DNA from: Pseudomonas sp. CFBP 13711
Lineage (GTDB): Bacteria > Pseudomonadota > Gammaproteobacteria > Pseudomonadales > Pseudomonadaceae
Direction: 5' to 3'
DNA length: 64,000 nucleotides
NCBI RefSeq assembly: GCF_014842265.1
Contig: NZ_JACYVI010000020.1
Location: 1,054 to 65,053, forward strand
Below the pieces are notes generated by a model that was not told the origin of the DNA, ran no database searches, and worked only from the letters and a program-made list of their open reading frames with translations. A program made the position numbers and the translations under genes. Below are positions 1-64,000 of the stretch, piece by piece (the stretch's first letter is position 1; every line of letters begins with the position of its first letter).

Positions 1-2
1 CG

Positions 3-944
3 ATCAAAAAGCGCCTGTTCGACATCATTGACCGCAACCGTGACGGCAAACTGAGCGGTAGCGAGATACAAGCCGCGCTAAGACTGCCAGCCCACGCGCA
101 GTCGATTTCGCAGTTGATAGTTCGCTACCAAAGCGAATGGCATCACGTCCCGGGCAAGTGGGATGCGCTGGACGACTTGCTGGGGCACGGCGGCTCGACG
201 CCTAACCTGAACTGGTTGGCGGAGAAGGAGCGGATCAAGGCGATGAGTTGGTGGGCAGAGGTGGCCGGGCGGCTTGGGTTGCCTGTAGATGGGAAGGTGC
301 ACCATCTGCATCCGCTGGGGTTGTTAGGTTGGTTGTGCTCCGAGGAGCCGCGTAACGATTTAGTAGTAGAGCGAGGACAAGTCACTTTCGACGCCGAAGG
401 GAACGACAATCCATCAAGCTATTACTTTAGCCGACAGTTGCATTGGCCAGGCGGTGCCTCGGGCGTCACCCTTGGGCGCGGTTACGACATGCGCCACAGG
501 ACAAAAGCATCCGTGTGTGCAGACCTGATGCAGGCGGGTCTGGATGTGGAGACATCCCGAAAATTCTCGCAGGGTGCCGAGCTCTTCAGTGACGCCGCTC
601 GTGACTTTGTGACGGCGAACAAGGCTGCATATGGGGTTATTTCCACACGTTCACAGCGCGTTTTGTTCGAGACGGTGGTCTACCCCCGGTATGCAATCGC
701 CGCTCAGCAGCAATACGAGTCAGTTGCAGCGCCGGGTACTCCACTATGGGAGGATCTTGATAGTCGGGTAAGAGATATTGCCGTGGATTTGACTTACCAG
801 CAGGGCAGCATTTGGAAACGGCAACTGCCACACATTTCAGCTAACGATAAACAACGTCTCGCAAACTACATTGAAAGCACTCCAGAGCTCTTGAGATATG
901 AGCGAGGGCGAAATCGTGCGCGTTACTTAAGAGCTGGAGACTGA
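3..944 (+). CDS. Pesticin/phage-lysozyme-like effector with EF-hand, C-terminal part
   Basis: The gene enters from outside the window, so only about the last 313 residues are visible, in the frame starting at base 3. They open with an EF-hand-like loop (DRNRDGKLSGSEI, bases 30-68), then a linker. The catalytic-looking part follows: an acidic DAEG motif near base 390, then SGVTLGRGYDMRHR near bases 455-500 and DLTYQQG near 785. This order of Glu, then GVT(L/I)GRGYD, then a Tyr-Gln-Gln-Gly helix is typical of pesticin/T4-lysozyme-like muramidases found as type VI secretion effectors in Pseudomonas. I infer periplasmic cleavage of peptidoglycan in rival cells. The N-terminus, which would show a VgrG, PAAR or other delivery domain, is not here. 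A lysozyme of a bacteriocin or prophage is the main alternative. Confidence 0.75.
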   Translation: MKKRLFDIIDRNRDGKLSGSEIQAALRLPAHAQSISQLIVRYQSEWHHVPGKWDALDDLLGHGGSTPNLNWLAEKERIKAMSWWAEVAGRLGLPVDGKVHHLHPLGLLGWLCSEEPRNDLVVERGQVTFDAEGNDNPSSYYFSRQLHWPGGASGVTLGRGYDMRHRTKASVCADLMQAGLDVETSRKFSQGAELFSDAARDFVTANKAAYGVISTRSQRVLFETVVYPRYAIAAQQQYESVAAPGTPLWEDLDSRVRDIAVDLTYQQGSIWKRQLPHISANDKQRLANYIESTPELLRYERGRNRARYLRAGD

Positions 945-945
945 G

Positions 946-1425
946 ATGAAACGCATTGCATTGACCATGTGCCTCGCGTTACAAGTTGCTGTATCGAATC
1001 CGGCACGATCCGCACCTGTAGCGGAGGACAATTCACATTCCATTGTCGTTCCTGATGCGTCTTGGGAGGGTACCTACACCGTAAGCAGCTTGCTTTGCAC
1101 CTCGCCAGAGGACGGCTCAAACTGCTCAAAGATTTTTAGCGACAGTCTGCAAATCCGGAAGAAAGGTAACGACTACCAAGTGACGCTAGAAAGCACCCAA
1201 GCGAATCAGCATGTCTGTGCGTTTTCATTCCAGATGAAAGTAACAGGCCGGAGCTTGGTTCATGAAACTGCGTATGGGCGGATCCTCGTGACGAGAAAGA
1301 AAGCAGGTTTAACCATTATTTCCTACAATGTTGACCCAACTGCGTTGGGTTTGGGTATTTGTGGAGCACATGCTGATATCAACGGATTGGTGTTTCCACG
1401 GGTAAGCAAGCGGCACGGTGGATGA
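946..1425 (+). CDS. Exported small protein, candidate immunity protein 1
   Basis: 159 residues. The start is one base after the effector stop, with GGAG about seven bases upstream, so the two genes are almost certainly co-transcribed. The N-terminus (MKRIALTMCLALQVAV...ARSAPV) reads as a Sec signal peptide cut near residue 22. The mature part has four to five Cys and predicted beta character (WEGTYTVSSLLC...). I do not recognise a named family. Position directly after a peptidoglycan-targeting effector and a periplasmic destination fit an immunity protein, but that is inference. Base composition is clearly AT-richer than the core genes further on. Confidence 0.6.
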   Translation: MKRIALTMCLALQVAVSNPARSAPVAEDNSHSIVVPDASWEGTYTVSSLLCTSPEDGSNCSKIFSDSLQIRKKGNDYQVTLESTQANQHVCAFSFQMKVTGRSLVHETAYGRILVTRKKAGLTIISYNVDPTALGLGICGAHADINGLVFPRVSKRHGG

Positions 1426-1456
1426 GATCACTAACCCGCAATGGCGGGACCAGGTT

Positions 1457-2215
1457 ATGAAGGCGATATGGAACATCGTCTTTTTATGGCTGGAGCTCAC
1501 AAGCGCAACCGTATTTGGAGCTGGGGAGAAGCTGGGCCATGCTAAAAGGCCTGACTGCATGGAGGAGTATCAGAGCTTTATCTCGGATAGATATAAAGAC
1601 TATGAGCGCACCTACCATATAACGACTTGCAAAATGTGGCCCGCTACGGGTCTAATGATTTTCGCTACATCGATCATCTTTGGCGAAAATGCTGATTTGG
1701 AGATGGTAGTCCTGGATCCGCTTACAAGAAACGTTATGGGTGAAAATCGCGAATCGGGAGTGCTTGACGCCGGCGCTATTCATAGTCATGAAGTGATAAT
1801 CGATACTGCCCCTTATCAACTGAATGAAAGTCATACTGCGTTCGGGATCCGAATCTTGTGGACAGGATCGTCACAGCCGAACCCCTACAGCTCCACCTCG
1901 CTCAACTTATACATCCTACTCGACAAAATGCTAATTAATATATTGAAAGGGCTGGCCGTCCAGGAGCGTATCGGTGAATGGGACATGCGCTGCGCCGGAA
2001 GTTTCCAAGACAGAACTATGACACTGCGAATGAAGCATGCCCACACTCCTAATGCTGACATAGTTGTTAGGGAGACCGTGATTAATACGACTTCACAAGA
2101 AACAGATGAGAGCTGTAAAACCAACTTCATAAAGCGGAGGGTCAATTCCTATACGTTGAAGTATAACGATGGTTATGCGGCCCCCGACAATCTGAAAGCG
2201 CTAAGTTACAGATGA
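1457..2215 (+). CDS. Exported protein of unknown function, candidate immunity protein 2
   Basis: About 252 residues from the ATG at 1457. I prefer that start because it begins a plausible signal peptide (MKAIWNIVFLWLELTSATVFG). The frame is open further up, to 1418, where it would overlap the preceding gene. The protein is acidic to neutral and mixed alpha/beta, with Cys residues near the N-terminus (PDCMEEY, TTCKMW) and C-terminus (RCAGS, ESCKTN) that could form disulfides in the periplasm. No recognised family. It ends in an ATGA overlap with the next gene. Codon use is strongly AT-rich (many ATA, TTA, AGA-type codons), as expected of recently acquired effector/immunity DNA. Confidence 0.55.
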   Translation: MKAIWNIVFLWLELTSATVFGAGEKLGHAKRPDCMEEYQSFISDRYKDYERTYHITTCKMWPATGLMIFATSIIFGENADLEMVVLDPLTRNVMGENRESGVLDAGAIHSHEVIIDTAPYQLNESHTAFGIRILWTGSSQPNPYSSTSLNLYILLDKMLINILKGLAVQERIGEWDMRCAGSFQDRTMTLRMKHAHTPNADIVVRETVINTTSQETDESCKTNFIKRRVNSYTLKYNDGYAAPDNLKALSYR

Positions 2216-2721
2216 TGGAGAGGCGTGATAAGACAAACTTTTTAAGCCTGGCATTCGTCTGTATATCTTTCACAAGTGGAACCGTATCTGCCAGTGAAGA
2301 CGTCAGTTGCGTCAAAAACGAAACCCCCATTGCCGGTTGCCGTCTTGATGAGCAAAAGCAGCGGTCAGTCTCTCTGTGCAGCAGTGCCAACAAAGAAACC
2401 ATCACCTATCGATTCGGGACGCCTGAAAAGGATGAGATGACGCAAACATTCCGAGCAACCCGCCCGCTTTTTCGGTGGGTAGATAAGGCGACATACACCA
2501 CCTATTTTGGATTTCGCACGGGTGATTACGGATATGTCGTAGGTGTGCCTCAACAAACCTTCGGTGCCAAAGCGTTTCTAGAGGTACTCAAGCTCAACAA
2601 AACCATCATGAGCAAAACCTGCACCGCGAACTCGTTCGGCTCGGAGCATCTGAAGAATGTTGCGATAAAGGAGCTGGATGACGGCTCGGTTCGAGCACAG
2701 CATTTTTCATTTCCGCCGTGA
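2212..2721 (+). CDS. Exported small protein, candidate immunity protein 3
   Basis: 169 residues. The ATG at 2212 overlaps the previous stop (ATGA), and a second ATG follows at 2215. A hydrophobic stretch (FLSLAFVCISFTSGTVSAS) gives a signal peptide, so the mature protein should be periplasmic. It has paired Cys residues (VSCVKNETPIAGC, VSLCSS, SKTC) and a Tyr/Gly-rich middle (TTYFGFRTGDYGYVVG). I do not recognise the family. As last gene of the effector cluster it may be an additional or orphan immunity protein. The transcription unit ends at the bidirectional terminator just downstream. Confidence 0.55.
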   Translation: MMERRDKTNFLSLAFVCISFTSGTVSASEDVSCVKNETPIAGCRLDEQKQRSVSLCSSANKETITYRFGTPEKDEMTQTFRATRPLFRWVDKATYTTYFGFRTGDYGYVVGVPQQTFGAKAFLEVLKLNKTIMSKTCTANSFGSEHLKNVAIKELDDGSVRAQHFSFPP

Positions 2722-2774
2722 TCCACGCATAAAGAGGAACAGTGTCCTGTGGACGCAAACCTTGGTCAAAAAAA

Positions 2775-2800
2775 AAACACCCCGACCACTCGGGGTGTTT
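2775..2800. terminator. Bidirectional intrinsic terminator
   Basis: An 11-bp perfect stem (2775-2785 with 2790-2800) and a 4-base loop. The left flank is a long A tract and the right arm ends in T, so it can stop transcription from both sides. It sits between the effector cluster on + and the DUF1329 gene on -. Confidence 0.85.
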
Positions 2801-2903
2801 ACTTTCTGCGCTATGGGGTTCAGCCATAGGGTAAAACGCGGAGGACTTCAGTGCGCTGTAGCTGTGATCAACGTTGCACGCTCCCCGCTTGTTCGGTCAG
2901 CCG

Positions 2904-4274
2904 TTAGCGCACGCCTTCCTGACGCAGCGCGTTGGGCTGGAAGTCGCTGACAGTGGCGGTAAAGCCGAAGTCATAGGCTTTTTTCTCTTCGTTCTTCATG
3001 CCCAGCGCCAGGTAGCGGCCTGATTGCAGGTCGTACAGAGCTTCGAGGGCATACCACGGCACTTGTTTGTCGTAGTAGTTTTCGGCGTGGGCTTCAGCCA
3101 CGCGCCACAGTTGACCACGGCCGTCATAGTGATCGATGACCGCGGCCTGCCAGGTGTCTTCGTCGATGAAGAAGTCACGTTTGGCGTAGATGTGACGCTG
3201 GCCTTCTTTCAGCGTGGCAGTCACGTGCCAGACGCGACGCAGTTCATAGCGCGCCAGGTCCTGATTGATGTGGCCGGCCTTGATGATGTCGGTGTATTTC
3301 AGCTTCGGATCGTCGAGCTTGTAGCTATCAGAGGCGATGTACATTTCTTGTTTGCCAATCAGCTTCCAGTCGTAGCGGTCTGGCGCGCCGTTGAACATGT
3401 CGAGGTTGTCGGAGGTTCGCAGGCCATCGGCGGCGGTGCCCGGCCCGTCATAGGACACTTGCGGCGCACGGCGTACGCGACGTTGACCCGCGTTATAAAC
3501 CCACGCCGCGCGCGGCTCTTTGACCTGATCGAGGGTTTCGTGCACCAGTAGTACGGAACCTGCCAGACGCGCCGGCGCCGTCACTTCCTGTTTGAAGTAG
3601 AACAGGATGTTGCCCGGGTTCTTCGGATCGAAATCCTTCATCTTGTCGCGGAAGACGAACTCGTCGTGGAAGTACACCGGGTTGAACGAGCCGTTGGTCT
3701 GCGGCGTGGCCTGGGTAACCAGACGCGAGACGCTGCCGCCGCGATAACGGGTGATGTGGTTCCAGATGACCTCAAGGCCATCCTTCGGAATCGGGAACGG
3801 CACTGCGGTTTCGAAATTCTCCAGGCCGTTGCCGCCACCCACCAGCTTGGTGTTGGTGGCGTTTTTCTTGATGGCGGCGAATACGTCAGCGGGCACAGTC
3901 GCGCCACGATGGGACGGGTAGACCGGCATCTTGTAGGTGTCCGGGTAACGCTTGAACATCGCGTACTGGCCCGGGGCGAGTTTGTCCTTGTACTGATCCA
4001 CGTTCTGCGCAGTGATGGTGAACTGCGCTTTTTCATTGGCGTACGGGTTGGCCAGGAAGCCTTTGTCGTCCACGGCGCCAGCATTGGTCGGCATCGGGCT
4101 CCAGGCCGGAATGGTGTTGGCAGCGTTGCCGGCTTTTTCCGCGCCCATCGGCGTCAGCGTGGTGCCCAGCTTGGCGGCTTCGGCGTCGGACACCGCAGCC
4201 ATCACGCTGGTCGCCAACAACGACAGACCCAACACGCCAACCTGCAACAGACCCTTCGTGATTTTCATTTTCAT
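2904..4274 (-). CDS. DUF1329 family exported protein
   Basis: 456 residues. The start at 4274 is chosen because AAGGA lies about 8 bases upstream and the protein then begins with a clean signal peptide (MKMKITKGLLQVGVLGLSLLATSVMAAV). The frame is open further up but that part is a shadow of the preceding gene. The family (outer-membrane lipoprotein-sorting-like, DUF1329) is recognised from motifs such as WNHITRYRGG, YFKQEVTAPARLAG and RDFFIDEDTWQ. These proteins have a LolA/LolB-like beta fold and are nearly always next to a DUF1302 protein, as here with an 8-base gap. Role is unproven. Handling of hydrophobic compounds in the envelope is an inference from the fold and the acyl-CoA ligase nearby. 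Confidence 0.85.
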   Translation of the reverse strand: MKMKITKGLLQVGVLGLSLLATSVMAAVSDAEAAKLGTTLTPMGAEKAGNAANTIPAWSPMPTNAGAVDDKGFLANPYANEKAQFTITAQNVDQYKDKLAPGQYAMFKRYPDTYKMPVYPSHRGATVPADVFAAIKKNATNTKLVGGGNGLENFETAVPFPIPKDGLEVIWNHITRYRGGSVSRLVTQATPQTNGSFNPVYFHDEFVFRDKMKDFDPKNPGNILFYFKQEVTAPARLAGSVLLVHETLDQVKEPRAAWVYNAGQRRVRRAPQVSYDGPGTAADGLRTSDNLDMFNGAPDRYDWKLIGKQEMYIASDSYKLDDPKLKYTDIIKAGHINQDLARYELRRVWHVTATLKEGQRHIYAKRDFFIDEDTWQAAVIDHYDGRGQLWRVAEAHAENYYDKQVPWYALEALYDLQSGRYLALGMKNEEKKAYDFGFTATVSDFQPNALRQEGVR

Positions 4275-4282
4275 TATTGTCC

Positions 4283-6205
4283 TTAGAAGTTCATGCCGAA
4301 GCTGAGCGCTACGAAGTCGCGATCGTCCACGGTGGTGTACTTGCCGTCGAAGAAGTTGGTGTAGGAAAGGTTGGCGGTGTAGGTGTTCTGGTACTCGGCG
4401 TCGAGGCCCAGACTCACGGCCTTGCGACCTTCCTCGAAGTTGCCGCCAGGACCTGGCGAGTAGCCGTCGACGTCGTGGGACCAGGCCACGCTCGGACGCA
4501 GGTTCACCCCGGCGAAGACGTTGTTGTAATCCCAGATGGCGCGAGCGCGGTAACCCCACGAATCGGTGGTGGTGAAGCCATCGTTTTCGCAGTAGCGGCT
4601 GAGGTTGTTCTGCGCGGCAGTGCCCAGGGTGCTGGCGTTGAGGGTCTGACATTGACCGCCTGGCAGCGGGCCCGGCCCATAGCTCGGGTCGCGGCCATAA
4701 CGCAGTTTCGATGTACTTTCCAGCCCGCCGACGTGGGTCCAGCCCACCTCACCCACTACGGTCAGACGTTCGGCGCCCATCACCTGGTCGAAGAAGTGCG
4801 TGAAGGTGGTCTGCGCCTGGCTGATTTCCTTGCGGCGATAGCCTTTCTGGTCCTGGCCGGGTGCGCCCTGCAGCAGCGACACGTTCGAGTTCAGCGGCGA
4901 CAGGCCGGAATACAGGATGTCGGTAGTGTTCAACTGCACCGGTGCGTTAGGGCGATAGCTGACTTCGCCGCTCCACGCCGTGCCGGTGGGCAAGGTGGTG
5001 GAGAAGCTCAGGCCGAACAGGTGAATGTCTTCCGGGTATTCAACGTAGTAGCTGGAGTTGGCAGCGACCACGACGGGCAACAGGGTTGGCGCGAGGGCCG
5101 CCGCGACGCCTCGAGGAACGCCGTTGGCCGCCAGACCGCCAACCAGGCCCGCTGCGCTGTAGGCGCTTGCCGGCCCGCCCTTGCCGCTGAAGATCGGCAG
5201 ACGGCTGTGGTAGTTCATGTAATAGGCGCCGAACTCGGTGTCCAGCGGCTCGAAGTTGTAGTGCATGGCCAGGCCGTACTGGCCACTGTCTCGGGCATCG
5301 CGATCAGGGCCGCGGGCGACCACTGCGCCCTCGTCAGGATTACCAAAGTTCACGCCGCGCGCAGCCAGCGTGTTCTGAACGGGGCCACGCAACGCGGCAG
5401 GCAGAGCCGCATTGAGGCTGTTGCGGGTACGCAGTACGGCCAGGTTGCTGTTGCAGCCGTCCGCGATCACGTCCGGTTGCGAGAAGAAGGTGCCGCAGTT
5501 GTCGACGACGGTCTGGTCCCATTCCAGCTGGTAAAAGCCTTCAGCCGACAGGTTTTCGGTCAGGCTTTGCGACAGGTAGAACATGTTGACCGGAATCAGA
5601 CCTTCCTTGATTTCCGAGCCAGGGCGACGGAACGCGGACACGTCGACCGGGTTGATGCTGTTGATGCCGCCCTGGATGAAGGTACTTTCACCCCAACTGA
5701 CGACTTGCTTGCCCAGACGCACCGAGCCCGGCTCATCGGCAATGGAGTAGTTGTGATAGACGAATGCGTCGAGCAGCTCGAAACCTGAGGATTTGGCGCC
5801 TTCCTTGCGGCCGGAATCGCTGATGTCCTTGAAGTCGCGGCTTTCGTCCTTGAGCTCGAAGTCATACCAGTACTTGCCCCGCAGGAACACACCGGTGTCG
5901 CCGTATTTCAGTTCAAGATCGTGGATGCCCTTGAAGATCTTCGAAAACGTTTCGCCGCTTTTGAAGTTCAAGTGACCGTCGTCGGAGGTTTGCGAAAGAC
6001 CGTGACCGCCGTTGTTGGAGCCGATCAGGTTCTTGTTGGCGTTCTGGGTGGACCAGCTTGCCCCTATTGAGAGCGACGAGTCGAAGTTGCCTTCGATTTC
6101 TCCGATATTGAAACTGACGCCGAATGCAGGGCCGGCGAGCGTGGAAGCGAGGCTGACGGCCAGGGGCAATTTAGCCCGGCGCCAGAACTGGTTAGCTGAT
6201 GTCAT
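4283..6205 (-). CDS. DUF1302 family outer-membrane-type protein
   Basis: 640 residues with an N-terminal signal region (LPLAVSLASTLAGPAFGVSF). After cleavage it continues with alternating beta-strand patterns and ends in a terminal Phe (FVALSFGMNF), as outer-membrane barrels do. The motifs FNIGEIEGNFDSSLSIGASW and RLGKQVVSWGESTFIQGGIN are typical of DUF1302. First gene of a two-gene operon with the DUF1329 gene. In P. aeruginosa the equivalent trio (I recall PA3922-PA3924) also includes the acyl-CoA ligase found upstream here. A role in uptake or export of lipid-like substrates is plausible but not shown. Confidence 0.85.
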   Translation of the reverse strand: MTSANQFWRRAKLPLAVSLASTLAGPAFGVSFNIGEIEGNFDSSLSIGASWSTQNANKNLIGSNNGGHGLSQTSDDGHLNFKSGETFSKIFKGIHDLELKYGDTGVFLRGKYWYDFELKDESRDFKDISDSGRKEGAKSSGFELLDAFVYHNYSIADEPGSVRLGKQVVSWGESTFIQGGINSINPVDVSAFRRPGSEIKEGLIPVNMFYLSQSLTENLSAEGFYQLEWDQTVVDNCGTFFSQPDVIADGCNSNLAVLRTRNSLNAALPAALRGPVQNTLAARGVNFGNPDEGAVVARGPDRDARDSGQYGLAMHYNFEPLDTEFGAYYMNYHSRLPIFSGKGGPASAYSAAGLVGGLAANGVPRGVAAALAPTLLPVVVAANSSYYVEYPEDIHLFGLSFSTTLPTGTAWSGEVSYRPNAPVQLNTTDILYSGLSPLNSNVSLLQGAPGQDQKGYRRKEISQAQTTFTHFFDQVMGAERLTVVGEVGWTHVGGLESTSKLRYGRDPSYGPGPLPGGQCQTLNASTLGTAAQNNLSRYCENDGFTTTDSWGYRARAIWDYNNVFAGVNLRPSVAWSHDVDGYSPGPGGNFEEGRKAVSLGLDAEYQNTYTANLSYTNFFDGKYTTVDDRDFVALSFGMNF

Positions 6206-6569
6206 CGACGCTACTCCATGTGCTTTTATTTTTATGGCAGTGGGTGCTTCCAGAAACGACTCAGGCGGACGGGCCGCAGTGCCTGGGTGTCAACGCCGAT
6301 CGGGCAGCCAAACAACTGCGAAACGATCAGTGCGCTTTTTCTCCGGTACCTACCTACTGCCGACTATAGCCAGCAGGTGCTGCTGCTTGATCCCTCTAAA
6401 GTGTGATTTGCAGCGCCAACACCTCTGGCACGCCGACTCCAGAGTGGCAAATCACAACGCAGGGGGAGCATGGCTGAAAAAAGAGAATTGGCAAGGAAGA
6501 CGCCGGATTAGAGCCTTCGCGGCACATTTTCACGGGGATGAACCGATGAAATGGCCGCGAAGGAAAGCG
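6206..6569. other. Intergenic region upstream of the DUF1302 operon
   Basis: 364 bases without a convincing gene. It lies between the acyl-CoA ligase stop and the DUF1302 start, both on the minus strand, so it should hold the promoter of the DUF1302-DUF1329 pair. I see no clear terminator hairpin or recognisable operator. Confidence 0.5.
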
Positions 6570-8246
6570 TCAGAGTGTGGAGAGGAAAGCGCTGTTACTG
6601 CCCTGCCACTCAAGGATGTTCTGACGTATTTGCTTCTTGTCGAGCTTGCCGACGCTGGTCTTGGGAATTTCGGTAACAAGGGCGATCTGGCTGGGGATCG
6701 CCCACTTGTTAATGTGCCCCTGTTCCACAAATGGCTTGAGATGTTCCTTAAGGGTCTTGGCATCCAGGACGTGACCCTCGCGAGCGACCAGCAGCGCAAA
6801 CGGGCGCTCGCCCCACTGGGGGTCGGCGATGCCCACCACAGCCACTTCGCGCACACCGGGATGACGACTGCAGAGATCCTCCAGCTGCAGCGACGATACC
6901 CACTCGCCGCCGGTCTTGATCACGTCTTTGATGCGGTCGCGTATGTCGATCCCGCACATGCTGTCCAGCGTCGCCACGTCTCCGGTGTGCAGCCAGCCCC
7001 CAGCCCACAGTTCGGCGCCCTTCTCCGGCTCGCGGTAATAACCTTCACTCAGCCACGGTGCGCGCAGCACCAGTTCGCCCTGGGTCTCGCCGTCGGAAGG
7101 CAGGAAATTGCCCTCACCATCGACAATCGCCGCCTCAACCAGCACGCCCGGCGCGCCGGCCTTGATTCGGTAGGCGGTCCGTTCGTCTTCACTGGCGGCC
7201 ATCAAGTCGTCATTCAGGTGCGCAACCGACACCAATGGCCCGGTCTCGGACATGCCGTAGGCGGCAGACAGCTGAATGCCTTTGGCCTTGGCTGCCTCGT
7301 ACAGCGAACGATTGAGCGAGCTGCCGCCGATAATGATGTGCCAGCCGGTGAAATCCATGTTCTGGGCGGCTTTGGCGTTGAGGACCATTTGCATGATGGT
7401 GGGCACGCAGTGGGAAAACGTGACCTTTTCCTTCTGCCAGAGCTGCACCAGCAACTCGGGGTCGTAACGGCCGGGATACACCTGTTTCGCGCCCAGCATG
7501 GTCGCGGCATACGGCACGCCCCACGCATGAACGTGGAACATCGGCGTGATTGGCATGTAAACCTTGTCGCCGCCCAGAATGCCTTCGACGCTGCCCATGA
7601 TCGTCGCGACGGCCATGGTGTGCAGCACGAGCTGGCGATGGGTGAAATACACCCCCTTTGGGTTGCCCGTCGTGCCGGTGGTGTAGAACGTAGTCGCCAC
7701 CGAGTTCTCGTCGAAATCCTCGAATTGATAGTGCGGATTCGCCGCGGCCAGCAACGCTTCGTACTCGCCCAAAAGATTGGGCAGGTCGGCGGTCGCGCCA
7801 TCGGTGTCGGTCAGTAACAGTGTTTTTTCGACCGTCGTCAGTTGCCCGGCGATGGCGTTGTAGAGGGGTACGAATTCGCTGTTCACCAGCACGAGCTTGT
7901 CTTCGGCATGGTTCATGGTGAACAGGATCTGCTCGGGCGAAAGCCGGACGTTGATGGTGTGGATCACCGCGCCAATCATCGGAATCGCGAACATGCACTC
8001 CAGGTAACGATGGCTGTCCCAGTCCATCACCGCCACGGTGTCACCCGCCTTGACCCCGGCCGCCGTCAGCGCACCGGCCAGCCTGCAGATGCGCTCGTTG
8101 AGCATTTGATACGAATAGCGCGAATGGTCCCGGTAAACGATTTCACGGTTTTTTTCGTAGCGCACGCCTGACAGCAGCAGTCGCTTGATCAACAGAGGAT
8201 ACTGGTACGCCCCTTCGGCGGGCGGAATCACGCGGGTGTGCAGCAT
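6570..8246 (-). CDS. Medium/long-chain acyl-CoA ligase, AlkK type
   Basis: 558 residues, an adenylate-forming enzyme that activates fatty acids to acyl-CoA through an acyl-AMP. The phosphate-binding loop YTTGTTGNPKGV is near residue 190, the adenine/aryl motif YGMSETGP lies in the middle, the hinge region GWLHTGDVATLD follows, and the catalytic Lys is in KTSVGKLDKKQI near the C-terminus. Length and motif spacing match the AlkK/fadD3-like group rather than FadD proper. It lies upstream of the DUF1302/DUF1329 operon on the same strand, so substrate handling could be shared. Chain-length preference cannot be read from sequence alone. Confidence 0.88.
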   Translation of the reverse strand: MLHTRVIPPAEGAYQYPLLIKRLLLSGVRYEKNREIVYRDHSRYSYQMLNERICRLAGALTAAGVKAGDTVAVMDWDSHRYLECMFAIPMIGAVIHTINVRLSPEQILFTMNHAEDKLVLVNSEFVPLYNAIAGQLTTVEKTLLLTDTDGATADLPNLLGEYEALLAAANPHYQFEDFDENSVATTFYTTGTTGNPKGVYFTHRQLVLHTMAVATIMGSVEGILGGDKVYMPITPMFHVHAWGVPYAATMLGAKQVYPGRYDPELLVQLWQKEKVTFSHCVPTIMQMVLNAKAAQNMDFTGWHIIIGGSSLNRSLYEAAKAKGIQLSAAYGMSETGPLVSVAHLNDDLMAASEDERTAYRIKAGAPGVLVEAAIVDGEGNFLPSDGETQGELVLRAPWLSEGYYREPEKGAELWAGGWLHTGDVATLDSMCGIDIRDRIKDVIKTGGEWVSSLQLEDLCSRHPGVREVAVVGIADPQWGERPFALLVAREGHVLDAKTLKEHLKPFVEQGHINKWAIPSQIALVTEIPKTSVGKLDKKQIRQNILEWQGSNSAFLSTL

Positions 8247-8565
8247 AGGAATCCCTTTTCACGGTGCAGGTGCGGGGGCTGAAAATATGCACTGTAGGGC
8301 CTGGGCGCGTCGATCGGATCAGCCGAAGGGATGAATTGTTGGTCTGAGGTGCCTAAAAAATACCAACTTGGCCTAGGAAATTCTGGACCGGTATAAAGAA
8401 TTTTTTCGGTGCCGCCGAGATCATAAGAAAGGTGTCATTGGAATACCTAACCGCTCAAGAATGTTCCAACGTTGCTGAATAACGATGCAGCAGCGGTCAG
8501 GATTGATTTTCTTCGGATGAAGCTTTAGCTTTCACGTTCAATGCTGGCCATTATGAGGAATCGGT
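8247..8565. other. AT-rich intergenic region before kptA
   Basis: 319 bases without a gene, sitting between divergently transcribed genes. A weak sigma70-like pair is visible on +: TTGGCC at 8368 and TATAAA at 8392, 18 bases apart. It would serve kptA but is only a candidate. Composition shifts from GC-rich core to AT-rich accessory DNA here. Confidence 0.35.
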
Positions 8566-9123
8566 GTGGACAAGAAATTACTTGACGAAAGCAGCAAGTT
8601 TTTAAGTTATGTCTTAAGGCATGAACCAGAAGCCATCGGCTTGGAGCTGGATTCAGATGGATGGGCCGATATCGATGCGCTAATCCTGTGCGCCTCGAGA
8701 AATAATCGCGTTATTGACCGAGACCTGTTGGAGAAGGTGGTTAACGAAAGCGAGAAGAAAAGATTTATTATTTCAGAAAGCCGACAACTTATCCGAGCCG
8801 CGCAAGGTCATTCAACTCGCACAGTAAATCTTCAACACACGCAGACGATACCGCCCACACTCCTCTACCATGGTACGGCCACCAGATTCTTGGAATCAAT
8901 CTATGAGAAAGGACTCATTCCGGGAATACGTCATCATGTGCACTTGTCGGAAAGCCCAGAAACTGCACATTCCGTAGGGCTTCGCTATGGCAAGCCAGTT
9001 GTCCTGAAAATTGAAGCCCTTCGAATGCATGAAATGGGCTTCAAGTTTTATAAGGCCGAAAACGAAGTGTGGCTAATCGATAAAGTCCCTGCGGAGTGGC
9101 TTCCTCTCAAGACTGGTCTATAA
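8566..9123 (+). CDS. kptA: RNA 2'-phosphotransferase (Tpt1/KptA)
   Basis: 185 residues from a GTG start with GAGGA just upstream. The Tpt1/KptA family removes an internal 2'-phosphate from RNA using NAD+, passing through an ADP-ribosylated RNA. The N-terminal winged-helix part has the signature SKFLSYVLRHEPE (catalytic Arg-His). The C-terminal ART-like half has LYHGT near residue 102, HLSE near 126 and the family's terminal VWLIDKVPAEWL. All expected motifs are present and the length is usual, so it should be active. Bacteria have no known tRNA-splicing 2'-phosphate, so the substrate is unknown. The 3' end overlaps the convergent immunity gene by 17 bases and the DNA is AT-rich like that locus. 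Confidence 0.92.
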   Translation: MDKKLLDESSKFLSYVLRHEPEAIGLELDSDGWADIDALILCASRNNRVIDRDLLEKVVNESEKKRFIISESRQLIRAAQGHSTRTVNLQHTQTIPPTLLYHGTATRFLESIYEKGLIPGIRHHVHLSESPETAHSVGLRYGKPVVLKIEALRMHEMGFKFYKAENEVWLIDKVPAEWLPLKTGL

Positions 9124-9511
9124 CTTCGAATGACTGCGCTACGATGTGAAGTGCTGCCCCTTCAGATTGAAGATACAACCGAAAGTGCCTAAAATTGGCC
9201 GAGCTAGACATTTTATTAGCGATATCCACGATTTCTGAGCTTTTATACTCAACCAAGCAACTCAGCAACGATAAATCCCGGTCGTCAGGGCAACTAAAAA
9301 AGCTATGACCCGGGAACGGAGTCTTTACAAAATAGCTAGGCCAGAAAAATCGAAGGCTTTTCTTTACGCGTGTAGGCGCAGAAAGCTCCGGATCGTAATA
9401 TATATCGAGTGTAAGATAGTTCTCAGCATAAGACATTGAAAAATCATCTTCACCATCTGAAGGTAGAAAGGTATCAAGATCTAAAAGCTTTTGGGGTTGA
9501 GATAGCTTCAT
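9107..9511 (-). CDS. Candidate immunity protein of the adjacent toxin
   Basis: 134 residues, no signal peptide, acidic (DLDTFLPSDGEDD), mixed alpha/beta. I do not recognise a family. It starts 6 bases after the stop of the 463-residue toxin-like gene on the same strand, which is the usual effector-immunity arrangement. Cytoplasmic location would match a nuclease-type toxin. Its 3' end overlaps kptA tail-to-tail by 17 bases. AT-rich codon use, like the toxin C-terminus. Confidence 0.6.
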   Translation of the reverse strand: MKLSQPQKLLDLDTFLPSDGEDDFSMSYAENYLTLDIYYDPELSAPTRVKKSLRFFWPSYFVKTPFPGHSFFSCPDDRDLSLLSCLVEYKSSEIVDIANKMSSSANFRHFRLYLQSEGAALHIVAQSFEVIDQS

Positions 9512-9517
9512 TAATTA

Positions 9518-10909
9518 TTACCTTCTTGCATTAAGTACGGAGCCGCCGTAATTCTTTCTAAGCTGCTCTTTGACAAGCTCGTCGAAAGTTGTATTCTCAA
9601 AAGCTACAACACCTGTTTTATTAGCCCCATACCACTGACTCTTGGGTATACCAGCATTTATAAGCGCTGTTGAGCTTCGGGTATTTGCTATGACATTGTG
9701 CCCATCAACAACAACGTAATCAAGAGGTACTTGCCTAGGGGTTATGGCGCCAGTCTCCAAGGCACTCGTGAGATCGGACACTGTATTTATGGGCTGCCCT
9801 GCAGCCATAGAATAAATATTTTGTCCGTCTTTGCTAAACGCCTTGGTCGGCTTAGACATTTTTTGTGCGAACACACTGTCTTCCAATACACCTAAAACGG
9901 GATTTCCTTTAGGAGGTGGTTCGTCGTCTTTTTTATCAGTTTTTGGTTTTTCTGGCTGTATCGGGGCGCTAGTTTCTTGCTCTTTTTTAGTAATTTCTGG
10001 CCTTTCTGTCTGCTTTTTAATCTCGGCTTCAAGTTCTTGTTTAGCCAACGGTATCGGCTCGCGTACTCGCAATTCAGGAAGTGCCAACAAGCCTTGTTCA
10101 TTTCGAGCTAACCAACCAGCAATCTCTTTGTTAGTCATGTCTGCTTGAAGCTTTGCGCTACGCGCGGCAATGCTGTCCAGGCTGCTCACGACTCCAGCCT
10201 TAATCTGTCCTCTAGAGATATAAGTAACAATGGCTGTCAGCAACAGCATTACCAACTGCTCCTGACCTCTGGCAAGCTTCCTCGCTGCTGCGTCTATACG
10301 CTCGTCCACTATCCATGCGGACGCGCCTGTAGGGTCAAGTCCGGCAGGTCTGACGCCATCTTCAGCGTTCCATGCGGTAACGATGCCCTCATAAATGCTT
10401 GCGAGACAAGGAGGTAGCCCCTGGTAGAAATAATCGGCGATGGCTGAAAGCCCCATCCCCAGCAGAATCAAGTTGCCAACTTGCGCGCCTATGCCCCCAC
10501 CCACCACAGCTCCCGGTAACGCACCCGCTCCAAACGCTAGCGATCCAGCCGCCCCACCGGCAACGGCCCCTACAGCTACGCTGCCGCCCATGATCATGGC
10601 GACCTCTTTAACCAATTGCAGCAACGTGGGCAGGATATCGGCGATGTTGATGGATGCCCATTTGCGCGTCAGATCTAGTTGGATAATGGGATAGGACTTG
10701 GCCATCGCCGACCTGACCGATTCGATGCGGCTTCCCCCTACACTGCCGTAGGCCAGAGTGGCCTCGGTGCTCACGCGTCGAGTGAAGCCATTCCAACTGC
10801 CGAGCGTGCTTTCCCAGCCCTGATCTAACGACTGGTTTAAATTACCGAACTTTTCTTCAAGATTACGCGCTACATCATCCCAACTGGGAACATCGGTTAG
10901 AAAATCCAT
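9518..10909 (-). CDS. Polymorphic toxin with glycine-zipper N-terminus and ParB-like C-terminal domain
   Basis: 463 residues. Residues about 80-150 are rich in small residues (GGSVAVGAVAGGAAGSLAFG), a glycine-zipper membrane segment as in type VI effectors with DUF6861-type N-termini. Residues about 290-335 form a charged Lys/Pro/Glu linker. The last ~120 residues look like a separate toxin module. Their motif VDGHNVIANTRSSTALINAG resembles the N(N/T)RS..AL..AGI pattern of ParB/sulfiredoxin-like nuclease toxins; this assignment is tentative. A small gene for a likely immunity protein follows after 6 bases. No VgrG, PAAR or chaperone gene is adjacent, so the delivery route is not visible. The N-terminal half is GC-richer than the C-terminal half, fitting toxin-domain exchange. 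Confidence 0.65.
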   Translation of the reverse strand: MDFLTDVPSWDDVARNLEEKFGNLNQSLDQGWESTLGSWNGFTRRVSTEATLAYGSVGGSRIESVRSAMAKSYPIIQLDLTRKWASINIADILPTLLQLVKEVAMIMGGSVAVGAVAGGAAGSLAFGAGALPGAVVGGGIGAQVGNLILLGMGLSAIADYFYQGLPPCLASIYEGIVTAWNAEDGVRPAGLDPTGASAWIVDERIDAAARKLARGQEQLVMLLLTAIVTYISRGQIKAGVVSSLDSIAARSAKLQADMTNKEIAGWLARNEQGLLALPELRVREPIPLAKQELEAEIKKQTERPEITKKEQETSAPIQPEKPKTDKKDDEPPPKGNPVLGVLEDSVFAQKMSKPTKAFSKDGQNIYSMAAGQPINTVSDLTSALETGAITPRQVPLDYVVVDGHNVIANTRSSTALINAGIPKSQWYGANKTGVVAFENTTFDELVKEQLRKNYGGSVLNARR

Positions 10910-10985
10910 TTACTCATCCCTGCCGTCTAAAGGCGGTAGTACCCAACCTAATTCCTTAAACAGTGGTACTTCACTAAACCCAACA

Positions 10986-11615
10986 TCAATGCATCTCCGT
11001 CAACGCCAGCTTCAAACCCAGCGCAACAAGTACCCCACCCATCGCCCGATCAAACCAATGGCCCATCCGCGCAAAGCCCGCACGCACGCGAGGCTGGCTG
11101 AACAGGCGTGCCACCAGGCAGAACCATGCGCCGGTCGCGAATGCCAGGTAAACGCCATAGCCCGCCTGAACCAGCATCGGCGTGTGCGGGTTGATCACGA
11201 CGGTGAACAGCGACAGGAAAAACAGCGTCGCTTTCGGGTTCAGCCCGTTGGTGACGAACCCTGCCGTGAAGGCGCCCCGCGCGGTGCGCTCGCCTTTGGC
11301 GATGTCCACGGGCGCATCCGATGCGTTTGCAGGTTTGGCGCGCGGTGCTTTGATGCCGATGTAAATCAGGTACGCCGCTGCCGCCCATTTCAAGGCATTG
11401 AACAGGACGATGGACTGCGAAACGATCAAGCCAATGCCCAGCAGCGAATAGCCGACGTGCAGGAAGATCGCGGTGCCGACGCCCATGGCGGTGTAGGTGC
11501 CGGCCTTGCGACCGTGGGTCACGCTTTCGCGCACGACGACGGCGAAATCCGGACCGGGGCTGGCGACGGCCAGCAGGTGAATCAGCGCAACGGTTAAAAA
11601 TTCGGTCCAGTACAT
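10986..11615 (-). CDS. LysE/RhtB family amino-acid exporter
   Basis: 209 residues from the ATG at 11615, preceded by GGAGAA. Inner-membrane exporter of the LysE superfamily. The N-terminal signature ALIHLLAVASPGPDFAVV and the GFVTNGLNPKATLFFLSLF motif are diagnostic. About five to six hydrophobic segments are visible. Likely substrates are amino acids or homoserine-lactone-like compounds; the sequence does not decide. It is divergent from hprA with a short shared promoter region. Confidence 0.88.
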   Translation of the reverse strand: MYWTEFLTVALIHLLAVASPGPDFAVVVRESVTHGRKAGTYTAMGVGTAIFLHVGYSLLGIGLIVSQSIVLFNALKWAAAAYLIYIGIKAPRAKPANASDAPVDIAKGERTARGAFTAGFVTNGLNPKATLFFLSLFTVVINPHTPMLVQAGYGVYLAFATGAWFCLVARLFSQPRVRAGFARMGHWFDRAMGGVLVALGLKLALTEMH

Positions 11616-11703
11616 CGAAGTTCTCCAGGCGTTATGGCGAGCGGCAGGCTCTGGTAGGCTCGTCACATTACGCCTCCCACCCACCGAGCAAAAGGTACAG
11701 CTG

Positions 11704-12669
11704 ATGCCCAGTCAACGCCGAGCAGTTTTCCTGGATCACACCTCTCTGGATCTGGGGGATCTCGACCTCGCGCCGTGGCGTGAAACCTTCAGCGAACTGG
11801 TGCTGCATGGCAGCACCACACCCGATCAGGTGGCCGAGCGTTTGAAGGACGCCGATGTGGCGATTTCCAACAAGATCATGATCGATGCCGCCACGTTCGC
11901 CGCCTGCCCGAAGCTGAAACTGGTGCTGGTGACCGCCACCGGCGTCAACAATGTCGACCTCGACGCCGCGCGTAAGCATGGCGTGGTGGTCAGCAATTGT
12001 CAGGGCTACGGCACCCCTTCCGTGGCTCAGCACACGCTGATGTTGCTGTTGGCGATGGCCACCCGCTTGCCTGACTATCAACAAGCGATTCATCAAGGCC
12101 AGTGGCAGAAATCGAAGCAGTTTTGCTTGCTGGACTTCCCCATTGTCGAGCTGGAAGGCAAAACATTGGGGCTGCTGGGCCATGGCGAGCTGGGCGGCGC
12201 GGTCGCGAAGCTGGCCGAAGCTTTCGGCATGCGCGTGCTGTCGGGTCAGATTCCCGGTCGTCCTGCGCGCCCTGATCGCGTGCCGCTGCATGAGCTACTG
12301 CCCCAGGTCGATGCCCTCACCCTGCATTGCCCGCTCAACGAGCGCACTCGGGACATGATTGGCGCCCATGAGTTGAGCCTGCTGAAACCCAAAGCCTTCA
12401 TCGTCAATACCGCGCGCGGCGGCTTGATCAACGAGCAGGCACTGGCCGATGCCCTGCGCAACGGCCATCTCGGCGGCGCGGCCACCGACGTGCTGACGGT
12501 CGAGCCCCCGGTTAATGGCAATCCGCTGCTGTCGGGCGATATTCCGCGCCTGATTATCACGCCCCACAGCGCATGGGGCAGCCAGGAAGCGCGGCAGCGC
12601 ATCGTCGGCCAGATCAACGAAAACGCTCTGGCGTTCTATGAGGGCAAGCCGGTCCGCGTCGTCAGCTGA
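11704..12669 (+). CDS. hprA: D-2-hydroxyacid dehydrogenase, glycerate dehydrogenase type
   Basis: 321 residues. NAD(P)H-dependent reduction of hydroxypyruvate/glyoxylate to glycerate/glycolate is the expected reaction. The Rossmann motif [12 protein letters not shown] is near residue 157, the catalytic Arg is in VNTARGG, the Glu in LTVEPP and the His in TPHSAWGS. Length is normal. The [13 protein letters not shown] and [11 protein letters not shown] motifs place it nearer HprA than LdhA or PdxB. The second glycine of the canonical GxGxxG is kept as GHGELG. Confidence 0.88.
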
Positions 12670-12760
12670 CACGGAGCTTTTCGCAGGCTCGCCACTCGGC
12701 CGCACAGCGCGTGCGCGGCGTGGCAGGCCTGTTAAACTTCGCCCTTTTTTCGAGGAGCCG

Positions 12761-13762
12761 ATGATGGACCCGCGCAGTGAAGTGTTACTCCGGCAGGCCG
12801 ATTTGTTTCAGGGTTCCTTGCTGCTGACCGGCCTCCCTGCCGACGACTTGCTGAGCAAGCTGCCCAACGCGCGCGGCTGGAGCTGGCACGCTGGCGACTT
12901 CGACACCCTCGGTACACGATTTCCCGAGCGCGTGCACTTCGGCACCGAGGCCCCGGGCGAACCCTTTGAAGCCGCGATGGTGTTTTTGCCCAAGGCCCGC
13001 GACCTCGCTGATTACCTCATCAACGCGCTCGCGTCGCGTCTGGCCGGACGTGAGCTGTTTCTGGTGGGCGAAAAACGCGGTGGCATTGAAGCCGCTGCCC
13101 GCCAGCTGAGCCCCTTCGGGCGTACGCGCAAACTCGACAGCGCCCGGCATTGCCAGCTCTGGCAAGTCACCGTCGAAACGCCTCCGCAAGCCGTCGAGCT
13201 CGACAGCCTGGCCAAACGTTTCGACATCGAAATCGAAGGCGGCGCGTTGAAGGTGGTGAGTCTGCCGGGCGTGTTCAGCCACGGCCGTCTGGACCGGGGT
13301 TCGGCCCTGTTGCTGGAAAACATTGATCGACTTCCCGCCGGCCATTTGCTCGATTTCGGCTGCGGCGCGGGCGTTCTCGGTGCTGCGGTGAAACGCCGCT
13401 ACCCCGAAACCCGCGTGACCATGCTGGATGTCGATGCGTTCGCCACCGCCAGCAGCCGTCTGACGCTAGCCGCCAATGGCCTTAAAGCCGACGTGCTGAC
13501 GGGCAACGGAATCGATGCCGCACCGAAGGATCTGGATGTGATTCTGACCAATCCGCCGTTCCATACCGGCGTCCACACTGATTACGCCGCGACTGAAAAT
13601 CTGCTGAAAAAAGCACGAGAACATCTGAGAAAAGGAGGCGAACTGCGCCTGGTTGCAAACAGCTTCCTGCGCTACCAGCCGATCATCGAGTCGCATCTGG
13701 GGCCGTGCGCAATCATGGCCGAGGGCCAGGGTTTCCGGGTTTACCGTGCGAAACGTGCGTGA
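12761..13762 (+). CDS. rsmC: 16S rRNA m2G1207 methyltransferase
   Basis: 333 residues from the ATG at 12761, with GAGGA nine bases upstream; E. coli RsmC is similar in length. It uses SAM to methylate G1207 of 16S rRNA in the 30S subunit. The N-terminal half is the degenerate methyltransferase-like domain. The C-terminal half is catalytic, with the SAM motif [12 protein letters not shown] near residue 203 and the NPPF motif ([10 protein letters not shown]) near 263. Downstream lies the Mn riboswitch of the next gene. Confidence 0.93.
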
Positions 13763-13810
13763 TAATTAGCGCTTGCCGAACACGAGACGTGTAGGCAGAA
13801 TCCGCACCGT

Positions 13811-14012
13811 CCTAGGGGAGTAGTCTCCCACGAGCGCCATGCTCGTCCGGCACGCATCAACATACTTGGTCCACAGACCATGGTGCGTGCGACCCCAGAT
13901 CCGCTCAGACGGATCGGTGGTTTGACAAGACCTATGACACGAACATCCTGACCCGGGGCGGGGAGGTTGTACGTGTCATAGCCGTGTTGACCCGCCCCTT
14001 AGGAAAACCCTG
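13811..14012 (+). promoter_or_regulatory. yybP-ykoY family Mn2+ riboswitch leader
   Basis: The conserved 5' element GGGGAGTAG lies at 13815-13823 and the CAUCAACAUAC-like element at about 13854-13864, the two signatures of this Mn2+-sensing aptamer. The gene downstream is a TMEM165/GDT1 Mn transporter, a standard target. The likely expression platform is visible. 13932-13941 pairs perfectly with 13972-13981. An alternative helix pairs 13955-13962 with 13991-13998 and extends by TCCT 13946-13949 with AGGA 14001-14004, masking the Shine-Dalgarno sequence. The two helices exclude each other, so translational control by Mn2+ is inferred. Confidence 0.85.
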
Positions 14013-14597
14013 ATGCTGGAATCCCTGTTGGTCCCCACCGCTGTCGTCGCACTGGCTGAAATCGGTGACAAGACCCAACTCCTCGCGCTCGTTCTTGCCG
14101 CTCGCTTCCGCAAACCCTGGCCCATCATTGCCGGGATTGTCGCAGCCACGCTGGCCAACCATGCTGCGGCCGGTGCCGTTGGCGCATGGTTCAGCAGCTA
14201 TCTCTCCGACGCCGTCCTGCACTGGATCCTGGCCGCCAGCTTTACCGCCACGGCGCTGTGGACGCTGGTTCCGGACAAACTGGACGACGACGAAGCCAGC
14301 ACCAGTCGCAAGTTCGGCCCCTTCCTGACCACGCTGATCGCGTTCTTCATCGCGGAAATCGGCGACAAGACGCAGATCGCGACCGTCATGCTGGCGGCGC
14401 AATACCCAAGCTTGTGGCTGGTGATCCTCGGCACGACGCTGGGCATGTTGCTGGCCAATGTGCCGGTGGTGCTGGCGGGTAATTTTGCTGCGGAGAAACT
14501 GCCACTGACGCTGATTCGTCGTCTGGCAGCGGGTGCATTTTTCGTTCTGGCGATCGTTGCGGTGTACAAGGCGATGCAGATCAGCGGCTGGGCGTAG
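14013..14597 (+). CDS. TMEM165/GDT1 (UPF0016) family Mn2+ exporter
   Basis: 194 residues, about six membrane segments. The two inverted family motifs are intact: AEIGDKTQLLALVLAARF near residue 13 and AEIGDKTQIATVMLAAQY near residue 113. These acidic motifs bind the transported divalent cation. Bacterial members (MneA) export Mn2+ across the inner membrane and protect from Mn excess. A yybP-ykoY riboswitch in the leader agrees fully with this role. Confidence 0.92.
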   Translation: MLESLLVPTAVVALAEIGDKTQLLALVLAARFRKPWPIIAGIVAATLANHAAAGAVGAWFSSYLSDAVLHWILAASFTATALWTLVPDKLDDDEASTSRKFGPFLTTLIAFFIAEIGDKTQIATVMLAAQYPSLWLVILGTTLGMLLANVPVVLAGNFAAEKLPLTLIRRLAAGAFFVLAIVAVYKAMQISGWA

Positions 14598-14615
14598 CCG
14601 CAGACACCAGCCCCC

Positions 14616-14707
14616 TGTAGGAGTGAGCTCGCTCACGAAGACGGCCTTCCAGTCGCTGAAGATGCAGCGGATGTCCCGACCTCTTCGCGAGCAAGCTCGC
14701 TTCCACA
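14616..14707. repeat. Paired inverted REP elements (BIME/REPIN)
   Basis: Two REP units of the Pseudomonas GAGCNNGCTC type in opposite orientation: about 14616-14640 (GGAGTGAGCTCGCTCACGAAG) and about 14683-14707 (CTTCGCGAGCAAGCTCGCTT). They are separated by roughly 40 bases and lie between two convergent genes. Confidence 0.85.
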
Positions 14708-14739
14708 TGACCGTGTCTGCTACCGGGATCAGGCGTTGA

Positions 14740-15558
14740 TCAGCCCTTCGGCGCCTGCTGATACAACGGCATCACTTTCGGAATCGCCGCCTGCAGCGAG
14801 GCGATCCGGTTGGACGAAGCCGGGTGGGTGCTCATGAACTCCGGCTGCGACGCGCCGCCTTGAGCTTCCATCTTCTGCCACAGCGTGATCGCGGCATTCG
14901 GGTTGTAACCGGCGCGAGCAGCCAGCTCGAGGCCCAGCAAGTCCGCTTCGTTTTCATTGGCGCGGCTGTTCGGCAGCGTCAGGCTGTAATCGACCACGGT
15001 GTCGGCCAGCGCCAGACTGTCCTGCCCCAACCCCAACAATGCACCGGCGCCCTGCTTCGCCATCTGCACACCGTAGGCCTTGGACATGGCTTCACGGCCG
15101 TGTTCGCGCAAGGCGTGCGCAATTTCGTGGCCCATGACCGCCGCCAGTTCGTCATCGCTAAGCTTGAGCGTATCGATCAGGCCGCTGTAAACGATGATCT
15201 TGCCGCCGGGACCGCAGTTGGCGTTCAGCTCATCGCTTTTGATCAGGTTCACATCCCACTGCCACTGCGCCGCGTCGGGCCGCAATTTCGGTGCCTGGGC
15301 AATCAGACGCTTGGCGATGGCCTGGACGCGCTTGCCCTCGGCGCTGCTGTTGTCGAGCACGCCTTTGGACGTGGCTTCGCTGACCGTCTGCTGATAGGAC
15401 TGGGCGTACATCTTGTTGACTTCGTCCGTCGACAGCATGCTGAACATGTATTGTTTGCGCTCGACACCCACCGAATCGCCGGTGGTGGTATTGACCGCCT
15501 GACACCCAGCCACCAGCAACGCTGCCGTTACGCCACAAAGAGCAAAAATCCTGCGCAT
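14740..15558 (-). CDS. M48 family metalloprotease lipoprotein
   Basis: 272 residues from the ATG at 15558, preceded by GGAGA. A lipoprotein signal peptide ends in the lipobox LLVAGC, so the protein should be anchored to the outer membrane facing the periplasm. The zinc site is HEIAH (in VMGHEIAHALREHG) near residue 135, with the third ligand in ENEADLLG. This is the LoiP/YggG-type arrangement, associated with envelope protein quality control. The last ~50 residues (STHPASSNRIASLQAAIP) are typical of the family. Confidence 0.88.
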   Translation of the reverse strand: MRRIFALCGVTAALLVAGCQAVNTTTGDSVGVERKQYMFSMLSTDEVNKMYAQSYQQTVSEATSKGVLDNSSAEGKRVQAIAKRLIAQAPKLRPDAAQWQWDVNLIKSDELNANCGPGGKIIVYSGLIDTLKLSDDELAAVMGHEIAHALREHGREAMSKAYGVQMAKQGAGALLGLGQDSLALADTVVDYSLTLPNSRANENEADLLGLELAARAGYNPNAAITLWQKMEAQGGASQPEFMSTHPASSNRIASLQAAIPKVMPLYQQAPKG

Positions 15559-15709
15559 TTCGTATCTCCATTGAAACAATCGCGCCATCCTAGGCAATAC
15601 GCGGGCCGAGCACCAGATGCCAGCCGTCTGCCATGTGAAAAGGCGCAGGAAAACGCGGCTGTGTAACAGGAAAGAAACACGGGATCGCGATTCACACCGT
15701 GAGACAGCA

Positions 15710-16354
15710 CTACAACGGCGTCAGGCATTCCGGCGCGTTGAGCTTCGGATCGTTCACCAGATTGGCCAAAGGCCGTTCGCGCAGTTGCATCTGCGGGGCG
15801 GCGAGCATGGCCTGCAAAGTGATCAGCGGGCAGTCCGGATCAAGCCAGGCGCGCTGCCCTTCTTCGTCGAGAATCAACGGTCGACGCTGGCTCATGGCCG
15901 ACTGCGTGACCACAGCAACGCTCAGGTAGGTGTGGCCTTCAACGGGATAGGCCTCCCAGATCGCCGCGAAATACAGCGTCGATCCTTCGGCCGGCGTGAG
16001 CCAGAACGGCCGCTTGCGCACGCTGCCACGCCACTCATAAAAGCCGTTGGCCGGCAGCAGGCAACGTCGCTCACGAAACGCCTGTTTGAACATCGGCTGC
16101 TCCGCTACGGTTTCAGCGCGAGCATGGGCCGGCGTGCGCGACATGTCGGTCAGCCAGGGCGGCGTCAGCCCCCAACGTGCCCGCGCCACTTCGCGTCCGC
16201 GCTCGGCGCCCTCCTCGACCTCGCCTGGCGCTGCCCGAACCATCAAGACAGAAGCGGCAGGAGAAATATTCCACTGCGCTTGCTGGTCGCTCGGAAATCC
16301 GGGCAGGGCCGCAAAGGCAGGCGACCAACGAAACAGCGCATAACGTCCACACAT
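15710..16354 (-). CDS. SRAP (HMCES/YedK-like) protein, divergent active site
   Basis: 214 residues. SRAP proteins cross-link through their N-terminal Cys2 to abasic sites in single-stranded DNA and shield them. Here MCGRYA gives Cys2, WNISP gives the usual Asn, and LPANGFYEW the conserved Glu. Two positions look unusual: the N-A-R-x-E-T motif reads HARAET, and the H-x-R-M-P motif near residue 155 reads MSQRRPLILDE, so the conserved His seems to be missing. It may therefore form or release the cross-link differently from YedK. Pseudomonads often carry several SRAP paralogues. Transcribed alone, convergent with nothing obvious. Confidence 0.85.
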   Translation of the reverse strand: MCGRYALFRWSPAFAALPGFPSDQQAQWNISPAASVLMVRAAPGEVEEGAERGREVARARWGLTPPWLTDMSRTPAHARAETVAEQPMFKQAFRERRCLLPANGFYEWRGSVRKRPFWLTPAEGSTLYFAAIWEAYPVEGHTYLSVAVVTQSAMSQRRPLILDEEGQRAWLDPDCPLITLQAMLAAPQMQLRERPLANLVNDPKLNAPECLTPL

Positions 16355-16405
16355 GGGTTCAGCACAACTCTTTTTGAAAGCGAATGAGGCGCGCGCGAAC
16401 CGGAT

Positions 16406-16666
16406 TCAGCACAGCAACACATCGGGATAGCTGTCCGGCTCGTCACCGGACAGCGGAAAGGCGGCATTGTACTCGGTGATCAACAGACGCGCCCGCTCGG
16501 CCTGGTCATCCTCGACCGTCAGGCCCAACAACCCGAACGCCGGCAAATCCCCAACGGCGCCCAGTAAATGACGCCCGGTGATGTGGGACTCGATGCCTTC
16601 GCTGGCGAGCATGGCGTGCAGCAGCTCACCTTCCATCAGGTGTTCGGGCTCATAAATCTTGCGCAT
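16406..16666 (-). CDS. DUF2007 family small protein
   Basis: 86 residues, starting MRKIYEPEHLMEGELLHAML at 16666. DUF2007 (putative signal-transducing PII-like) proteins have this ferredoxin-like beta-alpha-beta pattern (ASEGIESHITGRHLLG...LTVEDDQAERARLLITEY). Function is unknown. The start overlaps the stop of the CPXCG gene by one base, so the two are translationally coupled. Confidence 0.8.
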   Translation of the reverse strand: MRKIYEPEHLMEGELLHAMLASEGIESHITGRHLLGAVGDLPAFGLLGLTVEDDQAERARLLITEYNAAFPLSGDEPDSYPDVLLC

Positions 16667-16848
16667 CACTCGTTCTCGCTGCGGACGTCCAGCGTCCACT
16701 CTTCCCCATCGGTTTGCAGGCTGAAGATGATCGGCCGGCAGCAGACGGGGCAATCTTCAATGTAGGTCTGATCGCCGCCGGACAGATCCAGCGCCGCCTC
16801 CACCGGTTCGCCACAATAAGGGCAGTCGTAATCCTGTATTTCCTGCAT
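16666..16848 (-). CDS. CPXCG motif-containing cysteine-rich protein
   Basis: 60 residues. Two CxxC motifs, CPYCGEPVEA and CPVCCRPIIF, probably bind one zinc ion in a small zinc ribbon. This family of short proteins occurs widely in gamma-proteobacteria; no function is established. It is first gene of a two-gene operon with the DUF2007 gene. Confidence 0.85.
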   Translation of the reverse strand: MQEIQDYDCPYCGEPVEAALDLSGGDQTYIEDCPVCCRPIIFSLQTDGEEWTLDVRSENE

Positions 16849-17059
16849 CGCAGTCTCCGGGCCCAGTTTTGCGTATAATCGCCGACTTGTTTGCGGGTCG
16901 AGCTTTATTCCTCAGCATCCGGGCATCAGCCTGAGTCGACACCTTGAGCGAAGCCGCCTTGTTGTGCGGCCGCCGCCCAGGCATCAAGCCTGTGGTGTCG
17001 TGACTCGCTGCTGCACCGGACTCGACCTCCATTACCTTAGCCGTTTCCGACAAGAGAGC

Positions 17060-18226
17060 ATGATGGGCGAATTCGATGCCATCCGACCGTACGACGACAC
17101 CGAAGTAAAAGCCGTACTTGATCGGCTGCTGGGTGATAAGGCGTTCCTCGCGATCCTCACGCATTTCCGATTTCCGCGTCTGGCCGGCTCCCTCGGCTGG
17201 ATTCTGCAACCGGCCATCGCGCGCAAGTTGCGTCGCCAGTTCGCCGGCATCGACACCGTCGCGGCCCTGCAGGACAAGGTCGAGCATTACGTCGATCACA
17301 CAATCGAACGCGCCACTGACGGTGTGACCTACACCGGCGTCGAGCAGTTCAAGTCAGGGGTTGCGTACCTGTTTCTGGCCAACCACCGCGACATCGTGAT
17401 GGACCCGGCTTTCGTCAATTACGCGGTCTACCACGCGGGCCTGCCAACGCCGCGCATCGCCATTGGCGACAACCTGCTGCAAAAGCCCTTCGTCAGCGAC
17501 CTGATGCGCCTGAACAAGAGCTTCATCGTGCACCGCTCGATCACCGGACGTCGCGAGAAGATGGCGGCTTACCAGTTGCTGTCGGCGTACATCAATCATT
17601 CGATCCGCAATGACTGCCAGTCGATCTGGATCGCCCAGGCTGAAGGCCGCGCCAAAGACGGCGACGACCGCACCGAGTCGGCCATCCTCAAGATGTTCCA
17701 CATGAGCCGCAAGGACGAGCCGTTCGGCGAAGTCATCCAGTCGTTGAACCTGACGCCGGTGTCGATCAGCTACGAATACGACCCGTGCGATCACGCCAAG
17801 GCGCGGGAGCTGTACATCCGCGCCACCACAGGCAGTTACACCAAAGTGCCGGGCGAGGACGACGTCAGCATCGCGCTGGGGATCACCGGCTACAAAGGCC
17901 GCGTGCACGTGAACTTTGCCCCGCCGATCACCGAGCTGTTCGAGGACACCAAACTGCTGGCCATCGAAATGGACCGGCAGATTCTCGGCGGCTATCGGCT
18001 GTTCCCGGTGCACTACCTCGCGTACGCGCAATGGGCCAACGCCGAGCCGGCGCTCCAAGTGCCGAACGCGGCTCAAGTGTTCCCGGTAGACGAACTGGAA
18101 CGCGCTCAAGAGGAATGGCAGCGCCGACTCAATGGCTGCCCTGCCGAGCACCGTCCGTTTCTGATTCAGCAATACGCCATGCCGGTGCGCAATCAGTACC
18201 GGGTGAAGGCCGGGTTGCCGCTTTAA
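17060..18226 (+). CDS. Glycerol acyltransferase family protein (PlsC-like)
   Basis: 388 residues from the ATG at 17060; the frame is open further up but that part lacks coding character. The acyltransferase motif NHRDIVMD (HX4D) is near residue 112, followed by the GDNL and IAQAEGRAKDG elements of the 1-acyl-glycerol-3-phosphate acyltransferase fold. No clear membrane segment is seen at the N-terminus. It should transfer acyl chains to a glycerol-based lipid at the inner membrane; the precise acceptor is not known. A strong terminator follows. Confidence 0.85.
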   Translation: MMGEFDAIRPYDDTEVKAVLDRLLGDKAFLAILTHFRFPRLAGSLGWILQPAIARKLRRQFAGIDTVAALQDKVEHYVDHTIERATDGVTYTGVEQFKSGVAYLFLANHRDIVMDPAFVNYAVYHAGLPTPRIAIGDNLLQKPFVSDLMRLNKSFIVHRSITGRREKMAAYQLLSAYINHSIRNDCQSIWIAQAEGRAKDGDDRTESAILKMFHMSRKDEPFGEVIQSLNLTPVSISYEYDPCDHAKARELYIRATTGSYTKVPGEDDVSIALGITGYKGRVHVNFAPPITELFEDTKLLAIEMDRQILGGYRLFPVHYLAYAQWANAEPALQVPNAAQVFPVDELERAQEEWQRRLNGCPAEHRPFLIQQYAMPVRNQYRVKAGLPL

Positions 18227-18249
18227 GCCCCCTTCCCTCCCCCGAATAA

Positions 18250-18274
18250 ACGGCGCCCTCAAGGCGCCGTTTTT
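18250..18274 (+). terminator. Intrinsic terminator after acyltransferase gene
   Basis: Stem ACGGCGCC/GGCGCCGT (18250-18257 with 18263-18270), 5-base loop, then a T run. Confidence 0.9.
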
Positions 18275-18317
18275 CGTTGTGCGCCTCCGTTGCCTTGGCG
18301 ATATCAGCCTTCACAAA

Positions 18318-18335
18318 TGTGTCACCGCTGACACA
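18318..18335. promoter_or_regulatory. Palindrome upstream of the autotransporter, possible operator
   Basis: Perfect inverted repeat TGTGTCA-CCGC-TGACACA, 62 bases before the autotransporter start. It is not a PHO-box direct repeat. The symmetry suits a dimeric regulator, which I cannot name. Confidence 0.4.
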
Positions 18336-18396
18336 CTCAAGCGTAAGACTGGCTCGCTAAGGTCGTCGCCTATCCAAATGAGTGAAGGCGTACGCT

Positions 18397-21300
18397 ATGC
18401 GATCCAGCAAACCGGTTGCCCAGGTAATGGTGTCTTCCCTGGTACTTTCAGTGCTCGCCGTATCGGTCCAGGCCGCGAGCAGGGCGGGAGACGACACCAT
18501 CAACGGTGTCGACCTGCTTTCCGGATTCAATACCTTATGGACGACCGGCGCGACCTGGGACACGGGTACACCGACCGCCCTGGGTCAGAGCTTGCTACGG
18601 CGCAACCTGCAAATCGTGGTCGACCGCGCCAACGCCCGCACCCTCGCCCAGGAAACCGCCGCCTACTTCGATGACCGCCGTGACCAGAGCTACAGCGCCA
18701 TCAGCGGCCTCGGCTCGTTGAGCGCTGCCTACAAGGCAGGCGCTGGCGCCTTCACGACCATCACGCAATTCGACGACAGCAACAAAACCGTCAGATACGA
18801 CGACAAAGGCAATGGCGCAGGCAGTTCGTCTTCGGCGCTGGGCAAAGTCGTCGACCTGGTCAGCGCTGTACGCAACGACGCCTCGACAACGCCCGCCAAA
18901 TCCCACTATTTGTATCCGCGGCCATGGCGTCAAAGCCTGGATGGTCAGAGCCTGGACTTCGTGGTCGCGCCCTCCCTGCGCCCGGCGGAAAGCACCACGC
19001 CCGCCAGCGACTCGGGTTTTCCCAGCGGCCATACCAATGCCGCGTACCTGTCTTCATACGCACTGGCCTATGCCATTCCCGAGCGTTTCAGCGAGTTGAT
19101 GCTGCGCGCCTCGGAAATTGGCGACAACCGCATTGAAGCCGGCATGCACTCGCCGTTCGACGTGATGGGTGGACGCATCACCGCAACGTACTTCGCCATC
19201 GACAACCTCTCCAATCCGGCCAACGCCCAACTGCGCGCCGATGCGCGTGCTCAGGCACTGAGTTATTTCACGACGCAATGCGGCGGCGACGTCAACAACT
19301 GCATGGCGAGCATTGACCCGGCGACCGATCGCACGTCTCAACACGCTCAGGACAAGGCGCTGTTCACCTCGCGCATGACCTACGGCTTCGATCCGGTGGG
19401 CCCGACTAACCTGGCCGCCGTGGTGCCAACCAACGCCGACGTGTTGCTGGAAACCCGCTTCCCTTACCTGGACGCCAGTCAGCGGCGCGAGATTCTGGCG
19501 ACCACTGAAATCTCCTCAGGCTATGCGGTGATCGATCAGTCAGGTGGCTACGGCCGCCTGAACCTGTACGCTGCGGGCGACGGTTATGCGGCATTCAATT
19601 CCAACGTCACGGTCAACATGGACGCCAGCCTCGGCGGCTATAACGCCATCGACGCCTGGCGCAACGACATCAGCGGCAACGGCGGGCTGATCAAAAACGG
19701 CAGCGGCAATCTGATGCTGACCGGCAATAACACTTACTCGGGCGGCACCGTGATCAACGGCGGCGTGCTGACCGGCCATGCCAAGGCGTTCGGCAGCGGG
19801 ACGATCACCGACAACGCGACGCTGGTCGTCGATCAGTCGACCAACGACACCCTCGCCAACACCCTGACGGGCAACGGTGCGTTGATCAAACGTGGCGTCG
19901 GCTCGCTTAACCTGACGGGCAACAACAGCCTGTCCGGTGCAACGACGGTGCAAGCGGGTCGGCTGGCGGTCAACGGTGACCTGGGCAACTCCATCGTCAG
20001 CGTGCAGCAAGGCGCAACGCTGGGTGGCAATGGCACCGTCGGGGGCATCAATGTCGCTCGGGGTGGCGTGGTTGCACCGGGTAATTCGGTCGGGCAACTG
20101 AACGTCAACGGTGATGTGAACCTTGCTCAGGGCTCGGTCTACCAGGTCGAATCGGACGCCAATGGCAATGCCGACCGCATCGTCGCCAGCGGCCGTGCAA
20201 CCCTCAATAACAGCACGCTGTCGCTGGTTGAAGGCGGTAACTGGCTGGCCGCGAGCCGTTACTCGATTCTCTCGGCAGCCGGTGGCGTCAGCGGTACGTT
20301 TGCCAATGTGCAAACCAACTTCGCCTTCCTCACCCCGACGCTGAACTACACGGCAACCGATGTCGGGCTGACGCTGGACCGTAACGCACAAACGTTCGCC
20401 AGCCTGGCGACGACCCGCAATGCCCGAGCCGTCGCCCAAGGGTTGGACAGCGCGGGCGCTGGCAACGCGCTTTGGCGTGAAGTGGTGCAGGACGATACGT
20501 CGACCGCCCAGGCCACGTTCAAGGCACTGTCCAATGAGCCGCATGCGTCGACGCAGTCCGCGCTGATCGAGGACAGCCGTCTGGTGCGCAACGCCGTGAA
20601 CGATCGCTTGCAACAAGCGCAGTCAGCACCGGCACTTCGCGGCACGACGCAAACCCACGTCGGTGACGACTCCCGTGGCGTGGTTTGGACTCAGGCCATC
20701 GGCGCGACCGGCAAAACCGACAGCACCAGTGATGTCTCGGGTCTCGACACGCACAGCAGCGGCATATTGTTCGGCGCAGACGTGCCACTCGACGACACCT
20801 GGCGCGTGGGTGCCATGGCCGGTTTCAGCAACAGCAGCTTCGACCTGCGCCATGCCTCCGGCTCGACCGACAGCGACAACTACCATCTGGGCGTCTATGC
20901 CGGCGCCAAGTGGGGTCAACTGGGCCTGCGCCTTGGCGCAATACGCACCTGGCACGATCTGACGGCCAAGCGCACGCTGGACTTGCCAGGGGCTTCCGAG
21001 CACTTCAAGGAAGATTACAACGCGGCGACCAATCAGGTATTTGGCGAACTGGGTTACGCCATCGAGCTGGGCAATGCGCAACTTGAGCCCTTCGCCAACC
21101 TCGCCCATGTGCGACTGGACACGGATTCCTTCGATGAAAACAGCAACGCGATCAGACTGGAGAACAAGTCTCAGGACAACAACATCACCTTCAGCACCCT
21201 CGGCCTGCGCGCCGCCACTCGCTTGAATGCGGGCAGCGTCGCGATCAAGCCCAACGCGACACTGGGCTGGCGTCGTGCCTACGGCGACGTGACGCCAGAG

Positions 21301-21495
21301 AACCGCGCGGCCTTCAGCGGCGGCGACACCTTCGATCTCTCCGGCGCACCGATTGCCCGCAACGCAGCAGTGCTTGGTGCGGGGGTCGATCTGGGCTTGA
21401 GCGACACGCTGAGCGTCGGGCTGAGTTACAACGGACAAGTGAGCAGCGATGCGTCGGATCAAACCCTGAACGCCAGGGTGACGCTGGCCTTTTAA
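18397..21495 (+). CDS. Autotransporter with PAP2 acid-phosphatase passenger
   Basis: 1032 residues from the ATG at 18397 (GAAGG eight bases upstream); a GTG at 18382 is possible. A signal peptide (MVSSLVLSVLAVSVQAA) is followed by a PAP2-type phosphatase domain. Its motif GFPSGHTNAAY lies near residues 207-217 and DNRIEAGMHSPFDVMGG near 243-259, giving the catalytic His, Arg, His and Asp. Then come beta-helix repeats (GNLMLTGNNTYSGGT, SLNLTGNNSLSG) at about 425-560. A C-terminal ~280-residue beta-barrel ends in Phe. So a phosphatase is displayed or released at the cell surface by type V secretion. Phosphate scavenging or attack on host phospho-compounds are both conceivable. Confidence 0.88.
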   Translation: MRSSKPVAQVMVSSLVLSVLAVSVQAASRAGDDTINGVDLLSGFNTLWTTGATWDTGTPTALGQSLLRRNLQIVVDRANARTLAQETAAYFDDRRDQSYSAISGLGSLSAAYKAGAGAFTTITQFDDSNKTVRYDDKGNGAGSSSSALGKVVDLVSAVRNDASTTPAKSHYLYPRPWRQSLDGQSLDFVVAPSLRPAESTTPASDSGFPSGHTNAAYLSSYALAYAIPERFSELMLRASEIGDNRIEAGMHSPFDVMGGRITATYFAIDNLSNPANAQLRADARAQALSYFTTQCGGDVNNCMASIDPATDRTSQHAQDKALFTSRMTYGFDPVGPTNLAAVVPTNADVLLETRFPYLDASQRREILATTEISSGYAVIDQSGGYGRLNLYAAGDGYAAFNSNVTVNMDASLGGYNAIDAWRNDISGNGGLIKNGSGNLMLTGNNTYSGGTVINGGVLTGHAKAFGSGTITDNATLVVDQSTNDTLANTLTGNGALIKRGVGSLNLTGNNSLSGATTVQAGRLAVNGDLGNSIVSVQQGATLGGNGTVGGINVARGGVVAPGNSVGQLNVNGDVNLAQGSVYQVESDANGNADRIVASGRATLNNSTLSLVEGGNWLAASRYSILSAAGGVSGTFANVQTNFAFLTPTLNYTATDVGLTLDRNAQTFASLATTRNARAVAQGLDSAGAGNALWREVVQDDTSTAQATFKALSNEPHASTQSALIEDSRLVRNAVNDRLQQAQSAPALRGTTQTHVGDDSRGVVWTQAIGATGKTDSTSDVSGLDTHSSGILFGADVPLDDTWRVGAMAGFSNSSFDLRHASGSTDSDNYHLGVYAGAKWGQLGLRLGAIRTWHDLTAKRTLDLPGASEHFKEDYNAATNQVFGELGYAIELGNAQLEPFANLAHVRLDTDSFDENSNAIRLENKSQDNNITFSTLGLRAATRLNAGSVAIKPNATLGWRRAYGDVTPENRAAFSGGDTFDLSGAPIARNAAVLGAGVDLGLSDTLSVGLSYNGQVSSDASDQTLNARVTLAF

Positions 21496-21499
21496 GCGA

Positions 21500-21769
21500 T
21501 CACAGCTTGGTGCTCACCCACGACAACAGCAGCGCGAACGCGAGGCACGCCGTGCCGAACCGATAGCTCAGGCGGATCATGCGCAAGGTGGGCACATCCA
21601 TCAGGTGCATGGGTTCGTCGATTGGGGCTTGTTCGGTGAGATGGTGCAGATGGGCCATCTCCCGCTGCTCGCGAGTACGGGTGGTGTGCAGCAGCCAGAT
21701 GCCGGGGCCGGCGGCGAGCAAGGCGCAGAGGTTGATGGCGAGACCGGGGGCGTGATGGATAAGCGACAT
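21500..21769 (-). CDS. Small membrane protein of unknown function
   Basis: 89 residues from the ATG at 21769 with GAGG upstream. Two hydrophobic segments are visible: about residues 6-24 (APGLAINLCALLAAGPGIWLL) and 68-85 (FGTACLAFALLLSWV), linked by a His/Glu-rich hydrophilic stretch. No family recognised. It converges on the autotransporter gene, ending 4 bases after it. Confidence 0.6.
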   Translation of the reverse strand: MSLIHHAPGLAINLCALLAAGPGIWLLHTTRTREQREMAHLHHLTEQAPIDEPMHLMDVPTLRMIRLSYRFGTACLAFALLLSWVSTKL

Positions 21770-21909
21770 GGTGCCTCGATGACGCCGGATTAATGGGCGC
21801 CGCAGACTCTGTTTGGATCTGTCGCTCACACTAGTCGCTGTCACCTTAACGTCACCTGAACCGGGCACTGTGTGGGACCTCAAATCGACCCACCGCCACG
21901 GAGAGCGTC

Positions 21910-22113
21910 ATGCTGCACGCCCACAACCAGGACCGCCTTTACCTCATCGCCCCCAGCGACGAACAGGAAGCATTGATCGACGCACTGGCGTTCAACGTTC
22001 AGGACAGGCACTGGCTGGTGTACTGCGCGCTCGGCGGCCATGCGCACAACGATCTGCCAGAAGTGGATCTGCAGACCGGTTTCAGTTTTCTGGACTTTTA
22101 TCAGGCAGCTTGA
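21910..22113 (+). CDS. Short hypothetical protein
   Basis: 67 residues, ATG with GGAGAG upstream. Soluble, rich in Asp/His/Ala (DRHWLVYCALGGHAHNDLPEVDL), no signal peptide. It has its own terminator immediately after. GC-rich codon use supports coding. Unknown function. Confidence 0.6.
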   Translation: MLHAHNQDRLYLIAPSDEQEALIDALAFNVQDRHWLVYCALGGHAHNDLPEVDLQTGFSFLDFYQAA

Positions 22114-22154
22114 CCCCCGCGCTGCGAGCCCCAGGTGACGCCGCTGAACAAACA

Positions 22155-22188
22155 AAAAGCCCCGGCTTCTCGCGAAACCGGGGCTTTT
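22155..22188. terminator. Bidirectional intrinsic terminator
   Basis: Stem AAAAGCCCCGG (22155-22165) with CCGGGGCTTTT (22178-22188), with A and T runs on both sides. It separates the short hypothetical gene from convergent yajG. Confidence 0.9.
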
Positions 22189-22214
22189 TTGTACGTCAGA
22201 ATCAGGCGCTGAAC

Positions 22215-22796
22215 TTACTGGCCGAGGGTGCGGCCAATCGTCTGATCCTGGAACAGGCGGGTCAGTGCGTCACTGAGCACGTCGCTGATCAGCTTGGTGT
22301 TGGTCTCTTCGTTTGGCGCCATGCCGAAGCGTTGATCCAGTGAGGCCGCGTAGCGACCGCTGTAGTTACGGCCGGCGTTCTGAACGTCAGCGCGGAACGT
22401 AGAGCTGATGTTGGCTTCGGTGACGTACAGGCCTTCTTTCGGCGATTGATACTTCAGGTCTGCCAGGGTGACGGTCAGCTGCGGACCATTACCATTCTGC
22501 ACGGGCGTGAAACCCAGCAACCGCACGCCGGCTTCAGCCTGAGCCTGCAGCTGCGGCAGCAACTGCTGACCATTGACGGTGATCGAACTGGTTTCCGGGT
22601 ACAGGCCACCACGAGTGCCCAGTTGCTGCGACTGACGACCGTCAACCACGCGCACGACCACTTGCTGGCCGTGGCCGACCGGCGCCAGTTGAGCGTTCAG
22701 CTTGGGTTCCGGGGTAAGGGATTGCGGGCTGTGGGCACAGCCCGCCAGGGTCAGACTGCCAGCGGCAAGCAAACCGAACAGAACGCGACGCAACAT
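22215..22796 (-). CDS. yajG: YajG family lipoprotein
   Basis: 193 residues from the ATG at 22796, which has GGAGAA at good spacing; an ATG two codons up at 22802 is possible. The lipobox SLTLAGC marks an outer-membrane-directed lipoprotein. The mature part (VVVRVVDGRQSQQLGTRGG...GLYPETSSITV) matches the YajG group. Molecular role unknown. Single-gene unit with a bidirectional terminator downstream. Confidence 0.85.
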   Translation of the reverse strand: MLRRVLFGLLAAGSLTLAGCAHSPQSLTPEPKLNAQLAPVGHGQQVVVRVVDGRQSQQLGTRGGLYPETSSITVNGQQLLPQLQAQAEAGVRLLGFTPVQNGNGPQLTVTLADLKYQSPKEGLYVTEANISSTFRADVQNAGRNYSGRYAASLDQRFGMAPNEETNTKLISDVLSDALTRLFQDQTIGRTLGQ

Positions 22797-23017
22797 GCTC
22801 ATTTCTCCATGGGCCAAGGCACAAAATGTGCCGCAGTATAGCGACCTCCCAAGGCCGCTCACTAGGGTAAAGATACGACAAAGTGCCATCCCACCGGTTC
22901 CGGGCAGACGACGTTGTCCACAGGATCAAAATCAACACAATTGCGCAATCGCAACGTCACAGCGGTGTCATGCCTGCCGGCCATACTTTTTTCAACTCTC
23001 CAGCAAGGAGTCCTGCC

Positions 23018-23251
23018 ATGGACTTTCTTTGGTCGTTGTTCTCGTTGCGCCGCCGTCATCGTCACTATGCCCGTCTGGACCAGCACGGCATTTGCCTGGC
23101 ATTCAAGCACTGCGCGGAAACGCCCTTTGGTCAGGGCTGGGTCGAAGTCCACGAAGCAAACCTGTGCTGGCTGCAGCGCCCACTCCCCTCCAGCGCCCGC
23201 GTGACTTCTCGGTCACGTGCGATTACCGCCCGGCATATGCTCAGCATCTGA
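23018..23251 (+). CDS. Short hypothetical protein
   Basis: 77 residues, start at 23018 with AGGAG upstream. Basic N-terminus (SLRRRHRHYARLDQHG) and a Cys/Trp-containing middle (KHCAETPFGQGWVEVHEANLCWL). No signal peptide, no recognised domain. The strong ribosome-binding site and GC-rich third positions favour a real gene. Confidence 0.55.
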   Translation: MDFLWSLFSLRRRHRHYARLDQHGICLAFKHCAETPFGQGWVEVHEANLCWLQRPLPSSARVTSRSRAITARHMLSI

Positions 23252-23984
23252 CCAAAAGACGAATAAAAGTCATTTTTCCTGGATCATTTCTGCCCGTTTC
23301 ATCGCTATAATCTTCCCCCGATTATAAGGACGTCTCCTGATCGGGCCTCGCAGCATCGTCGATAGCCATTATCGACTCCTTCGTAACGCCCACAGAGAGC
23401 CTTCCACACAGACATGTGCAGCCCGATGTGGCCGCAGCGCAGACGCCGGATCGTCGATTAATCCGAACGTCCTTCGCCAGTTCCTGCCTCACATCGCGTA
23501 TGAACCTGATCTGCAGAGCTGCCATCGCGCAGCCCTTTTTGAGGTTCGCGTCTCCAAAAGAGCGTGAAAAAAACGGGTTTTCACAACTTCACAAGAGTGT
23601 GGCAAGCAAATGAATAGTTTCGCGTTTGTAAATGCACCGTTAGCGTCTGACCCAGCCCCCTTGCAAAGGACCGACCGCACCGCAGTCTCCGTCAAAAGAG
23701 CCTGAAGCCTGTCCGCTACGGATTTGGTTGCACAACCGGACGCCTTGACGATAGTCGAATGGCTGTACGGGCCGAAAAATGCGTTCATGCTTGCCTTATA
23801 AAAGCATCAACCAGGCTCGTTCGGTGGCGTCCGCTGAAGATGCAAAAAATTGCGAAGAATCGGACATGGCGATCCCGGCCAGGTTGAACGAGGCACTGCG
23901 CGAACACCGCGCCGCCCGAACCTGGCGACTGACCACGGGAACGCATGCCGTCAATTTGGTGCTGCAGATTTTGGAGACGCGTTA
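23252..23984 (+). other. Long region upstream of mqo
   Basis: 733 bases without a firm gene apart from the 39-codon ORF at the end. TATAAT lies at 23303-23308. An A/T-rich hairpin (GTGAAAA...TTTTCAC) is at about 23567-23583. Short ORFs across it have poor starts and no consistent codon use. A small RNA or a long mqo leader could be hidden here, but nothing is assignable. Confidence 0.35.
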
Positions 23985-23985
23985 A
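23866..23985 (+). CDS. Possible 39-residue leader ORF coupled to mqo
   Basis: ATG at 23866, stop TAA at 23983-23985, whose last A is the first base of the mqo ATG (TAATG). The peptide begins [20 protein letters not shown] and ends [11 protein letters not shown]. Third positions are GC-rich, as in real genes. The ribosome-binding site is weak. It could be a leader peptide coupling translation to mqo, or the remnant of a longer gene. Confidence 0.3.
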
Positions 23986-25490
23986 TGGCGCATAACGAAG
24001 CAGTCGACGTAGTGCTGGTCGGGGCAGGCATCATGAGTGCCACCCTCGCCGTGCTGCTCAAAGAGCTAGACCCGAGCCTCAAGGTTGAAGTCGTCGAGCT
24101 GATGGATTCCGGTGCTGCAGAGAGCTCCAACCCCTGGAACAACGCAGGTACCGGCCACGCCGGGCTGTGCGAGCTGAACTACACGCCGGAAGCGGCCGAC
24201 GGCTCGATCGACACCAAGAAAGCGATTCACATCAACACCCAGTTCGAAGTCTCCAAACAGTTCTGGGCCTACCTGGCTCGCAAAGGCACGTTCGGCTCCT
24301 CGCGCTCGTTCATCACGCCGGTTCCGCACCTGAGTTTCGTTCAGGGCGAAAAAGGCATGGCGTACCTGAAAAAACGCTACGAAGCACTGCGTCCGCACCA
24401 CGCCTTTTCCTCGATGGAATACACCGAAGACAAAAGCAAGCTGGCAGAGTGGATGCCGCTGATGATGCCCGGCCGTCCAGCCGATGAGCCTATCGCGGCG
24501 ACGCGAGTCATGCACGGCACCGACGTCAACTTCGGCAACCTGACCAACATGCTGCTCAAGCACTTGGCCAGCGCGCCCGATGCGCAGGTCAAATACTGCA
24601 AACGCGTCACCGATCTGAGCCGCCAGGGTGACGGCTGGACCGTCACCATCAAGGACGTGAACAGCGGCGAGACTCGCAACATCGACGCCAAATTCGTGTT
24701 CCTGGGCGCAGGCGGCGCGGCGTTGCCATTGCTGCAGATGTCCGGCATTGAGGAGGGCAAGGGTTTCGGCGGCTTCCCGGTGAGCGGCCAGTGGCTGCGT
24801 TGCGATAACCCTGAAGTGGTGAAGCATCATCAGGCCAAGGTGTACAGCCAGGCGGCAGTGGGGTCGCCACCAATGTCGGTGCCACACCTGGACACCCGCG
24901 TTGTCGACGGCAAGAAGTCCCTGCTGTTCGGACCTTACGCCGGCTTTACCACCAAGTTCCTCAAGCACGGTTCGCTGCTGGACCTGCCGCTGTCGATCCG
25001 CGCAGCCAACATCGCGCCGATGCTGGCAGTGGCCCGCGACAACATGGACCTGACCAAGTACCTGATCAGTGAAGTGCGGCAGTCGATGGAACAGCGGCTC
25101 GATGCACTGCGCCGTTTCTACCCGGAAGCCAAAGCCGAAGACTGGCGCCTGGAAGTGGCCGGTCAACGGGTACAGATCATCAAGAAGGACCCGAAAAAAG
25201 GCGGCGTTTTGCAGTTCGGTACCGAGCTGGTGTCGGCGAAGGACGGCTCCCTTGCCGCACTGTTGGGCGCCTCGCCGGGCGCTTCAGTGACCGTTTCGAT
25301 CATGCTGGACCTGATCGAGCGTTGCTTCCCGGACAAGGCGCGCACCGAGTGGGCCACCAAGCTGAACGAGATCTTCCCGGCTCGCGAAAAGGCACTGGAA
25401 ACCGATGCGCAGCTTTATCAGCGTGTCAGTGCTCAGAGCGATGCCAGCCTGGATCTGGTGCAGAACAGCGAAGCAGCCACTTTCGCCTGA
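23985..25490 (+). CDS. mqo: Malate:quinone oxidoreductase
   Basis: 501 residues. Membrane-associated FAD enzyme that oxidises malate to oxaloacetate and passes electrons to quinone, replacing NAD-malate dehydrogenase. The N-terminal FAD-binding motif [18 protein letters not shown] is at residues 7-24, followed by the family motif [40 protein letters not shown] near the C-terminus is also characteristic. GGAG precedes the ATG. The order mqo, PA4642-type gene, hpt, upp, uraA matches P. aeruginosa mqoB. Confidence 0.97.
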
Positions 25491-25518
25491 TCGTTGGGTT
25501 GCTTCAAAAAGCTGTAAA

Positions 25519-25550
25519 AGAAAACCCCGCCAAACCAGGCGGGGTTTTCT
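25519..25550. terminator. Bidirectional terminator after mqo
   Basis: Stem AGAAAACCCCGCC/GGCGGGGTTTTCT (about 25519-25531 with 25538-25550), loop AAACCA. A-rich on the left and T-rich on the right, between convergent mqo and the exported-protein gene. Confidence 0.9.
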
Positions 25551-25607
25551 GTTTTTGCACTCAATGGCAGCCGCTTTAACCGGAAGATCCGGGCTGCAGC
25601 TTCAACG

Positions 25608-26069
25608 CTACTTCATCACAAATCTGACGGAGTACGCCTGCATCGAGTTCGTCCCTTTGGTCACCGATGCGATGCATTCCGCCGGTACTGTTCCGAGCGA
25701 CCTGCCCGTTGCCGACTTCTCCGGCGCCGGTGTGATCGAGACCCAACTGAACGTCACCGAGTGGGCTGCCGTGAACTCGCAGGTCTTGCCTTCGCCGCTC
25801 ACGCGGAAGCTCGCAGAATCATTGCGAGGATTCTTCAGCGGGATGGACACAGATGCAGTGGGTGCGTCAGCCGAAAAGCCGTAACCGGTGTAATCAGCAT
25901 TGGGTTTGGCCCAGCTGGACCATACCAGCGCGAGGTCGATGCCTGTCTGATTCCACATTTCCATGTTGAGCTGGATTTTATTGGGGTAAGCCGCCTGAGC
26001 GGATGCTGCCGCGACCATCATTGCGATGGCGGCGATTGTGCGTGTGAAGCAAGTCTTTACGTTGTTCAT
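25608..26069 (-). CDS. Exported protein of unknown function
   Basis: 153 residues. Clear Sec signal peptide (TIAAIAMMVAAASAQAAYP) and AAGGA upstream of the ATG. The mature protein looks all-beta (IQLNMEMWNQTGIDLALVWSSW...ASFRVSGEGKTCEF) with two Cys that may form a disulfide. I recognise no family. Monocistronic, converging on mqo. A secreted or periplasmic role is all that can be said. Confidence 0.65.
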   Translation of the reverse strand: MNNVKTCFTRTIAAIAMMVAAASAQAAYPNKIQLNMEMWNQTGIDLALVWSSWAKPNADYTGYGFSADAPTASVSIPLKNPRNDSASFRVSGEGKTCEFTAAHSVTFSWVSITPAPEKSATGRSLGTVPAECIASVTKGTNSMQAYSVRFVMK

Positions 26070-26295
26070 GTCATGAATTCCTTTTCGCTTGATGATGCGA
26101 GCGTCCTGCTCGCATTCCTGTGAGCGTTGTCACAGGGCTGAGTATGAATCAGCGTGCCGCTTTCGATAGTCGCAAACGCCGAAGGAGGAGGTAGGAAGGG
26201 TCTTTCGGTTCTGTAGTGAGAGCGCGTAAGCAGGAATCTGATTACCGGAGGGAAGCATCAGGCGCCGAGGGACGGCGCCCGGGAAGCGGGTCGAA

Positions 26296-26583
26296 TCAGC
26301 CTTTCGCCCTGTCGATCAGTTCGATGTATTCCTCGGCATTGCGTTGATCCTTGATCAGCGCCACGAAGTCATTGCCGTGTTCGTCTTTGCCGTCGAGGTC
26401 GTAACCGGCTTCCTTGAAGAACGTCAGAAACCGCGCGAAATCGTCAACGCGCAGGCCTCGATAAGCCTTGATCAGCTTGTGCAGCGACGGCGAAGTCGCG
26501 TCAACCGGCTCGAAATCCAGGAACAGCTTGATCTGGGCGTCGCCGATTTCATCGCCAATCACCTGCTTTTTATCTTTACGCAT
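26296..26583 (-). CDS. PA4642-family small protein
   Basis: 95 residues from the ATG at 26583. Begins MRKDKKQVIGDEIGDAQIKL; an acidic, helical cytoplasmic protein (LRVDDFARFLTFFKEAGYDL). Its place between mqo and hpt matches the P. aeruginosa PA4642 locus as I recall it. No function is known. The frame is open further up but overlaps the preceding gene. Confidence 0.78.
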   Translation of the reverse strand: MRKDKKQVIGDEIGDAQIKLFLDFEPVDATSPSLHKLIKAYRGLRVDDFARFLTFFKEAGYDLDGKDEHGNDFVALIKDQRNAEEYIELIDRAKG

Positions 26584-26650
26584 TGCTGACTCCAACTGAC
26601 TTGCGGGACATTTCACGGGCGGGCAGTTTACCCCCCGCCCGGTCGCCGGC

Positions 26651-27136
26651 TCAACGCGCGCGTACGCTGCCGGTGTGCAGGTCGGCCCAGACGTGACCGT
26701 TGGCATAGCTCAGGAATTGGCAGTAGACCTTTTCGTTACGCAGCAAGTCCACGAGCACGCGGTATTGCGTCGCCGGGTAATAGAGCGTCAGCGTGCGCGA
26801 CGGCTCGTCGTACGTCGGTTTTTTCAGGCTTTTGCTTTCGCCGTCGAAGTGGATCAGCACGTCGGCAATGGTCGCTCCCTTGTTCATGGGCTTGCCTTTC
26901 AGGCGCAGAATCAGCGGCGAGGTGACCGGGATCGGTTGCTGATTGGACTGACGCTGGCTGCCGACCACCACCGAATACTCAGTGATCTGCAGCAATTGCT
27001 GCTGCTCGGGTTCGCCCTCGCGCACGGACAACTCGTCCGGCGGCAGGTACTGCGCGTGCATGGGTTCGGCGAGTGCGGGGAGCGGCAGCGTCAACAGCAA
27101 CATCAACGCGGCGGTACTTCGAAACGATAACGGCAT
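26651..27136 (-). CDS. Exported hypothetical protein
   Basis: 161 residues from the ATG at 27136. Signal peptide (STAALMLLLTLPLPALAEP), then a hydrophilic Gln/Glu-rich part and a beta-rich half (PLILRLKGKPMNKGATIADVL, TLTLYYPATQYRVLVDLL). No recognised domain. Located between hpt and the PA4642-type gene on the same strand. GC-rich core-like codon use suggests a stable chromosomal gene. Confidence 0.7.
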   Translation of the reverse strand: MPLSFRSTAALMLLLTLPLPALAEPMHAQYLPPDELSVREGEPEQQQLLQITEYSVVVGSQRQSNQQPIPVTSPLILRLKGKPMNKGATIADVLIHFDGESKSLKKPTYDEPSRTLTLYYPATQYRVLVDLLRNEKVYCQFLSYANGHVWADLHTGSVRAR

Positions 27137-27198
27137 GGGCGCCTCCCGAAAAAGTGGGAGGCACTCTAGCATGGGCTATGCCCGGATCAGGCAGATCC

Positions 27199-27228
27199 TG
27201 TGGGAGCGGCCGGGGTGGTGCTCCCACA
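27199..27228. repeat. Inverted repeat TGTGGGAGC/GCTCCCACA
   Basis: Nine-base perfect arms separated by 12 bases, just after hpt. The TGTGGGAGC word is the outer part of Pseudomonas REP units, so this looks like a degenerate REP pair that may also serve as a terminator. Confidence 0.55.
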
Positions 27229-27246
27229 ATAAAGCGGTGCTTGCTG

Positions 27247-27804
27247 TTACATCCCCTTCACGGCATAGATCCCGGCCGCGTTGCGCCAGTAGCCTTTGTA
27301 GTCCATGCCGTACCCGAAGATGTAGCGGTCAATGCAAGGCAGACCGACGAAGTCTGCTTTCAGGTCAGGGCGCGCCTTGCGGTCGTGGTCCTTGTCGATC
27401 AGCACAGCGGTATGAACAGCGCTTGCACCGGCATGTTTGCAGAAGTCGATGATCGCCCCGAGGGAGTGACCTTCGTCAAGGATGTCGTCAATGATCAGCA
27501 CGTCACGGTCGATGAACGAAACTTCAGGTTTGGCTTTCCAGAACAGGTCGCCACCGCTGGTTTCGTTGCGATAGCGGGTAGCGTGCAGGTAGGACGCTTC
27601 CAGCGGGAAATTCAGATGAGTGAGCAGCTTGCCAGCGAAGATCAGGCCGCCGTTCATGACGCAAAATACCACCGGGTTACGGTCGGCCAGCACGCCATTG
27701 ATTTGCTCGCCGACGCGGGTGATGGAGGCTTCGACTTCGGCCTCGCTGTAAAGGCAGTCAGCCTCGCGCATGACTTGACGGATATGCTCGAGATCAGCGG
27801 ACAT
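27247..27804 (-). CDS. hpt: Hypoxanthine-guanine phosphoribosyltransferase
   Basis: 185 residues from the ATG at 27804. Makes IMP/GMP from hypoxanthine/guanine and PRPP in purine salvage. The PRPP loop VLIIDDILDEGHSLG is near residue 102. CVMNGGLIFAGKLL and IDRYIFGYGMDYKGYWRN are the other family elements. It is divergent from upp, so purine and pyrimidine salvage share one intergenic control region. Confidence 0.93.
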   Translation of the reverse strand: MSADLEHIRQVMREADCLYSEAEVEASITRVGEQINGVLADRNPVVFCVMNGGLIFAGKLLTHLNFPLEASYLHATRYRNETSGGDLFWKAKPEVSFIDRDVLIIDDILDEGHSLGAIIDFCKHAGASAVHTAVLIDKDHDRKARPDLKADFVGLPCIDRYIFGYGMDYKGYWRNAAGIYAVKGM

Positions 27805-28001
27805 GACGCTCTCCAAGGGGGCTGTGTAAGGAAAAGCGGGCAAAGGTACGCATCCGCCGACATCAGGGCAAGTGTTTCTGGACTAACGTTGCACTGCCGT
27901 TCCAGAAATCTCGACACGCGAACCTAACCGTCAGGACAAGTTACAGCTGAATAGATTAATCTAAGCCGTTTTTTTTGCCCGCCCGCTGGAGCCTTTCCCC
28001 T

Positions 28002-28640
28002 ATGCCCATTCGTGAGATCCGCCATCCGCTGATCCGCCACAAGCTCGGCCTGATGCGCCGTGCCGATATCAGCACCAAGAATTTTCGTGAACTGGCTCAG
28101 GAAGTCGGCGCGCTGCTGACGTATGAAGCGACCAAGGATCTGCCGCTGGAAACCTACGAGATTCAGGGCTGGGCCGGCACGGTTCAGGTCGAGAAGATCG
28201 CCGGCAAGAAGATCACCGTGGTGCCGATCCTGCGGGCCGGCATCGGCATGCTTGAAGGCGTGCTCAGCCTGATCCCGGGCGCCAAGGTCAGTGCCGTGGG
28301 CGTCGCGCGCAATGAAGAAACCCTCGAAGCCCACACGTACCTGGAAAAACTCGCCCCCGAGATTGACCAGCGTCTGGCGCTGATCATCGACCCGATGCTC
28401 GCCACCGGCGCCTCCATGGTTGCCACCATCGACCTGCTGAAAAAAGCCGGCTGCCGCGACATCCGCGCGATGGTGCTGGTTGCCGCGCCGGAAGGCATCG
28501 CCACCGTCGAGAAGGCCCACCCGGACGTCAACATCTACACCGCGTCCATCGATCAGAAACTGAACGAACACGGTTACATCATTCCGGGCCTGGGCGATGC
28601 CGGCGACAAGATTTTCGGCACCAAGCAGAAGGACGCCTGA
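28002..28640 (+). CDS. upp: Uracil phosphoribosyltransferase
   Basis: 212 residues. Converts uracil and PRPP to UMP. Family motifs are present: [17 protein letters not shown] at the start, [13 protein letters not shown], the PRPP loop [13 protein letters not shown], and the C-terminal [16 protein letters not shown] uracil-binding segment. The stop overlaps the uraA start (TGATG), so uptake and phosphoribosylation of uracil are made together. Confidence 0.97.
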
Positions 28641-29920
28641 TGAAGCCGGATGAGTTCAACGATCCACTCTGGCGCACCATCTTGTCGGGCGCGCAGATGC
28701 TGTTCGTGGCATTCGGCGCGCTGGTATTGATGCCGCTGATCACTGGCCTCGATCCCAACGTTGCGCTGTTCACGGCAGGCCTGGGCACCCTGTGCTTCCA
28801 GGTGGTGACAGGCCGTCAGGTGCCGGTCTTCCTCGCGTCGAGCTTTGCTTTCATTACCCCGATCATTCTCGCCAAGGGCCAGTTCGGCCTGGCCGCGACC
28901 ATGGGCGGGGTCATGGCAGCAGGCTTCGTCTACACCTTCCTCGGCCTGGCCGTGAAGATCAAAGGCACCGGTTTCATCGACCGCCTGCTGCCGCCGGTGG
29001 TCATTGGGCCGGTGATCATTTCCATTGGTCTGGCGATGGCACCCATTGCCGCCAACATGGCAATGGGGCGGACGGGTGACGGCGCCGCAGAGCTGATCCC
29101 GTACAACACCGCCATCATCATTTCGATGGCGGCGCTGCTGACGACGTTGATCGTTGCCGTGTTTGGCAAAGGCATCTTCCGTCTGGTGCCGATCATCTCG
29201 GGCGTGCTGGTGGGTTTTGCGCTGTCGTTCTATTTCGGCGTGGTCGATGTGGCGAAAATTGCTGCCGCGCCCTGGCTGGCCTTGCCGCACTTCACGGCAC
29301 CGGAATTCAACTGGCAGGCGATCCTGTTCATCGTACCGGTGGCACTGGCTCCGGCCATCGAGCACATCGGCGGCGTGATTGCGGTCGGCAGCGTGACGGG
29401 CCGTGATTACCTGAAGAAGCCCGGCCTGCACCGCACCTTGCTGGGTGACGGCATCGCGACGACCGTGGCTGGCGCTTTCGGTGGCCCGCCCAACACCACC
29501 TACGCCGAAGTGACCGGCGCAGTGATGCTGACCAAAAACTACAACCCGAAGATCATGACCTGGGCGGCCATTTTCGCCATTACCCTGGCCTTCATCGGCA
29601 AGTTCGGCGCGTTGCTGCAAAGTATTCCGGTGCCGGTCATGGGCGGGATTCTGTGCCTGCTGTTCGGCTCGATCGCGGCGGTGGGCATGAACACGCTGAT
29701 TCGCCACAAGGTCGACCTGGCCGAAGCGCGCAATCTGGTGATCGTGTCCGTCACGCTGGTGTTCGGCATCGGCGGCGTGCTGATCGGCACCGGCAACGGC
29801 CCTGATGATTTCGGCATGAAAGGCATCGCGCTGTGCGCCGTGACCGCCATCGTGCTGAACCTGATCCTGCCGGGGAATGACGCGTGGAAGAACAAGCACC
29901 TGGATGATCAGTTGCCGTAG
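28640..29920 (+). CDS. uraA: Uracil permease (NCS2 family)
   Basis: 426 residues, about 14 hydrophobic segments. NCS2 uracil/proton symporter of the inner membrane. Signature elements include [32 protein letters not shown] with the substrate-binding Glu, [22 protein letters not shown] and [17 protein letters not shown]. Translationally coupled to upp by a one-base overlap. A strong terminator follows. Confidence 0.95.
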
Positions 29921-29940
29921 TTCGCAAGCGTTATGAGAGA

Positions 29941-29973
29941 GGGGGCATCACACACGTGATGCCCCCTTTTTTT
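29941..29973 (+). terminator. Intrinsic terminator after upp-uraA
   Basis: Perfect 11-bp stem (29941-29951 with 29956-29966), ACAC loop, then seven T. Confidence 0.93.
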
Positions 29974-30017
29974 GGGATTCTGTAGGAGTAGCTTAGATTT
30001 GCGGCGTACACCGAAAC

Positions 30018-30105
30018 TGTGGGAGTGAGCTTGCTCACGAAGGCGGCGCATCAGGTTCATCAATGCCGCTTGAACAGACGCATTCGCGAGCAAGCTCGAT
30101 CCCAC
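30018..30105. repeat. Paired inverted REP elements (BIME/REPIN)
   Basis: Unit GTGGGAGTGAGCTTGCTCAC at about 30018-30042 and its inverse CGCGAGCAAGCTCGATCCCAC at about 30085-30105. Same family as the pair at 14616-14707, and again in a gap between convergent genes (uraA and hemH). Confidence 0.85.
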
Positions 30106-30137
30106 GGGGAATGAACACAACACCTAATTTCAGGTTA

Positions 30138-31166
30138 TTACACCACCATCGCCGGTGCCTTTTCGCACAGCGTGTTCAGCGCTTTCGCCCAGTTTGGATC
30201 GTCGTTCAGACACGGAATCAGCACCAGCTCCTCGCCCCCGGCTTCCCTGAACACTTCAGCCCCGCGATCACCAATTTCTTCCAGCGTTTCGATGCAGTCC
30301 GCGACAAACGCCGGGCACATGACCAGCAGTCGCTTCACGCCTTGAGCAGCAAGCTCCTCCAGATGCGGTTCGGTGTAGGGTTCGATCCACTTGGCGCGGC
30401 CCAGGCGCGACTGAAACGACACTGACCACTTGCCATCGGCAATCCCCATCAGCTTGGCGAACTCTGCCGCTGAGCGCATGCACTGGGCGCGGTAGCAGAC
30501 CGCCAGGACCTCAGGCGACGCCGTCTCACAGCAGTTGCCGCTCTTGAAACAGTGATTGCCGGTCGGGTCGAGCTTGGTGAGATGCCGCTCGGGCAGACCG
30601 TGAAAACTCAGCAGCAGGTGATCGTAATCCTGCTGCAGATGCGGCCGCACGCTCGCCACCAGGGCGTCGAGGTATTCCTGGTGATTGAAGAACGGCGTCA
30701 GCAGCGAGAAGTCAAAATTCAGCTTTTTCTCACGCACTACGCGCTTGGCTTCTTCAATCACCGTGGTCACGGTACTGTCCGCAAACTGCGGATACAGCGG
30801 CGCCAACGTGACCTTTTTGATGCCCTGGGCTGCCAGGCGCGTGAGCACGGTCTCGATCGACGGCTCGCCGTAACGCATCGCCAGTTCGACCGGGCCGTGT
30901 TTCCATTCCTTGACCATGGCCTGCTGAAGTCGCTTGCTCAGCACCACCAGCGGCGAACCCTCGTCCCACCAGATTGACGCGTACGCATGGGCCGACTGCT
31001 CCGGGCGCTTGATCAGAATCAGCGACACGATCAGGCGACGCACTGGCCACGGCACGTCAATAACGTAAGGGTCCATCAGGAACTGATTGAGGTAGCGGCG
31101 CACGTCAGCGACCGACGTGGACGCCGGTGAACCCAGATTAACCAGCAATAAAGCGTGATCGGTCAT
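30138..31166 (-). CDS. hemH: Ferrochelatase
   Basis: 342 residues. Inserts Fe2+ into protoporphyrin IX, the last step of heme synthesis. The catalytic His is in [12 protein letters not shown] near residue 190 and the conserved Glu in [15 protein letters not shown] near residue 265. The family opening [11 protein letters not shown] and [16 protein letters not shown] are present. A Cys-rich segment ([15 protein letters not shown]...CYRAQC) suggests a [2Fe-2S]-type or other metal site, as in some bacterial ferrochelatases. The TIGR01777 gene lies just upstream. Confidence 0.95.
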
Positions 31167-31180
31167 GCAACACCTTGATG

Positions 31181-32083
31181 TCAGTGGCGGCCCAAAAGGT
31201 TTTCCAGGGCCGCGCGCAGATCAGTGAATCGGAAAGTGAAACCCGCCTCTTGCAGGCGGTCTGGCCGGGCGCGTTGACCGCCCAGCAACAGGATCGATAG
31301 TTCGCCCAGCAACACTCGAAGCGCAACGGCCGGCATCGGCATGAAGGATGGTCGGTGCAGCACGGACGCGAGGGTCTTGGCGAAATCCCGGTTGCGGGCC
31401 GGTGATGGCGCGCAGGCATTATAAGGACCTCGGGCATCGTCCCGGTTCATCAGAAAATCAATCAGGGCGATTTGATCTTCTATATGAACCCACGGCATCC
31501 ATTGGCGTCCGTTGCCGATTGGCCCGCCCATGCCCATCTTGAACGGCGGCAACAGGCGCTGCAGCATGCCGCCTTCGTCGGCCAACACCAGTCCGGTGCG
31601 CACCAGCACCACGCGAATGCCCAGGGTCTCGGCACGTTGCGCGGTCTCTTCCCAGGCAATGCACAGACGGCTGGCGAAGTCTTCGCTGACCGGTTGCGCA
31701 TTTTCGTCGAGCTCGCGCTCACCGCCGTCGCCATACCAGCCTACCGCCGAGCCGGATATCAACACGTCGGGTTTCTGCTCGCGGCGCTCAAGCCACGTGA
31801 CCAATTGCTCAGTCAGGGTGATGCGGCTGTCCCACAGCAGTATTTTGCGTTTGCGGGTCCACGGACGGTCGGCGATGGGTGCGCCGGCCAGATTGATCAC
31901 CGCGTCGACGTGCTGGCTGCCTATGTCGTCGAAGTGAGCTATCCCGCGAACGTTGGCGCCGCAGAGCCGCGCAACGTCATCGGGTTTGCGACTCAAGACC
32001 GTCAGCTGATGGCCCTGCGCGAGCCAGTGTTTACACAAACGACGCCCTATCAAGCCTGTACCGCCGGTCAGCAAGATGTGCAT
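31181..32083 (-). CDS. TIGR01777 family NAD-dependent epimerase/dehydratase
   Basis: 300 residues. Extended short-chain dehydrogenase fold with the Rossmann motif [20 protein letters not shown] at the start and the [10 protein letters not shown] active-site Tyr segment near residue 111. The C-terminal DUF1731-type domain reads [20 protein letters not shown]. YfcH-like; substrate unknown. It ends 14 bases before hemH on the same strand and is probably co-transcribed with it. Confidence 0.9.
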
Positions 32084-32235
32084 GACTGAGTTCCTTACGT
32101 GGCGTTCATCGCAATTGCGGAGTCTATTTCTTCACAAGCCATGAGCTCGTGCGCGGAGTGATCACTCAACTTTAGGTCAGGTTAGAGCGATCCACTTCAC
32201 TGCTGTTCTTTAGGACAGCACGATCGTGCAGTTGA

Positions 32236-33581
<1,346 letters not shown>

Positions 33582-33653
33582 ACCCTTCCCAACTGCCGCT
33601 TCAGCCCGTCATTACGGCTGAATTCCCGCACCTTGTCGTTTCATTCACCGATC

Positions 33654-33711
33654 TTGTACAAATTATTTGACTTGCACTGCTACAAACCTATGATGGGCAA
33701 ATGTTGTACAG
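33654..33711 (+). promoter_or_regulatory. Promoter region with two TTGTACA motifs
   Basis: TTGACT at 33667-33672 and TATGAT at 33689-33694, 16 bases apart, form a good sigma70 promoter for the YbgA-like operon. It is flanked by TTGTACAA (33654-33661) and TTGTACAG (33704-33711). Sites on both sides of the promoter suggest repression by the MerR protein encoded in the same operon (inference). Confidence 0.5.
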
Positions 33712-33750
33712 AGAAACGGATATGTATAAGAAGTTCATCGAGGGTTTGTC

Positions 33751-34731
33751 ATGTCTGCTGTACTCGATCATTCATCAGAGCAAGCCTCCAAACCCAAGCT
33801 GGGCGTCAGCGCCTGCCTGATGGGTGTGGAGGTCAGGTTCAATGGCGGGCACAAGGAATCGCACCTTCTGACCCGGGCCCTCAACGAATACTTCGATTTC
33901 GTGCCGGCGTGCCCCGAGGTCGCCATCGGTATGGGCATCCCTCGCGAAGCCATTCGTTTGGTGGGGGACACAGATCACCCTCGGGCGATCGGCACGGTTC
34001 ATCACGCCATGGATGTTACCGAGCAACTGGCTGATTACGGCGAGCACATGGCTACTGAGATGAGCGACATCTGCGGCTATATCTTCATGCAGAAATCGCC
34101 GTCGTGTGGCCTGGAGCGCGTCAAGGTGTACCGCGATAACGGCGTGCCATTCGAAACCGGCGGACGTGGCATTTATGCCCAGGCGTTCTGCGCGCGTCAT
34201 CCTGATCTGCCGGTTGAAGAAGACGGCCGTTTGAACGACCCGGTGCTGCGGGAGAATTTCATCACCCGTGTGTTTGCCTATGCCGCGTGGCAAGAGCTGC
34301 TGAAAAGCGGCATCACCCGCCGTGCGCTCACTGAGTTTCACGCCCGCTATAAATACCAGTTGATGGCCAACGATCCCGTCCAGTACAAGGCGCTAGGGAA
34401 TCTGCTGGGCACCATGGGCCGGAATGACCCTGCCGAGATCGCCCCGCGCTACTTCAGTCAATTGATGAGCGCGCTGAAAAAACCGGCGACCCGGCGCACC
34501 CACACCAATGTGCTGCAGCATCTGTGCGGTTATCTGCGCCAGACCCTCAGCGCATCCGACAAGAAAGAAATCCAGGGCGTCATCAATCAGTACCACCAGG
34601 GCATCGTGCCGCTGGTTGTGCCGCTGACGCTGCTCAAACACCATTTCCGCCGACACCCCGATCCGTACATTGCGCTGCAGGTTTATCTGCAGCCGCATCC
34701 GGAAAACCTCAGTCTGCGCAACGCGATTTGA
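33751..34731 (+). CDS. YbgA-like DUF523/DUF1722 protein
   Basis: 326 residues. The N-terminal DUF523 half has the Cys-containing motifs LGVSACLMGVEVRFNGGHK, CPEVAIGMGIPRE and MQKSPSCGLERVKVY. The C-terminal DUF1722 half (about residues 185-315) includes the typical FHARYKYQLMANDP. Members have been linked to thiouracil desulfuration and are often beside photolyase genes. It starts the operon that continues with the MerR regulator and phrB. Confidence 0.88.
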   Translation: MSAVLDHSSEQASKPKLGVSACLMGVEVRFNGGHKESHLLTRALNEYFDFVPACPEVAIGMGIPREAIRLVGDTDHPRAIGTVHHAMDVTEQLADYGEHMATEMSDICGYIFMQKSPSCGLERVKVYRDNGVPFETGGRGIYAQAFCARHPDLPVEEDGRLNDPVLRENFITRVFAYAAWQELLKSGITRRALTEFHARYKYQLMANDPVQYKALGNLLGTMGRNDPAEIAPRYFSQLMSALKKPATRRTHTNVLQHLCGYLRQTLSASDKKEIQGVINQYHQGIVPLVVPLTLLKHHFRRHPDPYIALQVYLQPHPENLSLRNAI

Positions 34732-34733
34732 AC

Positions 34734-35672
34734 ATGACAACTACCGAGCAAGAACCGCCGGAAGGCGACCCGCAGGACCCCGCGAACGCCTTTGAAAACG
34801 GCTGGCTGCCGATTCGCGAAATCGCCCGACTGACCGGTGTGAACGCAGTGACCCTGCGCGCCTGGGAACGTCGATATGGCCTCATCGTTCCGCACCGTAC
34901 AGCCAAGGGCCATCGTCTTTACAGCAACGAACATGTCGACCGCGTGCTGACCATCCTCACGTGGCTGAATCGCGGCGTGTCGGTCAGTCAGGTCAAGCAG
35001 TTGATCGACGATCAGCAGGCGCCAGCGCCCAGTGTCGAGAATGACTGGGACATTCTTCGCCAGACTCTGCAGGAAGCCATCGGCGCCCTGGCCGAGCGGC
35101 GACTCGATGATTCCCTCAACCGCGCGATGTCGCTGTATCCGCCGCGCACGCTTTGCGAACAACTGTTGCTGCCGCTGCTGGCGTCACTTGAGCAGCGCTG
35201 GCAAGGCCAGTTCGGCGCGCAGCTTGAGCGGGTGTTTTTCTATTCGTGGCTGCGCAGCAAGTTCGGCGCCCGGCTTTACCACAACAACCGTCAGGTCAGC
35301 GGCGCGCCCTTGCTGCTGGTCAATCAGTCCGACCTCCCGCTCGAGCCGCATCTGTGGCTGACCGCGTGGCTGCTCAGCAGCGCCGATTGCCCGGTGGAAG
35401 TGTTCGACTGGCCATTGCCGGCCGGCGAGCTGGCCCTGGCCTGCGAATACCTCAAGCCGCGCGCAGTGCTGTTGTATTCCAGCAAGTCACTGAACGTCGG
35501 CCAGTTGCCTCGCCTGCTGCACAACATCGAGTGCCCGAAGCTGATCGTCGGGCCTGCGGTGCGCATTCATTCGACGGAATTATCCGCAGCCGAGGGTGAA
35601 GTCTCGGGCCTGTCCCTCGCCGAAGACCCTTTGACCGCCCAGGCTGCCTTGCAGCGGCTGGGGCTTATCTAA
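34734..35672 (+). CDS. MerR family regulator, LitR/CarH-like without B12 motif
   Basis: 312 residues from the ATG at 34734, two bases after the YbgA-like stop. The N-terminal winged helix-turn-helix (PIREIARLTGVNAVTLRAWERRYGLI, about 20-45) is of the type found in LitR/CarH light regulators. The C-terminal part keeps the helical-bundle and Rossmann-like layout of a cobalamin-binding module (LLLPLLASLEQRWQGQFG...). However, I find neither the E-H helix motif (it reads LERVF) nor DxHxxG, so it probably does not bind B12. This fits class II LitR proteins of pseudomonads, thought to work with a separate photosensor. Photolyase is the next gene. Confidence 0.85.
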   Translation: MTTTEQEPPEGDPQDPANAFENGWLPIREIARLTGVNAVTLRAWERRYGLIVPHRTAKGHRLYSNEHVDRVLTILTWLNRGVSVSQVKQLIDDQQAPAPSVENDWDILRQTLQEAIGALAERRLDDSLNRAMSLYPPRTLCEQLLLPLLASLEQRWQGQFGAQLERVFFYSWLRSKFGARLYHNNRQVSGAPLLLVNQSDLPLEPHLWLTAWLLSSADCPVEVFDWPLPAGELALACEYLKPRAVLLYSSKSLNVGQLPRLLHNIECPKLIVGPAVRIHSTELSAAEGEVSGLSLAEDPLTAQAALQRLGLI

Positions 35673-35681
35673 GGAATAACT

Positions 35682-37127
35682 ATGCAATTGATATGGCTGC
35701 GCAGTGATCTGCGTGTGCACGACAACACCGCGCTGAGCGCTGCCATGGAGCAGGGCCCGACTCTGGCCGTGTACATGATCAGCCCGGGCCAGTGGCAGAG
35801 CCATGACGATGCCCCATGCAAAGTCGATTTCTGGCTGCGCAACCTTCGCGAATTGAGCAAGTCACTTGCGGCGCTCAACGTCCCTTTGCTGATTGTCCAT
35901 GCGGACACATGGGCGCAGGCACCCAAGGCGATCCTGAAGCTGTGTCAGCAACACGGGATCGAAGGCATACACGTTAACGACGAGTACGGCATCAACGAGA
36001 CCAAACGAGACCGTGAAGTGGAGGCGGCTCTCGACGGCGCCGGCATTCTGTTTCGTCGTCACCTCGACCAGCTGTTCTTCCAGCCGGGCAGCGTGCTGAC
36101 CAAAAGCGGCGGCTATTTCAAGGTCTTCACGCAATTCCGCAAGGTCTGTTACGCACGCTTGCATTACTCGATGCCGGCCCTGGTTGCGCTGCCCAAGCCA
36201 CAACAGAAGTTGTCCGTCAAAAGCGATGTCGTGCCGGATGCGGTCAAGGGTTTCGCCGCGCCGACCGAGACCCTGCGCTCGCTCTGGCCGGCCGGCGAAG
36301 ATGAGGCGCGTGATCGCTTGCAACACTTCACCGACGAGCAAGTGCATTACTACGATCAAGAGCGCGACTTCCCCGCCAAGCCCGGGACCAGCCAGCTGTC
36401 TGCGTACCTGGCGGCCGGGGTGATCTCGCCCCGCCAATGCCTGCATTCAGCACTGCGCAGCAACAACGGCGAATTCGAGACCGGTAATCCGGGCTCAGTC
36501 ACCTGGATCAACGAGCTGCTCTGGCGTGAATTCTACAAGCACGTGCTGGTGGGCTTCCCCCGTGTCTCCCGTCACCGCGCCTTCCGCCCGGAAACCGAAG
36601 CGCTGAAATGGCGCAATGCGCCGAAGGATCTGGAAGCCTGGCAACAGGGTCGTACCGGGCTGCCGATTGTCGATGCAGCCATGCGCCAGCTGCTTGAAAA
36701 CGGCTGGATGCACAACCGCCTGCGGATGATCTCGGCGATGTTCCTGACCAAGAATCTGCTGATCGACTGGCGCGAGGGTGAACGCTATTTCATGCAGCAC
36801 CTGATCGACGGCGATCTTGCGTCGAACAATGGCGGCTGGCAGTGGAGCTCATCGACCGGTACCGACGCATCGCCCTACTTCCGGATTTTCAATCCGCAAA
36901 GTCAGTCGGAGCGCTTCGACCCTGAAGGTCGATTCATCAAGCAATGGGTGCCTGAACTGGCTGAGTTGAACAAGCGCGACATTCATAACCCGTCCGCGCT
37001 GGGCGGGCTGTTCGGCGTGGAAGGTTACCCCGCGCCCATCGTCGATTTGAAAGCCAGCCGCGAACGCGCCCTGCAAGCGTTCAAGTCGCTGCCCCAGCGG
37101 CAAGCCGAGACGCAGGAGAATGGGTGA
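35682..37127 (+). CDS. phrB: Deoxyribodipyrimidine photolyase
   Basis: 481 residues, GGAAT just before the ATG. Repairs cyclobutane pyrimidine dimers using blue light, FAD and an antenna chromophore. The N-terminal antenna domain opens MQLIWLRSDLRVHDNTALS. The C-terminal FAD domain has WINELLWREFYKHVL, GLPIVDAAMRQLLENGWMHN, RMISAMFLTKNLLIDWREGE and TGTDASPYFRIFNPQSQSE. Class I CPD photolyase with usual length. Nine bases after the MerR regulator, so co-expressed with it. Confidence 0.96.
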   Translation: MQLIWLRSDLRVHDNTALSAAMEQGPTLAVYMISPGQWQSHDDAPCKVDFWLRNLRELSKSLAALNVPLLIVHADTWAQAPKAILKLCQQHGIEGIHVNDEYGINETKRDREVEAALDGAGILFRRHLDQLFFQPGSVLTKSGGYFKVFTQFRKVCYARLHYSMPALVALPKPQQKLSVKSDVVPDAVKGFAAPTETLRSLWPAGEDEARDRLQHFTDEQVHYYDQERDFPAKPGTSQLSAYLAAGVISPRQCLHSALRSNNGEFETGNPGSVTWINELLWREFYKHVLVGFPRVSRHRAFRPETEALKWRNAPKDLEAWQQGRTGLPIVDAAMRQLLENGWMHNRLRMISAMFLTKNLLIDWREGERYFMQHLIDGDLASNNGGWQWSSSTGTDASPYFRIFNPQSQSERFDPEGRFIKQWVPELAELNKRDIHNPSALGGLFGVEGYPAPIVDLKASRERALQAFKSLPQRQAETQENG

Positions 37128-37180
37128 GCATTCGTCACGCCGGTTAGCGGTCTACTGCGCGGTGATTTAAACTGCCGCCC

Positions 37181-37492
37181 ATGACGACTGTGATCCCTTC
37201 GCTGCAACTCCCTGACGAACCCGCAATCACGTGTTCCACCTGCGCGGCCTGCTGCTGTCAGCTGGAAGTCATGTTGATTACCGACACCGGCGTGCCCGAA
37301 CGTTACATCGACACCGATGACTGGGGCGGCGAAGTGATGCTGCGCCTGGACGATGGCTGGTGCGCGGCACTGGATCGCGACACGATGATGTGCACGATCT
37401 ACGACCGTCGACCGTTGATTTGCAGGGAGTTCGAAATGGGTGCGCCGGAGTGTATTGCCGAGCGAGAAGGAATCGCGACCGCTTATCTGTGA
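37181..37492 (+). CDS. YkgJ family cysteine-cluster protein
   Basis: 103 residues. Cysteines CSTCAACCCQ, WCAALD, MMCTIYDRRPLICREF form the zinc/iron chelate cluster typical of the family. Function unknown. It follows phrB by about 50 bases and may be the last gene of that operon. Confidence 0.85.
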   Translation: MTTVIPSLQLPDEPAITCSTCAACCCQLEVMLITDTGVPERYIDTDDWGGEVMLRLDDGWCAALDRDTMMCTIYDRRPLICREFEMGAPECIAEREGIATAYL

Positions 37493-37557
37493 TGGTCGCG
37501 GCAAGCAGGAAGCACGGGATTTAATGTTTGCCTGGATCAGCTGCTTTGGCTGACACG

Positions 37558-37617
37558 TTCCCGGCTAAAGCCGGTCCTACGAGGTGGTTTTTCAGTAGGA
37601 CCGGCTTTAGCCGGGAA
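37558..37617. repeat. Long perfect inverted repeat, second REP type
   Basis: 23-base arms (37558-37580 and 37595-37617), perfectly complementary, 14-base spacer. Each arm contains its own palindrome CCGGCTAAAGCCGG (or CCGGCTTTAGCCGG). Different from the GAGC-type REP units elsewhere in the window. Sits between convergent genes and could also stop transcription. Confidence 0.85.
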
Positions 37618-37678
37618 GAAGCGGGTAGTGCATTGCAGGTGCGGTTAAATCCGCTTGTGCAATAACGCAATCAAACGC

Positions 37679-38197
37679 TTAGAACGGCATCGTGTAGTGA
37701 ATCGCGTAGCTTTCGATACCGTCGTTATTGGTGGTCATGCCGCCGTTGGAGTAGTGAGTGGCGCGCAGGCCAACTTCATGTCCACCGGCAAAGCGCAGAC
37801 CGAAACCCAGACGGTCTTCAAACTGGAACGCGCTGCCCAGCTTGTTGCCTTCCACTTCGGTGCGCTGGAATACAGCGGCGCCGATACCGGCTTCAATGTA
37901 AGGCTTGACGCTCTCACCCGAAAACTCATAAACGAATACCGGAGAGAACGACAGGCTGTTGTTGCTGGAGCTCTTGTCGCCTTCCCAGTAGGTGTAAGCG
38001 CCGCTCCAGTAACCGGTCAGGCGACCGACACCGGTTTGCCACCAGCTTTGATCCCAATCAAATTGCGCGCCCAGACGATAAGTCATCGTGGATTCGCCAG
38101 TGTGTCCTACGGAAAACTCGACCCCATCAGCTTGAGCAATTGCGCTTTGCCCCAACAACGCAGCCGCAATCGCAGCCAAACAAAACAGTCGCTTCAT
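37679..38197 (-). CDS. pagL: Lipid A 3-O-deacylase
   Basis: 172 residues from the ATG at 38197 with AGGAT upstream; P. aeruginosa PagL has 173. Outer-membrane beta-barrel enzyme that removes the 3-position acyl chain of lipid A. Signal peptide MKRLFCLAAIAAALLGQSAIAQA. The catalytic His-Ser pair is in RATHYSNGG and an acidic residue follows in NDGIES. Ends in a terminal Phe (IHYTMPF). The place next to murI is as in P. aeruginosa. Confidence 0.9.
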   Translation of the reverse strand: MKRLFCLAAIAAALLGQSAIAQADGVEFSVGHTGESTMTYRLGAQFDWDQSWWQTGVGRLTGYWSGAYTYWEGDKSSSNNSLSFSPVFVYEFSGESVKPYIEAGIGAAVFQRTEVEGNKLGSAFQFEDRLGFGLRFAGGHEVGLRATHYSNGGMTTNNDGIESYAIHYTMPF

Positions 38198-38310
38198 CTG
38201 AAACATCCTATTTTCGAAAGCAGTTAAAAATTTTTTATATCGACAGAAGTGCTGTAGAAGCCGGCGGCTGAACTTTAGTTCACCCACAGCCGAAGCGATT
38301 CACGTTTTTT

Positions 38311-39111
38311 TCACGAAACGAAGCTTCGCACATTGTCGGAGTTGATACAAAGCACGCGTAGGACGTTTCTGAAATCTTCTGGATCACCGGTCGTCCAGAA
38401 CTGAGCAGTCCGAGGATGACCGCTCGCCAGCAGCTCGCGCTCGCCCAGTAACCGCTGCAACTGCCGGGCTACAGCGGCACCGGTGTCGATCAGCGTGATG
38501 GAGGCAGGGATCATTTCCCGCAGCAATGGCTTGAGAAACGGGTAATGGGTGCAGCCCAGAATGATGGTGTCGCAACCCGCCGCGAGTAACGGCGCGACGT
38601 AACCCTGAAGCAACTGGCGAATCGCCGGGCTAACCAGATCGCCCGTTTCGATCAGCTCCACCAGGCCCGGACACGGCTGCGTGATGACTTGCACATCTGC
38701 CGCAAAGCGATCGAGCAACGCGGCGAACTTGGCGCTTTGCAAAGTGCCGGTGGTCGCCAGCACGCCGACGACGCCGGTCCGCGTCGCCGCAGCTGCAGGC
38801 TTGACCGCCGGCTCCATGCCCACAAGTGGCCAGTCAGGGTAGCGGACGCGTAAGTCGGCGATGCCGGCCACTGTTGCCGTATTGCAGGCGATCACCAGGG
38901 CCTTGGCGCGCTGGCTGTGGAAAAACTCGGCAATCGTCGCGCAACGTTCGCGAATGAATTCCGGGGTTTTCTCGCCGTAGGGAATGTGGCCGCAATCGGC
39001 GACGTAGAGCAACGATTCCCGTGGCAGCAACTGCTGTATTTCCGCCAGCACCGACAACCCGCCGACGCCGGAATCAAACACCGCCACCGGCGCATCGCTG
39101 TCTCTATTCAT
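38311..39111 (-). CDS. murI: Glutamate racemase
   Basis: 266 residues from the ATG at 39111. Makes D-glutamate for peptidoglycan. Catalytic cysteines in [11 protein letters not shown] (near 72) and [12 protein letters not shown] (near 182), plus [13 protein letters not shown] and [12 protein letters not shown]. Starts inside the end of moeB (8-base overlap), last gene of the hemA-prfA-prmC-moeB-murI operon. Confidence 0.95.
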
Positions 39112-39877
39112 GCTCGGCGGTAACTCGGGGCCCGGTACCGCACACACTGCAGCCAGGGTCGCGTTTGACTTTCAATTCGCGGAATCGCGTGCTCATGACA
39201 TCAATCAGCAGCAGTCGCCCTACCATCGGCTCGCCAAATCCGGCCAGCAGCTTCAGGGCTTCGAGGGCCTGCAAACTGCCAACCAATCCTACCAACGGGC
39301 CGATCACGCCGGCCTCGCTGCAGGTCAGTTCGGTCTCGCTGCCGTGCCCGTACAGGCAGTGGTAACAAGGGCTCTCCGGACGACGCGGATCGAACACCGA
39401 CAACTGCGCCTCCAGGCGAATCGCAGCGCCGCTAACCAATGGTTTGCAGGCGGCGACGCAGGCGGCATTGACGGCTTCACGCGTCGTAAAATTGTCCGAG
39501 CAGTCCAGCACGAGGTCTACTCCGGCAACTGCTGCGGCCAGGGAGTCAACATCAAGGGCGGCGCGATGGGGCACCAGTGTGATCAACGGATTGATCGCAG
39601 TCAGCCGCGCAATGGCTGAATCAACCTTACTCAGCCCCACGCTCTGGGTGTCGTGAATGATCTGGCGTTGCAGGTTGGTGAGATCGACGCTGTCGAAATC
39701 CGCCAGATGCAGTTCGCCGACGCCGGCCGCCGCCAGGTACAACGCCACCGGCGAACCCAGCCCGCCGAGGCCGACGATCAACACGCGGCTCTGCTTGAGG
39801 CGCAACTGACCGTCGATGTCGACCTGTTGAAGAAGGATCTGCCGGCTATAGCGCAGCAGCTCTTCGTCCGTCAGCAC
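39104..39877 (-). CDS. moeB: MoeB/ThiF/HesA family adenylyltransferase
   Basis: 257 residues. Activates the C-terminus of a ubiquitin-like sulfur carrier (MoaD or ThiS) by adenylation. The ATP motif [21 protein letters not shown] is near residue 32, followed by [13 protein letters not shown] and the acidic [12 protein letters not shown]. Zinc Cys pairs are CYHC and CSVC. Overlaps prmC by 7 bases upstream. Whether the partner is MoaD or ThiS is not decided by sequence. Confidence 0.9.
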
Positions 39878-40704
39878 GGCACTCGCCCGAAGGTAATGCG
39901 CTCGTGGTCGCCCAGGTCGCGGCGGGTCTTGATCTCTTCGAATCCGTGCGCAAGCAACAACTCGCGAACCGCTGCGCCTTGATCGTAGCCATGCTCCAGC
40001 AACAGCCAGCCGCCAGCTTCAAGGTACGCGGGCGCTTGCGACACAATCAGGCGCAGGTCGTCCAGGCCATCGGCGCCGGAGACCAGCGCACTGCTTGGCT
40101 CGAAGCGCACATCGCCTTCGACCAGATGCGGGTCATTGGAGGCAATGTAGGGCGGGTTGCTCAGGATCAGGTCAAAACGCTGACCTTCGACGGCACTGAA
40201 CCAGTGGCTGTGCAAGACCTTCGCGTTGTCCAGATGCAGGCGCTGACGATTGCGTTCGGCAAGCTCGACCGCCTCTTCAACGCGATCCACCGCCGTGACG
40301 CTCCACTGCGGACGATCCTTGGCCAGCGACAGAGCAATGGCGCCGGTGCCCGTGCCGAGGTCGAGCAGCGTGTGAGGAATCGCACCAGGCAGAAGCTCCA
40401 GCGCTGTTTCCACCAACATCTCGGTTTCGGGCCGAGGGATCAGCGTATGGGGAGCGACTTCCAGGTCGATGTTCCAGAACCCTTGCAGGCCCAGGATGTA
40501 CGCGACGGGTTCGCCGGTTCGACGACGCTTGAGATAGCCGTCGAAAGCGTGCGCCGCTTCGGTGCTGACAATACGCTCGGGCCAGGTATGCAAAAAGCTA
40601 CGTGGCTTGCCCAGGGCAGCGGCCAGCAACAATTCTGCATCCAGACGCGCTGTCGGAGAATCCGGCAACTCGGCGCTTCTTAACAAGCTGGCGATGATGG
40701 TCAT
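39871..40704 (-). CDS. prmC: Release-factor glutamine methyltransferase
   Basis: 277 residues. Methylates the GGQ glutamine of RF1 and RF2. SAM motif LLDLGTGTGAIALSLA near residue 114 and the catalytic NPPY in LILSNPPYIASND near 180. Directly abuts prfA (its ATG follows the prfA stop with no gap), so the enzyme and one of its substrates are made together. Confidence 0.96.
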   Translation of the reverse strand: MTIIASLLRSAELPDSPTARLDAELLLAAALGKPRSFLHTWPERIVSTEAAHAFDGYLKRRRTGEPVAYILGLQGFWNIDLEVAPHTLIPRPETEMLVETALELLPGAIPHTLLDLGTGTGAIALSLAKDRPQWSVTAVDRVEEAVELAERNRQRLHLDNAKVLHSHWFSAVEGQRFDLILSNPPYIASNDPHLVEGDVRFEPSSALVSGADGLDDLRLIVSQAPAYLEAGGWLLLEHGYDQGAAVRELLLAHGFEEIKTRRDLGDHERITFGRVPC

Positions 40705-41787
40705 TTAATCACCCAGTGCCGCAAGTTGGTCTGCCTGATACTCGGCAAGTAACGGTTCTATCACTGCATCGACCCCGCCGGCCAGAACTTCATCAAGGGA
40801 GTAGAGCGTCAGGTTCACGCGGTGATCCGTGACTCGCCCCTGTGGGAAATTGTAAGTACGAATGCGTTCCGAGCGATCCCCGGAACCGACCAGCAATTTA
40901 CGCTCACTGGCGATGGCGTTGGCCGCCGCAGCGGTCTGCTGATCGTTGAGCTTGGCCGACAGCCAGGACATGGCCCGCGCACGGTTCTTGTGCTGCGAGC
41001 GTTCTTCCTGACACTCCACCACAATGCCGGACGGCAAGTGCGTAATGCGGATGGCCGAATCGGTCTTGTTGACGTGCTGACCACCGGCGCCGGACGAGCG
41101 ATAGGTGTCAACGCGCAAGTCGGACGGGTTGATCTCGATGGTCTGCTGTTCGTCAGGCTCTGGCAACACCGCGACGGTACACGCAGACGTATGAATGCGG
41201 CCCTGGGATTCGGTTTCCGGCACGCGCTGAACGCGATGCACACCCGACTCGAATTTCAGCTTGCCGTAGACGTGCTCGCCTTCGACCCGCGCAATGACTT
41301 CCTTGTAGCCGCCATGCTCGCCCACGTTCTCCGACAGGATCTCGACACGCCAGCCACGCCGCTCGGCATAACGGGAATACATGCGGAAAAGGTCGCCGGC
41401 AAAGATCGCGGCTTCGTCACCGCCCGTGCCGGCGCGGATTTCCAGAAACACGTTACGGCCATCGTTCGGGTCTTTGGGCAGCAGCATTTTTTGCAGGTCA
41501 GCTTCAAGGACCAGCAACTGATCCTTGGCTTCGCGCACTTCCTCGACTGCCATTTCGCGCATGTCGGGGTCGCTGTCCTTGAGCAGCGCCTGCGCGCCTT
41601 CGAGGTCGCTCTGCACTTTCTGCAGCTGCCGGTACACCTGAATCACTGGCTCGACTTCGGCGTACTCACGGGAATACGCGCGAAATTTGGTCTGGTCGGA
41701 GATGACTTCGCCATCGCCGAGCAGCGCGGTCAATTCCTCGAAACGGTCGCTGAGCACGTCCAGCTTATTAAGCAGTGAAGCTTTCAT
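40705..41787 (-). CDS. prfA: Peptide chain release factor 1
   Basis: 360 residues. Recognises UAA and UAG at the ribosome. The GGQ motif is in [16 protein letters not shown] near residue 232, and the codon-recognition P-x-T region reads [10 protein letters not shown]. Normal length and no frameshift. Overlaps hemA by 4 bases (ATGA). Confidence 0.97.
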
Positions 41788-43061
41788 TGCGGGGATTTAT
41801 CCGTGGAGCCCTCGTTGAGGGCAAAGAGTTCCTGGGCCATGGCCAGCGCATCGACGCGGCCTTCAGCGGAGAGCTTTTTGAGCTGCACGCTGGGGGCGTG
41901 CATCATTTTGTTCGTCAGGCCACGTGCCAGCGCCATCAATACATCTTCGGCGTTGCTGCCATTGGCCAGCATGCGCTGGGCTTTCTGCAATTCTTCGTCA
42001 CGCAGGCGTTCGCTCTGCTGACGATACGCCTTGAGCACGTCGACCGCCGCCAGTTCGCGCAGCCGCGACATGAAATCGTCGACGCCCATGCTGACCAGTT
42101 CTTCGGCCGCCTGCGCCGCGCCCTGGCGGCTTTTGAGGTTTTCAGCGACGACTTCGTGCAAATCGTCGACGGTGTAGAGGTAGACGTCGTCCAGCTCGCC
42201 GACCTCAGGCTCGATGTCGCGCGGCACGGCGATGTCGACCATGAAGATCGGCTTGTGCTTGCGCAGTTTCAGCGCGCTTTCCACGGCGCCCTTGCCCAGA
42301 ATCGGCAACTGACTGGCCGTGGAGCTGATGACGATGTCGCTGTTGACCAGCTCGGCCGGGATGTCGGCCAACAGCACCGCATGAGCCCCGAACTGCTCGG
42401 CCAGAATATTCGCGCGTTCGAGGGTGCGGTTGGCAACAACGATACGCTTGACCCCGAGATCATGCAGGTGACGCGCGACAAGCGTGATGGTCTCCCCCGC
42501 CCCGATCAACAGCGCCTGGCTGCGCTGCAGGTCGCTGAAAATCTGCTTGGCCAGGCTGACGGCGGCAAAGGCGACGGACACCGGGTTCTCGCCGATGGCG
42601 GTGTCGGTGCGTACCTGTTTGGCAGCGCTGAAAGTGGCCTGAAAAAGACGCCCGAGCAGTGGGCCGACGGTGCCGGCCTCCCGGGCAACGGCATAGGCCG
42701 ATTTCATCTGACCCAGGATCTGCGGCTCGCCGAGCACCAGTGAGTCCAGGCCCGACGCCACGCGCATCATGTGTCGCACTGCCGCGTCGTCTTCATGCAC
42801 ATAGGCACTGGCGCGCAGCTCATCGACATTCAGGTGGTGATAATCCGCCAGCCAGCGCAACACGACGTCGGCGGTCAGCTGATCCTGTTCGATATAAAGT
42901 TCGCTGCGATTGCAGGTGGAGAGAATGGCCGCTTCCCGGCTGCGGGTCAGGCGGCAGAGCTGCTGTAGCGCCTCAACCAGCTGCTCAGGCGTAAATGCCA
43001 CGCGCTCGCGGACATCAACTGATGCAGTCTTATGGTTGATACCCAGAGCAAGAAAGGCCAT
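41784..43061 (-). CDS. hemA: Glutamyl-tRNA reductase
   Basis: 425 residues. First step of tetrapyrrole synthesis: Glu-tRNA to glutamate-1-semialdehyde with NADPH. The catalytic Cys is in [12 protein letters not shown] near residue 50, the NADPH motif is [16 protein letters not shown], and [15 protein letters not shown] is conserved. First gene of the hemA-prfA-prmC-moeB-murI operon and divergent from the TPR-lolB-ispE operon, with about 260 bases between them. Confidence 0.97.
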
Positions 43062-43319
43062 TCAAGGTCGCTGATGGTGACGTGAAGCCGGCAATTGTCC
43101 TACTTCGATAGAGTCAGGACAACCACCGCAATACATTCAGAACGTCCGCAGCACACTATTGTCCCTATACAGGTTGCTTATCACCGCCTCTGGCCTGCGA
43201 CAAAATGTCCACGCACAGGCTGTAGATTAAGCATATCCAGATTTCGCGCGGGCTGTGGGTTTGCTCCCGGCCTTGTGTCATGATGCTTCCAAACCGCAGG
43301 TAAGCCGCCCCTCCTCTAT

Positions 43320-45047
43320 ATGAATAAATCCTCCGCGTTGTTCCTTGCCCTTGTCGCTCTGAGTGGCTGCCAGTCTACGGCCTCCGTTTCTACGGAGCCT
43401 TCTGCTCCCGCGAAAGAAGCGCCGCCCGCACCCGAGGCCAAACCTCAGGTGTACGGCTCGTTTACTCAGGAAACCGTCGTCAGCCTGCTGACCGCCGAGC
43501 TTGCCGGCCAGCGCAACCGCTTCGACATCGCGCTGGACAACTACGTGACCCAGGCGATCCAGACCCAGGATCCGGGGATTTCCGAGCGCGCCTTCCGCAT
43601 CGCCGAATACCTGGGGGCCGATCAGGCCGCCCTCGACACCTCAATGATCTGGGCGAAAAACGACCCGAGCAATCTCGAGGCACAGCGCGCGGCAGCCATC
43701 CAGCTGGCGCGGGCCGGGCGCTACGACGATTCCATGCGCTATATGGAGAAGGTTCTTCAGGGCCAGGGCGACACGCATTTTGATTTCCTCGCGTTGTCTG
43801 CGTCGGAAACCGATTCCAATACGCGCAAAGGGCTCATCACCAGCTTCGATCGCCTTCTGATGAAGTATCCGAAAAACGGCCAACTGATCTTCGGCAAGGC
43901 GCTGTTGCTTCAGCAGGAAGGCGACAGCGCCGCCTCGCTGAAACTGCTCGAAGACAATCCGCCGGGTGAAGGTGAGGTGGCGCCGATCCTGTTGCGTGCC
44001 CGACTGCTGCAAAGCATGAACCGCGGCAAGGAAGCGATCCCGCTGCTCGAAAAAAGCATCAAAAAATACCCGGATGACAAGCGCCTGCGCCTGACCTATG
44101 CGCGCATGCTAGTGGAACAGAACCGCATGGAAGACGCCAAAGTGCAGTTCTCCAGCCTGGTTCAGCAGTACCCGGATGACGACGAGCTGCGTTATTCGCT
44201 TGCCCTCGTCTGCCTGGAAAACAAGGCATGGGATGAAGCGCAGGGTTATCTCGAAGACCTCGTTGCACGCGGCAGTCACGTCGACTCGGCCCACGTAAAC
44301 CTCGGCCGCATCTACGAAGAGCGCGACGATCCGCAAACCGCGCTCGCCGAATACGCTCAAGTGGGCCCCGGCAACGACTTCCTGCCTGCGCAGCTGCGTC
44401 AGGCCGATATCCTGATGAGCAACGGCAACACTGCAGAAGCGTCGAAGCGGCTGGCCCAGGCACGTGCCGATCAACCCGATTACGCCATTCAGCTGTACCT
44501 GATCGAAGCCGAGACCCTGGCCAACAACAACCAGAGCGACCGCGGCTGGCAAGTGTTGAGTCAAGCGCTCAAGCAGTACCCGGATGATCTGAATCTGCTC
44601 TACACCCGCTCAATGCTGGCCGAGAAACGCAACGATCTGAAACAGATGGAGAGTGACCTGCGGGCCATTCTCAAGCGCGAGCCGGACAACGCCATGGCGC
44701 TGAACGCTTTGGGCTATACCCTCTCGGACCGCACCACACGCTACGCCGAGGCCAAGGAATTGATCGAGCGCGCGCACCAGCTCAATCCGGAAGACCCGGC
44801 GGTGCTCGACAGCCTCGGCTGGGTCAACTACCGCCTGGGCAATCTGGATGAAGCCGAGCGTCTGCTGCGCCAGGCGCTGGAGCGCTTCCCGGATCACGAA
44901 GTTGCCGCGCACCTGGGCGAAGTCCTGTGGGCCAAAGGCGAGCAGCGTGAAGCTCGCAAAGTATGGGGCAAGGCCCTTGAACAACAACCTGACAGCCCGG
45001 TTCTGCGCAGCACCATCAAACGCCTGACCGGCGCCGAGACCCTTTGA
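43320..45047 (+). CDS. TPR-repeat lipoprotein
   Basis: 575 residues. The lipobox ALVALSGC marks an outer-membrane-directed lipoprotein, then a Pro/Ala-rich tether and about ten tetratricopeptide repeats to the C-terminus (for example [16 protein letters not shown] and [18 protein letters not shown]). A scaffold or envelope-assembly role is likely but no partner is visible. The equivalent is PA4667 as I recall, always before lolB. Four bases separate it from lolB. Confidence 0.88.
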
Positions 45048-45051
45048 ATTT

Positions 45052-45669
45052 ATGCAATTGCGCCACGTACTCGTATTCAGTCTGATCGCCGTGCTCGCCG
45101 GCTGTGCCGGCATGTCCTCCCGCGAAGCCGTGCAAGGCAAGGGGGACGCCAATCAATGGCGTGTGAACAAAGAACAACTCAGCAGCCTCGATGGCTGGCA
45201 GATCAACGGCAAGGTCGGCATCCGCGCGCCAAAGGATTCCGGCAGCGGCACGCTGTTCTGGCTGCAACGCCAGGATTACTACGACATTCGCCTGTCGGGC
45301 CCGCTCGGTCGCGGTGCTGCCCGCCTGACGGGTCGACCTGGCGCTGTGTCGCTGGAAGTCGCCAATCAGGGCCGCTACGACGCGCCGGACCCGGAAACCC
45401 TGCTTAAGGATCAGCTCGGCTGGAAATTGCCGGTGTCGCATCTGGTCTGGTGGGTGCGCGGTTTGCCCGCGCCGGACAGCAAAAGCAACCTGACCCTTGA
45501 CGGTGACAGTCGCCTGGCCAGTCTTGCGCAGGATGGCTGGCAGATCGAATACCTGAGCTACACCCAGCAAAAAGGTTTCTGGCTACCTGAACGCATGAAG
45601 CTGCACGGGCAGGATCTGGACGTCACGCTGGTCATCAAGGACTGGCAACCACGCAAACTGGGGCAATGA
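45052..45669 (+). CDS. lolB: Outer-membrane lipoprotein receptor
   Basis: 205 residues. Receives lipoproteins from LolA and inserts them in the outer membrane; it is itself a lipoprotein (lipobox AVLAGCAG). The body has [22 protein letters not shown] and [12 protein letters not shown], as in LolB. Overlaps ispE by 4 bases. Confidence 0.94.
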
Positions 45670-46523
45670 GCATGTCGCAACCACGACTGACACTGCCCGC
45701 CCCTGCCAAACTGAATCTGATGCTGCACATCACCGGACGCCGCGCCGACGGTTATCACGAACTGCAGACGCTGTTCCAGTTTCTCGATTACGGCGACGAG
45801 CTCAGCTTCGCGCTTCGTGACGACGGCGAAGTGCGACTGCAGACGGAAATTGCCGACGTCCCCCACGACAGTAATCTGATTGTCAGAGCGGCTCGCGCCC
45901 TCAAGCAACAATCGGGTTGCCCGCTTGGCGTTGATATCTGGCTGAAAAAAGTCCTGCCCATGGGTGGCGGCATCGGCGGCGGAAGTTCCGACGCGGCAAC
46001 CACACTGCTGGGCCTGAATCACCTTTGGCAACTGGGTTGGGATGAGGATCGGCTGGCGGCGCTGGGCCTGCTGCTTGGGGCTGACGTGCCGGTTTTCGTG
46101 CGCGGACATGCTGCTTTTGCCGAAGGCATCGGCGAGATCCTGACCCCCGTAACCCCCGAAGAACCTTGGTATCTGGTGCTAGTGCCGCAAGTATCTGTAA
46201 GTACAGCAGAAATTTTTTCAGATCCACTGTTGACACGTGACACTCCTCCCATTAAAGTGCGCCCCGTTCCCAAGGGAAACAGTCGAAATGACTGCTTACC
46301 GGTTGTAACGAGGCGGTATCCAAAAGTTGGTAACGCTTTGAATTTGTTAGGTAAATTTACCGAAGCAAAATTAACCGGAACTGGAAGTTGTGTGTTTGGG
46401 GCCTTCCCAAGCAAAGCTGAAGCTGATAAAGTCTCGGCCCTTCTTACAGAGACCCTTACAGGGTTTGTAGCAAAAGGCGCAAACATCTCGATGTTGCACC
46501 GGAAGTTACAGGCGCTGCTCTAA
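45666..46523 (+). CDS. ispE: 4-diphosphocytidyl-2-C-methyl-D-erythritol kinase
   Basis: 285 residues. GHMP kinase of the MEP isoprenoid pathway. N-terminal [22 protein letters not shown], the ATP loop [18 protein letters not shown] near residue 98, and [12 protein letters not shown] near residue 240. From about base 46190 to the stop the codon choice changes abruptly to AT-ending codons (TTA, GTA, ACA, GGA, AAA), while the first two thirds are GC-rich. The protein motifs remain intact, so it is not a broken gene. A consensus-like promoter lies in this segment. Confidence 0.95.
46230..46258 (+). promoter_or_regulatory. Candidate internal promoter in the 3' third of ispE
   Basis: TTGACA at 46230-46235 and TAAAGT at 46253-46258 with a 17-base spacer, near-consensus sigma70. 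It lies about 300 bases before tRNA-Gln and could drive the tRNA and prs. Found at the start of the AT-rich codon stretch. Confidence 0.45.
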
Positions 46524-46559
46524 AAGGAACCGAGTGCCAGGCACTCGTGCAACAGATAC

Positions 46560-46634
46560 AGGGGCGTCGCCAAGCGGTAAGGCAGCAGGTTTTGATCCTG
46601 CCATGCGTTGGTTCGAATCCAGCCGCCCCTGCCA
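46560..46634 (+). tRNA. tRNA-Gln (TTG)
   Basis: 75 bases with encoded CCA. Acceptor stem AGGGGCG/CGCCCCT, D-arm GCC-AAGCGGTAA-GGC, anticodon loop TTTTGAT with anticodon TTG between GCAGG and CCTGC, T-loop TTCGAAT. Lies between ispE and prs, as in other pseudomonads. Confidence 0.97.
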
Positions 46635-46681
46635 TTTTCCTATAGTCATCCAGGCATACCCTAAGCCTCCAGGTACTGCGC

Positions 46682-47623
46682 GTGTCCAAGATGATGGTCT
46701 TTACGGGGAACGCCAACCCCGATCTGGCTCGGCGTGTCGTACGTCAGCTGCATATCCCTCTCGGTGACATCTCTGTTGGAAAGTTCTCCGACGGTGAGAT
46801 TACCGCTGAGATCAATGAAAACGTTCGCGGTAAAGACGTCTTCATTATTCAGCCGACCTGCGCTCCGACCAACGATAACCTGATGGAACTCGTCGTGATG
46901 GCAGACGCCTTCCGTCGCTCCTCGGCCACTCGTATCACTGCTGTGATCCCTTACTTTGGTTATGCCCGCCAGGATCGCCGTCCGCGTTCTGCCCGTGTGG
47001 CTATCAGCGCTAAAGTGGTTGCGGACATGCTCACCGTCGTCGGTATCGACCGTGTGCTGACTGTCGACCTGCACGCTGACCAGATTCAAGGCTTCTTCGA
47101 TATTCCGGTAGATAACATCTACGGCTCCCCGGTTCTGGTGGATGACATCGAAGACCAACGCTTCGAAAACTTGATGATTGTCTCCCCGGATATCGGCGGC
47201 GTCGTGCGTGCACGTGCTGTTGCCAAATCCCTGGGCGTCGATCTGGGCATCATCGACAAGCGCCGCGAGAAGGCCAACCACTCCGAAGTGATGCACATCA
47301 TCGGTGACGTTGAAGGCCGTACCTGTATTCTCGTCGACGACATGGTCGATACCGCGGGCACTCTGTGCCATGCGGCCAAGGCGCTGAAAGAACACGGCGC
47401 TGCCAAGGTCTTCGCGTACTGCACGCACCCTGTTCTGTCGGGCCGTGCGATCGAGAACATCGAAAATTCCGTGCTGGACGAACTGGTGGTGACGAACACC
47501 ATCCCGTTGTCCGCTGCTGCACAGGCCTGTGACCGTATCCGCCAACTGGATATCGCACCGGTAGTCGCTGAGGCGATGCGTCGCATCAGCAACGAAGAAT
47601 CGATCAGCGCGATGTTCCGATAA
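46682..47623 (+). CDS. prs: Ribose-phosphate pyrophosphokinase
   Basis: 313 residues from a GTG start. Makes PRPP from ribose-5-phosphate and ATP for nucleotide, His and Trp synthesis, and supplies hpt and upp in this window. Motifs: [25 protein letters not shown], the PRPP loop [14 protein letters not shown]. Strong terminator downstream. Confidence 0.97.
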
Positions 47624-47656
47624 GGGTCCTGCCCTGCCGAACCATCCGTTGACGAA

Positions 47657-47699
47657 AAGCGCCCCGCCCCGACACTCAATGCCGGGGCGGGGCTTTTTT
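47657..47699 (+). terminator. Intrinsic terminator between prs and rplY
   Basis: Stem GCCCCGCCCCG (47661-47671) with CGGGGCGGGGC (47683-47693), followed by six T. One of the most stable hairpins in the window. Confidence 0.93.
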
Positions 47700-47763
47700 G
47701 CCCATACCGTGTCAGGCGCTGGTCGCAAACGCCGCTCGGTCATGGCTATTTTGGAGATACAAA

Positions 47764-48375
47764 ATGAACGAATTTACTCTGAACGCCCAAGCGCGTACTG
47801 ACCTGGGGAAAGGTGCGAGCCGCCGCCTGCGTCGTCTCGCCGCCTCCGTCCCAGCCGTTGTCTACGGTGGTGGCCAGGAAGCAACTTCGATCACCATCGA
47901 AGCCAAAGAACTGGCCAAGATGTTTGAAAACGAAGCTGCCTACAGCCACGTTATCGAGCTGAACATTGCTGGCGCCAAGCAGAACGTCATCGTTAAAGCG
48001 ATGCAGCGTCACCCTGCCAAGCAGTTCATCATGCACGCCGACTTCATCCGCGTCGTGGCTGGCCAGAAACTGACCGCTATCGTTCCAGTGCACTTCATCA
48101 ACGAAGAAGCACCGGTCAAGAAAGGCGGCGAGATCTCGCACACCACCACTGAGCTGGAAGTGACCTGCCTGCCGAAAGACCTGCCTGAGTTCATCGAAGT
48201 TGACCTGGGCGCGCTGGAAATCGGCGACAACGTTCACCTGTCCGACGTTAAAGCACCTAAAGGTGTTGAATTCGTTGCTCTGGCGCACGGCAAGGACCTG
48301 GACATCGCAAACGTCCACGCTCCTCGCATCGTCCAGGACGAAGAAGAAGGCACCGCAGAAGGCGAAGCAGAGTAA
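47764..48375 (+). CDS. rplY: 50S ribosomal protein L25 (Ctc form)
   Basis: 203 residues from the ATG at 47764. Binds 5S rRNA. It is the long Ctc-type form with an N-terminal L25 domain ([13 protein letters not shown]...VPAVVYGG) and a C-terminal TL5-like domain. Acidic tail [11 protein letters not shown]. Codon use is that of a highly expressed gene. About 75 bases before pth. Confidence 0.96.
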
Positions 48376-48450
48376 TCATTACTCGCTAGCCGGTTGAACC
48401 CGTGATGATGCTCGCCATCATCACACTCGACCCAAGGAAGAGCCCCTGAC

Positions 48451-49035
48451 GTGACCGCCATCCAACTGATCGTCGGCCTGGGAAATCCAGGCCCCGAATA
48501 CGAACAGACCCGGCATAACGCAGGGGCTCTTTTCGTTGAGCGCATTGCCAGCGCACAGCGTGTCAATCTGACCGCTGACCGCAAATATTTCGGCCTGACG
48601 GCTAAGTTCAGTCATCAAGGCCAGGACGTTCGTCTGCTGATTCCCACCACCTACATGAACCGCAGCGGCCAGTCCGTCGCAGCTCTGGCGGGTTTCTTCC
48701 GGATTCCTCCGCAAGCCATTCTGGTGGCCCACGACGAACTCGACCTGCCTCCGGGCGTCGCCAAACTCAAACTGGGTGGCGGGCACGGCGGGCATAACGG
48801 GCTGCGCGACATTATTGCGCAGCTCGGCAACCAGAACGGCTTCCACCGCCTGCGGCTTGGCATCGGCCACCCGGGCGACGCCAGTCTGGTATCCAATTTC
48901 GTACTGGGTCGTGCGCCACGCGCCGAGCAGGAAAAACTGGACGCCAGCATCGACTTTGCCCTCGGCGTGCTGCCGGATGTACTCGCTGGCGACTTCGCCA
49001 AGGCGATGCGCGTCCTGCACAGCCAGAAGGCCTGA
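48451..49035 (+). CDS. pth: Peptidyl-tRNA hydrolase
   Basis: 194 residues from a GTG with AAGGAAG upstream. Recycles peptidyl-tRNA released from stalled ribosomes. Catalytic His in [10 protein letters not shown] near residue 24; [23 protein letters not shown] and [11 protein letters not shown] (Asp) are conserved. In operon with rplY and ychF. Confidence 0.96.
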
Positions 49036-49056
49036 CATCACTCGAGGGGAAACACC

Positions 49057-50157
49057 ATGGGATTCAACTGCGGCATCGTCGGCCTGCCCAACGTCGGCAA
49101 GTCCACCCTGTTCAACGCCCTGACCAAATCAGGTATTGCGGCGGAGAACTTTCCCTTCTGCACCATCGAACCGAACACCGGCATCGTGCCCATGCCGGAT
49201 CCGCGCCTGCAGGCCCTGGCCGACATCGTCAACCCGAAGCGCATCCTGCCGACCACGATGGAGTTCGTCGACATCGCCGGGCTGGTAGCCGGTGCCTCCA
49301 AAGGTGAAGGCCTGGGCAACAAGTTCCTCGCCAACATCCGCGAGACTGACGCCATTGCTCACGTCGTGCGCTGCTTCGAAGACGAGAACGTGATTCACGT
49401 CTCCAACAGCGTCGACCCGAAACGCGACATCGAGATCATTGATCTGGAACTGATTTTCGCTGACCTCGACAGCTGCGAGAAACAACTGCAGAAAGTCACG
49501 CGCAACGCCAAGGGCGGCGACAAGGACGCAGTGGTCCAGAAAGGCTTGCTGGAGCAACTCATCGCTCACTTCACACTGGGCAAACCTGCGCGCAGCCTGA
49601 TGAAGAGCATGAGCGCCGATGAGAAAGCCGTCATCAAGGGCTTTCATCTGCTGACCACCAAACCGGTCATGTACATCGCCAACGTCGCTGAAGACGGTTT
49701 CGACAACAACCCGCACCTGGACGTGGTTCGCGCCATCGCTGAAGAAGAAGGCGCCATGCTGGTGCCGGTCTGCAACAAGATCGAAGCGGAAATCGCCGAA
49801 CTCGACGACGGCGAAGAAAAGGACATGTTCCTGGAGGCCCTGGGCCTTGAAGAGCCTGGCCTGAACCGCGTGATCCGTGCCGGCTACGAGATGCTGCACC
49901 TGCAGACCTACTTCACGGCCGGCGTCGAAGAAGTGCGTGCATGGACCGTCCGCGTCGGCGCTACCGCGCCACAGGCTGCGGGTGTGATCCACACCGATTT
50001 CGAAAAAGGCTTCATCCGCGCCGAGTGCATCGCCTACAACGACTTCATCCAGTACAAGGGTGAGGCCGGTGCCAAGGAAGCGGGCAAATGGCGCCTGGAA
50101 GGCAAGGATTACATCGTCAAGGACGGTGACGTTCTGCACTTCCGTTTCAACGTCTAA
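49057..50157 (+). CDS. ychF: Redox-regulated ribosome-binding ATPase YchF
   Basis: 366 residues, OBG-family P-loop protein that prefers ATP. Walker A is [14 protein letters not shown] at residues 8-21, G3 is [20 protein letters not shown], followed by a coiled-coil insertion and the C-terminal TGS domain ([20 protein letters not shown]). Follows pth by about 20 bases. Confidence 0.96.
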
Positions 50158-50193
50158 CGCGCGCGTGGACCTCCACGACCCCCGTTGAACATC

Positions 50194-50233
50194 AAAGCCC
50201 GCGTATCACTCAGTGATTCGCGGGCTTTTTGCT
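50194..50233. terminator. Intrinsic terminator after ychF
   Basis: Stem AAAGCCCGCG (50194-50203) with CGCGGGCTTT (50219-50228), T-rich tail. Between convergent ychF and the methyltransferase gene. Confidence 0.9.
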
Positions 50234-50280
50234 TTCAGCGCTTTGTATCTGTCAGCAACGCCCGCCTGCCTCGGTGCAGC

Positions 50281-50937
50281 TCAGACAATCGGCTGTGCTG
50301 CGCGGAACAGCAGAACGACGCCTTCGAGCCTGAGCGTCACATCGCGAAAATGCATGCGCAAATGCGCTTCGAAACCGGCCTGGGTGTCGTGGCTGTTTCC
50401 GAAGATGCCTTTCTTGTTGTAGACCGCCATCAGCTTGCGGCCAAAGCCATTGTGACCCGCCTCGTCCCCCAGAATAGTCGCGCCAAACAACACGCCGTCC
50501 GGGTTCAGGTTGTGCTTGAGGTGAGCGAAGATCGCCGCCTTGGCGTCCAGCGGGCCCGGCAGGCAATGCAGCAGGTAAAACAGCGATATCGAATCGAAGC
50601 GCTCGTTTCCGGGTATCGGCGTCATCACGTCATGCTGGAGGGTGCGCGTGTCTGGCCGGCCGATCCTGCGCTTGGCGGCGGCGAGGCTGCTCGGGTTGAG
50701 GTCCATCAGGGTGATTCGGGTGTTCGGCGGCAGCTTGGCTTTCGCCAGGTAGTAACCCGTGCCGACGCCAATATCCAGATGATGAGCACGTACGTTGGCG
50801 CGGAAGAACGGCAACAGCACGTCATCGGTCGGGCAACGCCAGGCATACCGGTTGGAAATGCCCAGCACCCACGCGTCGTACAACGCTAACGTCAGGGGCG
50901 AATAAACCGCCGCACCCGCGGCACTGCTGTCGGTCAT
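50281..50937 (-). CDS. Class I SAM-dependent methyltransferase
   Basis: 218 residues. Motif I is HHLDIGVGTGYYLAKAKL near residue 54, followed by an acidic motif II (LMDLNPSSLAAAKRRIG). A motif IV-like DSISLFYLLHCLPG is seen near residue 113. Small-molecule methyltransferase of unknown substrate. Single gene, convergent with ychF. Confidence 0.82.
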   Translation of the reverse strand: MTDSSAAGAAVYSPLTLALYDAWVLGISNRYAWRCPTDDVLLPFFRANVRAHHLDIGVGTGYYLAKAKLPPNTRITLMDLNPSSLAAAKRRIGRPDTRTLQHDVMTPIPGNERFDSISLFYLLHCLPGPLDAKAAIFAHLKHNLNPDGVLFGATILGDEAGHNGFGRKLMAVYNKKGIFGNSHDTQAGFEAHLRMHFRDVTLRLEGVVLLFRAAQPIV

Positions 50938-51084
50938 GGAAAAATCCCTACGGCGATGGGTATCGAAATACGGTGAGAAAGCGACAAATCTTATACGTCG
51001 CCTGGCTTTCGTCTTTCAACCCACACCCCATGCGCACCCGTGAAAACGTGCTCGCTGATCGCCCTCGTGCCTTGCTTGCTCGGC

Positions 51085-53142
51085 TTACCCCAGCTGGAAT
51101 CTCGCGGTGTTGTCGCTCAAGGCCCGGCTGCCTTTGGTCAACGTGTCTGCAGCCTGATTGACCGCACGCGCGCCGTCCAGCAGACGGCCTGCAGCCTGAT
51201 CCACCTGTTGGATGTTGCCACTGACCTCGTCCGCTGTTGCGGCCTGCTCTTCAACCGCGGTGGCGATCTGCGCCAGCGTGTCGGTGACGATCTGCACGGC
51301 GCTGGCAATCTCTTCCAGCCGCTCGCCCAGCCCGGTCACCGACTGCGCATCACTCACCGCCTGGCCACACGCCGCTTCCATCAGGCTGACGGCTTGGCTG
51401 ACGGTCGAGCGCAAGCTGTCCACGGTCCCGGCAATTTGCGCGGTCGACGCCTGGGTCCGCTGGGACAAACTGCGCACTTCGTCAGCGACCACGGCGAAGC
51501 CACGGCCCTGCTCGCCCGCACGCGCCGCCTCGATGGCGGCATTGAGCGCCAGCAGGTTGGTCTGTTCGGCGATGCCGCGAATGGTGTCGACCACAGACTG
51601 GATCTGCTGCCCCTGCTCACTGACCTTGCCCAGCGCGTTGGCGGTATCGGTCAGTTTCTGGTTCAGTTGCTGAATGCTCGCGGTGGTGCGCTGGCTGTCG
51701 CGACTGCTGTCCTCAGCGATGCGTCGGGTGGCCTGGGCGCTGCCGGATGCGGCTTCACAGCTGCGGGCGACGCCCATGGACGTCGCGGCGAGCTCAGTAG
51801 CCGCCGCTGCAATCTGGCTGATCTGCTGTTGTTGATCTTCGACTTCGTTGAGCGTGCTGCCGGACTGCGCATTAAGGGTCAGCACCGCAGAGCCCAATTG
51901 CTGGGTTTCGTGGTTGACGCCTAGCAGACTGGTGCGCAGTTGCACCACGGCAACGTTGAGCGCGGTGCTAATCGCAGCCAGTTCGTCACGCCCTTCAACG
52001 GCGACCTCGACGCACAAGTTGCCGTCACGCAGGGACTCGGCCAAGGTCGTGATGCCTTTGGCGCTGCGCTGAATCGACGCCTGGAGGCACATGAAGAGGT
52101 ACAGCGCCGCGAGCGCGAGAATGCTGAATATCGCGGCCACCGGCACAAACTGCTGAGTAGCCTGTTCATGGTAATAATCGAGCCGGCCGGTGAGTGAAGA
52201 CAGTGACTGCTTGCGCAGGGCCGCCAGTCCGTCGCTGACGTTATCGACGCTGCGTTCGAAACCGGCCGGGTCGAGCTTGATGCTGCCGCCGAACACACCG
52301 TCGTCGAGCACTTTCAGTTCGGTATCGAGGCGCTGAAGACTGTCTTCATACTGACGCGTCCAGACCTCCATACCCGGGTAAGCCTTTGCTTTTAGCGAGC
52401 CTACTGCTTTGACCAACTGATCGCGGGCGTCGCCGATGCGACTGCGCAGGTCGCGCATCTGAAGACGGCTTTGCAACGAGAACTGTCCGGACGCGATCGA
52501 CGACTGGCCGATACTCGCCATGCGCCCTACCCGCTCGACAAGGTCCGGCGCCTGCTGCGTCGCGATCTGCATCAGCAAGTAGGTTTCAAGCCAGGGGTCT
52601 AGGATCAAGCCGCTGTCCATGGCGATCTGTTCACGCAGACTCTGCAGCGCCGTGAGGGCGGAGGTAAAACGGTCGTAGCCGTCCGGCCACCAGCCGACCG
52701 TCCGCAAGGATTCCGAATCCATGCCTTTGACCAACGCCTGCAGCGCTTGATAGCGGGTCATGATGTCCGCGCTGGCATTCTGTGCCTTGAGCTCATCGCC
52801 AAGGGACGCCAGGGATCGGCTCAGGTCAGGGTTCGCAGCATCCAGCGCGCCCATGGCTGCCTTCGCGGCCGGCGTTGGATCATGAAGAATGTCAGCGGCC
52901 TTCCAGCGCGCGGCGCGGTTGCGCTGGGCCGTCAGCTGCACATCCAGCGCATCAAGCGCCATGAGCTGGCGCACGCCGGCTTGCTCCTGAGAAATCACCG
53001 CCAGCTTGCTGCGGTAATCCTGGCCAATCATCCACAGGCTGCCGGCAAGCGGCAAAATAAACAGAAAGAAGAGCACCTGAAACTTGCGTGCGAACCCGAG
53101 ACGTCCGAGCAGGCGGATGCCTGGCGACAAAAGACTCTGCAT
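51085..53142 (-). CDS. Methyl-accepting chemotaxis protein
   Basis: 685 residues. TM1 about 19-42 ([18 protein letters not shown]). A large, helical periplasmic sensor domain of nearly 290 residues follows, then TM2 about 330-352 ([20 protein letters not shown]), a HAMP region and the cytoplasmic signalling hairpin. Its tip [20 protein letters not shown] is near 520. The sensor domain is longer than a standard four-helix bundle; ligand unknown. No C-terminal CheR-binding pentapeptide. The 431-base gap upstream holds no other gene. Confidence 0.93.
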
Positions 53143-53533
53143 AGCCGACTACTCCTCACCGACAAACGCTGCATGACAAATGATCGTCGCTGCGCTGCCT
53201 TACATTCTTACCGGCAAAATGCCATGTCTTTGTTTTGAAAACGATAACCGCCCATCTTTTGAACAAGGGAAGCGTTGGGGCCTATCGAAATCTGCTGCCG
53301 CTTTCATCTATAACGGCAGCGTTGCGGCAGGCATAAGCAAGAACCGGACCGATAGCACGAAGCCATCAAACCGGGCACGAGCCCGGGGACGGTGCAGGAT
53401 AGGTGCGCGAAAGTGGGGCAAAAGCACTCAGCGCCGAGTCAGAAACTGTCACCGACGTGCAGGGATGAGGAATGGCTGAAGGGCCGCGAGGCTAACCGAT
53501 TGATCGTGTGGATAAATTTTTTCAAAGAGACGC
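53143..53533. other. Intergenic region between chemoreceptor and tRNA-Met
   Basis: About 390 bases with no supported gene. It should contain the promoter of the minus-strand chemoreceptor. Short open frames on + have no good start or consistent codon pattern. Confidence 0.45.
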
Positions 53534-53562
53534 TTGACACATATCCCGTCTGAGCGAATAAT
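53534..53562 (+). promoter_or_regulatory. Promoter of tRNA-Met
   Basis: TTGACA at 53534-53539, 17-base spacer, AATAAT at 53557-53562, then a GC-rich discriminator and the tRNA 11 bases on. The GC-rich discriminator is typical of stringently controlled stable-RNA promoters. Confidence 0.8.
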
Positions 53563-53573
53563 GCGCGCCACTT

Positions 53574-53650
53574 GGCTACATAGCTCAGTTGGTTAGAGCA
53601 TAGCATTCATAATGCTGGGGTCCGGGGTTCAAGTCCCTGTGTAGCCACCA
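53574..53650 (+). tRNA. tRNA-Met (CAT), elongator
   Basis: 77 bases with encoded CCA. Acceptor GGCTACA/TGTAGCC, D-arm GCTCAGTTGGTTAGAGC, anticodon loop TTCATAA (anticodon CAT), T-arm CGGGGTTCAAGTCCCTG. The paired first position excludes initiator tRNA; the acceptor sequence fits Met rather than Ile2. Confidence 0.95.
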
Positions 53651-53658
53651 AGTACCTC

Positions 53659-53690
53659 AACAAAGCCCGCCTTGTGCGGGCTTTGTTGTT
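53659..53690 (+). terminator. Intrinsic terminator after tRNA-Met
   Basis: Stem AACAAAGCCCGC/GCGGGCTTTGTT (53659-53670 with 53676-53687), 5-base loop, T-rich tail. Confidence 0.9.
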
Positions 53691-53767
53691 TCTGGCTTTC
53701 CGTGGCTAAAGTGGGATCCCAATACGCCGATAGCCCTGTACTGCATCTCGCAGTGCACGGAGGCAAT

Positions 53768-53899
53768 ATGAAGAAGATCGCTATCGCTGGACTGGTCGCT
53801 CTGCTTTCCATCGTTTCACTCTCCGCGTCGGCGTGTCCGAAAGGCACCCATCCGACAGGCGGGACGGGCTCTCACCACAAAGGCGGGACCTGCGTATAA
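53768..53899 (+). CDS. Tiny exported cysteine-containing peptide
   Basis: 43 residues from the ATG at 53768, with a perfect GGAGG ribosome-binding site. Signal peptide MKKIAIAGLVALLSIVSLSASA, leaving a mature part of about 21 residues (CPKGTHPTGGTGSHHKGGTC plus Val) with a Cys at each end and a Gly/His-rich middle. It is flanked by terminators on both sides, so it is an independent gene. I know no function; metal binding by the His-His/Cys residues or a disulfide-closed peptide are possible. Confidence 0.75.
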   Translation: MKKIAIAGLVALLSIVSLSASACPKGTHPTGGTGSHHKGGTCV

Positions 53900-53903
53900 G
53901 ACC

Positions 53904-53928
53904 AGCCCGGCAATTGCCGGGCTTTTTG
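53904..53928 (+). terminator. Intrinsic terminator after the small exported peptide
   Basis: Stem AGCCCGGC/GCCGGGCT (53904-53911 with 53916-53923), AATT loop, five T. Confidence 0.92.
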
Positions 53929-54088
53929 ATGCTGTGGTCTGGTCTGAGGCGTCCAACGCCAATCTTCCTGTGGTCCGGGCACAAGCGGCAATCCGTGACA
54001 ACCGCGCCCTCGTCCAATAGATTACGCCCCTCGAAACGCCCCGAGCTTTTCGCGCCTCAACCCCAGTTAACGAAGCAGTGGATGTTCA

Positions 54089-54793
54089 ATGTCTGATTCC
54101 CATACCGATCCGGCGGCAAACGCCGTGTCGTCGAAGCAAGCCTACGAAGAAGCCATCAACCTTTCACAACACGTGCCACAGGCCAAAACCATCAGCGAGA
54201 TGGTGCTCGACGCCTTCCAGAGCGCGAAGGAAAGCGACCAGATTCGCGATCTGCGCCTGGCCATACGCGCCGCCCATGACCGATTCGACGACGACCAAGC
54301 CTACGAACTGATGGGTCAGCTTAAACAGCTCAAGGACGCCGAAGCCGCTGACATGGCCGCGCTGGAAGACCTGAGCGCGAAGTTTCCGATCAGCCGGATT
54401 CTCTCCAGCTATAAAGACGATCCGAGTTTTCAGGAGCTCGTCTACAGCCTGGCGTTGAAGGTGCTGAACCAGACCCATCAAGCGGTCAGCAACCCGAGTG
54501 GCGGCAAGGGCAAAGCGACACGGCCGAAGAAGGAAGCCGAGGTTTTCGTCATCAGCAAGGACGGCGCCAGCGTCACCCTGCCCCTGCGCACGCCACGCTC
54601 GAAAGCCAACATGGACCGCGAAGCCTTTGAATTCCTAGGGTTCTCGTTCGTGGGTGAAGGCGATGAGGCCGAACTGCAGAGCGAAGTGTTCGTGGACAAG
54701 GACGGCAACCAGCAGCCCGCCACGCGCAAGAACATCGTCAGCGCGATCCAGCAGCAAACTGCGTTCGAAGGATTCAGCGCCGTTCAGCAATAA
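54089..54793 (+). CDS. Cytoplasmic protein of unknown function
   Basis: 234 residues. Helical, probably coiled-coil N-terminal half (ISEMVLDAFQSAKESDQIRDL, AYELMGQLKQLKDAEAADM). Then a Gly/Lys linker (SGGKGKATRPKKEA) and a beta-rich C-terminal domain (EVFVISKDGASVTLPLRTPR...). The layout of oligomerising helices, basic linker and small domain could suit a nucleic-acid-binding protein, but I recognise no family. Single gene, core-like GC content. Confidence 0.6.
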   Translation: MSDSHTDPAANAVSSKQAYEEAINLSQHVPQAKTISEMVLDAFQSAKESDQIRDLRLAIRAAHDRFDDDQAYELMGQLKQLKDAEAADMAALEDLSAKFPISRILSSYKDDPSFQELVYSLALKVLNQTHQAVSNPSGGKGKATRPKKEAEVFVISKDGASVTLPLRTPRSKANMDREAFEFLGFSFVGEGDEAELQSEVFVDKDGNQQPATRKNIVSAIQQQTAFEGFSAVQQ

Positions 54794-54934
54794 GCGGCAG
54801 CAAGACGCTCGGCCCTAAGCCGGGCGGCAAGCTCAACACCAGGACCGGTGGCGATCGTAGCGCCATGATGTAACCTCAGAGGCTGGCCACAGCGGTACCC
54901 ACTGACGGTCGCCGCCCTCGAGAGGTGTTGAGCA

Positions 54935-56515
54935 ATGCAGATTCTTGGTGAAACGATCATCGGACAACGTGCTGTGCGTGGCCAGGCCGGAGAGGTGTTC
55001 GCCCTCGCCGCCACCACGGGTGAACCCCTGACACCTTCGTTTGGCGCCAGCACGCTGGAAGACGTCAATGCCGCGTGCGAACTGGCCGAAGCTTCGTTCG
55101 ACAGTTATCGACAACTGAGTGACGACCAACGCGCCACCTTTCTTGAGGCCATCGCCCAAGGTCTTCTCGATCTGGGCGATGTGCTCACCGAACGCGTGCA
55201 TGTCGAAAGCGGCCTGCCCAAGCCGCGCCTTGAAGGCGAGCGGATGCGCACGGTCAATCAGCTCAAACTGTTTGCCAGCCTGCTGCGCGATGGGCGTTGG
55301 CACGGTGCCGTGGTCGACACCGCGCTGCCGCAGCGCCAGCCCCTGCCGCGCGCCGACTTACGTCTGCGGCGCATCGGCCTTGGTCCGGTGGCAGTGTTCG
55401 GTGCGAGCAACTTCCCCCTCGCCTTCTCGGTTGCGGGCGGCGATACCGCCTCAGCGTTGGCGGCCGGTTGCCCGGTCATCGTCAAGGCGCACCCGGCTCA
55501 CTTGGGGACCAGCGAACTGGTGGGGCGCGTGATCCAGAAAGCCGCGCGCGACACCGGCATGCCTGAAGGCGTGTTCTCGTTACTGATCGACAAAGACATT
55601 GCTGTCGGCCAGGCGCTGGTCAGCCACCCGTTGATTCAAGCCGTGGGCTTTACTGGCTCCCGCCGTGGCGGTCTGGCGCTGGTGGCGGCCGCTCAAGCGC
55701 GTCCGGTGCCAATTCCGGTGTATGCCGAGATGAGCAGCATCAACCCGGTGTTCCTGCTGCCGGCCGCTTTGCTGGCCCGCGCCGAAACCATTGCCAAAGG
55801 TTTTGTCGAATCGCTGGTCATGGGCGCGGGGCAGTTCTGCACCAACCCCGGCATTCTGCTGGCACTGGAAAGCGACGCGCTGGAAACGTTCGTGTCGGCT
55901 TCGGCCAAGGCGCTGTCCGAGAAGCTGCCGACCACCATGCTGACGCCGAACATCCACGGCGCTTACTGCAACGGGCTGAATAATCTGCACAGCGCATCCG
56001 GCGTGACGCTGGTGGCGGAGGGTCAGGAGGCCGAAGGTTCATTCCAGGCCCGCCCCGCATTCTTCCGTACCGACTCGGCCACCTTCCTCGCCAACCCTGC
56101 GCTGGAAGACGAGAACTTCGGGCCAAGCGCGTTGTTGATCGTTTGCACCGACGTCGCCGATCTGCAGAAGGTCGCCGCCAGCTTCGATGGTCAACTGACC
56201 GTAACCCTGCAATTTGACGATGGCGATGAGGCAACTGCTCAGGCGCTGCTGCCGATTCTGGAGCGCAAGGCGGGACGGATTCTGTTCAACGACTTCCCCA
56301 CCGGCGTCGAAGTGAGTTATTCGATGGTCCATGGCGGACCGTTCCCGGCCACTTCCGACAGCCGCAGCACCTCGGTGGGCGCGACCGCTATTGATCGCTT
56401 CCTGCGGCCTGTCTGTTATCAGAACGTGCCGGACTCGCTGCTGCCCCCTGCGTTGAAAGCCAGCAATCCGTTGAAGACCTGGCGTCTTGTGAACGGCGAA
56501 CTGTCGAAGGACTGA
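54935..56515 (+). CDS. NADP-type aldehyde dehydrogenase, ketoglutarate-semialdehyde type
   Basis: 526 residues. Oxidises an aldehyde, probably 2,5-dioxopentanoate, to the acid. The cofactor region is VAVFGASNFPLAFSVAGGDTA, the catalytic Glu is in VYAEMSSINPVFLLP near residue 267 and the nucleophilic Cys in GAGQFCTNPGIL near 305. The length and the N-terminal ILGETIIG opening match the KGSADH III group, used in catabolism of hydroxyproline, glucarate or pentoses. No catabolic partner genes are adjacent, so the physiological substrate is open. Confidence 0.85.
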   Translation: MQILGETIIGQRAVRGQAGEVFALAATTGEPLTPSFGASTLEDVNAACELAEASFDSYRQLSDDQRATFLEAIAQGLLDLGDVLTERVHVESGLPKPRLEGERMRTVNQLKLFASLLRDGRWHGAVVDTALPQRQPLPRADLRLRRIGLGPVAVFGASNFPLAFSVAGGDTASALAAGCPVIVKAHPAHLGTSELVGRVIQKAARDTGMPEGVFSLLIDKDIAVGQALVSHPLIQAVGFTGSRRGGLALVAAAQARPVPIPVYAEMSSINPVFLLPAALLARAETIAKGFVESLVMGAGQFCTNPGILLALESDALETFVSASAKALSEKLPTTMLTPNIHGAYCNGLNNLHSASGVTLVAEGQEAEGSFQARPAFFRTDSATFLANPALEDENFGPSALLIVCTDVADLQKVAASFDGQLTVTLQFDDGDEATAQALLPILERKAGRILFNDFPTGVEVSYSMVHGGPFPATSDSRSTSVGATAIDRFLRPVCYQNVPDSLLPPALKASNPLKTWRLVNGELSKD

Positions 56516-56613
56516 GGTGCATCGGTGCCCGCCGCGCGCCAGCCTGGCAACTGAAAACTGCGTCGCCGCGCCCCTTCAGCCAAGGGGCGCGGTCCTATCC
56601 AGTCCGGTTTGGG

Positions 56614-57222
56614 TCAGTCAGCGGATCGCTGCAAGACCTTCCCATCCACGCCATCGCCGATTACCAGAAAATGCCCGCCTGCCACATGGTGAAGGGTGCG
56701 CAGCGCGTCATGCCCCTCGAAATGCCAGTGCCCTTCGGAGAACACGCGCTCATCCGCCCATGCTGCGACCACTTCGCCAATGAACAGATCATGCGCGCTC
56801 TGATTGTGCGGCTCGGGAATCAATCGGCATTCCAGCCAGCCCGCGCAGCCTTCCAGCAACGGCGCTTCAACGTGGGAGCCTGCGAAGGTCTCCAGACCAT
56901 AAGCCTTGAATTTATCCAGGCCCTGCTCCTGGGAGATCTCCAGCCCTGAGGTCGAGCCGACCGTTTCGACGATATCGATCTGGCTGAGGGTCGGCACGTT
57001 GATCACGAACGTGCCCGAGTCTTCGAGCAACTGCCGCGTCCACACCGACTTATCCAGGACGACCGTGACTTTCGGTGGCTGGAAGTCCAGCGGCATCGCC
57101 CACGCTGCCGCCATGATGTTGCGCTGACCCTCGTGAGCGGCGCTGATCAGTACAGTCGGGCCGTGGTTGAGCAGGCGATAGCATTTGGCGAGGGGTACCG
57201 GACGCCGGTGGGAAGCGCTCAT
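56614..57222 (-). CDS. Flavin reductase-like (FMN-binding) protein
   Basis: 202 residues from the ATG at 57222, which has AGGA at good spacing; an ATG at 57231 is possible. FMN-binding split-barrel fold: NHGPTVLISAAHEGQRNIMAA, MPLDFQPPKVTVVLDKSVWT and DSGTFVINVPTLSQIDIVE are typical of flavin reductase domain proteins. FMN binding and dimerisation are expected; substrate unknown. Divergent from the Zn-transport operon. Confidence 0.83.
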   Translation of the reverse strand: MSASHRRPVPLAKCYRLLNHGPTVLISAAHEGQRNIMAAAWAMPLDFQPPKVTVVLDKSVWTRQLLEDSGTFVINVPTLSQIDIVETVGSTSGLEISQEQGLDKFKAYGLETFAGSHVEAPLLEGCAGWLECRLIPEPHNQSAHDLFIGEVVAAWADERVFSEGHWHFEGHDALRTLHHVAGGHFLVIGDGVDGKVLQRSAD

Positions 57223-57366
57223 GGGGATCATCCTGACAAAGAGAAAAGTGATCGAAAACTACAGGGTTTATCGCGCCGGGGAAACGCCACCCTCCGCAGC
57301 GTGATGGAAACTGTCGCCTGCCTGAACTTCGCCCAAATCGCGCTTTGCAGATCAACCTAAAGGTGA

Positions 57367-57381
57367 TGTAATACTATAACA
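57367..57381. promoter_or_regulatory. Zur-like operator
   Basis: TGTAATA-C-TATAACA, a near-perfect palindrome (6 of 7 pairs) close to the AT-rich Zur box of gamma-proteobacteria. It is 24 bases before the first gene of a Zn-type ABC operon, so zinc-dependent repression is inferred. Confidence 0.65.
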
Positions 57382-57404
57382 AAGCATTTCAGGCAGTCCT
57401 TTTT

Positions 57405-57542
57405 GTGAAACGCGATTCCCGGCTTCCTTCCTCCCTTGCAAGATCCGCACTGGCTCAATCGGCCGGCAAACGCGTGTTGATTTCCTTCGCCATGCTGGTC
57501 TTGCTGTGGATCGGCGTTGCCTGGGCGGTGGCGATCCCATGA
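57405..57542 (+). CDS. 45-residue membrane protein leading the Zn ABC operon
   Basis: GTG start at 57405; the stop at 57540-57542 overlaps the ATPase start (ATGA). The peptide is a basic N-terminus (VKRDSRLPSSLARSALAQSA) and one membrane helix (VLISFAMLVLLWIGVAWAVA). Tight coupling to the ATPase gene and position just after the Zur-like palindrome argue for a true gene. It may assist the importer, but no function is known. Confidence 0.6.
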   Translation: MKRDSRLPSSLARSALAQSAGKRVLISFAMLVLLWIGVAWAVAIP

Positions 57543-58291
57543 GTGCCGCCATCGACCTCCATGACCTGACACTGACCTACGAACGCCGGCCAGCGGTGCA
57601 TCACGCCAACGGCCGATTCGCGGCGGGCAGCCTGACGGCGATCGTCGGCCCCAACGGCGCCGGTAAATCCACGCTGATCAAAGCCATCGCCGGCACGCTC
57701 AAACCCGCGGTCGGGCGCGTCGAGCGCAATCAGTTGGCAACACGGCATATTGGTTATCTGCCCCAAGCCGCCGAGATCGACCGCAGCTTTCCGCTCAGCG
57801 TAGCCGACACCGTAATGATGGGCGCCTGGCGCAGCATCGGGGCGTTCCGGGGCGCCACGCGACAGCATGCTCAACAGGCTCAAGAGGCGCTGGGAGCCGT
57901 AGGTCTCGCAGGATTCGAGCAACGCAGCATTAGCTCGTTGTCGTCCGGTCAGTTTCAGCGCGTGCTGTTCGCCCGGCTGTTATTGCAGGACGCCTCGGTG
58001 ATTCTGCTCGACGAGCCGTTCACAGCGATCGATGCACGCACCACGCGGGACTTGTTGCAGTTGATCCGCACCTGGCACGGCCAGGGCCGAACCGTCATTG
58101 CTGTGCTGCATGACATCGAGCAAGTGCGCCAGCATTTTCCGAGCACGCTGTTGCTGGCGCGAGAAATCATTGCCTGGGGCGACACCGCCGACATCCTCAA
58201 CGACGACAACCTGCGCCGCGCCAAGAACATGGCCGAGCACTGGAACCCTGACGCACAACCGTGCGACGCCGATGCGGAGCAAACGCTGTGA
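57539..58291 (+). CDS. Metal ABC transporter ATPase (Zn type)
   Basis: 250 residues from the ATG at 57539. Walker A is VGPNGAGKSTLIKAIAG near residue 36, signature SSLSSGQFQRVLFARLLL near 137, Walker B VILLDEPFTAID, switch His in VLHDIEQV. ZnuC/AztA-like. Overlaps the small membrane protein upstream and the permease downstream (GTGA). With the Zur-like box this is a zinc importer, probably additional to the main ZnuABC. Confidence 0.9.
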   Translation: MSAAIDLHDLTLTYERRPAVHHANGRFAAGSLTAIVGPNGAGKSTLIKAIAGTLKPAVGRVERNQLATRHIGYLPQAAEIDRSFPLSVADTVMMGAWRSIGAFRGATRQHAQQAQEALGAVGLAGFEQRSISSLSSGQFQRVLFARLLLQDASVILLDEPFTAIDARTTRDLLQLIRTWHGQGRTVIAVLHDIEQVRQHFPSTLLLAREIIAWGDTADILNDDNLRRAKNMAEHWNPDAQPCDADAEQTL

Positions 58292-59157
58292 CGCTCTATA
58301 GCCTCTTGATCCAGCCCTTCGTTGAATTCGGTTTCATGCGCCGCGCCCTGGTGGCATGCCTGGCGCTGGGCATCGGCTCCGGCCCGGTCGGCGTGCTGCT
58401 GATGCTGCGGCGCATGAGTCTGGTGGGCGACGCCATGAGCCACGCGGTGTTGCCGGGTGCCGCCGTGGGCTTCCTCTTCGCCGGGTTGTCACTGCCAGCC
58501 ATGGGCTTCGGCGGTTTGATCGCAGGTCTCGCCGTGGCGTTGCTCTCAGGGTTGGTGAGTCGCTACACAACGCTGCGCGAAGACGCCAGTTTCGCCAGTT
58601 TTTACCTGACGTCCCTTGCTGCCGGCGTGCTGATCGTTTCTCTGCACGGCTCCAACGTGGATCTGCTTCACGTGCTGTTCGGTACCATTCTGGCCATCGA
58701 CGATCAGGCGATTTTCATGGTCGGCGGCATCGCTTCATTCACCTTGATTCTGCTCGCGCTGATCTACCGCCCGTTGATCCTCGAATGCTTCGATCCGGGC
58801 TTCCTGCGCGCGGTGGGCGGGCGCGGGTCGCTATATCACGTGCTGTTTCTGCTGCTGGTGGTGCTCAATCTGGTGGCGGGCTTTCAGGCGTTGGGCACGT
58901 TGATGGCCGTCGGCATGATGATGCTGCCCGCCACGGTCGCGCGGTTCTGGGCGCGCTCGTTGACCGGCATGATCGTGATTTCGACTGCAGTCGCCACGCT
59001 CTCGGGCTTCATCGGCCTGATCGTCTCCTACCACGCCAGCGTCGCTTCGGGCCCGGCCATCGTGCTCACCGCCAGCGCCTTCTACGGGTTCTCACTGTTC
59101 TTTGGACGCAGCGGCTTTGTGCGCCGACTGTTCCCGAGGGTTCATCTGTCCGGCTGA
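58288..59157 (+). CDS. Metal ABC transporter permease (Zn type)
   Basis: 289 residues from a GTG at 58288 overlapping the ATPase stop; a GTG at 58261 is also in frame. About eight hydrophobic segments of the ABC-3 family. MRRALVACLALGIGSGPVGV and LRRMSLVGDAMSHAVLPGAA are typical of Zn/Mn permeases (ZnuB/AztB). Dimeric inner-membrane channel for the ATPase and binding protein of this operon. Confidence 0.9.
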   Translation: MTLYSLLIQPFVEFGFMRRALVACLALGIGSGPVGVLLMLRRMSLVGDAMSHAVLPGAAVGFLFAGLSLPAMGFGGLIAGLAVALLSGLVSRYTTLREDASFASFYLTSLAAGVLIVSLHGSNVDLLHVLFGTILAIDDQAIFMVGGIASFTLILLALIYRPLILECFDPGFLRAVGGRGSLYHVLFLLLVVLNLVAGFQALGTLMAVGMMMLPATVARFWARSLTGMIVISTAVATLSGFIGLIVSYHASVASGPAIVLTASAFYGFSLFFGRSGFVRRLFPRVHLSG

Positions 59158-59184
59158 TCGTTCTCTTACCGCAAGGAAACCACC

Positions 59185-60072
59185 ATGAAACGTTTCACGC
59201 TTCTGACCGCCGCGCTGGCGTTGTCGGGCCTGGCCAACTTCGCCCAGGCAAAAACCCTGGAGACCGTCGCATCCTTCACCGTCATCGCCGACATGGTGCA
59301 CAATGTCGGCGGCGATCACGTGCACGTGACCTCGCTCATCGGGCCCAACGGCGACCCTCACGTCTACGAGCCCACCCCCAATGACGCCCAGGCACTGAAA
59401 AAAGCCGACGTGGTGTTCGTCAGCGGTTTGCATCTGGAGGGCTGGCTGGATCGGCTGATCACTGCCTCCGGCTACAAAGGCCAGCCGATCGTGCTGTCTG
59501 ACGGGATGATGACCCGCAGCATGGAAGAAGACGGCAAGAAGATTACCGACCCCCATGCCTGGAACAGCGCGGTAAACGGCGTCGTTTACGTCAGAAACAT
59601 CATCAAGGCCTTACAGAAAGCCGACCCGGACAATGCCGCCGATTACAAAGCCAACGGTGAGAAATACATCGTCCAGCTGCAGGATATGGATGCCTACGCC
59701 CGCGCGCAGATCAGCGCCATCCCGGTCGCACAGCGCAAGGTGCTGACGTCCCACGACGCCTTCGGCTATTTCGGCGATGCCTATGGCGTGACCTTTCTCT
59801 CGCCACTGGGCTTTTCCACTGAAACCGAAGCCTCGGCAGCTGACGTTGGCAAGCTGATCCAACAGATCAAGCAGGAGCACGTCAGCGCCTACTTCTTCGA
59901 GAACTCTGGCGACCCGCGTCTGGTGCAACAGATCGCAAAAGCCAGCGGCGCGCACCCGGGCGGCGAGCTGTATGTGGAATCGCTGTCACCTGCAAACGGC
60001 CCGGCGGCGACCTACGTGGCGATGTTTCGTTACAACGTGGACAAGCTGACGGCGGCAATGAAAGGCCAGTGA
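59185..60072 (+). CDS. Periplasmic zinc-binding protein (cluster A-I)
   Basis: 295 residues with signal peptide (LLTAALALSGLANFAQA). Metal-ligand candidates are His59 (GDPHVYEPTP), His124 (DPHAWNS), His190 (LTSHDAFGYF) and Glu265 (YVESLSP). Three His plus an acid is the zinc pattern; Mn proteins usually have Glu at the third place. It lacks the long His-rich loop of ZnuA, as in AztC-type proteins. Delivers zinc to the permease of this operon. Confidence 0.9.
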   Translation: MKRFTLLTAALALSGLANFAQAKTLETVASFTVIADMVHNVGGDHVHVTSLIGPNGDPHVYEPTPNDAQALKKADVVFVSGLHLEGWLDRLITASGYKGQPIVLSDGMMTRSMEEDGKKITDPHAWNSAVNGVVYVRNIIKALQKADPDNAADYKANGEKYIVQLQDMDAYARAQISAIPVAQRKVLTSHDAFGYFGDAYGVTFLSPLGFSTETEASAADVGKLIQQIKQEHVSAYFFENSGDPRLVQQIAKASGAHPGGELYVESLSPANGPAATYVAMFRYNVDKLTAAMKGQ

Positions 60073-60212
60073 TGTAGCGTCGCGACGGCTCACTGATCTC
60101 TGCTGCGCAACGTGCGTGGCAGAGGTCCGCGACCGCCATTGCGAACCGGCTGCGCAGGCGCGGGTCAATCTGTATGCTGGCGCACCGTCCGCCGACATCG
60201 ACAGGATGATCC

Positions 60213-60863
60213 ATGACCGCCCTCTCCTTCGCGCCTTTTCAGTCCCTCGCCGACCTGCTGATTCCCCACACCGTGGCGGAGAGGCTCGACGGCTCCCACG
60301 ACGTATCCCACCTGCACCGGGTCTGGACCAACGTCTGCGCTATTCGCAACACCGAAGGCGGCGATCATCAAATCCTGCTTGCCGCAACCCTGCTCCACGA
60401 CTGCGTCTCCGTGGAAAAGAACTCGCCGTTTCGCTCAAGCGCCTCGCGTCTGGCAGCGGCAAAAGCGACGGAGCTGCTCGCAGAGATGGGCTGGGAAGAA
60501 GAGCGCACCCAGGCCGTTGCCCACGCTATCGAGTCCCACAGCTATTCCGCCGACATCACGCCCACCTCGCTGGAAGCGAAGATCCTGCAGGACGCCGACC
60601 GTCTCGACGCCCTCGGCATGGTCGGCGTGGCACGGCTGTTCTACGTGTCCGGGCGCATGGGCAGCCACCTCTACGACCCCGCCGACCCCCAGGCGCAACA
60701 GCGAGACCTGGACGACAAACGCTTCGCCGTCGATCACTTCACCACCAAGATCTTCACTTTGGCGCAGGGCTTTCAAACGGCCACGGGGCGTCACATGGCG
60801 CAGGTCAGGCATGCACGCGCGGAGCGGTTCTTGATGGAGTTTATGGAAGAGATTGGTGCTTAG
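60213..60863 (+). CDS. HD domain phosphohydrolase
   Basis: 216 residues. Metal ligands of the HD fold: His in SHDVSHLHRVW near residue 28-34, His-Asp in AATLLHDCVSVEK near 62, Asp in ILQDADRLDALG near 127. YedJ-like; likely a phosphohydrolase of nucleotides or small phosphoesters. About 140 bases after the zinc-binding protein; a separate promoter is likely. Confidence 0.85.
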   Translation: MTALSFAPFQSLADLLIPHTVAERLDGSHDVSHLHRVWTNVCAIRNTEGGDHQILLAATLLHDCVSVEKNSPFRSSASRLAAAKATELLAEMGWEEERTQAVAHAIESHSYSADITPTSLEAKILQDADRLDALGMVGVARLFYVSGRMGSHLYDPADPQAQQRDLDDKRFAVDHFTTKIFTLAQGFQTATGRHMAQVRHARAERFLMEFMEEIGA

Positions 60864-60876
60864 GGAGCCTGGAAGG

Positions 60877-61158
60877 TCATAGCGCTATTTCGGACGGCTC
60901 ATGGGTTTTTAGCCAGTCTACCAGCGCGGCATTCATTCGCGTCTGCCAGCCCGGTCCTGACGCCCGGAATTGCTCCACCACGTCATGCTCCAAGCGAATG
61001 GTAATCCGCTCTCGCACAACCACAGCACGTGGTCGGCCACGCTTGACCAACTGATCACCCACGTGTTCATCAGCCTGATCGAAGTATGCATCGGACAATT
61101 CGGGTGCATCGTCGGGATCAACCCAGTCGATGCCGGTAGAGGTTTTGTTCGCGCTCAT
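60877..61158 (-). CDS. brnA: BrnA family antitoxin
   Basis: 93 residues. C-terminal ribbon-helix-helix-like part (ITIRLEHDVVEQFRASGPGW, QTRMNAALVDWLKTH) as in BrnA. N-terminal acidic toxin-binding part (VDPDDAPELSDAYFDQADEH). BrnA neutralises the RNase BrnT and represses its own operon. The gene is intact. Its start lies inside the original end of brnT. Confidence 0.88.
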   Translation of the reverse strand: MSANKTSTGIDWVDPDDAPELSDAYFDQADEHVGDQLVKRGRPRAVVVRERITIRLEHDVVEQFRASGPGWQTRMNAALVDWLKTHEPSEIAL

Positions 61159-61389
61159 TGGCTTTTCTCATGGAAATGATCGGCGAGCCGCGCCGCGCGG
61201 TGTCCAGACCAGGACCACCATACGTTCTGACGACACACCAACCGTGATGTAGCGGGCCTTTCCGTAATCCTGCCGGCAATCTTCGCTGGTCAAATGTCTG
61301 CCGGCGAACACCAAGCCGGCATCCCCAAAGTCGAGGCCACGCTTAAGAAGGGTGATGTCGCGTTTTGCGATGTCGAAGATTATCTGCAT
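61118..61389 (-). pseudogene. brnT: BrnT family RNase toxin, frameshifted near the 3' end
   Basis: Reads MQIIFDIAKRDITLLKRGLDF and continues as BrnT to VVLVWTPRG, then shifts out of frame and stops at 61168, giving 73 residues. One base off, the expected BrnT end is present: PIISMRKANEREQN, then a stop at 61118-61120. The whole interval is 272 bases, one short of 91 codons. So a one-base deletion in the GC-rich run 61180-61205 is likely. The toxin should lack its last catalytic-core strand and helix. A sequencing error, or a slippage mechanism, cannot be excluded. Confidence 0.8.
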
Positions 61390-61620
61390 TGAATTATTGT
61401 ATGTACAGAAAGTAACTCAACAAGGCCGCCGAGACTCGCAGAGACCTATCCCACAAACAGCGTTGACATTGCCCACCCGACTACCCCCTCACATCATTTT
61501 CAATCGCATCATCTGACCGTACCGCAACAATTCCGAAACATCTCCAGCAATGTCATAAAGACATCACGGAACACCTCTATAACCATCTCTCCGGTGTTTT
61601 CGTCGATGGGATGGGTGGCA

Positions 61621-63294
61621 GTGAAAAGGTTATTGCGTCGTGTGGTCCGTCCTTCCTCCAAACCTGCATTCCTGCGTCGCTTCAGGATTACCCAGCGGTT
61701 GGTGCTGTGCTTCGGCATGACCGCGCTGTTGCTGGTGGCGCTCGGTGTGTTCTGCCTGTTGCAGATGCAGAGCATCCGCGATCAGGGCGAAGCGGTTGAG
61801 AGCGGGTCGCTGCCCAGTATCGCCATGGCCGACGCGATCGCCATCGACCTGATCAAGTTGCGCGGCGAGAGCGCCAGGCTGATTGCCAATGCCGACGATC
61901 CCGGCGCAGTGGTGACCAGCAAGATCAATGTCGAGCAACTGAAGAATGAAGTCGAAAAAGGCTTCGCCGATTATCTTGCCCATGCCACCGACAGCACCGA
62001 GCGGGATTCCATCAAGGCCCTGCAAGATGCCTATAACGCTTTCATGCCAGGGCTGCACGACGAAATCACGCTGATCGAACAACGCAAACTCGATGACGCG
62101 CGCATGCTGCTCAACACCACGCTGAGCCTTCAGGGTGACCTGATGGACATGCAGGTGCAGTTGCTGCGCGAGTTGAACAAGCAAAGTGCGGCGGGCACCG
62201 TCGACGCGGCCGGCGCGCGGTTCCAGCAGACCCGAATCATTGCCGTCAGCGCCATCGTGGTGGCATTGGTGCTGACGTTGCTGCTGGCGTGGCGATTGAG
62301 CCTGAGCATCATTCGTCCCCTGCGTCAGTCGCTGCATATCGCCAGCACCATTGCTCAAGGCGATCTGAGCCCCCAGCCGATTCCGGAAGGCAAGGACGAA
62401 ACGGCTCAACTGCTGAAGACCTTGGGCCTGATGCGCTCCAATCTGCATGGCACGATCGATCAGATTTACGCTGCAGCGGGCCAGTTGAGCCAGTCGGTCC
62501 ACGAAATGGGCGCGATTGCCGAGGCCAGCGCGAAGAACCTGCAATTGCAGAACGATGAGATCGAACAGGCGGCAGTTGCGGTGAACCAGATGAGTCAGGC
62601 TGCCGGGGAAGTCGCCGACAACGCCAGCAGCACGTCCAGCGAGTCGAAGGCGTCCAACGAAGCGGCCGCCGAGGGTCGTCTGCGCCTGACCGGCACCATT
62701 GATTCGATCAAGGAGCTGACCGACAACGTCCTGGATTCTTCTCACCAGGCCGACGGTTTGGCCGAGCGCACGCTGAGCATCAGCAAGATTCTCGAAGTCA
62801 TCCGCGCGATCGCCAACCAGACCAACCTGCTTGCACTGAATGCCGCCATCGAGGCCGCACGGGCTGGCGAAGCAGGCCGCGGGTTCGCCGTGGTCGCCGA
62901 TGAAGTGCGCTCTCTCGCCCAACGCACCAGCGCGTCGACCACCGAGATCGAAACCCTGATCAATGATGTACAGAAAAGCACTCAGGAGACCGCGCAAACC
63001 CTGCGCGTCACCGCAGCCCAGGCCAATCTCACCCTGGAGCAGGCCGCTGCAACCGATCACGCACTGACCGTCATCATCAGCGCAACGTCGACCATTAGCG
63101 ACCGGAACACGCTGATCGCCAGCGCCGCCGAACAACAGGCGCAAGTGGCTAACGAAGTTGACCGCAACCTGAGCAGCATTCGCGATCTGTCGTCGCAATC
63201 GGCGTCGGGCGCTCAGCAAACCACGGTGGCAAGCAATGCGCTTTCGATGCTGGCTACGGACCTGAACACGATGGTTCAGCGGTTCGTGCTTTAA
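61621..63294 (+). CDS. Methyl-accepting chemotaxis protein
   Basis: 557 residues from the GTG at 61621; the frame is open to 61594 with other possible starts (ATG 61606). TM1 about 27-49 ([21 protein letters not shown]). A four-helix-bundle-sized periplasmic domain to about 205, TM2 206-230 ([19 protein letters not shown]), HAMP, and signalling tip [20 protein letters not shown] near 400. Ligand unknown. No terminal pentapeptide. Confidence 0.92.
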
Positions 63295-63414
63295 CGAGCG
63301 CGCCATTGAAAATGGCCCCGCAGCCATCGTTGCCCATTCCCAGTCATGTCCAAGTGTTTCATCATCGAAACACCACCCACGCAGAGGGGTGTCTACGCCA
63401 ACAAGGACATGAGC

Positions 63415-64000
63415 ATGAAAAAAACAGCTGCATTGAGCTTCGCCCTTACCGCATTGACGCTGAGCCTCACCGCTCAGGCAGACGTCAACGTCAAACTGGG
63501 GAGCAAGGAACGCGTCACACACCTGTTCGCCTACCCGAACAACTGCAATGTCATCTGCTTTCGAAACTGGACGCTGGAACAGACCGTCGAGCACTACCTC
63601 ACGCAAAGCGTCCAGCGTGACGGTTACGCCGCGGCCAAAGTTGCGGTGCACAACGACAACGACGTGATCTACGCCGACATCACCGGCGTGCCGGACGGCT
63701 ACGACAAACCGCTTTCAGCGCTGCTCGACGCCGGTGATCTGGCCTACGCTGGCGCAAGCAAACTCAACGCCGATAACAAGTTCGCCTACAACTGGTATCT
63801 GTTTTTGCCGCTGGGCATGGCGCTAGAAAATCGCAAGAGCGTCGAGCTGCTGCATTTCCCGCCGGACTACTCGCTGACTCAGGCTCAGGACTATCTGTTC
63901 TCGGCGACTACCGACCGCTGGTCCGAGCTGCTCACAGATAACGGTATCCCCAAGGAGCAGACGCCTGCTTATCAGACCATCATCGACATCGCGCCCATTG
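63415..64000 (+). CDS. Exported protein of unknown function, 3' end outside window
   Basis: First 195 codons. The start at 63415 is favoured by AAGGA eight bases upstream; an ATG two codons up is possible. Signal peptide MKKTAALSFALTALTLSLTAQA, then DVNVKLGSKERVTHLFAYPN with a Cys pair (NNCNVICFRNW) likely to form a disulfide. No domain recognised. Periplasmic or secreted. Confidence 0.65.
   Translation, partial: MKKTAALSFALTALTLSLTAQADVNVKLGSKERVTHLFAYPNNCNVICFRNWTLEQTVEHYLTQSVQRDGYAAAKVAVHNDNDVIYADITGVPDGYDKPLSALLDAGDLAYAGASKLNADNKFAYNWYLFLPLGMALENRKSVELLHFPPDYSLTQAQDYLFSATTDRWSELLTDNGIPKEQTPAYQTIIDIAPI

Follow-up and report, generated by a model that had tools for sequence, protein, structure and literature searches.

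Why does the ispE gene of a Pseudomonas genome change its codon usage so abruptly before its end, and does this part of the gene carry anything besides protein code? The window, i.e. the whole stretch of 64,000 nt that we analyzed, holds the gene in an order that we take to be lolB, ispE, tRNA-Gln(TTG), prs and rplY, all names except ispE having been assigned from the proteins. The genes around the switch are:

45666–46523, + strand: ispE coding sequence (list of open reading frames; TIGR00154 match of 294.9 bits), with the embedded elements in codons ~171–285
46560–46634, + strand: tRNA-Gln(UUG), anticodon TTG in the DNA
46682–47623, + strand: prs (ribose-phosphate pyrophosphokinase), an open reading frame probably co-transcribed with tRNA-Gln

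Among the named loci, the nearest IspE proteins are those of P. petrae and P. graminis (98%). GC content per 200-nt window falls from 0.60–0.62 before position 46200 to 0.44–0.46 after it. The GC content of 46200–46499 is 0.46 and the mean of the 64-kb window is 0.595; only 2.3% of the 300-nt windows in the 64 kb are as low or lower, and they include two further places, at about 1500–3000 and 8000–10000. The sequence-only reading had described a change from GC-ending to AT-ending codons over the last ~330 nt of ispE, and this was borne out: GC3 drops from 0.67 over the first 165 codons to 0.41 over the last 110, with an onset at about codon 171–176 (46176–46191). The extent it had given, 46190–46634, places the switch correctly but reaches too far, since it spans the tRNA, whereas the composition change stops at the end of ispE. 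The reduced GC3 of the last 110 codons was found in 36 of 36 Pseudomonas genomes and 14 other listed loci. GC-rich loci display the drop as well, for example from 0.93 to 0.55 in L141. The DNA of 46150–46700 was matched in 298 of 298 Pseudomonas genomes, with nearly full query cover and 90–100% identity among the best matches listed; the weakest of the 298 may depend largely on the tRNA.

The same reading had pointed to TTGACA-17-TAAAGT, which is indeed present at 46230–46258. It spans IspE codons 189–198 and lies 291 nt 5′ of the ispE stop. This is the sole promoter-like match in 45600–47750. As 0.7 matches are expected by shuffling, it stays within chance in a single genome, and what takes it beyond chance is the comparative data. 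Promoters of stable RNAs are built from an AT-rich UP element, a −35, a −10 and a GC-rich discriminator, and the window displays the following elements:

46208–46221, + strand: UP-like AT run AGAAATTTTTTCAG, 5′ of the −35 (from the sequence)
46230–46235, + strand: −35 hexamer TTGACA, codons Leu189–Thr190 (conservation)
46253–46258, + strand: −10 hexamer TAAAGT after a 17-nt spacer (conservation)
46259–46265, + strand: GC-rich discriminator GCGCCCC (composition)

Transcription would start at about 46265–46267. In the 85 promoter-bearing loci, a 6-nt segment that begins 18 nt 5′ of the −35 has an AT content of 82% against a background of 41%, and the discriminator position one of 18%. These features support a complete, predicted sigma70 promoter of the stable-RNA type inside ispE, presumably used by the sigma70 RNA polymerase. 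By eye, we also noticed TTCCCA-17-TAAAGT near 46404–46432, nearer the tRNA, as a candidate second promoter.

To assess how far the promoter extends, we collected all genomes outside the window's genus but within its class, presumably Gammaproteobacteria from the usual placing of Pseudomonas, that had an ispE match. This resulted in 130 class loci; class genomes lacking a match fall outside the count (24 of 114 in one set, one each in two others). All but one of the fetched loci were counted, as L343, with an internal stop, gave too short a reading. The promoter occurs at the same codon (189) in 102 of these 129 loci, with a spacer of 17 in 102 of 102 and an exact TTGACA in 93. The first 94 loci, three of them from the same family, are mostly near-complete matches, while the 36 later ones are partial, weaker or from outside the first batches. 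A promoter with at least 9 of 12 matching positions was found at codon 189 in 84 of the first 94, always with spacer 17. A synonymous shuffling that kept each gene's own codon usage gave 18 instead of 84 at this threshold, and 4.8 instead of 78 when at least 10 of 12 positions had to match. In the later set, 18 of the 35 counted loci carry the promoter, which pulls the overall share down. The class loci come mostly from different families yet are related, and the tests across loci ignore this kinship. Outside the class, only 2 of 20 loci, picked from 88 matches, had a promoter near the codon-189 place. By this distribution, the predicted promoter is much older than the genus Pseudomonas.

We then compared synonymous-site conservation along ispE. 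The Pseudomonas set was reduced from 146 loci to 135 distinct sequences and to 128 below 97% identity. In 15-codon windows, synonymous identity among the 128 is 0.44–0.71 up to codon 175 and 0.73–0.99 past codon 171, which contradicts free variation of these sites. Both −35 codons are identical in 128 of 128. The most frozen part is the following:

46383–46454, + strand: codons 240–263 (15-codon means of 0.99 and 0.94)

Codons 241–255 reach 0.99, and single codons inside this part fall below the window means (0.59 for codon 260). This part lies 117–188 nt downstream of the predicted transcript start. Neighboring genes served for comparison in 80 named Pseudomonas loci, of which a redundancy filter left 26 to 79 sequences per gene. 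Mean synonymous identity is 0.67 for a TPR gene, 0.63 for lolB, 0.76 for prs and 0.78 for rplY, with individual prs and rplY blocks of up to 0.90–0.92; the ispE blocks past codon 181 display 0.77–1.00. Across the class (95 sequences), the excess of synonymous identity over expectation is above 0.25 at codons 188–190 and 197–199 only, i.e. at the two hexamers. At codons 189 and 190 it amounts to 0.88 and 0.87 observed versus 0.22 and 0.28 expected, so that the −35 codons are almost fixed, in line with the earlier proposal of a promoter under selection. Genera differ in how far the conservation reaches. Ten species of one genus of the same order display 0.67–0.83 through the leader and 0.47–0.66 before it. 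In another genus (16 species), the 0.79–0.85 near the promoter does not leave the span of 0.42–0.88 seen in the gene's own 5′ portion.

An RNA element had been suggested for the same stretch, and a conserved fold was found downstream of the predicted start. Helices were defined by mean pair probabilities over 43 sequences. They amount to eight in the Pseudomonadaceae leader of ~290 nt, with these elements in the window:

46266–46559, + strand: predicted leader RNA within ispE and the ispE–tRNA gap (pair probabilities, pair counts, fold z-scores)
46280–46294, + strand: leader hairpin
46299–46378, + strand: leader three-way junction with arms 46309–46340 and 46343–46369
46393–46413, 46416–46438 and 46480–46497, + strand: leader hairpins
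46531–46547, + strand: hairpin (helix 8) between the ispE stop and tRNA-Gln, with compensatory changes in 6 of 7 pairs

From the predicted start to the ispE stop, the RNA folds better than its codon-permuted versions in 17 of 17 hand-chosen Pseudomonas, with a mean fold z of −2.84 (range −1.51 to −4.41) and a mean of −0.45 in a control region. In an alignment of 55 sequences (54 distinct), 93.9% of the cells of the 61 pairs are standard, a percentage that is partly circular because the sequences that defined the structure partly coincide with these and belong to the same genus. Changes on both sides of a pair affect 20 pairs; shuffled controls gave 9.9 ± 1.7 such pairs and slid controls no more than 11. 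Of the 20, 14 belong to ispE and the remaining 6 to the hairpin that follows its stop. Counted by cells, such changes number 118, compared with 32.5 in shuffled controls and no more than 36 in slid ones, and on each of the five covariation measures 0 of 500 shuffles reached the real alignment. Covariation is clearest in the arm 46343–46369 and in the hairpin 46531–46547, and as many as 21 of 54 sequences fail to pair at the base of helix 46309–46340. RNAalifold gave a sparser, partly overlapping fold of the same alignment that has 51 pairs and two-sided changes in 16 of these. An Rfam scan of 45600–46800 returned the tRNA alone above the gathering score and no family on the leader. On the minus strand, the hairpin 46531–46547 is terminator-like, with a T run after it.

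Beyond the family the fold becomes modest. No pair of a class-wide common fold exceeds a mean probability of 0.25 (n = 82). In 47 loci (every second of the 94, four of them promoter-less), the mean fold z is −1.49 versus −0.22 in the control region (p = 1e-5). In the other half, the mean over the 41 loci with the promoter is −0.90, calculated for the leader region alone, and the ten promoter-less loci of the first 94 have a mean of −0.50. L233 and L235, with neither promoter nor tRNA, also fold unusually well. A structured leader is thus well supported, from the comparative pairing data, for Pseudomonadaceae only.

The presence of the promoter is associated with that of the tRNA gene. The codon-189 promoter was detected in 98 of 116 class loci with an adjoining tRNA-Gln and in 4 of 13 without (Fisher p = 9e-5, kinship ignored); two of these 4 lie close to contig ends. 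L174 and L313, scored as lacking the tRNA, reach or nearly reach the end of their contigs, and excluding them gives p = 1e-5. At L158 and L189, the promoter is kept with no adjoining tRNA-Gln. Conversely, 18 of the 116 tRNA-bearing loci lack the codon-189 promoter; 7 of them have another promoter-like match before the tRNA, and in the other 11 the scan detects no replacement. Among the first 94 loci, another promoter before tRNA or prs accompanies 7 of 10 loci without the codon-189 promoter versus 8 of 84 with it (p = 6e-5, kinship ignored). The 17 promoter-less loci of the later set divide into 8 with some other match and 9 without. Some of the alternative matches come from AT-rich genomes and may be chance. 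Six of the nine loci that lack both tRNA and codon-189 promoter have TTG(A/C)(A/T/C)A-18-TA(A/C/G)A(A/C)T followed by a GC-rich discriminator, 203–230 nt 5′ of the ispE stop. Loci observed to share a spacer-18 site in ispE and to have no tRNA-Gln before prs are L233, L235, L236, L333, L336, L337 and L312 (E. coli K-12).

Outside the class, tRNA-Gln(UUG) is located 3′ of ispE in 12 of the 20 loci (L271–L290, from other classes of the phylum). With the tRNA in 12 and the promoter in 2 of the 20, the order of ispE and tRNA-Gln seems to predate the embedded promoter. A BLAST search of the own genome (49 contigs) with the tRNA-Gln of the window matched this gene alone, so the putative promoter may serve an indispensable gene.

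As the −35 hexamer is read in frame, we asked what it does to the protein. Among the promoter-bearing IspE proteins, 83 of 85 (window included) have Thr at residue 190, as do 3 of 10 promoter-less class proteins. The later set gives Thr in 18 of 18 loci that carry the promoter and in 2 of 17 that lack it. This comparison is partly circular, since TTGACA in frame reads Leu-Thr only, and the promoter-less loci alone are informative. Among the other-class proteins, where the alignment is poor, Thr occurs at this residue in 2 of 20. Leu-Thr can be coded in 24 ways, and TTG-ACA is the one that makes a −35. It is kept in only 1 of 27 promoter-less class loci, L226. L233, L235 and L333, with neither tRNA nor promoter, retain Leu-Thr through other codons, which indicates that the enzyme tolerates, and may favour, Leu-Thr anyway. 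From these sequence comparisons, the promoter may fix two amino acids of IspE.

Our preferred reading, to which we assign a probability of about 0.87, is that the 3′ third of ispE is in dual use: it would encode the kinase's C-terminal region and at the same time hold a strong sigma70 promoter for leader, tRNA-Gln and prs as well as the folded leader of Pseudomonadaceae. The embedded promoter would start transcription about 295 nt 5′ of tRNA-Gln(UUG), and the transcript probably extends into prs. A scan of 45600–47750 detected no terminator-like site on the + strand, which suggests that leader, tRNA-Gln(UUG) and prs are joined in one transcript. This transcript would not take up ribosomes at the start of ispE, and the 290-nt leader could therefore fold. 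In Pseudomonadaceae it would fold into a conserved multi-hairpin RNA, and promoter and leader would jointly freeze the synonymous sites and impose AT-ending codons. Processing of the tRNA would then cut the leader away and presumably release it. Least certain is what the fold does: our guess is that it shields the long untranslated leader against nucleases and Rho-dependent termination, or presents the 5′ end of the tRNA for processing. As to a possible avoidance of Rho sites by low C, the C content of 8 sequences is 0.21–0.24 in the leader versus 0.27–0.34 upstream, but G is lower there too. A more far-reaching version, in which the Pseudomonadaceae ispE 3′ end combines the enzyme with a class-wide promoter that sets Leu-Thr and a released, previously undescribed structured leader RNA that acts independently, for example in a control of prs and PRPP matched to tRNA-Gln output, is speculative and in our estimate rather unlikely.

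The strongest competitor of the dual-use reading is that the promoter alone is functional, that the leader was frozen only as a by-product, whether of the promoter region, of codon choice or of low mutation, and that the fold has no job. The restriction of the class-wide synonymous excess to the promoter speaks for it, as do the lack of the fold beyond Pseudomonadaceae, where the fold excess is modest, and the genus of 16 species whose leader is no better conserved than its own 5′ part. It does not account for the position of the Pseudomonas freeze, which peaks at codons 240–263, far past the predicted start, or for the compensatory changes, which exceed both shuffled and slid controls and mostly fall within ispE. 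The genus of 10 species is also raised throughout its leader. On balance, we consider this explanation improbable, to about the same degree as the far-reaching version above. Much less probable still is a translational constraint, by which rare AT-ending codons would delay translation so that IspE can fold. That such codons are atypical of ispE speaks for this idea, but it fails to predict fixed hexamers with a spacer of 17, the association with tRNA-Gln or the compensatory changes.

Two further explanations retain hardly any probability. The AT-rich 3′ part could stem from recombination or a mobile element, as the sequence-only reading had also proposed, and the abrupt composition change does adjoin a tRNA gene; tRNA genes are common integration sites. 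Against this, the drop is present in all 36 Pseudomonas genomes, and nearest relatives agree by both gene parts. Pairwise distances from the 5′ and 3′ parts of ispE correlate with a Spearman coefficient of 0.77 (1500 sampled pairs) and, for the window against the rest, of 0.46, and either part yields the same 7 among the 8 sequences nearest to it in the window. The phylogenetic discordance of the 3′ part that had been envisaged did not appear in this simple distance test, and the plasmid and phage collections held no match to the AT-rich segment. A recombinant or mobile origin was rejected on the genus-wide drop, the concordant distances and the lack of a plasmid or phage match. An overlapping or antisense protein gene could likewise freeze synonymous sites, and a minus-strand open reading frame of 155 aa does overlap the region. 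Every other frame is open in at most 4% of the 128 sequences, however, and the changes track RNA helices. With no other conserved reading frame in these sequences, an overlapping gene was rejected as well.

The dual-use reading can be compared with three known arrangements. The prs P1 promoter of E. coli also resembles sigma70 promoters, has a GC-rich discriminator and lies in the 3′ part of ispE (ychB). In E. coli K-12, we found TTGATG-18-TAGAAT-ACGCCC about 190 nt 5′ of the ispE stop, with an expected start at −302 from prs; the mapped E. coli prs leader is reportedly 302 nt, from the work of Hove-Jensen. The window promoter is not at this site, being 291 nt before the stop instead of about 190–230 nt. 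The E. coli promoter is located ~100 nt further 3′ in ispE and has a spacer of 18 instead of 17, the annotated record contains no tRNA-Gln between ispE and prs, and IspE has Leu-Pro, not Leu-Thr, at the −35 place. Sigma70 promoters of rRNA and tRNA genes share with the window promoter the UP-like run, −35, 17-nt spacer, −10 and GC-rich discriminator, whereas the latter lies within a protein gene, ~295 nt and not 4–54 nt from its tRNA, and precedes a long structured leader. Intragenic operon promoters are known, for example a heat-shock promoter in dnaG for rpoD. Like them, the window promoter would serve downstream genes from within an upstream coding sequence; it differs in being kept in 102 of 129 class loci and in having a hexamer that specifies two amino acids of the host protein.

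Among the papers listed by searches of open-access PMC, no title or abstract opening describes this ispE promoter or leader; supplementary TSS tables may already hold the start. The main texts of PMC5870498 (PA4669, PA4670, prs), PMC8297930 (PA4669, PA4670, ipk, prs), PMC9788540 (ispE, prs) and PMC4176332 (ispE, prs) do not contain the names given in brackets.

Intragenic promoters are commonly viewed as weak, recent or noisy. The ispE promoter, in contrast, appears to hold its codon, spacing and hexamer across most of the sampled families, at a place where synonymous codons are otherwise free. A neighboring tRNA may have kept residues of an essential enzyme in place. Where the tRNA is lost, the promoter tends to vanish, and several such lineages show a second promoter-like site in ispE, which makes the locus a natural experiment on codon sharing between regulatory DNA and protein. 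IspE is a drug target, and some of its conserved residues may mirror DNA rather than enzyme function. The proposed structured leader RNA is directly testable in Pseudomonas.

The upstream regions of other tRNA genes in the same genome put the promoter scan into perspective. Of 20 such regions, picked from 57 tRNA matches, 12 contain a match of at least 8 of 12 positions with a GC-rich discriminator, 2 a poorer match and 6 none, which indicates that the scan is imperfect. The expected start of the 12 good promoters is 4–54 nt from the tRNA, and that of the ispE promoter ~295 nt. In divergent Pseudomonadaceae (L030, L141–L146, L229–L231), the place of the single tRNA-Gln(UUG) gene is taken by two or three such genes in tandem. 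Elsewhere in the window, tRNA-Met at 53574–53650 (L298) is preceded within a few nt by TTGACA-17-AATAAT, with an AT-rich run 5′ of it and a GC-rich discriminator.
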